Assembly: GCA_000565255.1 (NCBI GenBank)
Contig: ASRH01000003.1
Location: forward strand, 62,001 to 126,000
Direction: 5' to 3'
Source of the DNA: Candidatus Aramenus sulfurataquae
Lineage (GTDB): Archaea > Thermoproteota > Thermoprotei_A > Sulfolobales > Sulfolobaceae
DNA length: 64,000 bases
Shown here one piece after another: positions 1 through 64,000 of the stretch; within the stretch, counting starts at the first letter, position 1; each line of letters starts with the position of its first letter. A model generated the notes under the pieces. That model was not told the DNA's origin, did not search any database, and saw nothing but the letters and a program-made list of their open reading frames with translations. The position numbers and the translations under genes are program-made.

Positions 1-80
1 CTAAGAACATAAATAAAATCTACTGAATATTTTTAAAACTTAATTTAGCAGCAAAATTTAATTAGAAGTTTAAATCTTAT

Positions 81-992
81 TTGTGTGTGAAAGAAGCTGA
101 GGCCATTCTTACCAAGTTAGTAAAGCTTGGGGCAAATAGTTATATCCTTTCTAAAGTTACCGGCTTGCCATCGAATAGGGTAAGGTCTGTGATAAACAAC
201 TTAATGAGTATGTACGGCTTGTCCATTGCTACCCTAATAACCACTGAGAACCTTGGGCTAAGAAAGGCGATCGTTCTCTGCAACAAGAGCAAGCTAAAGA
301 TGGAGACTCGAAAAAGGTTGCTTTTCCCCATAGTCCACCTCTTTAGACACGACGTGGAAAGGGACTACTTCTTTGTCGTAGCGTACTTCGTTGACGATGG
401 GCTAAGTAGGCTTCGCAAGGTATTGGAGGAACTGAAGAATAATGGGATAGCTGAGTGTGAAGCCTTTGAGATTAGTAGGATAAAGAGGTTCATCGTAAAC
501 CCATCGTGTATAGACTTCAAATCTGGAAATAAGATATACGAGGACAAGATAGTTATAGCCAACGATACTAACAAGAGGATCCCTGACGTCTCCAAACTCA
601 CTAAGGCCGATATAGACTTCCTTGCCGCTCTTCAACATAACCCGTTTATAAATTACCTCTTGTACTCACGTTGGAGGTTTATCAAGAGTCTGGTATCGGG
701 GTTCTTCTTCAGGCTGGGCAAATTCTCTTTCATCATTGACGTCATTTCAGATAAGGAACTGCCTCTGAGCTTCCCAAACTTGGCATGGTCTGCAGAGACG
801 GAGAAGGGATACTTAACAGAGGTACTGGTCGATGACGACAACTTGGACAAGATCGTGAAGATGGCTAAGGCTTACTCCAGGGACATACTAATAGTACCAG
901 CTACTGCAAGCTACGCGGAGGGCTACAGTATACCCTACGAGATATTTAAGGGCCAATGGCAGTTTCCGAAAATAATAATAACAAACTCTTGA
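81..992 (+). CDS. Hypothetical protein with N-terminal winged-helix-like segment
   Basis: I do not recognise the family. Residues ~1-45 read as a helix-turn-helix: two helices, then SKVTGLPSNRVRSVINNL, as in Lrp/ArnR-like regulators. The rest (~250 residues) is mixed alpha/beta with no signature I know. It has no signal peptide or membrane span, so a cytoplasmic regulator is an inference. The TTG at 81 gives 303 residues; the in-frame GTG at 87 lies 26-30 nt after the AT-rich box AATTTAATTAG (56-66) and may be the true leaderless start. The aminotransferase gene follows in the same direction after 18 nt, so the two may be co-transcribed. Confidence 0.7.
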   Translation: MCVKEAEAILTKLVKLGANSYILSKVTGLPSNRVRSVINNLMSMYGLSIATLITTENLGLRKAIVLCNKSKLKMETRKRLLFPIVHLFRHDVERDYFFVVAYFVDDGLSRLRKVLEELKNNGIAECEAFEISRIKRFIVNPSCIDFKSGNKIYEDKIVIANDTNKRIPDVSKLTKADIDFLAALQHNPFINYLLYSRWRFIKSLVSGFFFRLGKFSFIIDVISDKELPLSFPNLAWSAETEKGYLTEVLVDDDNLDKIVKMAKAYSRDILIVPATASYAEGYSIPYEIFKGQWQFPKIIITNS

Positions 993-1010
993 ATAAATCT
1001 CAGAAAATCA

Positions 1011-2117
1011 ATGGACTTAGACGGCTTTAGAGACCTCGTGCCCATAACCAAGAAGTTCAAGTACCTAAACCATGCTGCAATATCGCCAACTCCATTACCC
1101 GTACTCTTTGAGACCTTCAATTACCTATATAGGGTTGCCCAACTAGGGGCTATTGCAGTAAACGAGGAGGAGAGTGACGAGTTTCTTCACATAAGGGTGA
1201 GGATAGCTAATCTAATTAACTCTTCCCCTGAGGAGGTATCCCTTATCCCTAATACTTCGTTTGGGGTCAATTTAGTGGCTCACGGCATTCCGCTAGAACC
1301 AGGGGATAAGGTCGTCACGGACAGCTTAGAGTTTCCAGCCACCGTGTTTCCATTCGTCAAATTAGCTAAAAAGGGAATTAAAGTCTCCGTCGTTAAAACG
1401 AGGCCGGAGTCCCTAGAGGAGGACATAATTGGAGAAATCGACGAACGCACCAAGATAGTCAGCGTAAGCCACGTTAGCTTTAACACGGGCGTCAAGTTGG
1501 ACGTAAAGAGGATCGTGGAGAAGGCCAAAAAAGTAGGAGCGTACGTACTCCTAGACGTAATACAGAGCGCAGGTGCCCTAAACGTTGACGTCAGAGAGTT
1601 GGGAGCAGATTTCGCAGTAGCTGGCGGCTACAAGTGGCTAATGGCGCCTCAAGGTTCTGGTTTCATATATGTTAGAAGGGGACTTCTTGAGGACCCTCCG
1701 TTTTACGGTTGGAAAAGTACTAGGGAGTACCTTATGTTTGATCCTACTATCTTTGAGTTAGAGAAAGGACCTAGGAGGTTTGAGATAGGAACGATAGACG
1801 TCGCCTCAAACTTAGGACTAGCCAAGTCTGCCGAAATACTCTCCCAACACAAAGGGGAAATAGAGAGAAGAGTACTGGAGCTCAGCAAGATAGCCATAGA
1901 GATGGCTGAGGATAAGGGGATGGAGGTCATTACACCCAAGGAAAAGAGGTCCGGGATAGTAGTTGTTAAGGTCAAGGAACCTAGAAAGGTGGCGGAGAGA
2001 CTCCTTCAGAAGAACATTGTAGTCTCCCCAAGGGGAGAAGGCGTAAGGATATCTGCCCATTTTTACAACACCGAGGAGGAAATTAGGGACGCTATTTACG
2101 GGATAGCAAGCTCATAG
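1011..2117 (+). CDS. Cysteine-free class V aminotransferase (PLP enzyme)
   Basis: This is a fold-type I PLP enzyme of the class V aminotransferase/NifS-SufS superfamily. Visible hallmarks are NHAAISP near the N-terminus, SVSHVSFNTG, the PLP-binding LLDVIQSAGAL, and the Schiff-base lysine K208 in GGYKWL. Length (368) is normal. The protein contains no cysteine, so it lacks the catalytic Cys of cysteine desulfurases; annotation as SufS/NifS would be wrong in function. Alternatives are an epimerase/lyase or an alanine/serine-glyoxylate-type aminotransferase. It converges with nadA, overlapping it by 26 nt. The family is secure; the substrate is unknown. Confidence 0.85.
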   Translation: MDLDGFRDLVPITKKFKYLNHAAISPTPLPVLFETFNYLYRVAQLGAIAVNEEESDEFLHIRVRIANLINSSPEEVSLIPNTSFGVNLVAHGIPLEPGDKVVTDSLEFPATVFPFVKLAKKGIKVSVVKTRPESLEEDIIGEIDERTKIVSVSHVSFNTGVKLDVKRIVEKAKKVGAYVLLDVIQSAGALNVDVRELGADFAVAGGYKWLMAPQGSGFIYVRRGLLEDPPFYGWKSTREYLMFDPTIFELEKGPRRFEIGTIDVASNLGLAKSAEILSQHKGEIERRVLELSKIAIEMAEDKGMEVITPKEKRSGIVVVKVKEPRKVAERLLQKNIVVSPRGEGVRISAHFYNTEEEIRDAIYGIASS

Positions 2118-3033
2118 TGTTCTCGAAGGCTCTCTTAGCCCTTTCCGCTACGTCATGGGGAACCATTACTTCGTAGACCTCTTCCCTCAAAGATCGCAGG
2201 ACTTTCTCCAAGGTAATCATCGCCATGTATGGGCATCTTGCACAAGCACAAGCCTCAGTAGTGAGCAATGGGTAAAAGGTCTTCCCTGGGACTTGTATCT
2301 GAAGCGCGTTAATCATGCCTAGTTCCGTGGCCACTATGAACTCCTTTGCTTGACTCTCTTTAGCGAAGTTTATCATCTGGTTTGTGGATCCAACGAAGTC
2401 GGCCTCCTCCAGTACTTCTAGTGGGGATTCTGGGTGGGCCATTAGCAGCGCGTTGGGATACTTCTTCCTCGCTAGCCTAACAATCTGCCTAGTATAAGAG
2501 GCATGAACTATACACCTCCCGTTAGGTGGGACCTTCACTAGCTTTTTGCCAGTCTTCTTTTCCACGTAGTTGGCCAAGTTAGCGTCTGGACCGAAGAGTA
2601 TTACATCAGAGTCAAGGGAGCTTACGACCTTTACTGCCGTAGAGGAGGTAACTATGTAGTCAGCGAGGGCTTTGGCGTGGATGCTAGTGTTTATGTAGAG
2701 CACCACTGGGGCATCTGGGTACATTTTCTTATACTTGAGGAGCGTCTCCGCATCAAGGGAGTCGGAAAGACTGCATCCAGCGTTAGGGTCAGGAGATAGC
2801 ACCTTTTTGTCTTGGTTCAGGGCTGCTGCTTGTTCTGCCATGAAGTAAACGCCAGCGAAGACTATCACATCTGAGTTAGTCTTCATTGCCTTAACAGCCA
2901 AATCGTAGGAGTCCCCAGTGAAGTCGGAGACAAGCTGGACTCCGTAGTCCATGTAGTTGTGGCCAAGTATTATCGCGTTCTTCTCCTTTTTCAGTTTCTT
3001 TATCTCGGATATGAGTTCTTCAATTTTACTCAT
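2092..3033 (-). CDS. nadA: Quinolinate synthase NadA
   Basis: NadA condenses iminoaspartate with dihydroxyacetone phosphate to quinolinate, the first committed product of de novo NAD synthesis, using a [4Fe-4S] cluster. The 313 residues show the family motifs AIILGHNYMD, the cysteine in NAGCSLSD, GRCIVHA, AHPESP and the C-terminal ACACARCPYM with cluster cysteines. Length is typical. No nadB or nadC lies next to it, but NadE and a glutaminase-like subunit are encoded at 16.6-18.2 kb, so two ends of the NAD pathway are in this window. ATG at 3033; the gene overlaps the aminotransferase 3' end. Confidence 0.95.
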   Translation of the reverse strand: MSKIEELISEIKKLKKEKNAIILGHNYMDYGVQLVSDFTGDSYDLAVKAMKTNSDVIVFAGVYFMAEQAAALNQDKKVLSPDPNAGCSLSDSLDAETLLKYKKMYPDAPVVLYINTSIHAKALADYIVTSSTAVKVVSSLDSDVILFGPDANLANYVEKKTGKKLVKVPPNGRCIVHASYTRQIVRLARKKYPNALLMAHPESPLEVLEEADFVGSTNQMINFAKESQAKEFIVATELGMINALQIQVPGKTFYPLLTTEACACARCPYMAMITLEKVLRSLREEVYEVMVPHDVAERAKRAFENTMSLLSRK

Positions 3034-3052
3034 GCCGAACTCATGTTCGGTT

Positions 3053-3433
3053 TTACGTTTTGTGGTTAATATTCTTTTTTATCGAAAAATAGAGTTCTTC
3101 GAGGTCCTCTAAGATCCTCACCAACATGCCGTAGAGGACCTTGTCGTCTACATCAGCTAAGCGTTTTACCAAGTTAAGGATGTCAATGATCTCTTGCGCT
3201 AGATATGCGGAAATGACGTTTTCCCTCATAAGCTCCCAAATTATCCTTTCCCTATCCTTCTCACCCTGAAACTTGTTCTCAACCACGAGGAAGACTAGGT
3301 CTACGAAGTCCCTTACTGCTTCCCTTATCCTGGCATTAGTAGTTTTGTCTGACTCGAATTCCTCGAGGCTAATTCTAGTACCTTTCTCTATAATTCTGTA
3401 CAAACTCCAGAAAGCTTCATCAAAATCCTGCAT
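3053..3433 (-). CDS. HepT-like (DUF86/HEPN) protein, degenerate active site
   Basis: A 126-residue all-helical protein. The stretch LEEFESDKTTNARIREAV, followed by a long helix and then ELMRENVISAYLAQEI, follows the layout of DUF86/HepT proteins, the HEPN ribonuclease half of HepT-MntA toxin-antitoxin modules. The RNase motif expected after the third helix (R, 4-6 residues, H) is not present: the segment reads NLVKRLADVDD with no histidine. No MNT nucleotidyltransferase partner is adjacent. It is therefore probably a non-toxic HEPN homologue or an eroded module. It lies 20 nt upstream of nadA on the same strand, so co-transcription is possible. The family call is by eye. Confidence 0.6.
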   Translation of the reverse strand: MQDFDEAFWSLYRIIEKGTRISLEEFESDKTTNARIREAVRDFVDLVFLVVENKFQGEKDRERIIWELMRENVISAYLAQEIIDILNLVKRLADVDDKVLYGMLVRILEDLEELYFSIKKNINHKT

Positions 3434-3493
3434 CTGAACTGTCGTTTTTCAACTTTTTATCTTTAAACTTTAAATCTAATTGAGCAATCTGAA

Positions 3494-3499
3494 AGGAGG
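3494..3499 (+). promoter_or_regulatory. Strong Shine-Dalgarno for the CobT-like gene
   Basis: AGGAGG lies 6 nt before the ATG at 3506. Most first genes in this window appear leaderless, so this full motif is unusual and fixes the start. The AT-rich TTTAAACTTTAAATC at ~3465-3478 could be the promoter, leaving a short leader. Confidence 0.7.
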
Positions 3500-3505
3500 A
3501 ACGCC

Positions 3506-4540
3506 ATGCCAGACGTCTTGGGAAAGTTCTCTGAGGAAATTAAAGGGAAAAAAGCTATGTTTCTCCTTGTTATAGCCACAACAGACGTCAGCTTAATACC
3601 AGGGATAACCATCGCTGGGGCTACGGAAGAGTTAACCCATTTTACTCCTCCAGCAGACGCCGAATTTCTAATCCTGGGGAAGTGTAAGGTCATTAATGCC
3701 ATACCCGTTACTCCAAGTGGTCTCCCGACCCCCGCAGTAATCTCCAGGGCTTCCCTATCCTTGCTGAAGATTAACGCGTTAGTAGTCGACGCGGGTTCCA
3801 AGATAAAGCCCAAAATACCTTACGTAGACCTAGGCGGAGAGCCAGGGAGGGACATAAGAAAGGGATCCCTCAAGAGGGAAGTGGCGGAAAGGATAGTTGA
3901 GAGAGGAACTATATTAGGGGAGGAGCTCTCCAACGACTACGAATTACTAATAATAGGCGAGTCAATCCCCGCTGGAACTACCACTGCCATGGCAACTCTA
4001 GTGGGGCTAGGCTACGATGCAATGGACAAGGTGAGCTCTGCTTCGCCCGACAATCCCAAGCCCCTAAAGAGGAAAATAGTGGAGGAGGCGTTGAGAGAGT
4101 TGCCTTCCGACCTCATGGGTAGGCTCTCCAAGCTTTCTGATCCCATGCTCTTGGGAGTTGCGGGAATATCCTTGGGATTTAAGGGGAAGGTGTTACTTGC
4201 AGGAGGTACCCAAATGGTTGCAGCCTCAGCCGTAATTAAAGAATTAGGGAGGGAAAAGCTTAAGGACGTAGGAATAGGGACAACACGGTGGATAGTCGAG
4301 GACAAGTCCTCCGACATAATCGATTTAGCCAGACAGACAGGAGTCAAGCTATCCTTCGTTAACCTCGACTTCTCCAGGTCGAGGTTTGACGGGTTGAGGG
4401 CTTATGAAAGAGGTTTCGTTAAGGAGGGCGTAGGGGCTGGAGGTCTTTCCCTCTTTGCCACTTTGCAAGGGATAAGCGAAGAAAGGATTTTAAGTAAGGT
4501 TGAGGAAATATATGAGAACCTCCTGAAGGAAGCGAAATGA
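3506..4540 (+). CDS. Archaeal CobT-like nicotinate-nucleotide phosphoribosyltransferase family
   Basis: The 344 residues match the archaeal CobT-like family (TIGR00303/UPF0284), proposed to activate the lower-ligand base in cobamide synthesis. Family-like segments are the N-terminal ATTDVSLIPGITIAGATEE, the glycine-rich IGESIPAGTTTAMA, GVAGISLGFKGKVLLAGGTQM and the C-terminal GVGAGGLSLFATLQG. It is cytoplasmic and has no membrane span. It is the first gene of a tightly packed run: its stop overlaps the next start (ATGA). The cobalamin ring methyltransferases CbiF and CbiL lie 30 kb away in the same window. The exact lower-ligand substrate in Sulfolobales is not shown by the sequence. Confidence 0.85.
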   Translation: MPDVLGKFSEEIKGKKAMFLLVIATTDVSLIPGITIAGATEELTHFTPPADAEFLILGKCKVINAIPVTPSGLPTPAVISRASLSLLKINALVVDAGSKIKPKIPYVDLGGEPGRDIRKGSLKREVAERIVERGTILGEELSNDYELLIIGESIPAGTTTAMATLVGLGYDAMDKVSSASPDNPKPLKRKIVEEALRELPSDLMGRLSKLSDPMLLGVAGISLGFKGKVLLAGGTQMVAASAVIKELGREKLKDVGIGTTRWIVEDKSSDIIDLARQTGVKLSFVNLDFSRSRFDGLRAYERGFVKEGVGAGGLSLFATLQGISEERILSKVEEIYENLLKEAK

Positions 4541-5313
4541 TAGTTGCTTTAACAGATGAGGGTCAATTAGCTAAGAGCATTGCTAGGGAACTTAAGGGAG
4601 ATAAAGTAGTCGTGGTGGACACTCCGCAAAAAGTTCTTGCCGTTAGGCCAGAGGTAGTAATACACACGATGGAAGTTCCCTTCTTCGAAAACAGGGCGCA
4701 TATGTGGAACTACAACGCTTGGTATGCTATAAACATAGCCAAGGCCTCTAATAAGGTAGGGGCCACGAACGTCTATTTCTCAACGTTTATGATATTCGAC
4801 GGCAAGAAGGGGTACTATCACGAAAACTCCACGCCTAACCCTTTAAATTTTTACGGAGTATCTAAGCTAGCAGGAGAGGTCGGAGTTGCTGCTTTAGGCA
4901 ACTATCTAGTGTTAAGGTTAGGAGCTCTCTACTCATTAAACTACAGGGGTTTCCTATTCCCCTTTTTTAAAGCTGCCTTAGCCGGGAGGAACTTGAGGTG
5001 CAATAAGAACTTTTACATATCCCCCATAAGCCTGCATACTTTCTCAAAGGTGGTCTCAAGGTTTATACACGAACAAGTTAGAGGAATAATAAACGTGGCA
5101 GGAGCCAGAACCTCTCTCTACGAAATGTGTAGCCTAATAGCCGATCTCTTCGGGGTTGAGAGCATAGGAATAGATAGCCAGTACAGGGACTTCTCACTGG
5201 ATACGTGGCTTTTAAATAGTTTTAATATAAAAATTTCATTAAAGGAAGATTTGGTGGACGCTATTGAGCACAGAATTCTTAACGACGAGGGAAAAGATAT
5301 TCCTGTTGCTTAA
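4537..5313 (+). CDS. RmlD-like NAD(P)-dependent SDR (dTDP-4-dehydrorhamnose reductase family)
   Basis: An extended short-chain dehydrogenase of 258 residues. The N-terminus is a reduced Rossmann motif (IVALTDEGQLAKSIA), and the catalytic Tyr-Lys pair is seen in FYGVSKLAGE, preceded by the ST of VYFSTFMIF. The order FDGKKGYYHENSTPNPLNFYG is characteristic of RmlD/MAT2B-type reductases. It probably reduces a nucleotide-sugar keto group or acts as a related regulatory subunit; the substrate is not determined. The glycine-rich loop is weaker than usual, so reduced cofactor binding is possible. It overlaps the CobT-like gene by 4 nt and the following HTH gene by 50 nt, so it belongs to a 4-gene unit (3506-6234). 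Confidence 0.75.
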   Translation: MIVALTDEGQLAKSIARELKGDKVVVVDTPQKVLAVRPEVVIHTMEVPFFENRAHMWNYNAWYAINIAKASNKVGATNVYFSTFMIFDGKKGYYHENSTPNPLNFYGVSKLAGEVGVAALGNYLVLRLGALYSLNYRGFLFPFFKAALAGRNLRCNKNFYISPISLHTFSKVVSRFIHEQVRGIINVAGARTSLYEMCSLIADLFGVESIGIDSQYRDFSLDTWLLNSFNIKISLKEDLVDAIEHRILNDEGKDIPVA

Positions 5314-5581
5314 GTATGCAGAGGAGCCGATGACCGCAAGGGACATAATGAAAGCTCTGGGCATAAGAAAGGAGAAGGAGGTCTACGACCACATATTCCA
5401 CCTAGCCAAGTCCTCAAAGAGGAAAGACTACGTGGTCCTCGTAATCTCCCCCAAATGTGAAAGTTGTGGCTACGAGTTCGAGGTGGAGTTCCCCAAGAAA
5501 CCAAGCAGGTGCCCCGTGTGTAAGTCGGAAAGAATTTCCCCGCCAAAATTTTTAATCAAGGAAAAGAAGGTAATGAAGTGA
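5264..5581 (+). CDS. Winged-helix/zinc-ribbon predicted transcriptional regulator
   Basis: A 105-residue protein with an N-terminal winged helix (ILLKYAEEPMTARDIMKALGI) and a C-terminal zinc ribbon with CESCGYEF and CPVCKSE, four cysteines in two CxxC knuckles. This arrangement matches the archaeal COG3357-type predicted regulators. The TTG at 5264 lies inside the upstream SDR gene (50 nt overlap); the HTH begins soon after, so most of the overlap is needed. Its stop overlaps the GTG of the next gene (GTGA). Target genes are unknown; regulation of its own operon is a guess. Confidence 0.8.
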   Translation: MSTEFLTTREKIFLLLKYAEEPMTARDIMKALGIRKEKEVYDHIFHLAKSSKRKDYVVLVISPKCESCGYEFEVEFPKKPSRCPVCKSERISPPKFLIKEKKVMK

Positions 5582-6234
5582 AGGCCGTATTTATCGACAT
5601 GGGAGAGACACTAGTGAGGTTCAAGCCGAGGTTCCACGAATCCATCGCCAAGGCTATAGCTGAAGAGGGATTTGAGGTAGACGAGAGGAAGGTATTTAGA
5701 GCGCTCATGAAGGTACTTGGCAAATGCCATTTCCCCCACTATGATGGACTGAGCCAAGTTAACTTCAGGGAACTCTTTTACCACATGGGACTTTATGTCC
5801 CTAGCGAAGTCGTAAAAAGCCTTGAGAGAAAGAACTACCTTGCTGAAGAGTACGAACTCTACGAGGATGCTATACCTTTCCTAGAAGAGGTGAGGAAAAA
5901 AGGCTACAAAACAATTTTGGTCACAAATACAACTAAGAAAGTTAACCAAATCATCAGGGATCTTAACCTTATGGAATACTTGGACGGTATTGTGGCTTCC
6001 TGCGATTACAACGTAATGAAGCCACACCCTAAAATTTTCCGCTATGCCGCTAGGCTCGCTGGGGGCGAGGGAGTTCACATTGGCGACGTGTACGAGATTG
6101 ACGTATTGGGAGCCAAGAGAGCGTACTTGCCTGGAATACTGCTCGACAGACTTGACTACTATCCCGAAATAAAGGAGAACAAGGCTAGAAACCTTTTCGA
6201 GGCCCTAAAACTCATTGAGAATCTAGAGAAATAG
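5578..6234 (+). CDS. HAD-superfamily hydrolase
   Basis: A 218-residue HAD phosphatase-like protein. Motif I is FIDMGETL (nucleophile Asp; the usual second Asp is Gly, as in many haloacid-dehalogenase-type members), motif II is LVTNTT, the motif III lysine is in NVMKPHPKIF, and motif IV is HIGDVYEIDVLGA. A helical cap lies between motifs I and II (C1 type). GTG start, overlapping the upstream stop by 4 nt. It converges with another HAD gene, overlapping it by 12 nt. The substrate is unknown. Confidence 0.85.
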   Translation: MKAVFIDMGETLVRFKPRFHESIAKAIAEEGFEVDERKVFRALMKVLGKCHFPHYDGLSQVNFRELFYHMGLYVPSEVVKSLERKNYLAEEYELYEDAIPFLEEVRKKGYKTILVTNTTKKVNQIIRDLNLMEYLDGIVASCDYNVMKPHPKIFRYAARLAGGEGVHIGDVYEIDVLGAKRAYLPGILLDRLDYYPEIKENKARNLFEALKLIENLEK

Positions 6235-6891
6235 CCTCCCTTCCTCTATCATGTCCAGAAGTTCGATTACCCCTTCTCCGTCAGGTTTAGAGAGAACTAA
6301 ATCCGCGATCCTTTTGATTTCTTCCAGGGCGTTGTTAACTGCAACCTTAAAGTCAGCTACCTCAAATAACGAGATGTCGTTCTGCGAGTCACCCACGCCC
6401 ACTATCTTGCCTTTGAATCCCATAATTTTGGCCAGCTTTAATATTCCAGTCCCCTTGTTCACGCCCCTTGGAAGGACCATAGCATCGTTTCTATTCCACT
6501 CTACCTTAACCTCTATGTCAGAAAGTATTTTCTCCACTGCTTTTGGCGAGTTATTAACATAGACTATCACTTCGCCATAGGTAAACTCTATCCCGTTCCT
6601 CTCCAGCCTCTTCCCTACTTCGTAACGAGTTGTGGACCAACCCCTTGGAACGTTGTAGATCACCTTTCCGTTTAGCAGTAATAGGGCCCCATTCTCCAAC
6701 ACCCACGCTGTAGGGCACAAGCCGTAGGCTAGCCTCTCTATGAACCTCCTCTCTCGTCCGGTAACTACCACGAAAAAGTGCCTTCTGGAGAAGTCGTTTA
6801 TTCTCTTCTTTACCCTTTCAGATATAAAGAAGTTATCTTTTTCCTCCGAGAGAGTCCTATCGTAGTCTGAAGCTACTAGCACCTCACTCAA
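6223..6891 (-). CDS. Archaeal phosphoglycolate phosphatase-like HAD protein (C2 cap)
   Basis: A 222-residue HAD protein of the archaeal PGP/sucrose-phosphatase-like group (Cof type). Motif I SDYDRTLSEE has both aspartates, motif II is VVTGRERR, motif III the lysine around GVNKGTG, and motif IV GVGDSQNDISLFEVAD. The cap lies between motifs II and III. Homologues hydrolyse 2-phosphoglycolate or related small phosphates. It overlaps the following TIM-barrel gene by 8 nt and so is co-transcribed with it, which hints at damage repair (phosphoglycolate arises from DNA 3' ends), but this is inference. Confidence 0.85.
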   Translation of the reverse strand: MSEVLVASDYDRTLSEEKDNFFISERVKKRINDFSRRHFFVVVTGRERRFIERLAYGLCPTAWVLENGALLLLNGKVIYNVPRGWSTTRYEVGKRLERNGIEFTYGEVIVYVNNSPKAVEKILSDIEVKVEWNRNDAMVLPRGVNKGTGILKLAKIMGFKGKIVGVGDSQNDISLFEVADFKVAVNNALEEIKRIADLVLSKPDGEGVIELLDMIEEGRLFL

Positions 6892-7717
6892 ACTTATACC
6901 CTAATTTTTCAATAACGTCTTTCATTATAAGGGCATCTTTCTCCAGTTCAGGACTCTCACATATCAAGGTAATCGATATGTCCCTGTTTAAGATTTCCCT
7001 AGCTAGAGGCTCAAAGGGAGGCGTGTTATATGTTACTGACCTATGGACGTCCACGTACTTTCCTTTCCTAATCTCCAAGCCCTCAAAGTGGGAATTAATG
7101 TGGGTCAAGTGGAGCTCTTTTACCAATCTATCAATTATTTCGCCGTAATTTATCTGCCCTCCCTGTCTCGCAAAAGTGTGAGCCCAGTCTATGTAGGGGA
7201 TCACTCCCTCTACCTCCTTCGATATCGCTATGACCTCATCAATTGTTCCAAACGCCGTTTCCTTCGCCATAGTCTCCACGCCCAGCTTTACTTTGTAGCC
7301 GTTCTCCCTTACCTTGTCAGCAACCTCCCCTAGCTCCGCTTTTAGCTTTGAAAAGCATTCCTCTGGCTTTAAGTCCCCGTAAAACCCTACGTGAATTGCT
7401 ATGGCGTCGGCCCCCATTGCATCTGCTCTATCTGCAGTATCCAGGAGCCTCCTCTTCGATGCCTCAACTTTTTCCTTTTCTTCAGAGCAAAGGTTTATGA
7501 AGTAAGGGGCGTGAACGGAAAGCCTTACACCCAACGATTTTGCTACTTCGCCAGCTTGGGTTGCCTTTTCCCTGCTCATCCTGACGCCTTGAACGAACTC
7601 CACTTCCATTGCGTTAAGCCCTAGTTCCTTCACCCTCTTTATTCCCTCTATTGTGTCCTTTCCTTTAGCAGAGAGTGGCACGCCGGCTGTACCTAGGTAT
7701 ATCTTGGGCTTGGGCAT
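6884..7717 (-). CDS. Endonuclease IV-like AP endonuclease/TIM-barrel protein
   Basis: A 277-residue AP_endonuc_2 superfamily protein. The order of metal-ligand motifs follows endonuclease IV: SVHAPYFINLCS, AIHVGFYGD, LGVETM, PYIDWAHTFA, HINSHFEG and a terminal CESPELEKDA. Endonuclease IV cleaves DNA 5' to abasic sites using three zinc ions; some members of this fold are sugar isomerases, so nuclease activity is not certain. ATG at 7717 is followed by KPKIYLGTAGVPLS, as in archaeal Nfo homologues. Overlaps the phosphatase gene downstream. Confidence 0.82.
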   Translation of the reverse strand: MPKPKIYLGTAGVPLSAKGKDTIEGIKRVKELGLNAMEVEFVQGVRMSREKATQAGEVAKSLGVRLSVHAPYFINLCSEEKEKVEASKRRLLDTADRADAMGADAIAIHVGFYGDLKPEECFSKLKAELGEVADKVRENGYKVKLGVETMAKETAFGTIDEVIAISKEVEGVIPYIDWAHTFARQGGQINYGEIIDRLVKELHLTHINSHFEGLEIRKGKYVDVHRSVTYNTPPFEPLAREILNRDISITLICESPELEKDALIMKDVIEKLGYKFE

Positions 7718-7740
7718 AGTAAAGAGTAGCCCAGATTGGT

Positions 7741-10725
7741 TTAAAAGGAAAGAGCCGGTAGAGCGTTCCTTATCTTTGCCATGTTTTCCCTTAACGTCTC
7801 AAGGAGCACTGAGGCGAGTATTTTCTCGTCGAATGGCTCTATGGACTCGCTTTTAACTAGGTCTACTAGCTCCTTAACTATACCCTCTAGGCTCATGGAC
7901 ATGAGGATACCGTTGATTTCCTTTACGTAAGCTCCAGATATTACTGTTTTCTTTGACGGATCTTCCATACCATAACGTGAAGCTAGAATTCCCTTGACGC
8001 TATCTATTAGACTTCTAGAGACCTCTTCTACCACTTCAACTATTATGGGCTCTATTATCTTTTTGTACTCCTCAGGAGAGGTAGAAATGAAGGTAGTGGT
8101 ATCAGCAATTAACTTAGCCCTCTGATTAAGGGAGGAAGTCAATAACGATGTAATTTTGTCCCTTATTACCTTCACGTCATCGCTCGGTACGGTAAAGGTT
8201 AAGATTTGCGTGTAAATTGCAACTCCCAGCTTTTCCGCAATGAACTCCACAAGTGTTTTGGCGTTTACCCCAACTGATCTGAACTTTGCTGCTGCCAAGG
8301 GACATAGGGTTACTAAGGAAGGATAGCTTTCACCAAGTGCCCTCACCATCCTGTCGGCTCTCTTACCCAGGTTACGCTCTAGTATTGCGCCTGAGCACCC
8401 CTCAACCCTCTTTACCTTGAATCCCCTTTCCCTCAACCTCTTTATTATCTCGTTGGCATAAGATGAGGAGAAGCAAGCCACGTGCAACGCTATTTCATCG
8501 TTTCCCTCGAACTCTATGGACTTTAGTAGCTTTAATTCTAAGGGGACGACGTCGAAGACCTTGGTGTTTCCGGCTAACTTAGAGTACTCTAAATATTCCT
8601 CGGAGAACGCCTTATAGTCCTCCGGTGTTAAAGTTATCAGCTCTACGACGTTAAGGTCTGAGTTCTTCCTTATCTTCTCCACTAAGGAATTATCGTTACC
8701 GCTTATATAGTCCATAAAACCGCTGTCCCTTGTTGTGTCAAATAGCCTCACCTTTATGCCGAGCCTTTGAAGCAGATCTAATGCCGTGTAGACTATAGAG
8801 GGGTTATCAGAGACGTACTTACCTAGCCAAACGCCTATTTCGCTATCGTCAGTGATGATATCCTTGTACTTATCTGGTATCTGTATTGCGACCCCTGGCT
8901 CCTCTGGAATCTTCTTGGCCACAAGGCTGTTGAGCTTAATGAGCAATGTGGAAATCGGGATCCTAGCAGGACATACTCCGTCACATAGCCCGCATTTGTG
9001 ACAACCAGATATCTCCGCTATTGCGCTATCCGGGACGTCAACGCTCCCGTTTAACTCATAATAGCTCATAACTCCCCTTGTGAAGTCGAACATGCCCTTG
9101 GGAGCATAAGGCCACTGCGGGATAAGCCTATACTGCGGGCAAACCGTCACGCACATGGCACAGTCTATACACGTTAAGGCATAGTCTACAAATACGTCCA
9201 AGTACCTCTTGGCTACCTTATACCCTTCTATTTGCCCTCCTGGAGAGATTGCCTTCGCAAAGCCAATTCCAAACCTAAACCTCAGAGCTTCGTTCTGCCT
9301 CTTCACGATCTCCAGGACTGTCCTTGCCCTCTTCTTTGGCTCGAAAACCTTTCCAGGGTTAAATAGCTCCTCTGGATCCATTTCCTCCTTGTATTTTCTC
9401 ATTACCTCGTACCTGTTAACGCCCAACTCTTGGAACGTCCTTCCCATAGCGCTTAGCCTGTTCTTAGCGTATTTGTGGACGAATATCCCCACAGAGAGCA
9501 TTGAGCCGCCCAGCTTGATGAAGTCCTCCATCATCAAGGTGTTCTTGGCTAATTCGTATATGATCTTCTTGTCTGCAGGCGAAAGAGACACTAAAGTGAA
9601 CGCGTTAGCTAGCAGCACCTCCCTCCTCTCCAGGTCAATGTCCAGATCAAATCCCTTATTCATTTCGAGGACTCCTACGTCTCCAAGATCCTTACTGATC
9701 TCAGAGATCAGATCCTTAAGCTTAGTATAGTGGATTAGTCCATGCTGGTGTATTAATAGTCCCTTAGTCCTAAGGGCAGCGTTTACTCCGTGGTTAAACG
9801 ACCACCACCCAGTCCACTCTCCCTCGAATACCTTCCCACCATAGGACTGGGCGATTCTATAGAGCTTTGGCTCCACAATACTTGCCCTGGAGGAAGGGTA
9901 GAGAACCACCATGTTCCACTTTCCTGGATCCAAGGTTGCGTTGAAGTTGTCGTGGATATAGGAAGATATAGCGGGCCCCCTCACTTGGACGTGCCACGCT
10001 GGAACCACTTGTCTGTAAAACTCGCCTATTGTGTTGTATACGTTCTCAAGGTTATCAAAGGAAATAACCAGGGCCTCCGTGGTCGAGAAGGGTCTCAGCT
10101 TGATCCCAACTTTTGTTATAATCCCAGTACTGCCCTCTGCTCCACACACTATGGCGAGGTCCTTCCCTTCAAGCCTCACCAGCTCCCCTTTGGGATTCAC
10201 CATTTCCACGAAAGCCACGTTATCGCATATGAAGCCATACTCATACGAGCCTATACCCAATGCATCGCCCGCAACTCCTCCCCCAACGGTTGAGTCATAA
10301 GAGGAGGGAAAAGTCCTCAGCTGTAATCCCTTCTGCTGTGCGGCTATGTCAACGAGCTTCCACGTAGCTCCAGGCTCGGCTATTGCAACTTTATTTACCT
10401 CGTCAATTTCAATCTTGTTCATCTTTGAGAAGTCTATCACGATTCCTCCGTCTGCCGGTATGGCGTTTCCATACCTATTAGTCCCTCTTCCATATGGAAC
10501 TAGGGGAACGTTATTTTCAAGGGCAATCTTAACTAGGTTTATTACGTCTTCCGAATTTTGAGGGTAAACTACGTAGTCCGGGATTATGTTAATCTTAATC
10601 CCGGACCACACTAATTCGGGAACGAACCCCATATCTACCGAGTGGGAAAGTCTTTCAACCAAGCAATCGCTGAAATTGTCTTTAAACCTGCTCTCTAGTA
10701 AATCTTTTATTGGCAAATAACTCAC
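7741..10725 (-). CDS. Membrane-less FAD/4Fe-4S oxidase fusion (GlcD-GlcF / D-lactate dehydrogenase type)
   Basis: This 994-residue protein joins a FAD_binding_4 domain (VVYPQNSEDVINLV, PYGRGTNRYG, GGGVAGDALGIGSYEYG, ~residues 30-210), a FAD-oxidase C-terminal domain (~230-465), two 4Fe-4S motifs (CIDCAMCVTVCP and CHKCGLCDGVCP, ~515-600) and one CCG-type cysteine motif (HVACFSS to EGCSGAILE, ~745-790). It ends in an ~180-residue helical tail without a signature. The family oxidises D-2-hydroxy acids such as D-lactate or glycolate and passes electrons on through Fe-S clusters. Only one CCG repeat is evident, fewer than in GlcF. GTG start at 10725, directly after a duplicated promoter segment (10727-10782). 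Confidence 0.88.
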   Translation of the reverse strand: MSYLPIKDLLESRFKDNFSDCLVERLSHSVDMGFVPELVWSGIKINIIPDYVVYPQNSEDVINLVKIALENNVPLVPYGRGTNRYGNAIPADGGIVIDFSKMNKIEIDEVNKVAIAEPGATWKLVDIAAQQKGLQLRTFPSSYDSTVGGGVAGDALGIGSYEYGFICDNVAFVEMVNPKGELVRLEGKDLAIVCGAEGSTGIITKVGIKLRPFSTTEALVISFDNLENVYNTIGEFYRQVVPAWHVQVRGPAISSYIHDNFNATLDPGKWNMVVLYPSSRASIVEPKLYRIAQSYGGKVFEGEWTGWWSFNHGVNAALRTKGLLIHQHGLIHYTKLKDLISEISKDLGDVGVLEMNKGFDLDIDLERREVLLANAFTLVSLSPADKKIIYELAKNTLMMEDFIKLGGSMLSVGIFVHKYAKNRLSAMGRTFQELGVNRYEVMRKYKEEMDPEELFNPGKVFEPKKRARTVLEIVKRQNEALRFRFGIGFAKAISPGGQIEGYKVAKRYLDVFVDYALTCIDCAMCVTVCPQYRLIPQWPYAPKGMFDFTRGVMSYYELNGSVDVPDSAIAEISGCHKCGLCDGVCPARIPISTLLIKLNSLVAKKIPEEPGVAIQIPDKYKDIITDDSEIGVWLGKYVSDNPSIVYTALDLLQRLGIKVRLFDTTRDSGFMDYISGNDNSLVEKIRKNSDLNVVELITLTPEDYKAFSEEYLEYSKLAGNTKVFDVVPLELKLLKSIEFEGNDEIALHVACFSSSYANEIIKRLRERGFKVKRVEGCSGAILERNLGKRADRMVRALGESYPSLVTLCPLAAAKFRSVGVNAKTLVEFIAEKLGVAIYTQILTFTVPSDDVKVIRDKITSLLTSSLNQRAKLIADTTTFISTSPEEYKKIIEPIIVEVVEEVSRSLIDSVKGILASRYGMEDPSKKTVISGAYVKEINGILMSMSLEGIVKELVDLVKSESIEPFDEKILASVLLETLRENMAKIRNALPALSF

Positions 10726-10726
10726 C

Positions 10727-10782
10727 TTGATACTATTATAGATATTTTCGTAAATTGATACTATTATAGATATTTTCGTAAA
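10727..10782. repeat. Perfect 28-bp tandem duplication covering a promoter and a stop codon
   Basis: Positions 10727-10754 and 10755-10782 are identical 28-mers, with a further TTG beginning a third copy. Read on the minus strand, the far copy carries the last codons and TAA of the HIT gene (stop at 10764). The near copy ends just before the GTG of the FAD oxidase and carries an AT-rich box (TTTACGAAAATA) about 26 nt from it. The oxidase promoter is therefore present twice, and the HIT C-terminal codons have a non-coding twin. Confidence 0.95.
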
Positions 10783-11186
10783 TTGTAGCTTATAACATTT
10801 TTTAAACTTTCATAATACTCTTTGCCTTGCTCCTTTCTTGGCTCAAATCCCTTGAATTCCTCCGGTGGGTCGTCCCACGTTGGTATAACGTGGGTGTGAA
10901 AATGAAAAATTACTTGACCCGCACTCTTCCCCACGTTAGTAAGTACCCTAATGCCTTCCGCGTTCACCGAGTCTTTTACCGCCTTTGCGACGGCATTAAT
11001 TACCTTTGAGATCTCGCATATGTCTTCGTGAGACACCTCTAGAAAGTTTTCGTAGTGAGTATTTGACAAGATCAGAGTGTGGCCAGGCGATATAGGGTAC
11101 TTATCTAAGATAACTGTAGCAAACTTATTCCTATAGATTATGTAACCCTCTAACTTACCGTGAATAATGTCACAGAATATGCACAT
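10764..11186 (-). CDS. HIT-family nucleotide hydrolase/transferase
   Basis: A 140-residue histidine-triad protein. The N-terminal CIFCDIIHGK carries a CxxC zinc pair, and the catalytic triad motif is HFHTHVIP (HxHxH). Family members hydrolyse AMP conjugates (Hint type) or diadenosine polyphosphates. The C-terminal residues NLRKYL are encoded within the 28-bp tandem repeat. It lies upstream of the FAD oxidase on the same strand with a 38-nt gap. Its own start (ATG 11186) sits below an AT-rich TATAATAAGAA-containing stretch. Confidence 0.9.
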   Translation of the reverse strand: MCIFCDIIHGKLEGYIIYRNKFATVILDKYPISPGHTLILSNTHYENFLEVSHEDICEISKVINAVAKAVKDSVNAEGIRVLTNVGKSAGQVIFHFHTHVIPTWDDPPEEFKGFEPRKEQGKEYYESLKNVISYNLRKYL

Positions 11187-11269
11187 CGTTTATCTATCCT
11201 AACAACTCTCTGTGGACAAATAAGCTTATAATAAGAAATTACGCCGATAATGTCCTCTGCAGACGCCGA

Positions 11270-11295
11270 CGTGTTTAACTGGCGTGTTTAACTGG
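11270..11295. repeat. 13-bp tandem repeat in a 170-bp gene-free gap
   Basis: CGTGTTTAACTGG occurs twice, back to back (11270-11282 and 11283-11295), in the otherwise unexplained gap 11187-11356. No ORF, tRNA or C/D boxes are visible in the gap; TTATAATAAG at ~11228 could be a promoter element. Function unknown. Confidence 0.7.
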
Positions 11296-11356
11296 GTGTG
11301 GCAGAGCAAAGGAAAATAGGGAAATTAGAGGAAGAATTCTCGCCAAGGGAAAAAGT

Positions 11357-11569
11357 TCATATCTCTATTTGTAACCTCAAGTAATTGCCCCTGTCAGTAA
11401 TTACTTCGATCATGTGTTTCCCCTTCCTAAAGTTGTGATTTATGTTCAGTACCATCTTTTTTGAGCCCGGAGAAATTGCGTCAGGAGCGAACTCTGGCGT
11501 GTACTCCTTGTCTACTCTTACCTCCACTATCCTGCCATACAGACCTTCAGTGGGAAGCAGTATCTGCAT
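11357..11569 (-). CDS. Small hypothetical protein (70 aa)
   Basis: A 70-residue protein with alternating charged/hydrophobic pattern suggesting a small beta-barrel or Ig-like fold (GRIVEVRVDKEYTPEF, KHMIEVITDRGNYLRL). No known family. Support for coding: an AT box TTTTAATTT on the minus strand ~26-28 nt before the ATG at 11569, and a plausible amino-acid composition. Its ATG shares the tetramer CATG with the ATG proposed for the divergent membrane gene, so the two cannot both have untranslated leaders without entering each other. Moderate confidence. Confidence 0.5.
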   Translation of the reverse strand: MQILLPTEGLYGRIVEVRVDKEYTPEFAPDAISPGSKKMVLNINHNFRKGKHMIEVITDRGNYLRLQIEI

Positions 11570-12224
11570 GTACTATAACTTGTTTGGGAAAAAATTAAAA
11601 TGGATATGGCGTAATGTTATCGCTGTGAACTTTACATATTTGATAATAATTTTTGCCATCTCTGTGGCGACCAACGCTACTCCCTTCTTTGGGACTCCTT
11701 ATACTATCGTAGCTTCCACTATACTGCTGAAATCTGGAGTCACACCGTTAAACCTTGCAGAGGTAATAGCGGTTACTGCTGTTGGCGCTGCGATCGCTAA
11801 GAGCGTTATGTACGGGATAGGTTACGGCATAGGTCACACACTGAAACACAACAAAAACGTGGTCTTCTTCAGCAGGTTTATAAACCACAAGTCCTTCTAC
11901 GTTGCGCTCTTCATATTAGCTCTATTGCCAGGAGTGCCCTTAGATGATTTCGCCTTTTTGATAGGGGGAGCAGGCAAGGCATCCCTAGTCAAGATGATAG
12001 AGATTACCTTTGCTTCGAAGTTCATAAAGTCGTCAATAGAGATACCTTTGGAAACCTATGGATTAATAGCAATAGGAGGAATCATTAACGTCTCTCCTTT
12101 CCTATTGGGAGTGATATCCTCTGTGGTGTTCACAGTCTTGAGCGTGGTAATATTCAAGGTCGACTGGGAATCCATTTACAACAAGTTTAAAGATAGACTT
12201 GGACCTATCTTTAAGATTGTATGA
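11568..12224 (+). CDS. SNARE-associated/DedA-like membrane protein
   Basis: A multi-spanning membrane protein (5-6 predicted hydrophobic helices: NFTYLIIIFAIS, AEVIAVTAVGAAI, FYVALFILALLPGVPLDDFA, and two C-terminal spans). The re-entrant-like LLPGVPLDDFAFLIGGAG and the Lys/Ser residues after it resemble VTT/DedA-family proteins, possible lipid scramblases or transporters. The reading frame stays open back to 11442, but that part is antisense to the 70-aa gene and polar, so I start at ATG 11568. An alternative is GTG 11625, ~26 nt after the AT box AAAATTAAAA (11591-11600). It ends ATGA-overlapped with the Nudix gene. Confidence 0.65.
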   Translation: MYYNLFGKKLKWIWRNVIAVNFTYLIIIFAISVATNATPFFGTPYTIVASTILLKSGVTPLNLAEVIAVTAVGAAIAKSVMYGIGYGIGHTLKHNKNVVFFSRFINHKSFYVALFILALLPGVPLDDFAFLIGGAGKASLVKMIEITFASKFIKSSIEIPLETYGLIAIGGIINVSPFLLGVISSVVFTVLSVVIFKVDWESIYNKFKDRLGPIFKIV

Positions 12225-12730
12225 AGGTATTTTCTTGTAAGAAGTTCGAGGTTCACGTGGAAAGGGTAAAGTTACCTAACGGCAAGGAGAGAGAACTACA
12301 ATACGTTAAACACAGGGGGTCTTCAGTCGTAATCCCTGTACTTAACGGGAAGCTTATCCTAATAAAACAATATAGGCCAGTGATAGGCAAGTGGATCTAC
12401 GAGTTCCCTGCTGGAACTGTTGAGGAAAATGAGGACCCGCTCACAACTGCCAAGAGGGAGCTGGTAGAGGAGATAGGTTACGAAGCAAAGGAAATGTTGC
12501 ACCTCTTTGACTTTTACCCCTCCCCTGGAATAACCAGCGAACTAATGCACATGTACCTAGCCAAAGACCTAACATACGTTGGAAGTCATCCAGAGGAGTA
12601 TGAGGTGATAGAACCCTTTCCCGTTACCCTAAACGAAGCTTTAGTCATGCTCAGAAAGGGAGAGATCGTTGACGCTAAGACGATGATCGGAATCCTTTAC
12701 CTAGAAAATAACAGACACCTAGTAGAGTAG
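12221..12730 (+). CDS. Nudix hydrolase, ADP-ribose pyrophosphatase type
   Basis: A 169-residue Nudix protein. The Nudix box starts GTVEENEDPLTTAK and continues RELVEEIGYE, matching Gx5Ex7REUxEExGU. The upstream YRPVIGKWIYEFPAG and downstream FYPSPGITSELMHMYLA are typical of ADP-ribose pyrophosphatases (NudF-like), which cleave ADP-ribose to AMP and ribose 5-phosphate. It overlaps the preceding membrane gene by 4 nt, implying co-transcription, and the convergent Cld-family gene by 12 nt. Confidence 0.92.
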   Translation: MKVFSCKKFEVHVERVKLPNGKERELQYVKHRGSSVVIPVLNGKLILIKQYRPVIGKWIYEFPAGTVEENEDPLTTAKRELVEEIGYEAKEMLHLFDFYPSPGITSELMHMYLAKDLTYVGSHPEEYEVIEPFPVTLNEALVMLRKGEIVDAKTMIGILYLENNRHLVE

Positions 12731-13384
12731 ATGCTCTAGACCCTTAAGCTCTCCCACCAGAATTGGCTCCTCCTTAGTCACCCACTTCCTTGCCTTCGCT
12801 TCCCTTAGCTTCTCCACTACCTCTATCCAGTTCGTGAGGCTTGGCGCCTCGTATATTACTACGAATTCGTAGTCTGCCACCCCAAATGAGTAAGTGGTGT
12901 AAGACCTTATTCCGTCGTTCTTAGGGTGAGTTCTAGCGATCTCTATGTGTTCTCTCATTATTTTTTCCCTCTCGTCAAAGGGCAACAAGTACCACTCGAC
13001 CGACTTCTTCATAGGGTAGGCAATGAAGTACCTAAGAGGGGGTAACTTTAAGGCCTTTTCTACGTCTCCGGCCGACTTTACATAGGGAGAAGGCTTAAAC
13101 ACGGAAAAGAGGGAGACGTGCTCATAAGCGTGTCCTTCAAAAGAGGACAGTATTGCGTCCCTAAAATCCACAATCTTGCTTGTGTCTGTAGAGGAAACCC
13201 AGTAGAGGAGCTGGGAACCCTGGGTTATGGACGCAAATCTCTTCAGGGAAACGAACGCGTTTGAGAACTTCTTCTCTACCTCGTCCACTTTGCTCATGAT
13301 GTTTTTCCTTTCAATTACTGGAATACTCCACCAAGACCTGTCCAAACCCACAGACAAGACTAACATGAAGACTTCATTTGCCAT
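12719..13384 (-). CDS. Chlorite dismutase/HemQ-family protein
   Basis: A 221-residue Cld-family protein. The tell-tale C-terminal half has REHIEIARTHP (the proximal heme histidine helix), then SYTTYSFGVADYEFVVIYE and a terminal WVTKEEPILVGE. In archaea and Gram-positives such proteins are coproheme decarboxylases or relatives. True chlorite dismutases carry a distal Arg that I cannot locate, so a (copro)heme role is more likely than chlorite detoxification. It overlaps the upstream gene's stop by 11 nt. Confidence 0.82.
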   Translation of the reverse strand: MANEVFMLVLSVGLDRSWWSIPVIERKNIMSKVDEVEKKFSNAFVSLKRFASITQGSQLLYWVSSTDTSKIVDFRDAILSSFEGHAYEHVSLFSVFKPSPYVKSAGDVEKALKLPPLRYFIAYPMKKSVEWYLLPFDEREKIMREHIEIARTHPKNDGIRSYTTYSFGVADYEFVVIYEAPSLTNWIEVVEKLREAKARKWVTKEEPILVGELKGLEHLLY

Positions 13385-14618
13385 CTTTGTTCATCTCGTT
13401 AATTATATCAGAGTAGATAATTAGGGTTTCTTCTATGTCCATAAGATAGCCAACAAAGTAACTGGAGACGTACTTTTTTATAGCCTCGTCAAGTATTTCG
13501 TACCCATCTGACGTGGGACCGTTCAGAATCCTCTCTACGTACTCCTCGAACTCGCCTTTGTCTTGAGCCATTATCACAAAGGCCACAGGGATCACCCTTA
13601 TCCCCAAGTAAACCTCGCCGTTTTCAAACTTGGGCTTATAGTTAAATAGTTCCTTGAGCAAGGGCTCTTTGACGCCATAAAAGTTGACCGCGTTCACTTT
13701 GTACCGCTTAAGTAACTTTACTGCCCTTTGTTTAAGCCTCTCTATCTCCTTGGGGATCTCGTTTAGCGGTACCGCATAACTTGGTACCAGAACCTCTACT
13801 CCACCGTTGGAGGAAAGCTTATCTAGGTAGAGCACTGCTCTGAGGAGCTTTGCCAGCTCAGACTTGTTCTTTACGTAGATCTTCTTGGTCTTAACGTCAT
13901 CTATGGAGGAAGAAGGCAGGAAGCCGAGGAAGTACTTAAATATGACACCTACGTAGAAGGTGGATCCGTTCTCTGTGACGACCTCTTTAGGAGACGGAAA
14001 GCTCTCTATTTCCTCCCTGTACACTACCGCAATTTCGTTAGACGTCACTAGCGACTTCACGTACTCCTCGAAATCCTCAACCTTCTCGTGTCTCTCCTCG
14101 ATTAGTTGGCCGAGTTCGTTGTAGATCCTTATGAGGGGTACGTCAGAGGAGGAGTCCATGTACACTTGGAGCAAGGGAAAGGTGTCCTCTTTTCTGAGTA
14201 CTGTCGCAGAGTATATGAAATTGGAAAACCTGACGACTCCTATGACGACCTTCGCGTCAACCTCGGCAGAGAGTGCCGTATGCTTGGACGCAGCTAGCGC
14301 GAGCCTCTCTATGTTATACCATTCGTCGCTTAGGACTAGGTCTTCAGTATTTTCCTCTTCCTCGTCGCCGTACGTAAACACAACTGCCTTAACGTTCAGT
14401 TCTTCAGCTATCTCCTCGATTACTTCCCTAATTAAGGTCTCTACTTGTGGAACTGGGGGTACTATGTAGTGGTCATCAGTACCTAGATTCTTGTGGACGT
14501 GAATTCCGTTGTCTTCTAGCGTGATAGTTAAGATATCTCTTTCGTTGCCATCGTCGTCGACTAATGAGCACATAATCGTTGGCTTCACTGGGTCAGAGTG
14601 CACTTTTAAGATACTCAC
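13374..14618 (-). CDS. Hypothetical protein (414 aa)
   Basis: Not recognised. A soluble, acidic 414-residue protein with an early acidic cluster (YGDEEEENTEDLV), a repeated alpha/beta pattern and no signal peptide, membrane span or metal motif. The GTG at 14618 has a TATA-like TTTAATGCA about 28-30 nt upstream. Co-directional with and overlapping the Cld-family gene, so it may be functionally linked to it. Confidence 0.65.
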   Translation of the reverse strand: MSILKVHSDPVKPTIMCSLVDDDGNERDILTITLEDNGIHVHKNLGTDDHYIVPPVPQVETLIREVIEEIAEELNVKAVVFTYGDEEEENTEDLVLSDEWYNIERLALAASKHTALSAEVDAKVVIGVVRFSNFIYSATVLRKEDTFPLLQVYMDSSSDVPLIRIYNELGQLIEERHEKVEDFEEYVKSLVTSNEIAVVYREEIESFPSPKEVVTENGSTFYVGVIFKYFLGFLPSSSIDDVKTKKIYVKNKSELAKLLRAVLYLDKLSSNGGVEVLVPSYAVPLNEIPKEIERLKQRAVKLLKRYKVNAVNFYGVKEPLLKELFNYKPKFENGEVYLGIRVIPVAFVIMAQDKGEFEEYVERILNGPTSDGYEILDEAIKKYVSSYFVGYLMDIEETLIIYSDIINEMNKDGK

Positions 14619-14999
14619 AATCCCGACCTTCTACAGATTACTTTTTGCATTAAATAGTACAAAAGCCTTATCGTAGTAAATCCATTTAACAGAGCTTGCT
14701 AAGACTCGGAATTAATAAGGCAAGGACTTAATATTTATGCTAAATCTAATTATATTTGAAAATGGATAATCTTTGAGTCTAAAGCCTAAAACAACTATAA
14801 TCTACCTAGCTATGTGAGAGGTTGGGGCTTAAGATGTGTTTAAACATGTTCTATTAAAGCGAAACGAGGCGAAAACTTAGCCTACTTGGGCCATCTTGAC
14901 GCTAGAGATATTTGCCACGACCTTTCGCCTTTTAAGGTTTCAAAAATCTAATGCATTTTGCGAAAAATCTTATAACCCAATAAGCGTGTCTATCTCTTA
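14619..14999. other. 381-bp gene-free interval, divergent promoters
   Basis: No ORF with protein-like composition. It holds the TATA box of the minus gene (~14645), and of the plus gene at 15000 (AAAATCTTATAACCC near 14965-14978). Between them lie a near-palindrome around GTTTAAAC (14834-14849) and an 8-bp inverted pair AGGCGAAA (14867-14874) / TTTCGCCT (14923-14930) enclosing 48 nt. No C/D boxes or tRNA features were found; an unrecognised RNA in the inverted-repeat loop cannot be excluded. Confidence 0.6.
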
Positions 15000-16616
15000 A
15001 TGAGTTTTCAGAGGAGGTCAGCCGTTTACGCTATCGTCGGCTTAACGCTCTTGGCGTCCTTATTTATCATCGAGTTTAGGGACAACGTCCTCAACTTCCC
15101 TATCCAGGCTTCAGTCGTGGCTGTGTCGTTTTTCTCAGCTGTGGCAATCTTCGTCATCTCGTTAAATCCTCGCTTAATTGACCCAAACAGGGATATGGAA
15201 AAAATAGACGACGTCGTAGTCATCATATCCGTTTTGACGTACTCAGTGATCGCAATATCGCTCATCAATGGTTACGGAACCGACGACATGGAATACATTT
15301 CACAGGCTGTTGCCTATTTTCTACACATGAAGGATCCATACGAACAGCTGTACCACCCCTCAGGCGTGCAGCCAACCTACCTAATTAACGGAGCTATTGC
15401 TTCCAACTTCGTTTACCCTCCTTTGTCCTTCCTTCTATATATCCCTCTTTACCTCTTACTTTCAATTTTGCATGTAAGTTCATACTTTATCAATGGGTTG
15501 AACGTGGTTTTCCAAGACATCCTGGTTCTAGTAACGTATTGGGTGGCAAGGAAGAGGAATAATCCAATGGCTACTTTATCGGTAGTCTTCGCACTTATTA
15601 CCACAGGAATCCTGGCTCCGTCATTTTATGGAGTAAACGGTGCAGTATGGGCTACCTTTCTCGCCCTGTCCTACGTTTCTAAAGGCAAGAAGTCCGGCGT
15701 CTTCTTGGGCTTAGCCTCGTCTTTTAGCCAGCTCGCCTGGTTGGTGCTCCCATTTATTCTGATATACAAGAGGAGTAACATAGTTGAGATCCTTAAAGGG
15801 TTTTTACTCACTGTAGCAGTTATAGACCTTCCTTTCCTCCTTTGGAATCCGGCGAAGTTCCTAGACGTGGTTACGCTGGATCAAAACACGATCCCAGTTG
15901 GAGTAACGGGTTTTACGATATTTAACTTCACAACCCTTTTCTCGGTAGAGCCCTGGTTCTTCACAGTAGCTATGGCAATAGCGTTCGCGTTCTTAATTTA
16001 CGCGTACTACCGTTTCTTCGACGTACTAAAGGAGACCCTCTGGGTCTTCCCTATGATAATACTCTGGTTCTCGTGGAGGACTCTGACTGACTACTTCCTC
16101 TTCTGGCCGGAACTAATGCTGCTCTCTATATTCTCAATGGACTACAACAGAAAGCCCATTACTGTAAGACTTAACGTTAACAGAAACGAGTTAATAGCTG
16201 TGTTTTTGGGTATAGTATTCACGTTAGCGGTTGCTGGCGGTTACGCCCACGCAGAGTACGTGGCAGAGAACCCCATAAGGATCTCGGAAGTCATTGTGCC
16301 AACTGGCTCTCTGCCCATTTCCAAAGTTTACATTGTGATAAACAATACTGCAAATACCTCAGTCAACGTAACTCTAGTTAGGGTATCCATTCCCAGCAAC
16401 CTCAATATGGTGTGGAACTTCTCGCCTAGCCAAGTGCCCCCTCATTCCTCTACTAAAATCTTGGCATATACTAATTATACTACCATGGAGATCAATAGCA
16501 CCTCATTCACTGTCCAAGTTTACTCTGGGTACTTTATCTCGTCATACAAAGTTAATATCAACGCAACTAACGTATTAATTAATGGGACTACAGCAAGTAT
16601 TAAACAGGCTTCTTGA
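15000..16616 (+). CDS. GT-C-like integral membrane protein with extracellular C-terminal domain
   Basis: A 538-residue membrane protein with ~10-11 hydrophobic spans (residues ~8-400), then a ~130-residue outer domain rich in N-glycosylation sequons (NNTANTSVNVT, INSTSFT). The acidic motif YGTDDMEYI after an early span, followed by a YPPLSFLLYIPLYL segment, resembles GT-C glycosyltransferases that use polyprenyl-phosphate sugars. Activity is inferred only. ATG at 15000, leaderless after TATA at ~14970. Its last 35 nt overlap nadE. Confidence 0.7.
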   Translation: MSFQRRSAVYAIVGLTLLASLFIIEFRDNVLNFPIQASVVAVSFFSAVAIFVISLNPRLIDPNRDMEKIDDVVVIISVLTYSVIAISLINGYGTDDMEYISQAVAYFLHMKDPYEQLYHPSGVQPTYLINGAIASNFVYPPLSFLLYIPLYLLLSILHVSSYFINGLNVVFQDILVLVTYWVARKRNNPMATLSVVFALITTGILAPSFYGVNGAVWATFLALSYVSKGKKSGVFLGLASSFSQLAWLVLPFILIYKRSNIVEILKGFLLTVAVIDLPFLLWNPAKFLDVVTLDQNTIPVGVTGFTIFNFTTLFSVEPWFFTVAMAIAFAFLIYAYYRFFDVLKETLWVFPMIILWFSWRTLTDYFLFWPELMLLSIFSMDYNRKPITVRLNVNRNELIAVFLGIVFTLAVAGGYAHAEYVAENPIRISEVIVPTGSLPISKVYIVINNTANTSVNVTLVRVSIPSNLNMVWNFSPSQVPPHSSTKILAYTNYTTMEINSTSFTVQVYSGYFISSYKVNINATNVLINGTTASIKQAS

Positions 16617-17424
16617 CGTAAATTATAACGTTATTGTAAATTACATTGTTAACAGGCTAAAGGAGTACCTAGAGGAGAGCGGAAAGGAAGGGTTTGTGGT
16701 TGGATTAAGCGGAGGAATAGACTCTTCTGTGACTACCGTCTTGGTTAGTAAGGCTACGAACAACTTCTTTGTCCTCCTCATGCCTTCCTCTTCCACGCCC
16801 AAAGAGGATATGGAAGACGCGTACAGCGTTATTTCCATGGTAAAGGCGAAGGAAAAGAGCAAGCTTATTCCAATAGACGATGTGGTTAACGATATTTCGA
16901 AGAAAGTGGAAACTCAAGACAAGCTAGTAATAGGCAACGTTAAGGCGAGAATCAGGATGACACTACTTTACGCATTCGCCCAGAAGCTAAACTACCTTGT
17001 GGTAGGCACCGGAGACAAGAGCGAGTTGCTTTTGGGTTACTTCACGAAGTACGGCGACGGCGGAGTTGACTTACTTCCCATTGGCGACTTATACAAGACG
17101 CAAGTGAGGAGATTAGGAGCAGAGCTTGGACTCCCTGAGAGGATAGTTAAGAAACCCAGCTCGCCGGCCCTATGGGAAGGGCAGACAGCCGAGGGAGAGC
17201 TGGGGATCAGCTACGAACTGGCTGATGCGATCCTTTACTTGAGGTTTGAGGAGATGAAGACGTCAGAGGAGATATCTCAGGAGCTAGGGGTGGATAGATC
17301 GCTAGTACTGAAGGTGGAAAGGCTTGTGAAGACGTCACAGCACAAGAGGCTTCCCCCAGAGATATTCAGATTAAGCGGAAGGGCAATTAACTCAGACTGG
17401 AGGTATCCCAGGGGATGGTCTTAA
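16582..17424 (+). CDS. nadE: NAD synthetase, amidotransferase-less subunit
   Basis: NadE adenylates nicotinate adenine dinucleotide and amidates it to NAD. The PP-loop is visible as GLSGGIDSSVT; VVGTGDKSELLLGYFTKYGDGG and GDLYKTQVRRLG are characteristic. There is no glutaminase domain within its 280 residues, but the next gene encodes a nitrilase-fold protein, overlapping by 10 nt. ATG at 16582 is 35 nt inside the membrane-protein gene; no later start precedes the conserved region well. Confidence 0.95.
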   Translation: MGLQQVLNRLLDVNYNVIVNYIVNRLKEYLEESGKEGFVVGLSGGIDSSVTTVLVSKATNNFFVLLMPSSSTPKEDMEDAYSVISMVKAKEKSKLIPIDDVVNDISKKVETQDKLVIGNVKARIRMTLLYAFAQKLNYLVVGTGDKSELLLGYFTKYGDGGVDLLPIGDLYKTQVRRLGAELGLPERIVKKPSSPALWEGQTAEGELGISYELADAILYLRFEEMKTSEEISQELGVDRSLVLKVERLVKTSQHKRLPPEIFRLSGRAINSDWRYPRGWS

Positions 17425-18224
17425 AGGTAGAGCTAGCCCAAATAAGGCCAAAGTTGGGAGACATCGAATTTAACCTATCAAAGCACGTGGAGATAATAGA
17501 GACGTCCTCGGCCGACTGCGTGGTATTTCCGGAGCTCTCCCTATCGGGTTACGTCTTGAGGGACCTTGTCTACGAGGTGTACAGGGACTTAAAGAAGGCG
17601 TCGCAAAAGATAGCTGATAAAGCGAAATGTGCGATCTTTGGCACGATAGACGAGGTTATGCCAGGAGTGCTCAGGAACTCTGCTGGAGTTGCAATAGAGG
17701 GCAAGCTAGATTTCGTCTACAAGTTCTTCCTCCCTACCTATGGACTATTCGAGGAGAGGAGGTACTTCCAGCCTGGGAACCCCTTGAAGGACTTAAAGGT
17801 CTTCTCTTATAGAGGCTTTAAGTTTGGGGTTGCGATCTGCGAAGACGCGTGGCACCCAGAACCTATTGAGGCCCTAGCCCTACTAGGAGCAGAAGTAGTC
17901 TTCATACCTTCTGCATCGCCTATGAGAAGGTTATCCACTAGACTTGCAATAGAGGACCAGTGGGAAGCGCTCCTGAAGGCCCACTCCATAATGCACGGCA
18001 TATGGTCTGCGTTCGTGAACGCAGTTGGTAGCCAAGAGGAAGAGTACTTCTGGGGTGGGTCGATGATAGTGAACCCCCTCGGGGTGGTGATAGCTAGGGC
18101 CCAAAAGTTCGAGGAGGCAAGGCTTACCTCTTTAATAGACAGGGAGGACATTAGAAGGGCAAGGTACTTTAGTAGCTTCAGAGATCACAACAGGGACTTC
18201 CATAGAGCTATGTGGAACATTTAA
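17415..18224 (+). CDS. Carbon-nitrogen hydrolase, probable stand-alone glutaminase subunit of NAD synthetase
   Basis: A nitrilase-superfamily protein of 269 residues. The Glu-Lys-Cys triad is visible: PELSLSGY (Glu), KFFLPTYGLFEE (Lys) and AICEDAW (Cys). The order and the segment KFFLPTYGLFEERRYFQPG resemble the glutaminase domain of fused bacterial/eukaryotic NAD synthetases rather than general amidases. Overlap with nadE (10 nt) supports a two-subunit glutamine-dependent NAD synthetase. A different amidase substrate cannot be ruled out. Confidence 0.85.
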   Translation: MVLKVELAQIRPKLGDIEFNLSKHVEIIETSSADCVVFPELSLSGYVLRDLVYEVYRDLKKASQKIADKAKCAIFGTIDEVMPGVLRNSAGVAIEGKLDFVYKFFLPTYGLFEERRYFQPGNPLKDLKVFSYRGFKFGVAICEDAWHPEPIEALALLGAEVVFIPSASPMRRLSTRLAIEDQWEALLKAHSIMHGIWSAFVNAVGSQEEEYFWGGSMIVNPLGVVIARAQKFEEARLTSLIDREDIRRARYFSSFRDHNRDFHRAMWNI

Positions 18225-18253
18225 TAGTGAAAAAGAGATTAAATAATCCTAGT

Positions 18254-18529
18254 ATGATTTCTCAGAAGTTCGACATAGGCATATTATTGCTGTTCTTACT
18301 CATCATTTTCCTAATACTCTCTATTCTTTATCCGATATTCATCATTGGTGCAATAGGTGTAAGTTTTCTAAATATTTATCATAGCAGAGTATTCATTCCT
18401 TTATCTTTACTATTACTTTTGCCTTTAGCGTTACATGGAGATTTTTACACAATATCAATAATATTGCTTTTAGCTATTATTTTGTTTAATCTGTATAAAT
18501 CTCTTACAAAATTTACTCCTAATAAATAA
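18254..18529 (+). CDS. Small hypothetical membrane protein
   Basis: About 91 residues, almost entirely hydrophobic (ILLLFLLIIFLILSILYP and further leucine/isoleucine-rich segments), consistent with 3 membrane spans. Base composition is much more AT-rich than in neighbouring genes. The frame is open back to 18212, but ATG 18254 lies ~26-30 nt after ATTTAATAG. No family recognised; such low-complexity ORFs can be spurious, hence the moderate score. Confidence 0.45.
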   Translation: MISQKFDIGILLLFLLIIFLILSILYPIFIIGAIGVSFLNIYHSRVFIPLSLLLLLPLALHGDFYTISIILLLAIILFNLYKSLTKFTPNK

Positions 18530-18648
18530 ATTTAATGGTTTAACTCCACCTTAATCTAAATTAAAACAAATTTAAGGGAAACGGAATGGACTTTATAGTT
18601 CACCTAAAAAGTGTAGAGTTATTTAAAAATATTGGGAAATACCTTCAC

Positions 18649-18900
18649 ATGATAACCAAGATAGAAGAGCTCTTAGCGGGCAAAGGTTGGGAGACGAGGA
18701 AGAGAATACTTAACGAGATTTCTTCAAGGCCAATGACTGCATACGAATTAGCAAAGAAACTGAATTTAAATTATTCTACAGTAAAATACCACCTCGAATT
18801 GCTTGAGAGAACTGGATTGGTTACTCACGAAAAGGACAGGGGTAACAGATATCTGTATCAACAGTCAAGAAACGCCCGTCTTCTTTATCAATTGGAATAA
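18649..18900 (+). CDS. ArsR-like winged-helix transcriptional regulator
   Basis: An 83-residue winged-helix protein: RKRILNEISSRPMTAYELAKKL, then NYSTVKYHLELLERTGLV and the wing HEKDRGNRYLY, typical of archaeal ArsR/HTH_20 regulators. The frame extends upstream to 18586, but ATG 18649 lies 24-28 nt after the clear TATA box ATTTAAAAAT (18621-18630), and the residues before it are not HTH-like, so I place the start there. It sits just upstream of a secreted-protein gene it may regulate. Confidence 0.8.
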   Translation: MITKIEELLAGKGWETRKRILNEISSRPMTAYELAKKLNLNYSTVKYHLELLERTGLVTHEKDRGNRYLYQQSRNARLLYQLE

Positions 18901-18930
18901 TTTTTTATTTCTTGCAGTTTAAATAGTCAC

Positions 18931-19473
18931 GTGATGATACTTCCCTTATTGTTTTTCTTAGTCTTAGCACAACCCTATCACAACGTGAGCTACTCCGTTA
19001 CAGTTACAGTTAACAATACCGTTTATCAGTTCACGTATAACTTTACTATCCTCCAAGAAAACTCGTCAACAGTAACCTTCAACGTGACTGTCTCCAGCTT
19101 GGGATTTGAAAATACAGAGAGATACGTGGTGGGAATTAACGACCCTTATCCATTACCTGAGGACTTCAGGGCCTTTAACACGTCTGACTTAACCTTTGTA
19201 AGAAACGCGACACTTGACGGAGTTCAGATGCAGGAGTACAAGGGAATCTTTAACGCGTTGGGCAAGTACAACGTCCCTGTGACCGCCTATTTTAATGACG
19301 GGGTACTCTACTCGCTAAACGGGAGTAGCGATGGAGTAACAGTAGAGGTAACGCAAACTCCAACAACTTCAACGTCAACCTCGACTTCGACGTTTTCTTA
19401 CCTGCCTTTAATAGTTTTCGTTATAGCTATTGTAGTTGCTGTAGTTATTCTATTGAAGATAGGTAAAATTTAA
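18931..19473 (+). CDS. Secreted, glycosylated, membrane-anchored hypothetical protein
   Basis: 180 residues: an N-terminal signal peptide (LPLLFFLVLAQP), an extracellular domain with many N-x-S/T sequons (NVS, NNT, NFT, NST, NVT), a Thr/Ser-rich linker (TPTTSTSTSTSTFSY) and a C-terminal membrane span ending in KIGKI. This is the architecture of Sulfolobales surface proteins. GTG at 18931 or ATG at 18934; a TTTTTTATTTC box precedes by ~25 nt. No specific function. Confidence 0.7.
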   Translation: MMILPLLFFLVLAQPYHNVSYSVTVTVNNTVYQFTYNFTILQENSSTVTFNVTVSSLGFENTERYVVGINDPYPLPEDFRAFNTSDLTFVRNATLDGVQMQEYKGIFNALGKYNVPVTAYFNDGVLYSLNGSSDGVTVEVTQTPTTSTSTSTSTFSYLPLIVFVIAIVVAVVILLKIGKI

Positions 19474-19537
19474 ATTATTTCTACTAAAAAGTTATATAGA
19501 TGATTGAATTGGTCTTTTCTGACTTGATGATTGATGC

Positions 19538-19552
19538 ACGTCAGGCTGACGT
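19538..19552. promoter_or_regulatory. Perfect inverted repeat upstream of padR-like gene
   Basis: ACGTCA-GGC-TGACGT, 6-bp arms around 3 nt, lies ~17 nt before the TATA-like GTTTAAATAC (19568-19577) of the PadR-type gene. Position and symmetry fit a repressor or activator operator, possibly autoregulatory. Confidence 0.5.
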
Positions 19553-19597
19553 TAAAATCTATTTGAGAGTTTAAATACAATTAAAATTAACTCTACT

Positions 19598-19975
19598 GTG
19601 AACGTAATGAACTACAAAGAAACGCCGAAAATGATGGTTTTAAAGGGACTGCTGCAGATCATAGTATGTTACATTCTATATCGTTATGGAGACATGTACG
19701 GTTATCAGATTAAAAAAAGACTTGAGGAAATAAACAAGAGGAGACTCCCCCAAGGTCTAATCTACGTCACCTTGAAACGAATGGTAAACAACGGTATAAT
19801 AGAGAGCTATAACAGTGGAGGGAAAAAGTACTACAGACTTACTGAAGGAGGGAAAGCGTTTCTTTTCAACCACGTTGAGGTGCTTAAAAAGTTTCAACTT
19901 ATAACGGCGGAGATCTTGGGCTACTTGGAGGAGTACAAACTCAAGGACTCTAAGCCTAACGATAGCCGTAGTTAA
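19598..19975 (+). CDS. PadR-family transcriptional regulator
   Basis: A 125-residue protein with the PadR winged helix: LKGLLQIIVCYILYRYGDMYGYQIKKRL, then GLIYVTLKRMVNNGIIESY and KYYRLTEGGKAFL, followed by a C-terminal dimerisation helix. PadR proteins are small ligand-responsive repressors. GTG at 19598 is ~28 nt after TTTAAATA; ATG 19607 is an alternative. Preceded by the inverted repeat at 19538-19552. Confidence 0.88.
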   Translation: MNVMNYKETPKMMVLKGLLQIIVCYILYRYGDMYGYQIKKRLEEINKRRLPQGLIYVTLKRMVNNGIIESYNSGGKKYYRLTEGGKAFLFNHVEVLKKFQLITAEILGYLEEYKLKDSKPNDSRS

Positions 19976-20099
19976 ATCTAGAAATTGAAAGAAAGCTCCC
20001 AACTGCGTTAGATAACCCCTTGATCGGTCCCTTAGAAGAAGTGAGTTCTTCAACCTAGATTAAAAGCTTAATAAAGTTGGGGAGAAGGTTTATTTCGCC

Positions 20100-21782
20100 A
20101 TGATAGACAAAAGTAGGTCAAAAAAAGTTTATGGAGGTTTTGAAAAGGCTCCAAATAGGGCCTTCCTCAAGGCTATGGGTTTAACAGACGAGGACATAGA
20201 CGCCAAACCCCTTGTTGGAATAGCGGCAGCGTGGAACGAGGCAGGACCTTGCAACATACATACTCTAGGGTTGGCAAACGTTGCAAAAGAAGGAGTAAGG
20301 GAGGCTGGTGGAACCCCAAGGATATTCACAACCCCGGTAGTAATTGACGGCATTGCAATGGGAAGCGAAGGGATGAAGTACTCCCTTGTGAGCAGGGAGG
20401 TAATAGCGGATACAGTAGAGTTAACCGTAAACGCCCACGGCTACGACGGCTTCGTAGCTATCGGAGGATGTGACAAAACGTTGCCAGGGTTAATGATGGC
20501 CATGGGCAGGCTAAACATACCATCGGTGGTGATGTACGGAGGAACTACCTTGCCCGGAAACTACATGGGGAAGCCCATAGCAATTGGCGACGTTTACGAG
20601 GCTGTAGGAGCTTATTCGGCTGGCAAGATAGGCTTAAACGACTTAAGGTTAATGGAAGACCACGCCATTCCAGGGCCTGGAACTTGCGGTGGGCTATACA
20701 CGGCAAACACCATGGGCCTAATGTCGGAGGCCCTTGGTTTGGCACTGCCTGGAAGCGCTTCTCCTCCTGCGGTGGACGCCGAGAAGGTCAAGTACGCTAA
20801 GGAGACCGGGAAGGCACTTCTTCACGTAATGGAACTAGGGCTCAAGCCCAGGGACATCCTCACCTTTGAAGCGTTTGAAAACGCAATCTCTGTCCTAATG
20901 GCGTCAGGCGGCTCTACAAACGCGGTGCTGCATTTGCTCGCAATAGCCTATGAGGCAGGGGTGAAGTTATCTCTAGACGATTTCGAGAGAGTTGGAAGGA
21001 GAGTTCCGGAGATAGTTAACATGAAGCCCGGAGGAGAATACGTTATGGCTGACCTACACAAGGTCGGTGGAGCTCCCCTTTTAATGAAAAAACTCCTTGA
21101 CGCAGGTCTCCTCCACGGAGATGCCATTACCGTGACCGGAAAGACAGTGAAACAGAACCTAGATGAGTTCAAGATACCTCCAGTAGACCACTCGTATATA
21201 GTCAAAGACGTTAAAAATCCCCTGTATCCAGAGGGAGGCATAAAGATACTTAAGGGCAACTTGGCTCCAGAGGGGGCAGTAATAAAGGTCTCCGCCAGTA
21301 AAGTCACATTCCACAGAGGCCCAGCAAAGGTGTTCAACTCTGAAGAAGAGGCCTTTAACGCCGTAATAAACAGGAAAATTAAGGAAGGCGACGTTGTAGT
21401 GATAAGGTACGAGGGACCTAAGGGAGGACCAGGGATGAGGGAGATGTTAGCTGTGACTAGCGCAATAGTGGGTCAAGGATTGGGAGAGAAGGTGGCTTTG
21501 ATTACAGATGGAAGGTTCTCCGGAGCTACTAGGGGGATGATGGTTGGCCACGTAGCTCCAGAGGCCATGGTGGGTGGACCAATAGCCCTTTTAAAGGACG
21601 GAGACGAAATAACCATAGACGCGAAGGAAGGAAAGCTCATGGTTAATCTGTCAGAGGAGGAAATGAAGTCAAGGCTAAAGGAGTGGAGTTCCCCAAAACC
21701 CAGATATGAGAGAGGTCTGTTAGCCAAGTATGCCAGCCTAGTGGCGTCTGCCTCCATGGGCGCAGTACTTATACCTCATTAG
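20100..21782 (+). CDS. ilvD: Dihydroxyacid dehydratase IlvD
   Basis: IlvD dehydrates dihydroxy acids in valine/isoleucine synthesis; Sulfolobus homologues also act on sugar acids. The 560 residues contain the Fe-S cysteine motifs [17 protein letters not shown] and [14 protein letters not shown], and C-terminal [15 protein letters not shown]. Length is typical. A TATA-like box (TTAATAAAG, ~20069-20077) fixes the ATG at 20100, and a T-run follows the stop at 21784-21789. A small hairpin (GAAGAA...TTCTTC, ~20034-20050) lies upstream, of unknown role. Confidence 0.96.
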
Positions 21783-21838
21783 ATTTTTTCATTATAAATA
21801 TATTACCTCTTCTCAAATTCAGACGCTTATATTGTTAA

Positions 21839-22948
<1,110 letters not shown>

Positions 22949-22974
22949 AACTTTTTTCTTCTAACCTCCATTTT

Positions 22975-23029
22975 CTCCTGATGACCACGCCCTTAGCAGA
23001 AGGGTGATGGTGGTCCCAGGGCTGAGGTT
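22975..23029 (+). ncRNA. Box C/D guide sRNA (candidate A)
   Basis: Box C TGATGA 22979-22984; 12-nt guide CCACGCCCTTAG; box D' CAGA 22997-23000; 3-nt spacer; box C' GTGATGG 23004-23010; 11-nt guide TGGTCCCAGGG; box D CTGA 23022-23025. Spacing is textbook for archaeal 2'-O-methylation guides. CC before C and GG after D can pair. An A/T-rich run at ~22946-22958 may be the promoter. It fills the gap between mcr and the next gene. Confidence 0.75.
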
Positions 23030-23034
23030 TTAGC

Positions 23035-23826
23035 ATGGATTACATATCTTTGGCCGAACGAGTTGGAATAGACAAGGAAAAGGCAGTTTACGTTTATAAG
23101 AGGATGAACGGGGGGTACTACCTCCTACTATACTATTCGAAACCCCCCATAACTTACTCATTAGAGGACTGGCCTTTGCTCTACCTCAAGAGGAGGAAGC
23201 ACTACCCAAAACTGGCAGAACCGGGGTATAATGAGGCGTTTCAACTACTAGTAACGCTCGATGTGTACTCCATAGTGGGAACATCGTATTTCCTTCTTCA
23301 CGGAGATCACAACGTCCCTTACACCCTAATTGAAAGGGAGATGAAAGAAGTTTACGAGGCAATTAAGCAAGCGGCAAACCAGGAGTCACTCTATCCGTAT
23401 CCCTCCATGGGAGAGCCAATAGAGGCTGACTTCACTGGATTCGTTAACGACGTCGTGGAGAAGAGAAAGAGGGACGATGAGGAAGATAACGTTAAGCTCT
23501 TCAACGAGATAGCTTACAACAGCGAAGTTATGGATAACTTGAAGAGGAGTTACCCTTGGGCGAAGACTATTTCAGAGGAAAAGAGCTTAAAGGCCGTGTC
23601 CTTGGCTAATCTTCTTGACAAGTTTTTAGAGGAGGTAAAAGAGAAGATATTTTACCTTGCCGCTGAAAGGACAAGGATTTTCGACAAGATCTTAGTGGAG
23701 AGGGGAATAAGAGACGCTGTGTACTTCGTGAAGAAGAGCGACATAAAAGACTCGCCGACTAACGAGTTTGAGGCTGAGGTGCTGAGGATAATAAAAGACA
23801 TAAAGTCCTCTTCCTCTTACCTTTAG
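23035..23826 (+). CDS. Hypothetical protein (263 aa)
   Basis: Not recognised. A soluble protein with an N-terminal alpha/beta part (VYVYKRMNGGYYLLLYYSKP) and a helical charged second half (EKRKRDDEEDNVKLF, LANLLDKFLEEVKEKIF). No metal or nucleotide motifs. It begins 9 nt after the C/D sRNA, so its promoter would have to overlap the RNA gene or it is read through from it. Confidence 0.65.
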   Translation: MDYISLAERVGIDKEKAVYVYKRMNGGYYLLLYYSKPPITYSLEDWPLLYLKRRKHYPKLAEPGYNEAFQLLVTLDVYSIVGTSYFLLHGDHNVPYTLIEREMKEVYEAIKQAANQESLYPYPSMGEPIEADFTGFVNDVVEKRKRDDEEDNVKLFNEIAYNSEVMDNLKRSYPWAKTISEEKSLKAVSLANLLDKFLEEVKEKIFYLAAERTRIFDKILVERGIRDAVYFVKKSDIKDSPTNEFEAEVLRIIKDIKSSSSYL

Positions 23827-23858
23827 GGCACACCCCAAGGTCTCTGATAAAAACTTAT

Positions 23859-24236
23859 ATGCGGCTTGAGGTAGAGTTTGAACTTGTGAAAGGAAAAACA
23901 AGAGAGAAATCTACGAGCAACATAAGGAAAGGCAGGGAGAGCATATCTGCGTTCAAGGAAGAGCTAAGGAGCATGACTTTTGAGCCATTTTACGGGGAAA
24001 ACATAAAGAGCATCGTAACTAGGATTACAAGCAAGATACAATCCCTAGCTGAGGACTACGGTTACGACATCGAGTTCCCCAAGAAGGCTGAAATGGAGAT
24101 AGACGGCAACATCTACTACTTCAATTACACGCTGAAGGTTAAGACCAGAACTTCCACAAAAAAGATCATACTTCAAGTTCAATACATAATGTACGAGGAA
24201 GAAAACTGGGTTGGGATGATCACTGACGTTAAGTAG
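23859..24236 (+). CDS. Hypothetical protein (125 aa)
   Basis: Not recognised. A small charged alpha/beta protein (VEFELVKGKTREKS, FPKKAEMEIDGNIYYF, TSTKKIILQVQYIM). ATG 23859 is taken as the start, but the AT box AAACTTATATG overlaps it; GTG 23886 is an alternative leaderless start. It converges with the S53 protease gene (8-nt overlap). Confidence 0.6.
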   Translation: MRLEVEFELVKGKTREKSTSNIRKGRESISAFKEELRSMTFEPFYGENIKSIVTRITSKIQSLAEDYGYDIEFPKKAEMEIDGNIYYFNYTLKVKTRTSTKKIILQVQYIMYEEENWVGMITDVK

Positions 24237-27200
24237 GTCTCTTAGCTTTTCTGATAGCGTTCACCGCTATAGCAGTTGCCACTCCAACCACGGCTAATTC
24301 TCCTACTAGCTCCGCAACAGTCTCCTCTACTTGGTTCGTTACCGGTTCGCTAATAGTAGCAGAGGTTGCGTTTTGTGTAGGGGTTGCGTTTACGTTGTGC
24401 AAACTGCCGCGGAATTCCGGAAGGCTCCAGTTACTTACGATAGCCCCGTTCCTTAGCGTGTAGTTGTATATTTGGCTGTTGATCAGTGTTACGGTAGCGT
24501 TAATGATGGTAGCGTTCCGTACTATGGAGTCCACTATAGTGGCGTTGTGGTCCACGATATACGCGTAATTAATGTAATCGCCGTACGCGTAGGAACCGTT
24601 AAATAAGCTAACGTAGGCCAAGGGTAACAGTATGAAAGAAGAGCTGGGAAACTCTGGGGCTATGTTTAACGTATTGTAATTTAGGGAAGAAGGAGTTTCA
24701 GTTGGGTACCCGAAGGCGGAGATCCCAAAGACGTATATGTACCACGGTGAAGAGAGAGCACCTTCTGACAGCCCAAAGCCGTTGGGAGTAGAACCGTTGA
24801 CGACGCTTACGTTAGCCACCCACGTGCCGTTAACGTAGACCATAGGGTAAGCGTAGGAAATGCTAAGAGAGTCGAAGTTATCCGCCATGAATGCGGGGAT
24901 AACTACGGCAGTAAAAGACCCTAACTTTACCGGCGTACCGTTGGGGTAGTCTATACTGGCGTAAATGCTTAAGCTAGTACCTTGAAGGACCACCTTGGGG
25001 TTTGACACCTTAACTGACAAGGACCCCGGTGACACGTATATTTGAGTAAACCCTACGCCGCTATCAGTGTAGTTCTCATGGTAGTAGTCTGCAACCGCAA
25101 CTACATTATAGTAGCCAGGGCTCATGTTGCTGGGAACAGTTATCTGCTTGACGTAATATTGGGTCCCAGCGACGTAAATCGAGTTTACCTCCGTAGAGTA
25201 AACAACCCTGTCGTCCTTGTAGAAGTAGACGGTAACGTTAGGCGACCCCACAGTCTCAGTTATAACCTCAAGGGTCACGTTGGAACCGGGGGAGGCCACG
25301 GTCGGCTCAGTGAAAACGGAGGGTATTAGGGCGGGTACGACGTAGATGCCCTCAACAAATTCGTCGAAGCCAAAGGCCCCATTTACCTTAACCATGTAAA
25401 TCCCTCCAATGTTGCCAGAGATGTTGTAAGCTCCGTCCAAGTAGTTGGAGGAAATCGATATACCATAGGCTGAGATGTTTATTACCTCAGCCCTGGTAAG
25501 ATACGCCTCTGCAACTTGGGAGAAGTTATCGTATACTACGCTATAGTTATAGATTTCCGCTGAGGCATTAGAAGGGGGCTTAGACACGGAACCGTTGGGA
25601 TAGAACAATTGGACTAGAATCGGGATCTCTCCCGGCTGATAATATATTGCTACTTGAGGTAGCAGGAATGTCGCTTGTAGTCCCACCACAATGTAGGTTC
25701 CCGAAGTATAGTTCCCTCCCTTTACTACTACCTCCTCAACTCCATCTCCTTCAGCGGAAAACGTCCCCACCCAATAGCTGCCGTTGTAGAGCAAGGGGAA
25801 CTGCTCTGTTATGGAAGTCCCGTTATACACGTAAGCTGTTAGCCTTGTGCCTAGAGGAGCCTTGGCCACTACCTTAACTATTTGCCCGTCTAAGTAGGAG
25901 GTGTTCTGCACTGCTACCCTCACGGTAGTCATGTTTATTGCTTTCCCAAGGTATGAGAGCATGTACCCTGCGTTAATGTAACCAAGACCGCTAACTGGGT
26001 TATAGGACGAGTTTGCTACATATGGCGTGTTATAGCCAAACGTCACTGGCACTAGGGCCTTTGTACCGCTAAGCTGGTAAATTAGGGTATTTACAAATCC
26101 CAGCCTTCCGTAAACTTGGCTCATTAGATCCAAGATCCCAGCGATAGTGGGAGACGCAAGGGACGTCCCACCCACGAGGTAGGTCTGGTTGTAATAATAA
26201 ATTACCGGGACTCCAGTGTAGGGATTTGCATCAGCTACAACGTCTGGGACTTCCCTAAACCCCTTACTACCTTGATACCACGGTGAGGGGAAGATTGAGC
26301 TAAACCCCCCAGTTGATGCACCGAAAACGCTCTCTCCGCTCCATGCCGTCTGTTGTGTGAGGTTGCCGGAAACGTATAATGACGTGCCCCCTGCTGCTAG
26401 AACATAAGGATCGCTTGCCGGGAAGACCAAATTACCGTTAGGGAAGAGGAAGAAGTTATTACCAGTACCCCCTCCGTCACCGCTGGCTGCAACAAACGTT
26501 ATCCCCTCTACCTCTCCCAACCAGTACTCGTAGTCTAGAGCCTGAACGCAACTTAGGGGTAGGACGCCCAGGTCGAAGTAGATCTCTGGGATTCCAAAGC
26601 TCTGGGACAACACGTTGACTTTGTCCTGCTGGTCAATGAAAGCTATGGCCTCGACCAAGGAGACGTCTGGGTTAGCGACGTAAAGGTATATCCCAGCGTT
26701 GGGGGCTATCAAGTGGACGTACTCGACGTCTAGGGAAATCTCGAGGGCCCACCCGTTGCTAATACCATCGTTTGGGTTGTATGGGCCAATAGGCACCACT
26801 TTTAAGAACGGTGGAGCTGTCACGTTGAAGGTCTTGTCGAAATTGTTTAACTGTTGAACAATGTATGGGTCTCCGCAGAAGTCGAGTATTCCCACGGAAG
26901 TACCGTTTCCGTTTATGCCGCGGTTAATCAGATACGTTACGTTATATGCCTCCCTCAATTGCTCTGGCTTTACCTCGGAGAAGGCTACAGCCTGGGTTAC
27001 GTTGTACAGGGTATTTGGCCTTGACAAGAGCGCTTTGGTGAAGTTAGTGGATATCAGATAGGCAGAGCCTATTGGAGAAGGTCCTTCTCCCTCAAAATCG
27101 TAGAAGGTTATGTTACCAAGCTTATACACGTAAAACGTGCCGTGTAATGCCCTCTCCAAGGCCCCAACACTCCCGCTCACGGTTATGACGTTAAGGTAAG

Positions 27201-27471
27201 TTTGAGTTGACAGGCCAAAATGGTGGAAGTAGTTTACGACCCTTTGGATCTCGTCATTGGGGATAAACAGCCGTTCTACTTGAGTCAAGTTAAGCACGGT
27301 GTGGTTCTCCACGTACATCTGGAGGAGCTCTAAGTTCTTAGGCTGTTCCACAACGGTCACTGTAACGTAAGCGTCCTTGTTTAAGGTAAACTGGAGATCA
27401 TGAGTGTTAACTCCCACCAAGGGAACAACGGAGCTTGCTAGGAAAATGAGGGTAATTAACTCCTTTAACAT
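24229..27471 (-). CDS. Large secreted S53-family (sedolisin/kumamolisin) acid protease
   Basis: 1080 residues: signal peptide (LITLIFLASSVVPLVG), a pro-kumamolisin activation domain (~25-165; LERALHGTFYVYKL), then the S53 catalytic domain. Glu/Asp pair in GWALEISLDVEYV (~245-250), Ser in GGTSLASPTIAGIL (~433-436), and the calcium-site segment NPVSGLGYINAGYML. A long beta-rich, heavily N-glycosylated C-terminal region follows, ending in a membrane span (VVGVATAIAVNAI) and RKAKRPT. Such enzymes degrade protein at acid pH outside the cell, here cell-anchored. The ~550-residue C-terminal part is long for the family. Confidence 0.9.
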   Translation of the reverse strand: MLKELITLIFLASSVVPLVGVNTHDLQFTLNKDAYVTVTVVEQPKNLELLQMYVENHTVLNLTQVERLFIPNDEIQRVVNYFHHFGLSTQTYLNVITVSGSVGALERALHGTFYVYKLGNITFYDFEGEGPSPIGSAYLISTNFTKALLSRPNTLYNVTQAVAFSEVKPEQLREAYNVTYLINRGINGNGTSVGILDFCGDPYIVQQLNNFDKTFNVTAPPFLKVVPIGPYNPNDGISNGWALEISLDVEYVHLIAPNAGIYLYVANPDVSLVEAIAFIDQQDKVNVLSQSFGIPEIYFDLGVLPLSCVQALDYEYWLGEVEGITFVAASGDGGGTGNNFFLFPNGNLVFPASDPYVLAAGGTSLYVSGNLTQQTAWSGESVFGASTGGFSSIFPSPWYQGSKGFREVPDVVADANPYTGVPVIYYYNQTYLVGGTSLASPTIAGILDLMSQVYGRLGFVNTLIYQLSGTKALVPVTFGYNTPYVANSSYNPVSGLGYINAGYMLSYLGKAINMTTVRVAVQNTSYLDGQIVKVVAKAPLGTRLTAYVYNGTSITEQFPLLYNGSYWVGTFSAEGDGVEEVVVKGGNYTSGTYIVVGLQATFLLPQVAIYYQPGEIPILVQLFYPNGSVSKPPSNASAEIYNYSVVYDNFSQVAEAYLTRAEVINISAYGISISSNYLDGAYNISGNIGGIYMVKVNGAFGFDEFVEGIYVVPALIPSVFTEPTVASPGSNVTLEVITETVGSPNVTVYFYKDDRVVYSTEVNSIYVAGTQYYVKQITVPSNMSPGYYNVVAVADYYHENYTDSGVGFTQIYVSPGSLSVKVSNPKVVLQGTSLSIYASIDYPNGTPVKLGSFTAVVIPAFMADNFDSLSISYAYPMVYVNGTWVANVSVVNGSTPNGFGLSEGALSSPWYIYVFGISAFGYPTETPSSLNYNTLNIAPEFPSSSFILLPLAYVSLFNGSYAYGDYINYAYIVDHNATIVDSIVRNATIINATVTLINSQIYNYTLRNGAIVSNWSLPEFRGSLHNVNATPTQNATSATISEPVTNQVEETVAELVGELAVVGVATAIAVNAIRKAKRPT

Positions 27472-27567
27472 GTCAATCCTTAGCTCTCAAGAAAGATAAA
27501 TCTTTTCAACATAGAGTCTAGACTTCACAAGAAAGAATATAAGCGTGGGCACTCTCTCAAAATAGCG

Positions 27568-28797
27568 ATGTATAAATTTCCAGAAGACGGAGAAAAAATA
27601 ACCTTCGAAAACGGGCAGTGGATAACCCCAAACAAGCCCGTTATCCTTTACATAGAGGGAGACGGCATAGGACCGGAAATAACGAACTCAGCAATAAGGG
27701 TGATAAACAAGGCAGTGGAGAAAAGCTACGGCTCGTCCAGGGAAATCAAGTGGGTGGAAGTTTACGCAGGAGACAAGGCCCAGCAACTAACTGGCGACAG
27801 GTTCCCCAAGGAGACTAGGGAGGCTCTGCTGAACTACAGGGTAGTCCTTAAGGGGCCGCTTCAGACGCCAATTGGAAAGGGGTGGAAGTCAGTAAACGTA
27901 GAGATAAGGCTGATGTTGGACCTTTACGCAAACATAAGGCCAGTTAAGTACATAAGGGGGATAGAAAGCCCCTTAAAGAATCCGGAAAAGGTGGACATGA
28001 TTATCTTCAGGGAGAACACAGACGACTTATACAGAGGCATAGAGTACCCATACGACTCGCAGGAAGCAAAAAAGATCAGGGAATTTCTTAAGAAAGAACT
28101 AAACGTAGAAGTAGAGGACGATACAGGGATAGGCATTAAGGTGATTAGCAAGTTCAAGACTGAGAGGATAACTAGGATGGCAATAAAGTATGCCATAGAC
28201 CACGGGAGGAGAAAGGTAACCATAATGCACAAGGGGAACGTCCTAAAGTACACGGAGGGGAGCTTTATGTGGTGGGCTTACGACCTAGCCAAGAGGGAAT
28301 TTAGAGACAAAATAGTGACAGAGGAGGAGGTAAACCAAGGAGCGAATCCAACAGGGAAAGTCATAGTGAACGACAGGATAGCGGATAACATGTTCCAGCA
28401 GATAATCACCAGGCCAGACGAATACGACGTTATACTAGCCCCTAACCTAAACGGAGACTACATATCGGATGCTGCTGGTGCCCTCATAGGCAACATAGGA
28501 CTACTGGGAGGGGCAAACATAGGGGACTCAGGCGGGATGTTTGAGGCGATCCACGGTACAGCTCCAAAGTACGCTGGGAAGAACGTGGCGAACCCAACTG
28601 GAATGATAAAGGGTGGAGAACTAATGCTCAGGTTCATGGGATGGAACGAGGCAGCGGATCTTATAGAGAAGGCCATTAACACTGCAATAGAGACCAAGAA
28701 GGTCACCCAAGACATAGCTAGGTACATGGGAGTTACCCCGCTTGGCACCAAGGAATTTACTGACGAGCTGATAGCAATAATGGACACTTTAAGGTGA
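27568..28797 (+). CDS. icd: Isocitrate dehydrogenase (NADP type)
   Basis: 409 residues matching isocitrate dehydrogenase: YIEGDGIGPEITNSAI, the IREN-like VDMIIFRENTDDLYRGIEY, KGNVLKYTEGSFM, and the cofactor loop GGMFEAIHGTAPKYAGKNVANPTG. It catalyses oxidative decarboxylation of isocitrate to 2-oxoglutarate in the citric acid cycle. ATG at 27568 follows the TATA-like GAATATAAG by ~29 nt. Immediately downstream is the presumed replication origin. Confidence 0.95.
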   Translation: MYKFPEDGEKITFENGQWITPNKPVILYIEGDGIGPEITNSAIRVINKAVEKSYGSSREIKWVEVYAGDKAQQLTGDRFPKETREALLNYRVVLKGPLQTPIGKGWKSVNVEIRLMLDLYANIRPVKYIRGIESPLKNPEKVDMIIFRENTDDLYRGIEYPYDSQEAKKIREFLKKELNVEVEDDTGIGIKVISKFKTERITRMAIKYAIDHGRRKVTIMHKGNVLKYTEGSFMWWAYDLAKREFRDKIVTEEEVNQGANPTGKVIVNDRIADNMFQQIITRPDEYDVILAPNLNGDYISDAAGALIGNIGLLGGANIGDSGGMFEAIHGTAPKYAGKNVANPTGMIKGGELMLRFMGWNEAADLIEKAINTAIETKKVTQDIARYMGVTPLGTKEFTDELIAIMDTLR

Positions 28798-28938
28798 TTT
28801 TTAACCCCCCAGTTTTACAGTACAGCAGCAATGTTTCTACAGGTTTTTACCCTAAAATCAAATCTACTGAAATATTTGTTCAATAATGTGTTTTAATTTT
28901 TCCAATTGGTAATTCGCTGTGATCGGTATTACGGATTT

Positions 28939-28958
28939 TAAGGTGTGTGACTGTGAGT
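28939..28958 (+). repeat. Origin-associated repeat, copy 1
   Basis: TAAGGTGTGTGACTGTGAGT; aligns with copy 2 at 29013-29031 with one base inserted and one changed. Candidate initiator-binding site. Confidence 0.6.
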
Positions 28959-29012
28959 ATGCAGAGTTCTAAGGAGATCGAGCTTTCTTTTCCTAACCTC
29001 TAGTTTGTATAA

Positions 29013-29031
29013 TAAGGTGTGTGCTCTGAGT
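29013..29031 (+). repeat. Origin-associated repeat, copy 2
   Basis: TAAGGTGTGTGCTCTGAGT, 74 bp after copy 1, in the same orientation. Candidate initiator-binding site. Confidence 0.6.
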
Positions 29032-29295
29032 TTCCTTCTAAACAGTTAACACTTGAAACAGTTGAAATCCACAGAGTGTGTCTCTGCATTAGGGAAAAGA
29101 CCTGGGGAAACGATGCAGATATACGGTAAAACCTTCAACATTAAACTGGGGAGTTAATTGGCTCTCAGCCCTTCTCCTAATTCTACATGGCACACGTCAG
29201 AACGTGTGTTGTATTACTTTCCCAGGTCGGCACCTAGGTTATACGTTTGCCAATTTTGGAAACAAGATTAAACTAGCGAAACAGAAGAAACAGAC

Positions 29296-30450
29296 GTGAT
29301 AAGGGAAGCGCTGAAAGGAGGAAAGGGAGAGGTAATAAAGAACCCTAAGGTCTTCATAGACCCTTTGTCCGTGTTCACTGACATTCCTTACAGGGAGGAC
29401 ATTATCAGGGAGACCGCGGTTGCCATTAGGTACTTTGTTAAGAATGACGTTAAGTTCTCCACCTTGTTCTTGGGACTTACTGGCACCGGAAAGACGTTTG
29501 TGGCGAAGTATATTTTCAATGAGATCGAAGAGGTCAGGAAAGAGGACGGGGACTACAAGGACGTAAAGCAGGCGTACGTGAACTGCAGAGAAGTGGGTGG
29601 AACTCCCCAAGCTGTATTGTCAGTGATAGCCGAGAAGTTGAGTAGTGGCATAGTTCCTAGGCATGGGGTCAACTTGGGCGAGTATATAGATAAGATAAAG
29701 AACTCAGTTAAGGGCAGGAAGGCCATAGTGTACCTGGACGAGGTAGATACTCTGGTAAAACGACGCGGAGGCGACATAGTACTTTACCAGCTTCTTAGAT
29801 CCGAGGCAGAGATATCCTTGATAATGATAAGCAACGACATAAACGTAAGGGATTACATGGAACCTAGGGTACTCTCATCTCTGGGTCCCTCGGTTATCTT
29901 TAAGCCTTACGATGCCGAACAACTAAAGGAGATTCTGGCAAAGTACGCAGAGTACGGCATATATAACGGCAGCTATACGGACGACGTGTTAGCTTATATC
30001 GCTGCGGTTTCAGCCAAGGAACACGGCGACGCTAGGAAAGCGGTGAACCTACTGTTTAGGGCTGCGCAGCTGGCCTCAGGCGAGGGGATAATTAAGAAGG
30101 AACACGTGGACAGGGCTATAGTGGAGTACGAGCAGGAGAGGTTAGTGGAGGCGATAAAGTCCCTCCCCTTCCACTATAAGCTTGCCCTTAGAGCAGTGCT
30201 GGACGCAGACGACGTGGTCACTGCGCACAAGATCTACATAGATTATTGCAATAAGTTTAGGACTAGGCCCCTGTCCTACAGGAGGTTCTCCGACATAATC
30301 TCAGAGCTGGACATGTTTGGCATAATCAAGATCAAACTGCTCAACAGGGGGAGGGCTGGAGGGATAAAGAAGTACGTGGAAGTGGAAGATAGGGAAAAGA
30401 TCATAAAAGCTCTCGATAATTTCGCGGATCCTTTAGGGTATGAGCATTAG
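29296..30450 (+). CDS. cdc6-3: Orc1/Cdc6-type replication initiator (Cdc6-3 paralogue)
   Basis: An AAA+ initiator of 384 residues. Walker [16 protein letters not shown], Walker [11 protein letters not shown], sensor 1 MISND, sensor 2 in [15 protein letters not shown], and a C-terminal winged helix (residues ~300-370). From memory it matches the Sulfolobus Cdc6-3 paralogue much better than Cdc6-1 or Cdc6-2 (for example [11 protein letters not shown] near the N-terminus and [17 protein letters not shown]). It binds origin DNA and helps load MCM. GTG start; the adjacent gap carries probable binding sites. Confidence 0.93.
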
Positions 30451-30462
30451 GAAATACTGTAG

Positions 30463-30801
30463 ATGTACTGTAAGGTGATCAAAACGCTCTGGGAGAAGGT
30501 AAAGGAGATAGAGGAGAGACTTCAAAGGGTTAAAGAAGAGAGGGAGAAGATAGAGAGGGAGATAAGCTCCCTTCCAGAGGGGCATATTGACGCCAAGAAG
30601 ATAGGCAATAACGTTTACTACTACTTGAGGTACTGGGAGGACGGGAAACTAAGGAGCAAGTACATCGGCAAGGAGGGGTCGGAGATAGTAGAAAAAGTAA
30701 AGCTCAGTAACGAGCTAAAGAAAAGACTGGTCCTCCTAAGGGAGGAAGAAAGGAGGTTAGAGAGGGCACTGGAAAAAGTGAAAAACGCCGTCGATGTCTA
30801 G
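30463..30801 (+). CDS. Coiled-coil protein downstream of cdc6-3
   Basis: 112 residues: two long charged coiled coils (VKEIEERLQRVKEEREKI and LREEERRLERALEKVKN) around a short beta segment NNVYYYLRYWEDGKLRSKYIG. The middle resembles DUF6788-like archaeal proteins whose YxYLRxxxxGKxRxxYLG segment is a common feature. Function unknown; its position 12 nt after cdc6-3 suggests co-transcription with the initiator. GTG 30475 is an alternative start. Confidence 0.7.
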   Translation: MYCKVIKTLWEKVKEIEERLQRVKEEREKIEREISSLPEGHIDAKKIGNNVYYYLRYWEDGKLRSKYIGKEGSEIVEKVKLSNELKKRLVLLREEERRLERALEKVKNAVDV

Positions 30802-31091
30802 GACTTGACGTAGTTGCTCAAATCGTCTAACTTTTGTGCCAGCTCAAAGTCAAGGTTAGTTAGTCCTCCAACGTCGTGCGTTGTTAGCTCTACTATCACC
30901 CTGTTGTAGTAGACGCAGACGTCGGGGTGGTGGTTTAGGCCGTCTGCCACAGGCTGTACGAGGTTAAGGAATTGGATGGACTGCTTGAAGTCGTTGAACT
31001 TGAACTCCTTCCTAATTTTGTTTCCCTCGAGTCTCCATCCAGAAAGGCCCTTAAGAGCCTGGTTTATCTCTTCTTCCGACAGTTTCTTCAT
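30798..31091 (-). CDS. Pterin-4a-carbinolamine dehydratase
   Basis: 97 residues of the PCD/DCoH family. The active-site motif GLNHHPDVCVYYNRVIVEL and THDVGGLTNLDFELA are complete. The enzyme dehydrates 4a-hydroxytetrahydropterin; in archaea without phenylalanine hydroxylase it may act in molybdopterin or other pterin metabolism. It converges with the coiled-coil gene, overlapping by 4 nt. Confidence 0.93.
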   Translation of the reverse strand: MKKLSEEEINQALKGLSGWRLEGNKIRKEFKFNDFKQSIQFLNLVQPVADGLNHHPDVCVYYNRVIVELTTHDVGGLTNLDFELAQKLDDLSNYVKS

Positions 31092-31135
31092 AGTTGTAAA
31101 TGGTAGAGGAATTTTTTAAACATTAATTAGGGAAA

Positions 31136-31945
31136 CTAAAGGAGACCGGTGGAAATACACTTGTCTCCCCATCCTCTCCTTATGCCCTCGAGTATCGCCT
31201 TAACATATTCGTCAGAGGGCTTTTCCTCACCTTCCTTGTAGTCGGAGACGTAAGCAAGCGCAAAGTACTCCTTTCCATTCTCGTCGACTACCTTGAACGT
31301 CTCCCTGACATACCTTATCAAGTGTTCCTCAGCCTTGTCCAAGAAGTTGAGGTCGTCCTCGAACATTACGTACACGTAACCGCATATTTTCCCTCCTTCA
31401 AACTCCTTTATGTTCGCACAGTAACCATACTTGCATTTTATGTTAAATATCATCTTGTAACCAGGAAGCACTGCCTTAATCTCCTTGAGGATCTTCTTCA
31501 CTCCCCTCTCTTTTAGCACGTTCAAGTTGGTGTTTTCCGCATAGGCGAAGTAGTTGATCAGCCTGGGCATACCAACGTAGGCTGCGTAGTCGCCGCTCTC
31601 TATCTCGTCCCTATAGGAGATGTCTTGGTTGTACACGTATAGGTAAACGTTATCAAGGTAGTACTTTCTTTTCTGGTCAAAGTAGACCCTCGTCTTACTC
31701 CTAACGTAGAGGTCGTCTTCCCTACCTCTGTAGTCCTCTATCTCATCTAGTTTCCTCAATAGGTTCTCGTCTATCTCGTACACTTCCCCCCATATCACTC
31801 CGTCCCCTTTAACAACGCCAGGATAATTTCCCAAGTCGTACATCTTAAAGCCTTCAGTGTAGCCAAAACCAACGTACCTACTGTCCTTTAAGAAGTGGTG
31901 TAACTCGAAGCCGTACCTAAGGCTCCCGTAAACGAAAAGGTACAA
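31136..31945 (-). CDS. Gamma-glutamylcyclotransferase-like (AIG2) protein
   Basis: An AIG2/GGCT-like fold: YLFVYGSLRYG at the very N-terminus (the phosphate-binding YGSLR), GVVKGDGVIWGEVYEI and a conserved acidic LDEIEDYRG. Residues ~145-270 form a second, poorly recognised domain (CKYGYCANIKEFEGGKICGYV, then KAEEHLIRY) that may be a degenerate repeat of the fold. The frame extends to TTG 31969, but TTG 31945, one base after the upstream stop, places YLFVYGSLR directly at the start as in relatives. The substrate is unknown. Confidence 0.75.
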   Translation of the reverse strand: MYLFVYGSLRYGFELHHFLKDSRYVGFGYTEGFKMYDLGNYPGVVKGDGVIWGEVYEIDENLLRKLDEIEDYRGREDDLYVRSKTRVYFDQKRKYYLDNVYLYVYNQDISYRDEIESGDYAAYVGMPRLINYFAYAENTNLNVLKERGVKKILKEIKAVLPGYKMIFNIKCKYGYCANIKEFEGGKICGYVYVMFEDDLNFLDKAEEHLIRYVRETFKVVDENGKEYFALAYVSDYKEGEEKPSDEYVKAILEGIRRGWGDKCISTGLL

Positions 31946-31946
31946 C

Positions 31947-32222
31947 TTACATACCCTCAATATAATCAAGCCAAAGACTTAATTCGCTTTCGCTCATCTT
32001 CTTCACCTCTCTGCCGTTTTCCACAACTACGGCCTTCTCTATTTCAACATAATCCTTTCTCTTAACCCCTACAATTCTAATTTCTCTTACTACTTCCTCT
32101 TCACTGAACGCTTCAGAAGGAGAAGGAGGATAATACGTTATTGTGACTTCGTTGTCAGTCTCCACCACTAAATAGTTCCCTTGACCTCTCAACCTTTCCA
32201 TTGCTTTATACGACAACCTCAT
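31947..32222 (-). CDS. Hypothetical protein (91 aa)
   Basis: A small soluble protein with a beta-rich pattern (NYLVVETDNEVTITYYPPSP, EIRIVGVKRKDYVEIEKAV). No known family. It overlaps the NfeD-like gene upstream by 17 nt and abuts the GGCT-like gene downstream, forming a three-gene minus-strand unit. Confidence 0.65.
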   Translation of the reverse strand: MRLSYKAMERLRGQGNYLVVETDNEVTITYYPPSPSEAFSEEEVVREIRIVGVKRKDYVEIEKAVVVENGREVKKMSESELSLWLDYIEGM

Positions 32223-32574
32223 CTCTATTTGCCTTCTTGACGACGAGTATAAATCCTTGTTTTCCGACCACTATCACGGGCTCCCCTGTGCTTATGGGCT
32301 CGTTGGAAACTGCTTGCCAGTACTCCCCTTCTATAAGCACATAGCCTGGCTTATTAGGGGCTAAATCATCTACCGCCTTTCCCACCTTTCCAGTGTAACT
32401 ATAGAAGTTCCTGTGCCTTGTCTTTACAATGACGTACACCATTCTATATGTCAGGAACCCGATTAACGCCAAGGAAGGTATGTCCACTAGAGGATCAGCA
32501 ATGTACCCCGTTACGATAAGGGCAATGATGACTACAATGATAATAATGATCGGGATAACTACGTGTGATGCCAT
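32206..32574 (-). CDS. Short NfeD-like membrane protein
   Basis: 122 residues: two N-terminal membrane spans (IPIIIIIVVIIALIVTGYI and PSLALIGFLTYRMVYVI), then an OB-fold (GKVGKAVDDLAPNKPGYVLIEGEYWQAVSNEPISTGEPVIVVGKQGFILVV) typical of the NfeD C-terminal domain. The ClpP-like protease domain of long NfeD is absent. NfeD proteins pair with stomatins; a stomatin gene lies 1.3 kb away on the other strand, separated by a thermopsin-like gene. Confidence 0.85.
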   Translation of the reverse strand: MASHVVIPIIIIIVVIIALIVTGYIADPLVDIPSLALIGFLTYRMVYVIVKTRHRNFYSYTGKVGKAVDDLAPNKPGYVLIEGEYWQAVSNEPISTGEPVIVVGKQGFILVVKKANRDEVVV

Positions 32575-32608
32575 AAATTTTTATTTGTTATAGTGTATTA
32601 AATAGTTT
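32575..32608. promoter_or_regulatory. 34-bp divergent promoter with two crossed TATA boxes
   Basis: ATTTTTATTTG (32577-32587) is ~26 nt before the plus-strand ATG 32609; on the other strand CTATTTAATAC (~32594-32604) is ~26 nt before ATG 32574. Each box lies in the other gene's upstream DNA, so both transcripts would be leaderless and mutually exclusive in initiation. Confidence 0.65.
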
Positions 32609-33895
32609 ATGAAACAAGTATTGCTTATAATTCTCTTAATATTGCCAGTGGTCGCATTGCCCACTTTTCACTCACAAGCCTCGGCGTCATATCCCACTGG
32701 GATGACCTTCTTCCCGTTGACCTATAAGGTAATTTCCTCCTTGGTGGAGGGAGTCGCTTACGTCAGTAACCTCACCATTGGTCCCTCCTATTTACCAAAT
32801 GGAACGTTTTTCGTCTCCGGTAATGCATCCTTACAGCTCAATGCGATGCTGAACGGTAGCTTTTGGGCACAAGACGTTGCCTTAATTCACCAAGTTAACT
32901 CGACGTATTTTCTGGTAACAATGGTAGTCAACTTCTGGAACCTTACTGGTCCCTTTGTTGGGGTTAAGAACGCAACGACTTTCCAAGGACTTGGCGTGAT
33001 CTGTTATCAAGGACCTACGTTTCCTGTAAAGACTCCCTTTAATTTGACTTTATTTATGACGTCAAACGGAAGCTTGGATTTCGGCTACAGCGTTAACGGC
33101 AAGGAAAAGATCTACCTTTCCCTTCCCTATCCTGGCTACTTTGTAATGGGTGGATTGAGCAAAATTGGGCTACCTAATGACCTGGAACTTGTTTGGGGTG
33201 GGCCTGGGGGAGGTAGCGTTGTTCAAATTACCGGGGACATTACGGAAGACCTTTACTACAAGTCCTCCTCTGGGTTACAAGTAGTACCAGAAGCGTTAAG
33301 CGTAGGTCTGGACACGGCCGAGAGCGCTTACGGTCTCGCCGTATCCGGCAACCTGGACGCCATATTCCACCCCTTCGCTGTCCTAAGCCCAGGGTACAAC
33401 TCGCCCTCAGTACTGTGGCCCATCCCTCCAACAATCTCTGTAACGCAACTGAACAAGACGCTCATAGTTAAGCTGAGCATTAACGGTAGACCTCTTCCTG
33501 GTCAAGTTGTTGAAGTACAATATCCAACCATTGCCGGTTTTAAGGTGAGCTTTGAAAACGTGACCAATGCGACTGGTTTTGTCGTGTTTCCTAACGCCTC
33601 TACAGACGTATACTTGGTTTACTATCCAGGAAACTTTAGTCTAGCCCCTAACTACTATATTTCCTCTTCCGTATCTCCAGCCCTTAACCAGGCTGTCTCA
33701 AAACTGGTCTCCGGCTTTGAGAACTTGCTGAACTTCCTCAGAACCTACAACTTCAAGAAGGCGCTTTCCTCAAACTTTACCCACGTGGAGTACAAGGCCC
33801 CTCCATCTGAAGTAAACCTAACGTTAATTGAATATATTTCCGCCTTCCTTGCAGGAGTTTTAATATCTGCAATCCTTGTTAAATATAAGTTTTAA
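32609..33895 (+). CDS. Thermopsin-like (A5 family) secreted glycoprotein
   Basis: 428 residues: signal peptide (LLIILLILPVVALP), an extracellular domain with many N-glycosylation sequons, and a C-terminal span (YISAFLAGVLISAILV) before KYKF. WAQDVALIHQVNSTYFLVTMVVNFWNLT and LELVWGGPGGGSVVQ resemble conserved blocks of thermopsin acid proteases. Catalytic residues of thermopsins are not established well enough for me to score them. It may be a thermopsin relative without activity. It sits between the nfeD and stomatin genes, which are normally neighbours. Confidence 0.65.
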   Translation: MKQVLLIILLILPVVALPTFHSQASASYPTGMTFFPLTYKVISSLVEGVAYVSNLTIGPSYLPNGTFFVSGNASLQLNAMLNGSFWAQDVALIHQVNSTYFLVTMVVNFWNLTGPFVGVKNATTFQGLGVICYQGPTFPVKTPFNLTLFMTSNGSLDFGYSVNGKEKIYLSLPYPGYFVMGGLSKIGLPNDLELVWGGPGGGSVVQITGDITEDLYYKSSSGLQVVPEALSVGLDTAESAYGLAVSGNLDAIFHPFAVLSPGYNSPSVLWPIPPTISVTQLNKTLIVKLSINGRPLPGQVVEVQYPTIAGFKVSFENVTNATGFVVFPNASTDVYLVYYPGNFSLAPNYYISSSVSPALNQAVSKLVSGFENLLNFLRTYNFKKALSSNFTHVEYKAPPSEVNLTLIEYISAFLAGVLISAILVKYKF

Positions 33896-33918
33896 TTCTA
33901 CAAACTCAAGATATATCT

Positions 33919-34719
33919 ATGGCAAGTGGTTTAGATGTAGGTCTAATAGAAGGGCTAGTGTTTCTATTAATAATAATTCTCGTCTTCGTGGGGTTATCCT
34001 TCAGGATCGTGAAGGAATGGCAAAGGGCAGTTGTGTTGAGGTTAGGCAGGGTACTTGGAGTTAAGGGTCCAGGAATAATATTCCTAATTCCATTTGTCGA
34101 CAGACCTGTAATAGTTGACTTGAGGATCAATAACGTCGACATACCTCCTCAGACTGTGATAACCAAGGACAACGTAACTGTCTCCATAGACGCAGTGGTG
34201 TACTACAAGGTAGTAGACCCAATAAAGGCAGTGGCTAACATTTCCAACTACAACACCGCAGTGATCAACATAGCCCAAACCTCCCTTAGGGACATAATAG
34301 GTCAGATGCTCCTTGACGAAGTACTTAGCGAGAGGGACGCAATCAACAGGAAGTTACAGGAAATACTAGATAATTACACTGAGGGGTGGGGAGTGAAGGT
34401 AACTGCGGTAACAGTAAGGGACGTAAAGCTACCCGCAGACTTGAGCACTGCCATGGCGCAGTACGCTGCAGCAGATAGGCTAAGAAAGGCAAAGGTTATC
34501 CTAAGCGAGGGAGAAAGACAAGCAGCCTCTATATTGGCTGACGCCTCCAAGTCCTATAAGGACAATCCAATTGCCCTTCAGATTAGGTTTCTTGAGACCC
34601 TATCTGACATCTCCCAAAAAGGCGGACTGATAATCGTCGTACCAGCAGGACAAGAGATATATCCCACGATTTCCACAGCCATCGCAGCTGGTATCTCGAA
34701 TTACAAGAAAGGGGAGTAA
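33919..34719 (+). CDS. Stomatin/slipin-type SPFH-domain membrane protein
   Basis: 266 residues: one N-terminal membrane span (GLVFLLIIILVFVGLSF), then the SPFH/band 7 domain (KEWQRAVVLRLGRVLGVKGPG, LRINNVDIPPQTVITKDNV, VDAVVYYKV, TSLRDIIGQMLLDEVLSERD) and a C-terminal helix with ERQAASILADAS. Stomatins form ring-like membrane scaffolds and work with NfeD-family partners. A 23-nt gap follows the thermopsin-like gene, and cbiF begins 2 nt downstream. Confidence 0.92.
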   Translation: MASGLDVGLIEGLVFLLIIILVFVGLSFRIVKEWQRAVVLRLGRVLGVKGPGIIFLIPFVDRPVIVDLRINNVDIPPQTVITKDNVTVSIDAVVYYKVVDPIKAVANISNYNTAVINIAQTSLRDIIGQMLLDEVLSERDAINRKLQEILDNYTEGWGVKVTAVTVRDVKLPADLSTAMAQYAAADRLRKAKVILSEGERQAASILADASKSYKDNPIALQIRFLETLSDISQKGGLIIVVPAGQEIYPTISTAIAAGISNYKKGE

Positions 34720-34720
34720 C

Positions 34721-35461
34721 TTGAAAGTTTACATAGTGGGAGTGGGTCCAGGGGATCCTGAGCTCATAACTCTGAAGGCTCTAAAGGTAATAAGGGAATC
34801 GGATGTAATTTTTTACACCGGTTCGTTAGTAAGTCCTGAGATTGTGAAGTTATTTCAGGGAAAGAGGACTTTTGACACTTCCTCAATGGAAATTGAGGAA
34901 ATAGTGGGACAGGCAGTTAAAGAGGCAAGGGAGGGAAGGAAGGTCTCAATAGTCCACGACGGCGATCCAACAATCTACGGTGCCATCAGCGAGCAGGTAT
35001 TTCTCCTAGAGAAAGAGGGACTCGAGGTAGAGGTAGTCCCAGGAGTTAGCTCCTTCCAGCTCTCGGCCTCGTTACTTAAGCTAGAACTTACCTGCCCTCA
35101 AGGCCCCCAGAGCGTGATAATAACCAGGCTGCCTTATAGGACAGACTACGAGAGGAGGATGGTACTCGACAAAAATGCCTCCATCGTAATATTCCTCTCT
35201 ATTCATTTAATAGACAAGGTCAAGGAACAACTGCTCTCAGTGTTCCCTGCTGACTTCCCTGTGGCGGTGGTGTACCACGCTGGCTGGCCAGACCAGAAGG
35301 TGTTAACTGGGGAGTTAAAGGAACTGGACGAGCTGGTGAAGAGGAACAAGATCCACAAGACCGCCATAATAATAGTGAGCCAGTGTCTGAAAAGGGAGGA
35401 AAGGCACAGCAACCTTTATTCTGGTTCCTTTACCCACTCTTATAGGAGAGCAAAGCAATGA
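34721..35461 (+). CDS. cbiF: Cobalt-precorrin-4 C11-methyltransferase CbiF
   Basis: A tetrapyrrole methylase of 246 residues: GVGPGDPELITLKAL (SAM-binding N-terminal motif), VFYTGSLVSPEIV, the second signature HDGDPTIYGA, EVVPGVSSFQLSAS, and ITRLPYRTDYERR, all typical of CbiF/CobM. It methylates C11 in anaerobic corrin ring synthesis. TTG start one base after the stomatin stop. Bases 34745-34793 are identical to 35482-35530 in the following cbiL gene. Confidence 0.93.
   Translation: MKVYIVGVGPGDPELITLKALKVIRESDVIFYTGSLVSPEIVKLFQGKRTFDTSSMEIEEIVGQAVKEAREGRKVSIVHDGDPTIYGAISEQVFLLEKEGLEVEVVPGVSSFQLSASLLKLELTCPQGPQSVIITRLPYRTDYERRMVLDKNASIVIFLSIHLIDKVKEQLLSVFPADFPVAVVYHAGWPDQKVLTGELKELDELVKRNKIHKTAIIIVSQCLKREERHSNLYSGSFTHSYRRAKQ
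34745..34793 (+). repeat. 49-bp exact repeat, copy in cbiF
   Basis: Identical, without a single silent change, to 35482-35530. Encodes the GPGDPELITLKALKVI segment of the SAM site. Confidence 0.95.
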
Positions 35462-35991
35462 GACTTTACGGAGTAGGCGTAGGTCCAGGGGATCCTGAGC
35501 TCATAACTCTGAAGGCTCTAAAGGTAATAAAGGACTCGGACGTGGTTGTAGTACCATATACGTCCAGCATGCTCACCTATAACGCAATTAAGGACTACTT
35601 GAAGGACAAGGAAGTGATTCGCTTCAACTTGCCAATAAGGAGGAATAGGGAGGACTATAAAAAGCTGTCAGATCAGATCTCAAGTTACGATAAAGTAGCC
35701 TACGTAACCTTAGGTGACCCGGCCTTCTACAGCTCTTTTTATAGGCTGGCCGAGTTCTTGGAACCCTACGAGGTTGTCCCCGGGGTTACGTCTTTCTCGT
35801 GGTGTTCCGCTTTCCACAAGATCCCCATAGTTCTAGGGAGAGAAAACGTGTTAATATCTACAGAGTACCCTCCAACGCGCGTAGACAAGGTAATCGTAAT
35901 GAAAAGGGAAGAGAAAATGGGAACTTACTGTGGAAACAGCTACTTTACCGTGTCTATACTTAAAAAACAGCTCAGAGTTCTAGAGCGCTGA
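35458..35991 (+). CDS. cbiL: Cobalt-factor II C20-methyltransferase CbiL-like, short
   Basis: A tetrapyrrole methylase with GVGVGPGDPELITLKAL, VVVVPYTSSM, the characteristic LGDPAFYSSFYRLAEFL and VVPGVTSFSWCSAFHKIP. These place it with CbiL/CobI. At 177 residues it is ~40-50 shorter than usual; the C-terminal beta-strand region after VDKVIVMKREE is abbreviated. No frameshift is evident in the following DNA, so this may be the lineage's normal length or a truncated copy. It overlaps cbiF by 4 nt (ATGA) and shares a 49-bp exact repeat with it. Confidence 0.8.
   Translation: MRLYGVGVGPGDPELITLKALKVIKDSDVVVVPYTSSMLTYNAIKDYLKDKEVIRFNLPIRRNREDYKKLSDQISSYDKVAYVTLGDPAFYSSFYRLAEFLEPYEVVPGVTSFSWCSAFHKIPIVLGRENVLISTEYPPTRVDKVIVMKREEKMGTYCGNSYFTVSILKKQLRVLER
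35482..35530 (+). repeat. 49-bp exact repeat, copy in cbiL
   Basis: Partner of 34745-34793; differs in the first base on either side of the block. Confidence 0.95.
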
Positions 35992-36025
35992 GCACTATGT
36001 AGTCTTCTAGATCCATGTATTCTAT

Positions 36026-36038
36026 CATGTGGTACATG
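36026..36038. terminator. Inverted repeat between convergent genes
   Basis: CATGT-GGT-ACATG (5-bp arms) lies in the gap between cbiL (+) and the rhodanese gene (-); a T/A-rich stretch follows. A weak two-way transcription end is the simplest reading. Confidence 0.3.
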
Positions 36039-36105
36039 TATATCATAAGTACAATTTGTAGTTATGCTTTAAAAATAATTGCATGTTGGGCCTATAGACA
36101 GATGT

Positions 36106-36510
36106 CTATTGGTTTATCTCCTTTTCTAGCCACTCCTGCCACTTGAGGCCGTTTTCGTCCGTTCCGCTCTCCACTTCGTATCCCATGCTCATCCAGGCCA
36201 TCATGCCCCCAGGCACGTATATTGCCTTCCTCTTATACACGTGTGGCATACCGTAGGTGGCAAACCTAGCCCTGTTACCGTGTTCGCAGACCACTGCAAC
36301 GTCCTTTTCTGGAAAGTACTTGGCTAATACCTCTAGGTAGTCCAAGGGTACAAGGAGAGCCCCAGGTATGTGGTGGTCTTCATATTCTTGTGGCGTCCTA
36401 ACGTCTAGGATCAAGATATCGCCTCTTTTCCATAGCTTTCTGACAACTGATGCAGGTAAGTCTATTATGTGTCTGTAGAACGGAGAGCTATACTCCTCTA
36501 TGACTTGCAT
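36106..36510 (-). CDS. Rhodanese-like single-domain protein
   Basis: 134 residues: LILDVRTPQEYEDHHIPGALLVP, then the active-site loop CEHGNRA with the catalytic cysteine and the terminal GGMMAWMSMGYEVE. Single-domain rhodaneses transfer sulfane sulfur, for example from thiosulfate, to acceptors, and this is relevant in sulfur-metabolising Sulfolobales. Cytoplasmic; no partner genes nearby. Confidence 0.92.
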   Translation of the reverse strand: MQVIEEYSSPFYRHIIDLPASVVRKLWKRGDILILDVRTPQEYEDHHIPGALLVPLDYLEVLAKYFPEKDVAVVCEHGNRARFATYGMPHVYKRKAIYVPGGMMAWMSMGYEVESGTDENGLKWQEWLEKEINQ

Positions 36511-36619
36511 ATGTGTAATTGCATTAACAGAGTTAAAAGATCTTCTAGAAAAACTCGTATAAACTTTATTATATTGAAAAAATATAAGAAATTTAAAACA
36601 ACAAAATCTAAAACTAGGG

Positions 36620-38812
36620 TTAAAGATCCCATGGCAAGGTCGGCAACTTGGTAAGCCTCTTGCCTACCGCCTTTTCCATGGCCCTCAGCACCGATGGAGG
36701 TGTGCCTATGGTGGCCCCCTCTCCAATGCCCTTAGCTGGTAGCGGAGCGTCTGACTTGCCCTTCTCCATGTACTCCCACTTTATGTTGAACGCCTCAACT
36801 GCTGTTGGTATCATGTAGTCCCCAAATGTACCAGTTAGCAGGTTTCCTTCCTTGTCGTGGATTACTTCTTCGAGTACTGTCTCGCCAAACCCCTGGATCA
36901 CTCCCCCCATTACTTGACCCTCTGCCAGCATTGGGTTCACCACTAGTCCTATGTCGTCTATTGCGTAGTAATCTAGGACCTTTACGAAGCCCGTGTCGTC
37001 TACCTCTACTAAGGCCACGTGGCTTCCATATGGATACGTTAAGTTGTCCAGCCCAAAGTACGCCGTCCCCTCAAGCCCGGGCTCTTCCTTATACCTCCAA
37101 ACACCTCCTAGAACTGACATGCTTTTTGCTGCTATTTCCTTTAGCGTCATGGACTTACCCGTCTTAGGGTTGACGACCTTGCCGTCCTTGTACTCCAGCT
37201 CTTGTGGGTCGCTCTTAAGGAACTGGGCTGCTAGCCTTATTGCCTTTTCTTTCACTTTCCTTGACGCCAGTAGAGCAGCGTTTCCTGCTAGCGTTAGGCT
37301 CCTGCTACCGTAAGTTCCGTAGCCCTCGCCTATGGTACTCGTGTCTCCCCATATCACGTCAACGTTATCTATGTCCACTCCTAGCTCGTCCGCTACTATC
37401 TGGGCAATCCCTGTAGCCGTACCTTGACCGTGAGGTGCAGCCCCAATTATTACTAGAACTCTTCCGTCTCCCCTTACCCTCACAGATGCGCTCTCCCATG
37501 GTCCGAAGTTGTTCATCTCTAGGTAGAAGGAGAAGCCCACTCCCACTTTCCTTCCTTCGCTCCTCAACTTCTCTGCCTTTCTCTCCATTTCCCTGTAGAC
37601 TTGTTCTGCCTTGTTCAAGAGGGACGCGTAATCTCCATTATCGTACTTAACTCCAAAGGGATTGACGTAAGGAGTGCTCTTAATTAAGTTCTTTTTCCTT
37701 AGCTCTATCTCGTCCATCTTTAGCTCGTCCGCGAGTATGGACATAATCCTCTCTATGACGAAAGTGGCCTCAGGCCTTCCTGCTCCCCTATACTGGTCAA
37801 GGGGAGTCTTGTTAGTGTAGACGCCGTAGACCTCTACCTTAATGTCCCTAATGGAGTAAGGACCAGGGAGCATCTGCGCGGCTATGTCAGCCAAGTAGGT
37901 ACCATGAGAAGCTGCCCCTAGGTCTATTATCAAGTCATCAATAATGCCTGTTAAAGTTCCGTCTCTCTTAGCACCTACCTTCACCTTGTGTATTTGCCCT
38001 CTTGCATGGTAGGTCTGTCTAATGTCCTCACTCCTTGTAGCTATCCACTTCACCGGTCTTTCGTAAAGCAAGCTGGCGTAGACAGTTATGTAGTCTTCTG
38101 GATAGGGGAAGAGCTTAGAGCCAAATGCACCACCAACATCTGGCTGTATAACCCTAATGTCCTTTACCTTGTCAGCAAAGGCGTTTAACAAGTACCTCCT
38201 CATGTAGTGAGGAGACTGAGTTGACGAGTAAACGGTCAAGAAGCCCTGTTGGTATACTGAGATGACTCCTCTTGGTTCCATGGCCGCCGGGTAAACTCTG
38301 CTTATGACAAGCTTCTCCTCAAAGGAGACGTCAGCTTCTGAAATTGCCTTTTCCGGGTTTCCAGAAGAATATGTCTTCCTGTATGCAACGTTACCTTTTC
38401 CTTCCACTGCTTTTACGTCGTCCTTAAGTGCCTCTTCAGGGTCGGTCACAGCGGGTAGACTATCGTAGTCTATTTGTACTAGCTCTGCCGCGTCGTAAGC
38501 AGTGTACTTGTCCTTTGCCACAACTGCGGCTACAGGCTGTCCCACATATAGTAGTTCAGTCTTAGCCATGGGGAAGTTGCTGGGCCTGTTTTCTACCCTC
38601 AAGTTGAGGCCTGTAATTACGCCTACAACCCCGCTTAACTTAAGGGCGTCAGAGAAGTCTACCTTCTTTAGTGTGGCGTGGGCTACAGGGCTCCTAACTA
38701 TGGCGAGGTATAAGGTCCCGGGAAATTCTATGTCGTCTACGTATCTACCTTGCCCGGTTATGAGCTTTGGGTCCTCCTTCCTTTTGATCCTCTTCCCTAT
38801 GTACCTCGACAT
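36620..38812 (-). CDS. Orphan large subunit of a molybdenum hydroxylase (aldehyde oxidoreductase type)
   Basis: 730 residues of the xanthine-dehydrogenase/CO-dehydrogenase large-subunit family: GKRIKRKEDPKLITGQGRYVDD at the start, RSPVAHATLKKVD, QPDVGGAFGSKL, DQYRGAGRPEATFV, GAAPHGQGTATGIAQI and the catalytic Glu in KGIGEGATIGTPPSV. The CO-dehydrogenase active-loop signature (VAYRCSFR) is absent, so it oxidises an aldehyde or N-heterocycle, perhaps glyceraldehyde, rather than CO. No medium (FAD) or small (2Fe-2S) subunit genes lie in the window. ATG at 38812. Confidence 0.88.
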   Translation of the reverse strand: MSRYIGKRIKRKEDPKLITGQGRYVDDIEFPGTLYLAIVRSPVAHATLKKVDFSDALKLSGVVGVITGLNLRVENRPSNFPMAKTELLYVGQPVAAVVAKDKYTAYDAAELVQIDYDSLPAVTDPEEALKDDVKAVEGKGNVAYRKTYSSGNPEKAISEADVSFEEKLVISRVYPAAMEPRGVISVYQQGFLTVYSSTQSPHYMRRYLLNAFADKVKDIRVIQPDVGGAFGSKLFPYPEDYITVYASLLYERPVKWIATRSEDIRQTYHARGQIHKVKVGAKRDGTLTGIIDDLIIDLGAASHGTYLADIAAQMLPGPYSIRDIKVEVYGVYTNKTPLDQYRGAGRPEATFVIERIMSILADELKMDEIELRKKNLIKSTPYVNPFGVKYDNGDYASLLNKAEQVYREMERKAEKLRSEGRKVGVGFSFYLEMNNFGPWESASVRVRGDGRVLVIIGAAPHGQGTATGIAQIVADELGVDIDNVDVIWGDTSTIGEGYGTYGSRSLTLAGNAALLASRKVKEKAIRLAAQFLKSDPQELEYKDGKVVNPKTGKSMTLKEIAAKSMSVLGGVWRYKEEPGLEGTAYFGLDNLTYPYGSHVALVEVDDTGFVKVLDYYAIDDIGLVVNPMLAEGQVMGGVIQGFGETVLEEVIHDKEGNLLTGTFGDYMIPTAVEAFNIKWEYMEKGKSDAPLPAKGIGEGATIGTPPSVLRAMEKAVGKRLTKLPTLPWDL

Positions 38813-38844
38813 ATGGCTAAATAAGCAGAGGGACTTAAATTTGT

Positions 38845-39222
38845 TTACAAGAAGCTAAGGATATCTTCCTTTCCCGTGATCTCCTTTCTCCCTCTGAACC
38901 CCTCTTCTGCGTAGTGCCAGTACCTTATGTCGTCCTCGTCCACTTTCCAGCACAAGTACGCTGGCCTCCCATTTATTACTGCAGGGAAATCCACTAGTCC
39001 AATATCCGGGTCCCTGAGTATAATGCCTTTTCCGGTTATCTCCCTGACGATCTTGTCGATGTTAGCTACGTATTTCTCCAGTTCTTCTTTGTTTCCATTA
39101 ACTAACACTATCTCCGTGGAGTACCTTAATTGCTTTAAGGCTTGTAGTTCCCTCTTGAGCCACGGTAGGAGCTTTCTCGCCGATTCTAGGTCGAAATATA
39201 TGTACTCGCTGTCCTCGCTCAT
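38845..39222 (-). CDS. DUF2203-family protein
   Basis: 125 residues of the DUF2203 type: IYFDLESARKLLPWLKREL at the N-terminus, a coiled helix, and the characteristic C-terminal GIILRDPDIGLVDFPAVING followed by YLCWKVDEDDIRYWH. Function unknown. It lies 32 nt upstream of the hydroxylase large-subunit gene on the same strand and is probably co-transcribed. Confidence 0.85.
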   Translation of the reverse strand: MSEDSEYIYFDLESARKLLPWLKRELQALKQLRYSTEIVLVNGNKEELEKYVANIDKIVREITGKGIILRDPDIGLVDFPAVINGRPAYLCWKVDEDDIRYWHYAEEGFRGRKEITGKEDILSFL

Positions 39223-39294
39223 AATAGTATCTTTTCGTTTACTCCCTTAAATATTTAGACAATAAGGATTATTGATAAGGTATATTAAAAAGAG

Positions 39295-39987
39295 TCAAAT
39301 TCCCAGTCCTATTCCTCCCTGTTGCCCCGAAGGAAGGAAGGGAATAAGGGCGCTTGCTAACTGCTCTGCAGTTAGGGTATGTATCCATACTCTCCCTGGC
39401 CCGGAGATCGTGACGAAGAATAAGCCCTCACCGCCAAATAACATTGTTTTAAGTCCTCCTACTAATTGGACGGAATAGTTCATCCCTTCCTCAAACGCTA
39501 GCAAGTGGGAAGCTTCCACTTGTATTGTCTCACCAGGAGCTAGGTCTTTCACGATTAGTCCTCCGTAGGCTTGAAGGAACACGTTCCCTACACCTCTAAA
39601 TTTTGCCATGAAAATGCCTTCCCCTCCCAGTATACCTGCCGAGAGTCTACTCATAGTTGCTTCGTACTCCACGGACGTCTCTGCCCCAAGGAAGGAGTGG
39701 GACTCCGCAAGTATTCCCCTTCCCTGTAACTGTACGGGGAATATCTTTCCTGGGAAAGCCCCTGAAAGGACTACTTCTCCTGGCCCATAGAACTCCGTTA
39801 CAAAGAAAGATCCCCCAGTGAGAGCCCTCTTTATGCCGGATAAAAACCCTCCTCTTAGCTTCGTCTGTAGCCTAACAGAATCAGACTTCATCACCATGTG
39901 TCCTGCGTCAGCGTAAAAACCCTCGCCCGGAGCAAGCATAACTTTCAAATACTGGAGGTCATCTCCTAAAATTTGATATTGCGGCAT
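39295..39987 (-). CDS. TIGR00266/AIM24-family protein
   Basis: 230 residues of the AIM24/TRAP-like beta-barrel family: YLKVMLAPGEGFYADAGHMV, GGSFFVTEFYGPGEVVLSG, MAKFRGVGNVFLQAYGG and LFFVTISGPGRVWIHTLT form the expected pseudo-repeats. C-terminal Gly/Pro-rich tail QQGGIGLG. Biochemical role unknown across the family. ATG 39987; its TATA box (CTTTTTATGCC on the minus strand) lies inside the region carrying sRNA candidate B on the other strand. Confidence 0.88.
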   Translation of the reverse strand: MPQYQILGDDLQYLKVMLAPGEGFYADAGHMVMKSDSVRLQTKLRGGFLSGIKRALTGGSFFVTEFYGPGEVVLSGAFPGKIFPVQLQGRGILAESHSFLGAETSVEYEATMSRLSAGILGGEGIFMAKFRGVGNVFLQAYGGLIVKDLAPGETIQVEASHLLAFEEGMNYSVQLVGGLKTMLFGGEGLFFVTISGPGRVWIHTLTAEQLASALIPFLPSGQQGGIGLGI

Positions 39988-40011
39988 ATAATTACATTAG
40001 TTATTGGCATA

Positions 40012-40066
40012 AAAAGATGATGTGCCTTACAAGGGCTGAAGGGTGAAGAAAAGCTCCTGCTGATCC
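40012..40066 (+). ncRNA. Box C/D guide sRNA (candidate B)
   Basis: Box C ATGATGT 40017-40023; 12-nt guide GCCTTACAAGGG; box D' CTGA 40036-40039; 3-nt spacer; box C' GTGAAGA 40043-40049; 10-nt guide AAAGCTCCTG; box D CTGA 40060-40063. C and C' each differ by one base from RTGATGA. An ATATAATTAC box at 39985-39994 lies ~26 nt upstream. It lies antisense between two minus-strand genes. Confidence 0.68.
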
Positions 40067-42025
40067 CTACCTAGTCTTAAACAAGCTCGTGACGTCGAAG
40101 ATGTAGAGATTATTGTATGGACAAGCCTCCACGCAATCCCCACACCCTACACAACTAATCCTATTAGTGTACCCCTTGCTCAGGACGTCCTCCCTTATCT
40201 CTATCTTCTGAGGGCATGCTTTCTCGCACGATAAACTTTGGCATTCCTTGCAGGCGTTGACGTCTTTTGCCTTTACCTTAAACAGGACTTTATTAAAGAT
40301 CCCGGTAAACGTCCCGAAACCACACCAACCCTGCCTAGAGCACGAGTAAGCTCCAAATACTGGCGTTAGGAAGAACATAAACCACCATACGTAGTTTAAG
40401 GTGAACATGCCGAACAGATCCAAGGGGTTTACGCTTAGCATACCTATCTTAGGAGGCTTAGCGATCCCTACCTCGATTAGCACCCAATAAGCCATGGCAA
40501 GGATCATTAGCGAGAATGGAGCCCACCTAAAGTAGTTCCAGAACTTGTGGTCTTTCTTAGGCTTAAACTGGTCGTAGAACACGTTAGTCCACATGTGGGC
40601 AGACATGCACGCGAGGTTGCAGTAAGCCCTCTTCCCAAACAGGGAAGTGAATAAGATCACCACTGCTAGAGATATTGCGAAGGGGACTAACGTCACCGGG
40701 AATATCATTCCGCTCATCCCAAACACGTAGAAACTTGTGTAGTACGGGATAAGCCAGACGAAGAGTGGTATTCCAGCTATGATGCCCAACGTCCACGACT
40801 TAAGGCTCCTGTTCTTAAGGCTTTTGTACCTTTCGTATACAAGATAGGACATCTCAGCCCCCATCATTACGACGTAAAAGGGAGCCATGGTTGTCGTCAT
40901 AATTAACATGTAAGAGCCCCAGAAGTAGGCGAAGAGCAAGTTATGGGAGGAGGCAAGTGCATTATTGAATGCCATCACTGTCATAGAGTATGGGTTCATT
41001 GGGAAAATCCACCAGAATGGGTTGGAGAATGGACTTCTCATCATCATGTGTCCCTGCATCATTTGCCCATGCATACTCATCATGTGTCCCTGCATCGACA
41101 TCGACATAGAGGGATGGAAAATCGCGTTGGTAACGTTAAAGCCCAAAACGCTCTCCCCAAATCCCATTGCTAGCTCAGCCAAGTTGGCTAAGGTCATAAA
41201 GGCTATTGGGTACTTGAGTCCAGTTACCCTCCTGTCCGAGAACTTGTATAAGGTCAAGATAAAGTACCAGAACATTGAAACAACCATGGCTATGCTAATG
41301 AGAGTGAGGTCATTGTTAACTGAGAACGCTGACAGTCCCAACATCATGAGGAAATCGAAGCCTGAAAGCGATATTGCCAATAGCTGGGCATTGAAAGAGG
41401 CTTTCCTAATCTGGATTAGGTAAAGCATTACGATATTCACTATCATGAACACCGATGATATTATAGACCCTATCAGCTGAGCCTCCATCCTAAGGGTGTA
41501 GAAAACGTTAGGCATAAAGGCCATGGACGAGGCAAACGTGAACATGCTAAATTCTATAATGTTTCTAGGTTTCGAAAGTAAGAGGAAAAATACGGCGTCT
41601 GCCAACATCATTGCACCAAATGCTGGATTGCTCACTGAGGCTATGAGGAAGCTATCTCTAGGCCCAAAGGCGAGAGAGTAAGCGTAACCCATGGACAACT
41701 CGTCTACTAACACGGTAAGGGCTAGCGTTATAGAAGACGCCCTGTCCTCCCTCCACGCTACCACCTTGTCCTTCCCTACGACGGAGAGTAGGATAGGTAT
41801 AGATGCTACCATTAAGGAGATTGGCTCCACCATTAACGAGCCGTGGAGGAACAGCACGTAAGCTATATCTGAGGCCTCCACCGCCATGTACAAGAGTAAG
41901 GAGGACAGGAAAAAGACTACCTTTCTATTAACAACTCCTTTACGTAAAACGTAAAACAGGATCACGAAGTTACCTATCATGTCGCCAGCTATGTAGAGTA
42001 AAATTGCAGTATGGAGGATATCCAT
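40067..42025 (-). CDS. Polytopic membrane Fe-S protein with Met/His-rich loop
   Basis: 652 residues. About 14 hydrophobic spans; residues ~304-332 form a loop with repeated M/H motifs ([16 protein letters not shown], then QGHMMM), as in copper-binding proteins. The second half resembles NapH/polyferredoxin-type proteins: [19 protein letters not shown], then two 4Fe-4S motifs at the C-terminus ([26 protein letters not shown]). It probably passes electrons across or along the membrane, possibly linked to copper. No partner gene is adjacent. The name of the complex is unknown to me. Confidence 0.78.
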
Positions 42026-42162
42026 ATATAGGACTGCAAATTGGAGATATTTAAGTATATATTAATAGAGTATCATTATTCAAAAAGATCTCTACAATTT
42101 TTTAGTTAAATCGCGAAGGTCAATCAGCTGAGCTTTATAGTTCCTTGCCCAATTTGAGCTTA

Positions 42163-43527
42163 ATGAAAAAGATAGTGAGGGAAGTTTCCTCCATCATACG
42201 AAAGGCCAACAGCGGAGTTATCGTGTTGCCTGGGTTGAGCTTTGACGTTTGGTATCAATTGTTCAAAGAGCTAGACGAGGATTTCATTTTAGTAACGAGA
42301 GACCCCGAGCTGGAGTTGGCAAAGGGCTCGCTTAGAGTTTCCAGAGATTTTGTAGGAGGGAGCAAGAAATACGTGGTGGATTTGTCCTACCTGCTTGAGA
42401 TAGGTCACTTTAGGCTCCCAAGGAACGCGGCGTGTATTGTGGAGGCGCCTAGCAGGTCGCTTGTCCTCAGAAACAAACTACTTAGGGTTTACCATTCAGA
42501 GGACCTGATAAGGGAAAAGTATCTGCCTTCGTTTAAGGTAATAAGGTACTCCTCGAGTAGACGCTTGCCTCAGAGCAGGGCATTCAAGGAAAGGGTGGAG
42601 AAGGTAAAGGAAATTTACGAAAGGTTCAGCGGGTTCACCGTTGTGGCACCTAACTCCAAGGAAAGGGACATGCTTAGGGATTATGGAATTAAGGCAGTTA
42701 CGGATCTAAGGGAAGTAAAGGACAATAGGGTGATATTAAGCAGGGAAATAACTACCATGCCAGCTTACCTTTACTTGAGGAACAAGCTATGGGGAGGGGT
42801 TTTAGTGGACCTGACCAATACTACCATGCTATACGAGGAATGGGAGAAGGTAAGACTAGGGGAGCTCGGCTTTTACAAGTTAAGTCAGAGGGACTTTAAG
42901 GGATACGACACAGAGCAACTTAACTCCGTAAAGGGCTTCTCCCTAAAATTAGAAGAGGAGTTTAACGTAACGCCCAGACGTGACGTTACCAAGGTTAAGC
43001 TAATCGGTGGGAAGGTGCTTGCAGGGGGAAGAGAGCTAGGAGAACTGTACATAATGAAAAAGCGAGTTAACCTTAACGTGAAGTGCAAGGAAGAGACCCT
43101 CTATTCCTCTGCTCAACTTTCCTTAGGTTACTTCCTTTTCTCTCAGTCGTCAGGCAGGTGTAGCGTTTTTACGGCATGTATGGAGGTAGAAAAGAACAGG
43201 GACCTCTGCCTCAGAATGTCCTTTGAGGCGTTCTTGCTTTCAAGGGACTACGTGGAGGCGCTTAAAGAGATTGACCTCAAAAAGGCAGCAAGTTCGGTTG
43301 TGAGCATTAAAGTGGTAAAAGGAGCAACCAGGGGAAAAGAAACAGTAGAGGTAAAACTTCTCGATCTCTCTTACGTCTTTGAGCTATCGAGGGAGGACAT
43401 CTATATTAAGGTATTATGTGTCACTTGCAACAAGGGTCTAAGGGTGAGAATTAGGGGGGATATAGAGTCCACAAGGAGGGTACTAGTAGATGCCATCTAC
43501 GGGATCCTCAAGACTGAGGTACCCTAA
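42163..43527 (+). CDS. Hypothetical protein (454 aa)
   Basis: Not recognised. A soluble basic protein with a Rossmann-like first half (SGVIVLPGLSFDVWYQLF, YVVDLSYLLEIGH, FTVVAPNSKERDMLRDYGI) and a beta-rich second half. Four cysteines near the C-terminal third (CSVFTACMEVEKNRDLC; CVTCNKG) could bind metal. The frame opens at TTG 42145, but ATG 42163 is 26-30 nt from CTTTATAG and is preferred. It converges with the ATPase-like gene, overlapping by 20 nt. Confidence 0.65.
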   Translation: MKKIVREVSSIIRKANSGVIVLPGLSFDVWYQLFKELDEDFILVTRDPELELAKGSLRVSRDFVGGSKKYVVDLSYLLEIGHFRLPRNAACIVEAPSRSLVLRNKLLRVYHSEDLIREKYLPSFKVIRYSSSRRLPQSRAFKERVEKVKEIYERFSGFTVVAPNSKERDMLRDYGIKAVTDLREVKDNRVILSREITTMPAYLYLRNKLWGGVLVDLTNTTMLYEEWEKVRLGELGFYKLSQRDFKGYDTEQLNSVKGFSLKLEEEFNVTPRRDVTKVKLIGGKVLAGGRELGELYIMKKRVNLNVKCKEETLYSSAQLSLGYFLFSQSSGRCSVFTACMEVEKNRDLCLRMSFEAFLLSRDYVEALKEIDLKKAASSVVSIKVVKGATRGKETVEVKLLDLSYVFELSREDIYIKVLCVTCNKGLRVRIRGDIESTRRVLVDAIYGILKTEVP

Positions 43528-44362
43528 ACACCTTTCCCAGCGCGAAGTCTTCGTCGTTGGTTGATATGAGGAAAGTGGAGGGGTTGCCTAGGATTAACTC
43601 CTTTACCTTTTCCTTATTCTCCTTGCTCAAGTTTGCCTCAGGGTCTTCTATTACAAAGAAACCCTTAGAGCCCTCCAAGAGGAACTTCAGCGGGAATAGG
43701 CTGAGCGTCTCTGGGTCAGCGTTGTATACGAGACTCCCGTCGAGTACTAGACCCTCTGGACTAGTAGTTATCTTCCTCCCGTAGAGGTCGTAAACGCTTC
43801 CTTCCATTAACACTATAGAGTTTACGAACTCAGAGATAACCCCCAAAGTCTTAGGTATCCCAGGCGCTCCTTCGTTCCTCAAGATCAGAAACCTATTGAA
43901 CGCGGCGATTAGCCCTGACCTATTGCCGAGGACGACAAATGGCCTTACCTTCTCAATGGAATCAAAGTAAAAAGAGTCCACCTTGATCAGACCGGCGAGG
44001 GAGTTTTCCACGTTGGGCCTTTCCTTCAGCTCAACGTTAACTGAGAACTGCCTCTGGTTTAGGGCCACGTTCACAGCGAGTTTCTTAAATTCAACTCTTA
44101 TTGTGGCTTCAGGAAATGCTATTTTCTCTACCTCTATCTCCGAAGCAATAAGCCTAGACATCTCCCTTTCAAAGGAGTTCTTCCAGGAGTCTATGACATC
44201 GCCTTTAGGAGGACTGCCATACAATCTTGGAATGGAGTAAAGCGCCTTTAGCACGTAATATACCGCCCTTCCTATCTCGTACCTAGCAGTACCTCCCATA
44301 AGGGTTACGATCTTGTCCCTTATTTCGATCTTGTTTCCCTTGTAATAGACCGTTATTTCCAT
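43508..44362 (-). CDS. Degenerate AAA_21/SMC-like ATPase-domain protein
   Basis: About 284 residues. The C-terminal part FFVIEDPEANLSKENKEKV followed by STFLISTND is the Walker B/D-loop/H-loop region of AAA_21-type ABC ATPases. The expected Walker A at the N-terminus reads LMGGTARYEIGR, which lacks GK[S/T], and the long coiled-coil insert is missing. ATP hydrolysis is therefore doubtful. The frame runs up to 44416, but ATG 44362 fits a TATA box 26 nt upstream, and the extra residues would overlap the divergent gene. Confidence 0.65.
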   Translation of the reverse strand: MEITVYYKGNKIEIRDKIVTLMGGTARYEIGRAVYYVLKALYSIPRLYGSPPKGDVIDSWKNSFEREMSRLIASEIEVEKIAFPEATIRVEFKKLAVNVALNQRQFSVNVELKERPNVENSLAGLIKVDSFYFDSIEKVRPFVVLGNRSGLIAAFNRFLILRNEGAPGIPKTLGVISEFVNSIVLMEGSVYDLYGRKITTSPEGLVLDGSLVYNADPETLSLFPLKFLLEGSKGFFVIEDPEANLSKENKEKVKELILGNPSTFLISTNDEDFALGKVFRVPQS

Positions 44363-44414
44363 ACTTGATAGAAGGAGAAAGTAGATTTTTAAATTAAGTT
44401 TCAGTTTAAACTTC
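44363..44414. promoter_or_regulatory. Bidirectional promoter sharing one symmetric TATA box
   Basis: The box ATTTTTAAATTA (44385-44396) is centred ~26 nt from both the minus ATG (44362) and the plus ATG (44415). It is near-palindromic, so one TBP site could serve two leaderless transcripts. This also decides both starts. Confidence 0.65.
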
Positions 44415-46754
44415 ATGGACGTTAAGTCGTACGAAATTTTTCTAGATTTCGACGATCTAGATTATAAAGGACACGAAAAGATCAGCGTTGAGACTGAAGA
44501 CCTTGTAGAACTTGACCTAGAGGGTCTAAAGATCACCTCAGTGAGGGCCAATGGAAAGGAGGTAGAATACGAGGTCAGGGAGAACAAACTCGTAGTTAAA
44601 ACGGGGAAGTTTTCCGGAACCTTGGAGGTGGAGTTTGAGGGTAGAGTAAAGGACGATCTGGTTGGCATCTACAAGGCTCCCTACGATAGTTCCTATCTTA
44701 TTACTACGCAGTTCGAGTCGTCTCATGCCAGGAAGTTCATTCCATGCGTGGACAATCCAGCGTATAAGGCAGAGTTCAAACTCACGGTGAAGGTCTCAAA
44801 GAACCTAGACGTTATCTCAAACATGCCTATAGAAAGCGTAAGGGAAGAAGGAAATAAAAAGATAGTAGAGTTCGCCAAGACGCCTAAGATGTCAACTTAC
44901 CTTCTCTACCTGGGAATAGGAAAGTTCGAGGAGTACGCTGTTGGCTCCACTCCAAAGGTAATAGTCGCCACAGTTCCAGGAAAGATATCAAAAGCTAAAA
45001 TGCCAGCAGAGCTAGCGGTGAAGTTCATCAAGTTTTACGAAGACTACTTTGGTATAAAGTACGTGTTGCCCAAGGTTCACTTAATAGCCGTTCCCGAATT
45101 CGCCTTCGGCGCCATGGAGAACTGGGGCGCCATAACGTTCAGAGAGACTGCTCTATTGGCTGATGAGAAGTCCTCATTTAGGCAGATCAGAAGGGTGGCA
45201 GAGGTCATAGCCCACGAGCTAGCGCACCAGTGGTTTGGAGACCTAGTTACAATGAAGTGGTGGAACGACCTATGGCTTAACGAGAGCTTCGCTACGTTTA
45301 TGAGCTACAAGGCCGTGGACTCAGCGTTTCCGCAGTGGGACTTCTGGGGCCAATTTATCTCAGACGAGACGTCTGGGGCTATGCTAAAGGACTCCTTGCA
45401 CATTACGCACCCAATTGAGGTAGAAGTGAAGTCAGTGTCAGAAATAGAACAGATATTTGACGACATCAGCTACGGCAAGGGAGCTAGTATATTGAGGATG
45501 ATAGAAGCGTACATAGGAAAGGAGGACTTCCGGAAGGGGATAGCCAAATACCTTGAGGAGTTTAAGTTCTCTAACGCTGAAGGGAAGGATCTTTGGAACA
45601 GCCTAGAAAAAGCCTCAGGGAAGCCAGTCTCCAGCATAATGCCCTCGTGGTTGACTACTGATGGTTATCCAGTAGTTAAGGTAGAAGTGGAGGGCAAGAA
45701 AATCCGCTTGACGCAAAAGAGGTTCATCATCTCTGGGCTTGAGGACAGAGTTTACCCCGTGCCCTTAACCATTCACGTTAACGGGAAGGTGGTATCTACT
45801 CTGTTTGACAAGGGAGAAATGACTATTGACGCAGGGGACGAAGTTAGATCGCTGAAGCTCAACATAGACAGGACGGGATTCTATAGGGTATACTATAGTG
45901 ACCTTGAGGTCTTCTGGAACTCCAATCCGAACCACATGGAGAGGTTTGGGGTTATAGACGACTACTTCAACTTCCTGTTGGCTGGAATGATCGATTACGC
46001 AAGTTACGCTAAGATCGTTGAGAAGGAGATGGGAGAGAGGAACTACCTCCCGGCAACGGAAATAGCTGGTCAGTTGTTCACGTTGTTTACGATAAACCCG
46101 AGGAAGTTTGGAAAACTGGCCTTGGAGTTCCACCGCAGCGTTATAGGCAACTTCTCAAGCTCTGAGGATCCATTAAACAAGATGACTTATGGCGTACTTT
46201 CGGAGAACCTTGTTAGAATGGATGAAGGCTACGCAAACAAGCTGTCGCGCGACTTCAATAACCTTGAAAACGTTGATCCCAACTTAAGGGATGCAGTAGT
46301 TGAGGCATATGCAATAGTGAATGAAGATAGCGGTTTTGACGTCCTCCTATCAAAGTATCGTCAGTCCAAATTCGACGAGGACAAGTTGACTTATCTCAAG
46401 GGCTTGCTGTCGTTCAAAAAGAACTACCTTATACTTAACGCGTTGAGCCTAGCGTTGACAAACGAGATAAAGAAGCAGGACGTGCTTACGGCAATACGCT
46501 ACTCCATTACTTATCCAGAAGTGAGGGACTCTGTGTGGATATGGCTGAAGACCAACTTGCAGTTCGTTAGGAGGATATATCAAGGTACCGGGATCTTGGG
46601 TAGGACGTTATCCACTATAATACCCATAATAGGAGTAGGCAGGGAAGAGGAAGTGGAGAAGTTCTTCAAAGAGAATAAACTACCAGAGGCTGAAAAAGGC
46701 ATATTGCAAGGCTTAGAGCTGTTAAAGGCTTACTCTAGGTTAGCCAGGGATTAA
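44415..46754 (+). CDS. M1-family zinc aminopeptidase
   Basis: 779 residues of the aminopeptidase N / tricorn-interacting-factor type. The exopeptidase motif [10 protein letters not shown] is at ~232, zinc ligands in HELAHQWFG (267-271) with the third ligand Glu in WLNESFATF about 19 residues later, and the catalytic Tyr region in [12 protein letters not shown]. The N-terminal beta domain and C-terminal helical domain are full length. It trims N-terminal residues from peptides, likely downstream of the proteasome, in the cytoplasm. Overlaps the convergent gene by 15 nt. Confidence 0.95.
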
Positions 46755-47438
46755 TTTCTCAACCAAACTTTTTACGAAATCTCCTGAAACCTCCTCGACG
46801 AAATCTAGGTTTTTACTCTCCTTTTCGTCGTATTTTAGGGACATCGAAGTGACTATGGCCTTGTCGTCTGTCATAATCAAAGAGAAGTTTACCTTGGTGG
46901 ACAGTTCGACCACGCTAAGGTACTTGGAAAGCCTCATCCTGGCATCATTTATTTTAGCCCTTACGTTCTCAAGTTCCTGCTGCTTTAACGAGATCTCGTA
47001 CTCTAACTCCTTGTTTTTCCTTCTAAAGTAAATAAAGGAAAAGGCTGTAGCTAAAACCCCTGTGGCTAAAGTCGCCTCTAGAAGTAAATCTAGTTTAAGG
47101 GCGCGAACCAGTTCCACAACGATTAGCGCCAAAAAAGTGACTAAAACGAGGAAAGGGATCCTTTTATATAACGTGAGTGTGCTGGAAATTCTCTTTACGT
47201 CCTCTTCAAGCCTTTTCTCTTCATCTAGCCCGTAAGACTTGGATCTATTCTCCAACCACCTTACCCATTCCGTGTCAGAGCTCATGACCTTCATTTTAAC
47301 CCCACTAATCGCCTTTCTTTCAAGTTCTTCTGCAAAGTCGTAGGACAGCTCGTCAGTTACTATTAGGATCTCAGAAGTGGCGTTATTGATCATCGACCTT
47401 ATGTCGTTGTAGAGGTTGACCGAGTTTAAAACCTTCAA
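46740..47438 (-). CDS. Membrane protein, possible split PLD-like fold with TM insert
   Basis: 232 residues. Residues 1-60 ([37 protein letters not shown]) and 190-232 ([17 protein letters not shown]) look like the two ends of a phospholipase-D-like half domain, without the HxK motif. In between are two membrane spans ([31 protein letters not shown]) and a coiled coil ([18 protein letters not shown]). No function known; possibly a membrane-tethered sensor. It starts 10 nt upstream from the leuS stop on the other side. Confidence 0.6.
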
Positions 47439-47447
47439 GTAACTCCC

Positions 47448-50240
47448 CTAAAGGAGCACTATTGAGGGCAGTAGAGGTAGGGCGTAACTCTTCTTCCCCT
47501 TAATGTCAGGGGCGTTCGGGTCGTCGTAATAGTATACCCTTATCTCGTCCACGTTTAGCTGGTTTAACATGAACATTGTGTTATCGACTATGGCTTCAAA
47601 CTCGTCGAAATCCGCGGTCAGAGCTAACTCCTTGATGAGCGTGGGGATCTTTGACAAGTTGTTACGGATTCTGAGGAAGTACTCCGACTCTGGTAGTTCC
47701 TTATGGGACCTTATCGCGTTGATCACAGTCCTAAAATCTTCAAGCTGTTCTGGTTTAGCCACATAAATGACTATTTTCTCTGGTTTCTTGTTCACTTCCT
47801 CTTCAAGTTGCTTTACGTAACTTATCACGAACCTTACGTACTCGAACCGCAGTAGGGCAGAGGTATTTACCGTAAACTCATCCCCTGATGGGAAACTCTC
47901 CTTAGCAACTAGAGAGGAGTGGTATAGGTGCCAGAGCTCCTCAGCGGTGAAAGGTGCACCAGGGGACAGTAGTTTTATCCACGCGTCCACGAACTTAGTA
48001 AGGACATCCTTGTTTGGCCTTTCCCTAATCTCTATGTAATCCCTGAAGAGATCGTAGAGCTCGTAAAGGATAATATTATAGGCCTTTCTGAATTCCAAGC
48101 TATCCATTAGTCTGTTTACCTCCCTTATCTTGAAACTTACAATGGACGAGAACCACAGATCTTCCTCTCTCATCGCGTTGTCCGTGCTTATCGAACTCAC
48201 GCGAGACACTACGTCGTATATCTTCTTTAACTGGAGATAAACGGAATTTAGGACATCTTGTCTGAAATCAACGTCCTCGGAAATTTCCGAGCTTGTCGCT
48301 AAGGCTAGTCTAACTGGATCTGGGCCGTACTCGTCCATGGCCTTCTCCAAGGGGTAAACGTTACCGAAGCTTTTGCTCATCTTTTTGCCTCCCACCCTTA
48401 CAAAGCCGTTAACTACGATAAGCCTAGGGAGATACTTCTCGCCAAATATTGCCACGTGGTTGTAAATGTAATAGGGCAAGTGGTTTCTAACGAGGTCCCT
48501 TCCACTGTGCCTAGAATCTACCGGATACCAATACTCAAACTCCTCTCTCATCTTTGTAAGCAGTTCCTCGCTTATCCCAGTCTTTTTGGCTATAAAGCTC
48601 TTGTCCCCTTCTCCTAGAAGCACGTAGTTCCAAAAGTCGTCGTCGAGCCTCTCGCTATCCTTAGGTAATAAATGAGAGATTGTGTAAAAGGCTGTGTAAA
48701 TTGTTGAGTCGCTTAAACTGTCCACTATTTGGCTCTCGTCCCATGGGATCCTAGCCCCTAGCCCCCTAGACCTCGAGCATGCTCTTTTTCCCATGGAAAA
48801 GATTACCTTTTCAAAGTCACTCCTCACGTCCTTAGGGACGAACCTTATCTTGTCAAGGGACTTCAGAGCAATGGACTTCCATGCCGGATCCTCGTAATTT
48901 ATGAAGAGCTGGCTAGGTATAACCTTAACCACTATTTCCGCTCCACACCTACAGTAAACTGGAGCGTTAGAGATCTCGTAGATGGTGTCGTGGGCGTTGA
49001 TCTTCTTTAGGAGCTCGATAACCTTACCTCTAGCGTCCTTAACTGGCCTTCCAGAGATCTCCTCCTTTACAAACTGCTTAAGATAGTCTGGCACGTGATC
49101 CTCGAGGTCTGACGCCATAACGCCCTTGTAGTACTCTGTCCTATACAACGTCTCTATGTAATCCTTTAACTCGCTTGGGTTTTTAGTACCAGCTAGGGAG
49201 ATCACTTCCTCCGCTGGGATTCCCTTGTACTCGCTTGAGATTATGACTATCCTAGGCCTTATCTCTTCTCCTTCCTCTAGGTACCTCAAAAAGTGGAGGG
49301 GCTCGTGAGCCGGAACAGCCATTACGACGCCAGTACCTACCTTTGGCTCTACGTACTTGCTCTCAATTACCTTTAGCCTTTCTCTTGTTACTGGGTTCAT
49401 AGGGCTTGCGGATAGAAGTTTGGCCTTGTCGATCTCTTCTACTCCTCTGAAGGTCACTTGGTACTTGAGCCTATCGTACGCTTCCTTAGACACTACCCAC
49501 TTCCGGTTGTCCTTTATGGCGAGAACGTACTCGCTTTCAGGGTTGATCATGATGGCAGTCGCACCAAAGACGGTTTCAGGGCGTGAGGTCACAACTGGGA
49601 ACACCAGTTCTCCGTCCTCGAAGAGTATTACGTCCTCGCTCACAATTTCTGGCTCAACGTCGCCCCTAGTGTCGTGCATGCCCACTGGGAAACCGTCGTT
49701 GGGGCAATAACCTACGGCCTCTGTGGAAGTTACAAGGTATCCCTTATTCCTGAGGGTCTTTAACTGCCACTGGACGAATTTCTCAAAGCTCTTATCTACG
49801 GTGGTGAACTCCCTCCTCCAATCTATACTTAACCCAAACCTCTTAGCTGTCTTCTTCATGTCCTCCCTGAAGTATTCCGCCAGCTTCAAGGGATCCTCAA
49901 GTTCTTTAAGCTTCTCTTGGGGGATCCTATAGATCTCCAAGAATTCCTTGACAATGTCCTTATCTCCTCTCTTCAGCGCCTCAGAAATAGAAAGGATTGG
50001 AGTACCGGTAAACTGGAACCCCAACGGGAACAAGACATTGAATCCCTTCATCCTCATATACCTAGCGTATATGTCAGCAGTTACGTAAGTCCTTCCATGG
50101 CCTATGTGAAAAGGGCTATTCGTATAAGGGAAGGCCACAGTAACGAGGAACTTCTGTCTGCTATCTACGTTGGCCTCAAAGGCGTTCTCGAACTCTTTTA
50201 TCCACTTTTCAGCAATTGAGTTAAAGAAAGTCTCAGTCAC
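47448..50240 (-). CDS. leuS: Leucyl-tRNA synthetase, probably the divergent LeuRS-I paralogue
   Basis: 930 residues, archaeal/eukaryal-type LeuRS: HIGH at 45-48 in FHIGHGRTYVTADI, CP1 editing domain (~200-420; SRPETVFGATA, GTGVVMAVPAH), KMSKS at ~620 in GGKKMSKSFGN, then the anticodon-binding domain. Several normally conserved positions are changed: the editing-site Asp expected a few residues after VPAH is replaced (HEPLHFL), and the segment that usually reads DWACAR..GLGT is KRACSRSRGLGAR. Sulfolobus has two LeuRS paralogues, one without normal charging; these changes suggest the second type. HIGH and KMSKS are intact, so activity is undecided. Confidence 0.9.
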   Translation of the reverse strand: MTETFFNSIAEKWIKEFENAFEANVDSRQKFLVTVAFPYTNSPFHIGHGRTYVTADIYARYMRMKGFNVLFPLGFQFTGTPILSISEALKRGDKDIVKEFLEIYRIPQEKLKELEDPLKLAEYFREDMKKTAKRFGLSIDWRREFTTVDKSFEKFVQWQLKTLRNKGYLVTSTEAVGYCPNDGFPVGMHDTRGDVEPEIVSEDVILFEDGELVFPVVTSRPETVFGATAIMINPESEYVLAIKDNRKWVVSKEAYDRLKYQVTFRGVEEIDKAKLLSASPMNPVTRERLKVIESKYVEPKVGTGVVMAVPAHEPLHFLRYLEEGEEIRPRIVIISSEYKGIPAEEVISLAGTKNPSELKDYIETLYRTEYYKGVMASDLEDHVPDYLKQFVKEEISGRPVKDARGKVIELLKKINAHDTIYEISNAPVYCRCGAEIVVKVIPSQLFINYEDPAWKSIALKSLDKIRFVPKDVRSDFEKVIFSMGKRACSRSRGLGARIPWDESQIVDSLSDSTIYTAFYTISHLLPKDSERLDDDFWNYVLLGEGDKSFIAKKTGISEELLTKMREEFEYWYPVDSRHSGRDLVRNHLPYYIYNHVAIFGEKYLPRLIVVNGFVRVGGKKMSKSFGNVYPLEKAMDEYGPDPVRLALATSSEISEDVDFRQDVLNSVYLQLKKIYDVVSRVSSISTDNAMREEDLWFSSIVSFKIREVNRLMDSLEFRKAYNIILYELYDLFRDYIEIRERPNKDVLTKFVDAWIKLLSPGAPFTAEELWHLYHSSLVAKESFPSGDEFTVNTSALLRFEYVRFVISYVKQLEEEVNKKPEKIVIYVAKPEQLEDFRTVINAIRSHKELPESEYFLRIRNNLSKIPTLIKELALTADFDEFEAIVDNTMFMLNQLNVDEIRVYYYDDPNAPDIKGKKSYALPLLPSIVLL

Positions 50241-50282
50241 AATATAAACTTACTCGAGGGAATTATATCTTCTCATGTTTCC

Positions 50283-51335
50283 TTATGGTATAACCTCCGT
50301 AGAGTCCATCGTTGGGTCGTAGTTGAGGTCGCTCAGCCTAATTGCGCCCTTCTTGATTGCGTGTTCTATTTCAGGGATGGAGGAAAGCACAATCCTTAGG
50401 TACTCCTTGGTAATCTGATCTACCACCTTGAACCCTTCTTCTCCCCAGAACTTCTCCTTTGAGGCGTATAGACATCTACCACCACAATACCTCTTGAACT
50501 CACACCTCTTACACTCGTCAGGAAGTGGGTCCTCGAGGAGCTTAAACCCATCCAAAGTCCCTAGCTCTGCCCATTTTTCCCTGACTGCGATGGGACAGGA
50601 CAATATCCTCCCTTCTGGGGTGACAGTTACGGACTTATAACCAGCACCGCAAGGAGACCCTCTATAGCTCTCAAAGTAATGGGCAGAGATAACCCCTAAG
50701 ATCGGTATAATCTTAACAACTTTTCCCCTCTGCACGTTGTCCACGAACAGCTCCACGAGCTTCTTAATCCCCGGTAGATAGCTCTCCTTGGCCCACTTCT
50801 CGACGTTCCACCTCTCAGTCCACACGACGTTGAGTTGCCAGTGGACCTTGTCAAATATTCCAAGGCTTAAGAGGTGTGCGACGTCCTCGTAAATGTCGGT
50901 GTCCTCCGTAACTGTCATCCTTGCTACTGTCTCAACGCCCAAGGACTTCAGCAACCTCGTGTTCTCTGTTACAACTTTATAGATACCTTTTCCCCTATGC
51001 CTGTCGGTTATTTCTGGCCTCCCGTCAATTGACATAAGGGCTACGTTGATCTTCTTCCAATACTTTTGCGGCAAAAGCTTTACCAAGGTCCCATTTGTCT
51101 GGATCCCTATCCTCTTAGCCCTTACTCTATCGATAAAGTCCATGATAAACTTGGGATTATTTAGAGGTTCGCCACCGTAGAAAACGACTGTAGCTTCTGG
51201 ATCCGACTCAATCAATTTCTTTAACTTTTCGACGTTGTACCCAATTTTCCAAGGAACGACGTCCTTAGGAAAAGAGCCTCCGCAATAGTCGCAAACTAAG
51301 TTGCATTTACCCGTGGTCATCACTAACCATAGCAT
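50283..51335 (-). CDS. Radical SAM/SPASM protein, AF1577-like putative peptide-modifying enzyme
   Basis: 350 residues. The radical SAM cluster is CNLVCDYC (C11, C15, C18), followed by [18 protein letters not shown] and [16 protein letters not shown]. The C-terminal SPASM-type cysteines are [13 protein letters not shown] and [16 protein letters not shown]. The layout matches the TIGR04084 (AF1577) family, proposed to modify peptides or proteins. No obvious precursor peptide is adjacent. GTG/ATG context: ATG at 51335. Confidence 0.88.
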
Positions 51336-51523
51336 TTAGGTGTCATCTGTATAGGCATTAATAAGTTAAGTTTATGGGTGTGGATGTTTTCTATATGAAG
51401 AGGTTTCCATCCTAGCAGACGTTAACTTCTATTTCTATTGTTTAGAGAGCAGTTGAAAGTGGACTGAGTAACGTTAAGATTTATAGAAAAATAAATTTGC
51501 TAACACAATTAAAGATAAGTAAT

Positions 51524-51949
51524 ATGGAGAAGCGAAAGATTATGAGGATAAGCAAGGATCTCTTCGTCGCAGGGATAATAGTGCTATTAGCTAGCGTAAT
51601 TATTGGGGACATTGTATTGGGAAACAACAACTACAAAATAAGTCTATCTCCTAGCCAGCACCTCAACACAGAACTAACTGTTTCCCAGTCGATAGCGTTA
51701 GAGGTTCAATCTCCAGCAGACTTGAACGTGAAGGGCGGCGCTGTCTACACCGTTGGCCAAAACTTTGTCGTAGTGCCTACAAGTACTGTTGTTTCCCTAG
51801 ATGTGCAGCCATCTATCAACGGGACAGTAGTGGGCATATACAAGCTCAACGACTCACTATACGCTGTGTTTGGGGCAATACTCCTAGGGGCAATTTTAGT
51901 ATTCTCGTCCATAGTTATTGCTGTTTACGCGGAGCTAAGATCTCACTGA
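51524..51949 (+). CDS. Hypothetical two-span membrane protein
   Basis: About 141 residues: an N-terminal span (LFVAGIIVLLASVIIGDIVLG), an ~70-residue external beta domain with sequons, and a C-terminal span (FGAILLGAILVFSSIVIAVYA). No family recognised. The frame opens at TTG 51497; ATG 51524 with AAAAATAAATTTG ~28-36 nt upstream is preferred. Confidence 0.65.
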   Translation: MEKRKIMRISKDLFVAGIIVLLASVIIGDIVLGNNNYKISLSPSQHLNTELTVSQSIALEVQSPADLNVKGGAVYTVGQNFVVVPTSTVVSLDVQPSINGTVVGIYKLNDSLYAVFGAILLGAILVFSSIVIAVYAELRSH

Positions 51950-52521
51950 AGTTCTGAGAGCGCTTCTTGTGCTATCTTTAGTGCGATGTCCTCTTGTGCC
52001 TCTTTGATCCTGTAATATAACGATAGGCATACCGACAACTTGTATAGCGCCTTCCCTAAATTCTGGGCAGTCAAAGGTCTTTCCACTGTAACCGAGATAA
52101 CTAGGTTGTCGTCAATGGTCTTGAATTCTGCACCTTCTGTCCTCAATATGTCGTTTACGAGGTCAACTCCGTTGAACGGAACCAGCTCTATGTCGGTCCC
52201 CGTTACTAGCTTATCCTTCACCAAGTGGATTGTTACTGACTCTCTCCAGTACCTTGGCTTGTATAGAATCTCCCTGAACTTGTCTATTTTCTCGTTTTTA
52301 ACGGATAAGGCCTCAAGAAGGTCTTTTGGAGCGTTAACTGGGTATACTAATACAGCGTAGTTGTCAAACTCCCTACTGAGGTATTCTCCCTCCTTTCCCT
52401 TAAGTACGATCCATCCATCTTGATAGCTCACTTGGTAATTGGAAACGGATTCCCTGAAGGCGTACAAGTTGAAGTTGATTTCTATAACAGCTTCAGAGGT
52501 GGTCCTTTCATCATAGCTCAT
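51943..52521 (-). CDS. Hypothetical protein (192 aa)
   Basis: Not recognised. A soluble acidic alpha/beta protein (VIEINFNLYAFRESV, VSYQDGWIVLKGK, VTIHLVKDKLVTGTDIEL, a long C-terminal helix). The ATG at 52521 and first nine codons lie inside box C/D sRNA candidate D. TATA-like AGTATATG at ~52548-52555 could start a leaderless mRNA just before the ATG. Confidence 0.65.
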   Translation of the reverse strand: MSYDERTTSEAVIEINFNLYAFRESVSNYQVSYQDGWIVLKGKEGEYLSREFDNYAVLVYPVNAPKDLLEALSVKNEKIDKFREILYKPRYWRESVTIHLVKDKLVTGTDIELVPFNGVDLVNDILRTEGAEFKTIDDNLVISVTVERPLTAQNLGKALYKLSVCLSLYYRIKEAQEDIALKIAQEALSELQ

Positions 52522-52545
52522 GTAGTGCTCGACCTCATCATTACG
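52490..52545 (-). ncRNA. Box C/D guide sRNA (candidate D) overlapping a gene start
   Basis: On the minus strand: C ATGATGA 52541-52535; 13-nt guide GGTCGAGCACTAC; D' ATGA 52521-52518; 3-nt spacer; C' ATGATGA 52514-52508; 11-nt guide AAGGACCACCT; D CTGA 52496-52493. Three of four boxes are perfect. A TTTTATTTA box at ~52566-52574 fits a start near 52545. Confidence 0.6.
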
Positions 52546-52601
52546 TCATATACTTTTTCTAATAGGTAAATAAAATCTGAGCATACCGAAACAACAAGTA
52601 C

Positions 52602-52637
52602 CTACCTACTCCCCGCCTTAAAAGGCAAGGTATGTAG
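52602..52637. repeat. Imperfect 36-bp palindrome (GCCTT/AAGGC hairpin)
   Basis: Arms CTACCTAC and GTATGTAG (one mismatch), CC/GG, and a GCCTT-AA-AAGGC core. It resembles the CCCCGCC..GGCG hairpins at ends of IS200/IS605-type elements, and also lies just downstream of sRNA candidate C, where it could end transcription. Confidence 0.6.
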
Positions 52638-52641
52638 TTCT

Positions 52642-52699
52642 TTTATCAGAGATCGAGGTCAATTTCACCGCTCATATGGGGTGGAACCTCATCACTTAA
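52642..52699 (-). ncRNA. Box C/D guide sRNA (candidate C)
   Basis: On the minus strand: C GTGATGA 52695-52689; 13-nt guide GGTTCCACCCCAT; D' ATGA 52675-52672; 3-nt spacer; C' GTGAAAT 52668-52662; 12-nt guide TGACCTCGATCT; D CTGA 52649-52646. GTTAAAATC at ~52718-52726 is a plausible promoter 26 nt upstream. Confidence 0.62.
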
Positions 52700-52721
52700 C
52701 TTCTCATTAGCTCAGAAGATT

Positions 52722-53375
52722 TTAACTGTTGATCACGAAATTCCTTATCTCCGTTACGTACTCGTTTAAGGACCTCAACGAGTCCGATATATCCTCTGAA
52801 GTAACGTGCTGATAGTTGACGCAGTCTGGGGAATAGAGCGTCTCCTTCCTCCTGGATTCCAACCAGAACACCGCCTTCAAGCAGACGTCATCCTGCTTTC
52901 TTATCAGTAACTTTAGCTTTCTTTCAGAGTATAGACCCGGTCTGTCCTTCAGAAACTCCTTGTTTAGCTCTATTTCCAGGTCTTTGATGCCTATGTCGAA
53001 GAACTTTGACGGTCTGAACTCGAAGTTGCACATATCCTTTGCGAATTCCTTTATGGTTGCTACAGGAAGGTCGTACGCGCTTTTTAGCTCTTCTGCCCCT
53101 TCCTGGATTTCCTTCGATAGCTGGGCAAAGACCTCCCGCAGGAAGTCCTCGGCCTCTTTACCCTTCTTTACAGAGAGGTTATGCATGTCAAACAGCCTTC
53201 CAGAACTGTAGTTTACCCTGTGCGTAGGACTAAAGAGGCTGACGTTTAACTTGTTGTCCCTCCACTCTAGCTCAAGTATGTTGGAACCAGTGTTACACCT
53301 AAACGTTATTGAGTTAAGGTTGCACTTGAAGGTGAAGCTCATCTCCTTTATCCACTGCATCTTTATCACAATCAA
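52722..53375 (-). CDS. Hypothetical protein (217 aa)
   Basis: Not recognised. A soluble protein with an N-terminal beta part (FTFKCNLNSITFRCNTGSNI), a long central helix with EAEDFLREVFAQLSKEIQEG, and a C-terminal helical part. Five or so cysteines (KCN, RCN, MCNF, DDVCL, PDCV) without a clear motif. The start is uncertain: TTG 53375, ATG 53360 or ATG 53342. Confidence 0.6.
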   Translation of the reverse strand: MIVIKMQWIKEMSFTFKCNLNSITFRCNTGSNILELEWRDNKLNVSLFSPTHRVNYSSGRLFDMHNLSVKKGKEAEDFLREVFAQLSKEIQEGAEELKSAYDLPVATIKEFAKDMCNFEFRPSKFFDIGIKDLEIELNKEFLKDRPGLYSERKLKLLIRKQDDVCLKAVFWLESRRKETLYSPDCVNYQHVTSEDISDSLRSLNEYVTEIRNFVINS

Positions 53376-53418
53376 ACTTAGAAAAGCGAAAAGAAAGCTA
53401 ATAAAAACATGGGATTAA

Positions 53419-54057
53419 CTAGTCGCCGTGGAAAGGCGTAGGATCCATCCTCATGGAAGAGTCCCAGAACATTATCTCGAAATTAACGCTGTCCATAAAC
53501 ACCTTGAATAGACCCTCACCTAGATCTACCGAGTTTAGAGCTTCAAGGATGGCTTCAACCCTCGTTCTGTAATCTTGAGAGGAATAGAACTCTGCCCACT
53601 TATTGTACAAGGGGTTTGGGGAGCCTAGGACGTATTTCCCCACTTCCATGTATCCCCACATGCACGGAGCCCACGCTACGAGAAATTGCTTCCAGCCCAA
53701 GTTAGAGTGGTAAAACAAGTGCCTAGTGTAAGCGTAGTTTACTAACGAGTAGCCAGTATCTTGGATCTCTCTTTCGTTTACCTTAAGCTGGCTCAATAAA
53801 AAGGAATGGACCTCGCTTCCCTTGTCCCTGGTTTGGAATACTTTGAGTATGATTTTAGAGACTTGGTCTATAGGTCCCTTTGATGAAGCGTTTAAGAGGC
53901 TTTTGAGCATTACTCTAACGTATTTGGAGTCCTGAATGAGGTAATATCTGAAGTTCTCTAGCGGCAGGGAGCCATCTTTCATCCTTTTAACAAAATCGTG
54001 CCTGACGTACTTCTCCCATAGCTCTCCTACGCTTTCTTTTAGAGCGTCGGAGTTCAT
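53419..54057 (-). CDS. TenA/thiaminase II-family protein
   Basis: 212 residues with the TenA helical fold: LWEKYVRHDFVKRMKDGSLPLENFRYYLIQDSKYV at the start, the catalytic Cys in WAPCMWGYMEVG, and the C-terminal Glu in VNFEIMFWDSS. TenA hydrolyses aminopyrimidine products of thiamin breakdown for salvage; some archaeal members differ. ATGA overlap with the SDR gene upstream, first of three tightly linked genes on this strand (54057 back to 56722). Confidence 0.88.
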   Translation of the reverse strand: MNSDALKESVGELWEKYVRHDFVKRMKDGSLPLENFRYYLIQDSKYVRVMLKSLLNASSKGPIDQVSKIILKVFQTRDKGSEVHSFLLSQLKVNEREIQDTGYSLVNYAYTRHLFYHSNLGWKQFLVAWAPCMWGYMEVGKYVLGSPNPLYNKWAEFYSSQDYRTRVEAILEALNSVDLGEGLFKVFMDSVNFEIMFWDSSMRMDPTPFHGD

Positions 54058-54779
54058 AATAGCCTTGCACCTCCATCTACTGGTATTATCACTCCATTAA
54101 CCCACTGGGACTCCTCAGTCATTAGCCAGACTATTACTCTAGCAAAGTCCTCTGGAGGTGCCTTTGGATCGCCTAATTTCCTCAACTTCTTCCAATCCCT
54201 ATCCGGTTCAAATTCCCCATCTATCCAGCTTGGAGCTATTCCAACAACCCTTATTTCCTTCTTCACTAGTTCCGTAGCCAGTACTTCCACTGCTTTGGCT
54301 AACCCAGCCTTAGCTATTGAGTAGGAGAGTTGGTTTGGCAACGCCTTGTCTATTCCCCTTATAGCAGACACTAGGACAATGGTTGAGCCAGGGTTCATGA
54401 ACCTCACGGCCTCTGAGACCACGTAAAGCGGGTACTTTACGTGGTTGTTTATCATCTCGTCAAGCCCCTTTAAGCTGTGCACGTCGTCCTCCAAGTAGCC
54501 ACCTATGAGCACGGCTAGCCCGTCCAGGTTTCCGAACTCCTTATAAGCCCTCTCTATCACGTTACGTGCACTCTCCCTGTCTACTATTCTACCATCAACG
54601 TACTTCACGTTACCATACTTGCTGAGCGCATTGGTTATCTCCTTTAGCTTCTCTACGTTTCCTGAGTTTACTATTACGTTTGCTCCTTCTCTAAGCAAGA
54701 AGTACGCTAGCGCGTAACCCAAGCCCTTGCTTACTCCAATCACCAGAACATTTTCTCCCTTTAGTCTCATCACTCTCAC
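54054..54779 (-). CDS. Short-chain dehydrogenase/reductase
   Basis: A 241-residue classical SDR: the cofactor motif [16 protein letters not shown] (GxxxGxG), NAG equivalent in AVLIGGY, catalytic Ser and Tyr/Lys in VLVSAIRG and [13 protein letters not shown], and a C-terminal [10 protein letters not shown]. The substrate is unknown (3-oxoacyl or sugar-alcohol reductase are common). Overlaps both neighbours by 4 nt (ATGA type), so it is translated as part of the TenA operon. Confidence 0.9.
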
Positions 54780-56722
54780 GTTAATTTTGTGCGTAGCAAC
54801 GCTTTTACTTTTTCTCCGTCTGTAACTGGAAGGCTACAAGTATTCCCCACGCATACAAAGGCCCTGCTCCTTCCCTTTCCCTCGTTTATCATCGACCTTA
54901 CAGTGGAGCTCACCTCGTCCTTGTGGTCCACTGATACCCTCTCGACTACCTTGAACGGGTAGTAGAGAAGTAAGGCTTCTCTGTGCAGTTCATCAGCCTT
55001 TCCGTCTTTCTCGTCAACAACCACTACGTGAGCCCCACCCTTCAAGTATGCACCTAAAGTGTTTACTAACCCGGCTAGGAAGGTAAAGTCCTCAGATCCT
55101 GAGATCACGTCTAGTTTATTGCCAACTTTGGCGTAGTCGAGAAGCTCCAGTTTGTATATCCCTCGTAACGCAGAGGACACCGGAGACTCGTTTGGCATGT
55201 CGTGCTTGGGTATATTGCCAAAGGAGTCCACAAACTTTCCGTTTACCTCAAAGGAGCTAAGCTCTTGGTACACGTCAAGGGCCCTCTGAAGGTACTTGCG
55301 ATCTGAGGTCACCTCATATGCGGCAATTAACGCGTTTAGAGCTGATGCGTAGTCCTCGAGAAGGCCATCGTCGCCGCCGTCTAGCCTTCTACTCACTTTC
55401 TTTCCCAGTTTGCCGACTACGGCTAGAGCCTCTTCTCTTCCCTTTCCAGTTATTAAGGACGCGTAAAGTAACGACTCAGCGGCGACGCAGTTTGGATGAG
55501 TATAGGCGTTTTCGTCTACGAATGGCCTACTCCTAGTCCTGTCCCGGTACTCCCTAAGTTTTTCCCTCACCGTCCATAATTTCATGATAATCTGTTCAGG
55601 GAACGAATCAGTGCTCCTTGCCAGTTCCCCTATCTCGTAAGTTAGCCTGAGCACTTTCCTTCCCTCTACTTCTCCCCCAGGCTCAAAAATCCCAAACACC
55701 TTTTTGTAGTATCTGCTTTCCTCTCCTAATGCCTCGTCCATCTCTTTCTCCGTCCAAGTGTAGTATCCTCCCTCAACGCCGTCGCTATCCGCGTCGATGC
55801 TGTTTGCAAAACTGCCCTCTCTCATGAGATCTCTCAAAAGGAACTGGACTGTGAGGTCAAGAGCGTCTTTAATCACAGCATCTCCAGTCGCAATGTACCC
55901 GTTAAAGTAGTCGTAAATTAATTCCGCGTTATCTATTAGCAACTTCTCAAAGTGCGGAGTGGTCCATTCCCTGTCTACTGTGTACCTATGGAACCCGCCT
56001 CCTGCCTGGTCGAACAGACCCCCGTAGTACATCCTACTTAGGGTGAAGGACGCCAGCTTCCTCCCTAGATCCTCGCCAGTCCAGGCCGTATACGCAAAAA
56101 GGAACTGATCTATCTTAGGGTGGGGAAACTTAGCTGAGGTTCCTATACCACCATACTCGATGTCGTAAGCTCCGACAATTGCGGAATAGGTTGAAGCTAC
56201 AATATCCACCTCCGCCTTTTCATTGCCCTGCAAGGAGGTCTTCAAATTTGCGACGTGTATGGAGGAGGACTCTATTTTTCCCCTCTCTTGGTTCCACACT
56301 CTCAGTATTTCCCTAAGTAACCTTTTCAGTCCGATCCTACCATAGGAGTCCTCTGGAGGGAAATACGTACCGCCGAAAAACACCTTTTTGTCCGGTGTCA
56401 TGAATACGGTCAAGGGCCAGCCTGACTCTCCGGTTATCGAGTAAACTAAGTTCTGGAGGGTCCTGTCTAGGTCTGGCATCTCGTCTCTGTCCACTTTGAT
56501 AGCCATGAAGTTCTCGTTAACTATTTTAACTACCTCTGGATCCTCGTAGCTCTCGTCCATCACGTGGCACCAGTGGCACCATGCCGCCCCCACGTCAACA
56601 AGGACGGGCTTGTTTTCCCTCTTCGCCTTCTCAAAGGCCTCCTCTCCCCAAAGGAACCAGTCTATAGGATGATTAGTCGACTCCCTTAGAAAAGCGCTCT
56701 TGCTGTTAGCTAACTTATTCAT
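54776..56722 (-). CDS. YyaL/DUF255 thioredoxin-domain protein
   Basis: About 648 residues: a thioredoxin-like domain ([19 protein letters not shown] with the Cxx[25 protein letters not shown]) followed by an (alpha/alpha)6-barrel glycosidase-like domain ([40 protein letters not shown]). The family (bacterial YyaL, SPATA20) has no firm function. The frame extends to 56914, but [22 protein letters not shown] at 56722 is the family N-terminus, with TATA ~27 nt before it; the longer form would overlap the surface-protein gene. Confidence 0.88.
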
Positions 56723-56763
56723 ACATAAAACGATAAATACAGGAATATAAGTCCAAGAATATG

Positions 56764-57399
56764 TTACGTTTTCTTCCTGGTTAACAAGTAGATTGCGCCG
56801 AACAAGCCTAGGAATCCAAAGCCCATCACGTCGTACTTGGGTAACGAAAACGAGGGTCCGTTGCCCTTTACGAATACTGCAATTATTGACTGGTTTCCAA
56901 AGGCGATAATCCACATTGGGGACATGGAAGACAAGTTAGACCAAGAATAGAACGAGTAGCCCTTTCCTGGTTTGGGGATTAGGGATAGCGAAGTTCCCTG
57001 GATAACTTTGACTACGCTTGAGTTTCTGACTATTTCAGATGAACCGTTGTCGAACTTAACTATCACCTCACCGTTGCCCTCAATTGTGATGTTAACGTAA
57101 GATAAGATAGGGACCAGTGAAACATTAACGTAATTAGTAGTGTTCGGATTTATTTGCGTCTCATACGTGGTGTTTCCGTTTATCTCGACTTGATATCCAA
57201 GTTGGGTAGTGTAAGCCATAACGTAGACTGTTCCGTTTTGAATTTCGACTGTCTCGTTTTTGCTCACTGTTATTATGTTATTCCCTTCTTCTATCATTAC
57301 CGTAATTCCACTTCCGTGGATGTTAACGTGAAGTGAGTATGAGGAAGTAATTGTAGGCAGCACTAAAAGCAGGAAAAGGAATAGAGATGGCGCCTTCAT
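56764..57399 (-). CDS. Secreted membrane-anchored hypothetical glycoprotein
   Basis: 211 residues: signal peptide ([17 protein letters not shown]), an extracellular beta-rich region with ~12 N-glycosylation sequons (NET, NGT, NTT, NVS, NIT, NGS, NSS), including a bacterial-Ig/InlB-like [11 protein letters not shown] segment, and a C-terminal span ([16 protein letters not shown]) with TRKKT. A surface-protein architecture; function unknown. Confidence 0.72.
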
Positions 57400-57506
57400 G
57401 GTATGAAAGACGGAAATAAAAGAAGTCCCGCATTACCGAATATACAAGACTTATAACCTTTTTTGCTAATAGACTTGCAGATGTGGAGCTCGACCTTACC
57501 TGAAAT

Positions 57507-57529
57507 ATGATGACGGGTTGTTTGTCTGA
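57507..57529 (+). ncRNA. Half C/D-box motif in a 278-bp gap
   Basis: Perfect ATGATGA (57507-57513), 12 nt, then CTGA (57526-57529). The second half (C'/D) cannot be found, so an sRNA is only a possibility. The rest of the gap (57400-57677) shows no other feature. Confidence 0.25.
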
Positions 57530-57677
57530 AGGTTAAGTTTGTTGAGCTTAAAGCACGTGATAAAAACGCATCATTATTAACTTTAGTTCTTCTCTCTCAT
57601 ATGTCGGTACGTTATTTCATTTAGGTATTATGTATGACTAAGGATTTATGACGAGAGTATTACCAGGCTAATTAGCA

Positions 57678-58550
57678 ATGAAGGTAATACTAGGTATCCC
57701 CGACACAAGGGTTCCTGTATGGGAACTTGGAACCCCCCTCATGGTCAACCAGCTCTCTTGGGACAGGGTCCCTTGGCCCAACGAGACCTGGGTGGACTCT
57801 GGTGGATACCAGATTATGCTGAGGGGGGTGAAGGTAGACCTGAACGCCGTCCTAGAGAAGTACAAGTTGCTCGACGCAAAGTACTATATGAGCCTTGATG
57901 TACCGCCGCCTACGCCGTGTAGTAAGCCCTCAGAGGTAAACTTCAAGCACTTTGAGTATTTATACAGTTCCTTAGAAAAGAAAATAATTCCAGTGATCCA
58001 TGCGTACGACGTTGAGTCGCTCAGGGAGGCCGTGGACTTCTACTCGCAGTACACTGACACGGTTGCCTTTGGCGGTATAGTGCCGCCCTCGCTTAACGGG
58101 GGCGGCGGCAAAAAGCTTGCGATAGTCACTTACAAGCTGTTAAGGAGGGAGTGGAAGGGTAAGGTGCACGTCCTAGGCGCAGGCTCACCCTTCATGAGGA
58201 AGCTATTCTACGACGCGGACAGCGTCGACACGTCGACTTATCGGATAAAGGCAATACACGGCATGGTGTTAATCCCTGGCCTAGGCGAGAGGTACGTGGG
58301 TGATAGGAAAATAGTTTGGAAGGCTAAGAGGGCCACGCACGAAGAGGTAGAGACGTTGCTTTCCTTTTTAGAGAAGACAAGGTTTCCATTTACTCCCAAG
58401 TTGGACCACTGGAAGGGGAGGGCGTTGATCAACGCTTGGGTTCTTTTGTACTCGGAATACGAGGTAGACAACCCCTTAATTGCGTACTCTAAAGGGTTGA
58501 AAGACCCAGAGGAGGAGGTAAATGAGCTCTGCTTGCGAAAGGCTCTATAG
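57678..58550 (+). CDS. TGT-like protein (N-terminal ArcS-type domain)
   Basis: 290 residues with a tRNA-guanine-transglycosylase-like barrel: WVDSGGYQIM (D40 at the position of the TGT general base), DVPPPTPCSK, VAFGGIVPP (compare the TGT GGL loop) and DSVDTSTYRIKAIHG (D181-D184, near the nucleophile position). The TGT zinc-site cysteines are missing. It overlaps the next gene by 29 nt, and that gene has the ArcS signature. In euryarchaeal ArcS a TGT-like domain and that core domain form one chain, so these look like the two halves of a split ArcS or a related base-modification enzyme. Whether tRNA or DNA is the substrate is open. Confidence 0.75.
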   Translation: MKVILGIPDTRVPVWELGTPLMVNQLSWDRVPWPNETWVDSGGYQIMLRGVKVDLNAVLEKYKLLDAKYYMSLDVPPPTPCSKPSEVNFKHFEYLYSSLEKKIIPVIHAYDVESLREAVDFYSQYTDTVAFGGIVPPSLNGGGGKKLAIVTYKLLRREWKGKVHVLGAGSPFMRKLFYDADSVDTSTYRIKAIHGMVLIPGLGERYVGDRKIVWKAKRATHEEVETLLSFLEKTRFPFTPKLDHWKGRALINAWVLLYSEYEVDNPLIAYSKGLKDPEEEVNELCLRKAL

Positions 58551-59112
58551 CTACTTACCGCCGACTAGGGAGCCAGTGGCAAAGGTCGACGGAGTGGACA
58601 TGTTTAGACACCCCGTAGTAAAGGCGTGGCACGAGTACTTCTTAAAGGAGTGGAGGAGTGACAAAGACGTTGCCTTGCTCTTACCTTGCACCTCAGTGAA
58701 GCCCTATAGCCGTTCGGCCACTCATAGATTAGCGTACGCGTTACTCAAGAAGTACGGGCTAGAAGGGAGGGTGCAGGTGTACTCTGTCTCTGAGCCCATG
58801 TTACTTGTACCGAGGGAGTTGGAGGAATGCTACCCCTTTAACTCCTACGACTATCCTCCTGCTAGGATGACCGAGGCGGAAAAGGAGGAGTTCTCAGAAC
58901 TTTTAGTACCATTCCTCAGGAAAGTCTCTTCGCAACACAGGAGTCTCGTCGCAGTCCTCCCTAGACACCACTACAAGGTAGTCGAAAAGGCCAGTAGGCT
59001 AGCTCACGTCAGCGTCGAGCTACACAGTTACGGGAGACTTGCGTTCAAGACAATCTCCGGTGTAATTGCTCATCTGACTTCCTCCCCGCAAAGCGAGGGT
59101 TCTGGGCATTGA
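58522..59112 (+). CDS. ArcS core-domain protein (DUF5591-like)
   Basis: 196 residues. [16 protein letters not shown] (residues 53-68) fits exactly the archaeosine synthase signature PCx3KPYx2Sx2H, in which the Cys/Lys region binds and amidates 7-cyano-7-deazaguanine. The ArcS C-terminal PUA domain is absent. The last ~10 residues (SPQSEGSGH) are encoded by antisense DNA of the adjoining tnpB relic, so the native C-terminus was probably replaced. It is translationally coupled with the TGT-like gene. Sulfolobus is known to use GAT-QueC for archaeosine, so this pair could do something else. Confidence 0.75.
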
Positions 59113-59590
59113 GACTCTGTCGAGCCCCTCATTTGCCCAGCAGTCGAGAGGATCGGAGATCCCCTCCCATAAAGGTTCATAACTGCAATAACGTCTCGGT
59201 CGTCCTCATAACCACATGAAACACATCTAAATTGCCTATGAGAGTATTCCTTCATCTTATTTCCGCATTTAGGACAACGAGTAGAAGTGCAATAAGCGGG
59301 CAACTTTACGACTGTGAGGCCGCGTTTTATTGATTGCCACTCAATCCAATATTGAATGTGGTGATACCGCATTAAGTACAGTTTCTCGTGAAATGGTTTG
59401 GCCAGCTTGCCTACATTCTTGATCAAGCCATTTAAATCCACAAGAAGTGGATACATTATACATTTTAGCGACGTCAACTACCCATTTTCCTGTTTTCTTA
59501 GCAAAGTCCTCTCTCCAATGGGAGTCTAGGAAAAAGGGAAGGAACGTTTTGACGCTTGAAAAATCCTGACTTAAGGTCCAATTTAAGATA
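59070..59590 (-). pseudogene. tnpB (IS200/IS605) remnant, truncated and frameshifted
   Basis: The C-terminal TnpB zinc ribbon is clear: [13 protein letters not shown] and [23 protein letters not shown], preceded by [17 protein letters not shown]. Upstream, the matching sequence (DSHWREDFAKKTGKW, then [10 protein letters not shown]) is in another frame, so one base is inserted near 59441-59446. The first ~two thirds of the gene, including RuvC residues, is missing; no tnpA. Its 3' end overlaps the ArcS-core gene. Confidence 0.85.
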
Positions 59591-59595
59591 AAGGG

Positions 59596-61320
59596 TTAAG
59601 GTGGTGCAGTTATCTTGATTGACGACATCCTGTAGGCTTCTTTCAGGGCCTCCTCTGGCCTTAAAGAGTACTTGATAATGTACTTCTTCACTTCCTTGTA
59701 GCTCTCTAGGCTCTGAACTACTTCCTTTGACATTGAGAGCAACTTCAAGTACGTCGCTCTCCTTTCTATCTCATTCTTTACCTCGTCGAGCGACTTACCC
59801 ATCTCCCCGATCCTGGTTAACAGGACCTTAGCGTTTTCTAGCATAAGGGTATGCGTATCAGACTTGGGCTCCCACGACGATACTCTCCTGAAGTCGTTGT
59901 AGCTTACGATCTCGTCTATAGCTACTGCCCTTCTCCTTAAGACTATCTTCTCCCCTACATATACGGGCAACCTCCTGACGTTAATCATTATGTTCATCAT
60001 GGGTATCCACTCCTTGGGGATGTTCAGAGGCTCGTTCATCAGCCTCTTTATTGCGCTGTCTGTATCGTATGCGTGGAAAGTAGTAGCTCCTCCGTGTCCT
60101 GTGGATAGAGCTTGGAAGAGGACGTAAGCTTCCTGCCCCCTTATTTCTCCGACCACGATTATATCTGGCCTATATCTTAGGGACAACTTCAGTAAGTCCA
60201 TCAAGGTTATTTCTTTTCCTGCACCTCCATATACTTCCCTTGTATGTAGTTGCACCCAGTTATCTTGGGCAAGTCTTATCTCAGGGATATCTTCTATGGA
60301 CACTATCTTCATTGACTCCTTTGCGAGGTTGAGGATGGCGTTTAACATTGTAGTCTTTCCTGCACCGGTGACTCCGAGGACCATGAATGACATCCTTAAA
60401 TCTATGGCGTACCACAAGTAGGCGGCAACTTCTGGAGATAAAACTCCAGAATTGGTCAAATCAAGAATCGTTATTGGCCTATCGTTAAATCTCCTGATCA
60501 CGAAGGAGGAACCCCTGGCACTCACTTCCCTCCTGAAGGTAGCAGCTATCCTGTCTCCCTTTGGCAGGATTCCGTCGTTTATTGGAGTGGCTATCGAAAT
60601 CGTCTTGTTGGCTAGGGTCATGTACCTCATCACTATTTGGTCCAACAGCTCTGCTCCGTCAACTTCGATGTCGAGCACCTTCATGTTTTCCTTTATCACA
60701 ATATTTGTGGGTAGGTACTCGTACTCTTTGTGGTATACGAAAATCGGTAAGTCAAGCCCGCTACACGAAATGTCCTCTATTTTATAGTCAGCTAAAAGGG
60801 GCGTTAGGATGTTATAGCCAAACATGTTTCTCAATAGGTAATAGAGGGATATCTTACCTCTAGTACTTAGTACTTGTAGTTCCCCCTTGCTTCCTTGGAT
60901 TATTTCTAAGTCTTTTCTCTTCATAGAGGCATCGTAGATTACCTTACCTAGATCTAGCTGGTCTGTCTTGGAGTTGAGAAGTTCTCTCTCAATCTCACTA
61001 ATGAGATATTTATATATCTCAAACGATTGGTTGTCTATTGGTGGCTCGATTAAGACGTACTTGTAGATATCCTTGTTAATATCATAGGTAATGAAGACGT
61101 GTGGGTTCGCTATGTTGAGCTCTATTTTCGTCTTCGCGAAGCTGTCCCTTATCTCAGGTGGAATACTCCCTAAAATATTTATATCATAGTCAGAAATAAT
61201 TTCTGTTACCTCTTCAACTGGAGCAGAGAGAGGAAGGAGGTTGACGGGCATCTTAACCTCTGTAGTCCTAGACTTGCCATTGCTACTGCTGAACTTTAAC
61301 TTGGAAAATACACTTGCCAT
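59596..61320 (-). CDS. Type II/IV secretion-system ATPase (GspE/ArlI family)
   Basis: 574 residues: an N-terminal domain with DINILGSIPPEIRDSF, then the secretion ATPase core with Walker A GVTGAGKTTMLNAIL, the Asp box VSIEDIPEIRLAQDNW, Walker B IIVVGEIRGQEAYVLFQ and HGGATTFHAYDTD. Such ATPases power assembly of archaeal type IV pili or archaella. The cognate platform protein is encoded divergently 270 bp away; no pilin or prepilin peptidase gene is in the window, so it could not be assigned to Aap, Ups or Bas. Confidence 0.92.
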   Translation of the reverse strand: MASVFSKLKFSSSNGKSRTTEVKMPVNLLPLSAPVEEVTEIISDYDINILGSIPPEIRDSFAKTKIELNIANPHVFITYDINKDIYKYVLIEPPIDNQSFEIYKYLISEIERELLNSKTDQLDLGKVIYDASMKRKDLEIIQGSKGELQVLSTRGKISLYYLLRNMFGYNILTPLLADYKIEDISCSGLDLPIFVYHKEYEYLPTNIVIKENMKVLDIEVDGAELLDQIVMRYMTLANKTISIATPINDGILPKGDRIAATFRREVSARGSSFVIRRFNDRPITILDLTNSGVLSPEVAAYLWYAIDLRMSFMVLGVTGAGKTTMLNAILNLAKESMKIVSIEDIPEIRLAQDNWVQLHTREVYGGAGKEITLMDLLKLSLRYRPDIIVVGEIRGQEAYVLFQALSTGHGGATTFHAYDTDSAIKRLMNEPLNIPKEWIPMMNIMINVRRLPVYVGEKIVLRRRAVAIDEIVSYNDFRRVSSWEPKSDTHTLMLENAKVLLTRIGEMGKSLDEVKNEIERRATYLKLLSMSKEVVQSLESYKEVKKYIIKYSLRPEEALKEAYRMSSIKITAPP

Positions 61321-61592
61321 ATTAGTAGTATTAAATTTTCTTCCTTATAAATCTTGCAAACTCTAATATTTATGAATTAAAAAGAGACAATGATATACTA
61401 TAGGAAATTCTATGACAGAAAGACTAAAATTAATTGTGCGATCCAAGTATTTTGGCTCTCCGATTTTATCCGCGATCTAATGTCTCATATAACCGCTCAC
61501 TCGTCTCCGAAACTAAATTGTTTCAATATACGTTTAACAATGTGTTTTAAGAAAACATACTGGTTTAAAATATCTTAATACAAATAGACGTT
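61321..61592. other. Divergent promoter region, no gene
   Basis: 272 bp, AT-rich. TATA-like AAATTTAATAC for the ATPase gene (near 61332-61342 on the minus strand) and TTTAAAATA (61563-61571) ~26 nt before ATG 61593. A 62-codon ORF inside is not protein-like. Confidence 0.6.
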
Positions 61593-63446
61593 ATGACATT
61601 AAAGTTAAGGAAGATTTCGACTACTGGAACCCCTATCGCTAAAAACACAGGAAACGGTCCAAGTTCGTTGTACATGGGATTTTATAACTTAGGCTTAGTG
61701 AAGAGAATGGCAAAGAGCTACCAAGAGAAGTTGATGTTAGCTGGATTGACTGAGGACCCCGTGCTTTTCGCTGCAAGGACGTTCTTCTTTACGTTAGTGG
61801 GATTAGCGATAGGCCTAGTGCTAATGATATTTGGAGGACTTATCTTGTTTAAGTTCTATCTGCCCCTGAGGGAGCCTAAGTTCCTGGCAGTGTCCCTCAT
61901 GATGATAATGTTCGGTTTGGTAATCCCGGTGGTAACGTATTTCATTTCCTATCTAAACGTATCGCAAGCCATTGACAACAGGAAGAGCGGCCTTAACGCA
62001 GAGACCTTTGCATTTTCTGCAGTCTTCATAATATTCCTTAGGTCGGGGCTAAGCCCTAGAGTTCTATTTGAGAGAATTCCTAAGGTAGGTGCATTCCAGT
62101 ACGTATCACAGCTTATGCTCTACGGCTACAAGAGGATGAAGTACCTAGGCGAGAGCGTTGAAGACGCTCTCAGAGAGACCACGAAGGTCTCTCCCTCGAA
62201 GCTCTTTAATGACTTCATAAGTACTTACATTACCGCGGTTAGAACTGGGGCCCCAGTGATCGAAACAATGGAGGCAAAGGTGAGAGCCCTGTTAAGAGAG
62301 TTCGAACTACTTGGCGACAAAGCGGCTGAAAACTTATCTGGAGTAGGAGAGGGTTATGTAATATGGCTAGCGTCAGGCTACATAATGATATTCTTGGTGT
62401 TGATACTTGAGGCAGTGTTCCCCCAACTAGGCGGGGGATTAACGCTCGGGCTTATGGGAGCAGTAGCCGTTGTGCTCATTCCGATGGTCAACCTAGTTTT
62501 CGTCTTTATGGCTGACTCGATCCAGTTAAAGTTCCCTGAGAGGAATCTGAGCTCGTATAAGGTATTTTACGTGACTTTCCCCATTGGTATGATAGTGACC
62601 TTCGTGATATTAGCGTTACAACACCAGCTTTTCAATTTGTTTACTTTATCTGGCACAGTCCAGGACATAGTTCCCACTTCGATAGCGATCTTGATCGGCT
62701 TGCTAATAGCGTCTGTCCCTCCTGCAATCGTAACTAACAAGGAACTAAGGGAGGGGACAGGCTACGATCAGTACGTTGTGAACTTGCTTAGGACCATTTC
62801 TGAAGGTCTGAGAGCAGGCCTATCCCCTGAGGCAGTCATAAGGAACTTGAAGGACTCCAAGGAAATGGGAAAGTTGAGATACGTGCTAAGGGCCATCGTG
62901 GCTTACGTTAATCTAGGCTATCCCCTAAAGGACGCCATAAGGAAAGGTGCAGACAGGATAAACGACTTCACTTCTAAGATAGCCCTGCTATCCCTGGCGG
63001 ACATGTTGGACATAGGCAGCTTAACACCAGAGACGGTAGAGGTTCTTGCACAGCAAATAGATAGCCAGATCCTTGTGAGGAGCAAATACCTAAGCAAGGT
63101 AAAGATACTGATGGCGACTCCGTATGTAGGCGTTGTCATAGCCCTAATCGCATCAGTATTCCTAGGGATCGCTGTGGTCAAACTCATACTAGTCCAGAGC
63201 TTTTCCTACGGTCCGCTGGTTCTAGCCTCAGAACTCTTACCTAAGGCGGTGTACATTTCTGCAGTTTCCTCCATCTATAATGCGTATTTCGCCGGGTTCT
63301 TAGTGGGTAAGCTGGGCTCTGGAAAGATGGCAACAGGCTTCCTCCACAGCATCATATTAGCGGTAGTCACTACGGTAATGCTTATCGTAATGCTCCACGT
63401 TAACATAGGCTTCGTGACTCCCAGTAGTTCCTCAGCGACACTGTGA
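61593..63446 (+). CDS. TadC/FlaJ-like pilus platform membrane protein (duplicated T2SSF)
   Basis: 617 residues, 9-10 membrane spans in three groups. Two T2SSF-type cytoplasmic domains: residues ~120-240 (SGLSPRVLFERIPKVGAFQYV, RTGAPVIETMEA) and ~390-500 (EGLRAGLSPEAVIRNL, GYPLKDAIRKGADRINDF). Such proteins anchor the ATPase and pilin subunits in the membrane. Divergent from the ATPase gene. Leaderless ATG at 61593. Confidence 0.88.
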   Translation: MTLKLRKISTTGTPIAKNTGNGPSSLYMGFYNLGLVKRMAKSYQEKLMLAGLTEDPVLFAARTFFFTLVGLAIGLVLMIFGGLILFKFYLPLREPKFLAVSLMMIMFGLVIPVVTYFISYLNVSQAIDNRKSGLNAETFAFSAVFIIFLRSGLSPRVLFERIPKVGAFQYVSQLMLYGYKRMKYLGESVEDALRETTKVSPSKLFNDFISTYITAVRTGAPVIETMEAKVRALLREFELLGDKAAENLSGVGEGYVIWLASGYIMIFLVLILEAVFPQLGGGLTLGLMGAVAVVLIPMVNLVFVFMADSIQLKFPERNLSSYKVFYVTFPIGMIVTFVILALQHQLFNLFTLSGTVQDIVPTSIAILIGLLIASVPPAIVTNKELREGTGYDQYVVNLLRTISEGLRAGLSPEAVIRNLKDSKEMGKLRYVLRAIVAYVNLGYPLKDAIRKGADRINDFTSKIALLSLADMLDIGSLTPETVEVLAQQIDSQILVRSKYLSKVKILMATPYVGVVIALIASVFLGIAVVKLILVQSFSYGPLVLASELLPKAVYISAVSSIYNAYFAGFLVGKLGSGKMATGFLHSIILAVVTTVMLIVMLHVNIGFVTPSSSSATL

Positions 63447-63460
63447 ACTACACAAGTTTT

Positions 63461-64000
63461 TTACTTTGTTTTTATTTCTACAATATCTTTGTCCTCAAGT
63501 GGATGATCTCCTCCTACCTTCTGCCCAGGAAACTTGGCAGACGGACCCCAAACTCTGGCGTACTTAAAGTTCTCGGACAGCGCGCTGTGAAGTTTTCTTG
63601 CCACGTCGAGTACAGTAGCACCTCTCTTCATTATGAGGGGTTCTTGGGTGGGCTTTTCCCCTGGCTCCTTGGTGTAAACTCTTATTACGTCAAGGCTCTC
63701 GAACAAGTACCTCCTCAGCTTGTCCAACTCATCGAAGGTGGCCAGAGGAAAACCGACGTTAAACCTGGTTTCGGAAAGTATAACCATGGGCTTGTAAGTG
63801 GTTGCCTCAAATATAGCCTTTTCCACGTCGTCTAGAGTAACCTCTCCGATAACCTTGACGACTGCCGATCTTATGCCAAAGCCCTCTAGGTAGCTCCTTA
63901 CCTCGTTCTCGTCAGTATTGACTAGCTTGCCCATGTTTATAATCCTAATTCCGTCCTTGGGGCTCCTCGACTTCTCGATAACCACTCTACCTTTGGGCTT
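63461..64000 (-). CDS. TGS-domain GTPase, DRG/Obg-like (C-terminal part, runs off window)
   Basis: At least 180 residues to the window edge; the frame is open to base 64000, so the gene starts beyond. The visible part is the end of the G-domain region (KPMVILSETRFNVGFP), and a C-terminal TGS domain: VIRVYTKEPGEKPTQEPLIMKRGATVLDVARKLH, then RVWGPSAKFPGQKVGGDHPLEDKDIVEI, which is diagnostic of DRG-type GTPases. These act on ribosomes. The G motifs lie outside. Confidence 0.88.
   Translation of the reverse strand, partial: KPKGRVVIEKSRSPKDGIRIINMGKLVNTDENEVRSYLEGFGIRSAVVKVIGEVTLDDVEKAIFEATTYKPMVILSETRFNVGFPLATFDELDKLRRYLFESLDVIRVYTKEPGEKPTQEPLIMKRGATVLDVARKLHSALSENFKYARVWGPSAKFPGQKVGGDHPLEDKDIVEIKTK

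Follow-up and report, generated by a model that had tools for sequence, protein, structure and literature searches.

The window, i.e., the whole analyzed stretch of 64,000 nucleotides from Candidatus Aramenus sulfurataquae, harbors a pair of overlapping genes on the plus strand, in the following named gene 1 and gene 2, at the edge of a transposon relic. The features of the locus are:

53419 to 57399, minus strand: left flank with four genes, including those for an SDR and a DUF255 thioredoxin-like protein, syntenic in genera g1, g3, and g5
57678 to 58550, plus strand: gene 1, predicted zinc-less DpdA-type protein of TGT fold, 290 aa
57795 to 57812, plus strand: DSGGYQ with Asp40 (gene 1 residues 40-45), invariant in 31 sequences
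57897 to 57899, plus strand: Asp74 of gene 1 (MSLDV), invariant, matching the second conserved Asp of arcTGT in the alignment
58227 to 58229, plus strand: Asp184 of gene 1 (SVDTST), invariant, aligned to DSFDSASY of arcTGT and SCDSSSW of CAjan DpdA
58522 to 58550, plus strand: overlap of genes 1 and 2 by 29 bp, with overlapping genes also in the viruses STSV1, STSV2, and STSV4
58522 to 59112, plus strand: gene 2, predicted ArcS catalytic core (DUF5591) without PUA domain, 196 aa
58684 to 58725, plus strand: ArcS motif PCx3KPYx2Sx2H of gene 2 (14 letters, residues 55-68)
59072 to 59477, minus strand: IS200/IS605-type relic with C-terminal TnpB part, not part of the proposed system

An earlier note on this DNA had described two open reading frames with DSGGYQ, missing zinc cysteines and an ArcS motif, and all of these were confirmed at their positions. 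A sequence scan of gene 1 revealed no CxCxxC zinc motif, and its only two cysteines (81 and 285) are not conserved. The residues D40, D74, and D184 are identical in 31/31 sequences of an alignment comprising hosts, viruses, Ignisphaera, Thermoproteaceae, and Njordarchaeota, and Asp184, from its alignment with the Asp motifs of arcTGT and CAjan DpdA, is the expected nucleophile. The motif PCx3KPYx2Sx2H, for which gene 2 was the sole match in a six-frame scan of the window, is kept in all 27 aligned gene 2 relatives. In comparison with the sister species (G001), dN/dS amounts to 0.10 for gene 1 and 0.29 for gene 2, and both genes are under purifying selection.

The transposon relic described before is real and encodes, on the minus strand, the last 135 aa of a TnpB. 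It was, however, placed beside the pair, while the IS end actually lies inside gene 2: as five other IS copies in the same genome start at about window position 59072, the right end of the IS must have contributed the ~12 codons with which gene 2 ends. The core of gene 2 is nevertheless intact. The left neighbors of the pair are the same across genera g1, g3, and g5, and the locus is therefore an old chromosomal one. The right flank has been rearranged, since the sister species features other genes there. Beyond the relic (59596-63446), genes for a type II/IV secretion ATPase and a T2SF membrane protein (pilus/archaellum type) were found. A decaying copy of the pair occurs in one genome of genus g10 (G029, L118:7296-8052), in which gene 2 is intact, whereas gene 1 has shrunk to a short remnant and the KAP NTPase, a protein treated below, is missing.

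The AF2 model of gene 1 (pLDDT 91.5) features a TGT-type fold, with arcTGT (1iq8) as the best solved structure in Foldseek (E=1.3e-10). Nevertheless, sequence comparisons place the protein closer to the transglycosylases of phage DNA. It matches phrog_887 with E=1.2e-43, a family which also matches the DpdA of phage CAjan (8e-96) and of a Synechococcus phage (1e-63) but not arcTGT, and which may itself contain STSV and rudivirus relatives. Independent of this composition, direct hhalign comparison of the gene 1 family gave E=2.5e-8 over 223 columns to CAjan DpdA and E=1.4e-12 to Synechococcus phage DpdA, vs. E=2.4e-5 to arcTGT. No match of gene 1 to the ArcS models NF040592 and NF053620 was found at E<=1, whereas the arcTGT of the same genome reached 7.5e-27 against an ArcS model. 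Four tests, namely the PHROG match, the profile alignments, the missing match to ArcS models, and the invariant Asp residues, thus concur in assigning gene 1, as a predicted enzyme, to the DNA transglycosylases (DpdA). It has the TGT-like fold, is closer to proven DpdA than to tRNA TGT, and keeps the catalytic-site Asp. In phage CAjan, dPreQ0 in the DNA is lost on deletion of dpdA (PMC6884629). The phage enzymes (CAjan and Synechococcus phage Ssp-JY38) resemble gene 1 in size, the absent zinc motif, the Asp motifs and a C-terminal RAxxNxW-like stretch. In contrast to them, gene 1 is paired with an ArcS core and is chromosomal in hosts, while the Synechococcus phage DpdA adjoins genes for preQ0 synthesis and DNA polymerase. 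PADLOC models, including those for DpdA, did not match gene 1, and a PADLOC search with the pair yielded nothing useful.

Gene 2 matches Pfam PF17884 (DUF5591) above the curated cut-off (E=4.1e-20) and positions 253-409 of the 575 in the ArcS model NF040592 (E=6.8e-21), scoring 74.5 of 440 bits on the latter. The solved ArcS-like protein AF0587 (PDB 2q07) was matched by sequence (E=1.6e-9) as well as by the predicted fold (E=2.1e-6), and the fold further shows a distant match to SMUG1-type glycosylases; confidence of the model is low at residues 189-196. DUF5591 is the only domain in the 196 aa. Neither the PUA/tRNA-binding C-terminal part of ArcS (domain scan and structure model) nor a TGT-like part is present. 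Hence, gene 2 is predicted to be the catalytic core of ArcS freed of its PUA domain, in a comparison made with curated models rather than with a complete euryarchaeal ArcS sequence. It shares the core and the full motif with archaeosine synthase alpha (NF040592) and differs from it in lacking the TGT-like and PUA parts and the RaSEA partner. The ArcS of Thermococcus kodakarensis transfers lysine to the bare preQ0 nucleoside, with a 5'-phosphate being helpful and tRNA not required (PMC11298593), so a protein without the tRNA-binding parts need not be inactive. The idea of a split archaeosine synthase holds for the ArcS core in gene 2 and for the TGT fold of gene 1, as also seen from the structure prediction proposed for each protein, with 2q07 as the counterpart of gene 2. 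The view that gene 1 represents the TGT-like half of this synthase was rejected, as the protein is blind to the ArcS models and nearer to phage DpdA.

The genome search for arcTGT and gat-queC proposed before found both in the genome of Ca. A. sulfurataquae. Among the relatives searched, arcTGT is present in nearly all, with or without the pair. Likewise, 30 of the 31 family genomes encode a QueC-domain protein of ~470 aa, the length of GAT-QueC, irrespective of the pair, the exception being a genome (G002) of 79% completeness. In the protein of Ca. A. sulfurataquae, the N-terminal half resembles a glutamine-amidotransferase domain, as judged by eye. RaSEA (TIGR01210) had no match in this genome. 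The tRNA route thus appears, from its gene content, complete without the pair, and the pair is not needed for tRNA archaeosine. The earlier suggestion of a second route to tRNA archaeosine has accordingly become unlikely, while another of its three options, a DNA-base modifier of the virus type, gained support. Elsewhere, in genus g17, a RaSEA-like radical SAM domain and the ArcS core (DUF5591) share one ORF of ~450 aa (L182:1456-2811, genome G046), which looks like a crenarchaeal ArcS-RaSEA fusion. Further RaSEA-like/DUF5591 sites are located at G036:C1:611478-612617 and on G065:C62, and in families f2, f4, and f6 matches to both adjoin each other.

Relatives of the pair also occur in viruses. 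STSV1 (ORF18/19), STSV2 (15/16), and STSV4 feature an orthologous adjacent pair as in the host, with 60-69% identity (68-69% and 61-64%), which lies near genes for ThyX, DNA methyltransferase, and dCTP deaminase. Rudiviruses differ from this by encoding a TGT-like relative of gene 1 (33-41% identity) with no relative of gene 2 detected in them; in the search of viral contigs with gene 2, STSV1 and STSV2 were the only matches. A blastn search of the pair against plasmids provided nothing useful. In both gene trees, the STSV sequences form one clade inside the spread of Sulfolobaceae, with the deeper order being weakly supported, which fits a capture of the pair from hosts by the viruses. A modification of STSV1 DNA was reported in 2005 and is described in a later paper as being located on cytosines (PMC11208441). 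As STSV1 moreover encodes DNA methyltransferases, this modification cannot support a 7-deazaguanine base, and it was set aside as proof of one. In rudiviruses, the gene 1 relative adjoins a permease-like membrane protein (L121:1793-2992, L123:3815-5074, and L124:1808-2998), through which a 7-deazaguanine precursor could be taken up or released.

In the three genomes of genus g3 and in six of the seven of g5, a same-strand cluster directly downstream of the pair encodes HerA, a KAP NTPase, and a coiled-coil protein; a NurA-domain nuclease comes next in those g3/g5 genomes whose examined stretch reaches that far. The operon proteins matched a HerA-type DUF87 helicase (1.9e-37), KAP (6.4e-5, for an NTPase of ~1010 aa with a KAP/STAND-like P-loop), and NurA (4.3e-16). 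The genome of Ca. A. sulfurataquae contains an intact four-gene HerA-KAP NTPase-coiled-coil-NurA operon outside the window and unlinked to the pair (contig C6, 61828-68204; L203:3829-10205). Pair and operon are likewise unlinked in g1, g4, g9, and one further genome (G005). In g9, a NurA-domain protein follows gene 1, and in MAGs of Caldivirga and Thermoproteaceae HerA is the neighbor of gene 1. A Desulfurococcales MAG (L140) features an independent arrangement with the pair, NurA, HerA, and a 1478-aa AAA protein on one strand. As HerA and NurA are both common in the genome of Ca. A. sulfurataquae (9 and 5-6 matches, respectively), their nearness alone is weak evidence and was rejected as such; the specific KAP NTPase was used for the co-occurrence test instead. 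Within the family, the 18 genomes that carry the pair all encode this NTPase, whereas it was found in none of the 13 pair-less ones (Fisher p=5e-9 when counted by genome and 0.002 when counted by genus). These p-values overstate the independence of the cases, because the GAT-QueC tree shows only about four changes between presence and absence, two of them on well-supported branches. STSV1 and STSV2 differ from the hosts here, with no match for the KAP NTPase. The operon HerA scores 98 bits vs. the 800-bit cut-off of the housekeeping model and is by this score predicted to be a divergent paralog. As expected of a modification-restriction system, the genes of the putative modifier and those of a DNA-processing nuclease are linked or co-occur.

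With moderate confidence, the pair is therefore regarded as the self-marking half of a Dpd-like defense of the restriction-modification type, which viruses probably captured as an anti-restriction device. This reading draws on homology, folds, conservation, synteny, linkage, and co-occurrence, from which we infer the DNA substrate, the chemistry, and the defense role. Gene 1 would exchange chosen guanines of the DNA for preQ0 supplied by the tRNA pathway of the host. The cysteine in PCx3KPY of gene 2 would attack the nitrile of the inserted preQ0 to form a thioimide, and an amine, either lysine or ammonia from Gln/Asn, would then be added to give a 7-deazaguanine derivative. The resulting mark would label self DNA, while unmarked invading DNA would be handled by the HerA-type translocase, the KAP/STAND-like NTPase, the coiled-coil protein, and the NurA-domain nuclease. 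The STSV pair, being without the NTPase, would let viral DNA pass for that of the host. As the ArcS core has no RaSEA partner here, a possible final base is dPreQ0-Lys, the lysine adduct of 2'-deoxy-preQ0, although it is doubtful that precisely this compound serves as the archaeal self mark for HerA-KAP-NurA restriction, copied by STSV to pass as host. To our knowledge, this hypermodified base has not been described from the DNA of any organism. In the literature, no measurement of 7-deazaguanines on any of these DNAs was found.

Three other explanations were weighed against this defense reading. In the first, the pair would modify tRNA or other RNA, either as an ArcS divided over two genes or as an additional pathway to archaeosine. 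This would agree with gene 2 being closest in sequence to tRNA ArcS and with arcTGT being the best solved match to the TGT fold of gene 1. Still, this explanation is unlikely, as arcTGT and GAT-QueC occur irrespective of the pair, this genome yields no RaSEA match, gene 1 resembles phage DpdA more than arcTGT and is unmatched by ArcS models, and gene 2 is devoid of the PUA domain. Moreover, the pair tracks viruses and DNA-handling ATPases. The second alternative is a DNA-modifying pair without a role in restriction, whose modification serves stability, repair, or regulation, with HerA-KAP-NurA being a repair machine merely traveling along. Archaeal HerA and NurA also function in break repair. 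This role, the missing linkage of pair and operon in g1, g4, and g9, the several HerA/NurA copies of this genome, and the distant resemblance of the gene 2 fold to SMUG1-type glycosylases speak for this alternative, which is nevertheless rather improbable in view of the patchy presence by genus, the adjacency in two separate arrangements, the capture of the pair by viruses, and an operon HerA far below the housekeeping cut-off.

In contrast, an origin of the pair as the remnant of an STSV-like provirus decaying in the host seems highly improbable. The adjacent pair of STSV1/2/4 with its 60-69% identity and the IS relic at the edge of the pair would be in line with it, but the same chromosomal site with the same left neighbors in three genera, the position of the STSV genes as one clade amid the spread of Sulfolobaceae, dN/dS values of 0.10-0.29, and the lack of further viral genes adjoining the pair point the other way. 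A fresh viral insert or provirus remnant was consequently rejected on account of the synteny across three genera, and transfer from host to virus fits better.

The kinds of systems closest to the proposed one appear, by their gene content, to be bacterial Dpd islands and the HerA-centered BRC, which have the logic in common with it while consisting of different parts. Bacterial Dpd islands (dpdA-K) likewise comprise a DpdA-type transglycosylase, a second preQ0 enzyme, ATPases, and a nuclease (PMC11888242; PMC12839542), and the distinction of self from non-self would be shared as well. In the archaeal system, however, an ArcS core (DUF5591) takes the place of DpdC (DUF6884/DUF328), HerA, the KAP-like NTPase, and NurA replace the dpdD-K set, and gene 1 is more akin to phage DpdA and matches none of the PADLOC DpdA models. 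Neither dpdB (ParB-like) nor dpdD-K genes were seen at the loci of pair and operon. BRC (BREX-related capture, NAR 2026), described from bacteria and archaea, features a HerA/FtsK translocase and a STAND-type NTPase, to which a subset of the systems adds a TGT for which self-marking was proposed; BRC is defined by PglZ, DUF6079, and DUF4007 (PMC12839542). The translocase, the NTPase, and the TGT of the subset liken BRC to the proposed system, which differs by an ArcS core and NurA instead of these three defining proteins. None of the three was found at pair or operon, the matches of the operon proteins being limited to DUF87, KAP/STAND-like, and NurA domains. No paper on an archaeal HerA-NurA-transglycosylase system was found in the open-access literature, though it may have been noticed earlier elsewhere.

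If the defense reading is true, the range of 7-deazaguanine marking of DNA would grow to include the chromosomes of thermophilic archaea that are well studied. The annotated "queuine tRNA-ribosyltransferases" of STSV and rudiviruses would gain a role in DNA anti-restriction instead of one on tRNA, and the operon of HerA/NurA paralogs would gain a substrate. Nucleoside mass spectrometry across genera of Sulfolobaceae with and without the pair would allow for a direct test. Besides, haloarchaeal plasmids encode fusions of ~670 aa which combine a zinc-bearing TGT domain with an ArcS core (L149:4441-6462, L149:7176-9140, and L150:4462-6465). These fusions sit near large helicase/ATPase genes and possibly represent a parallel DNA-modification defense.
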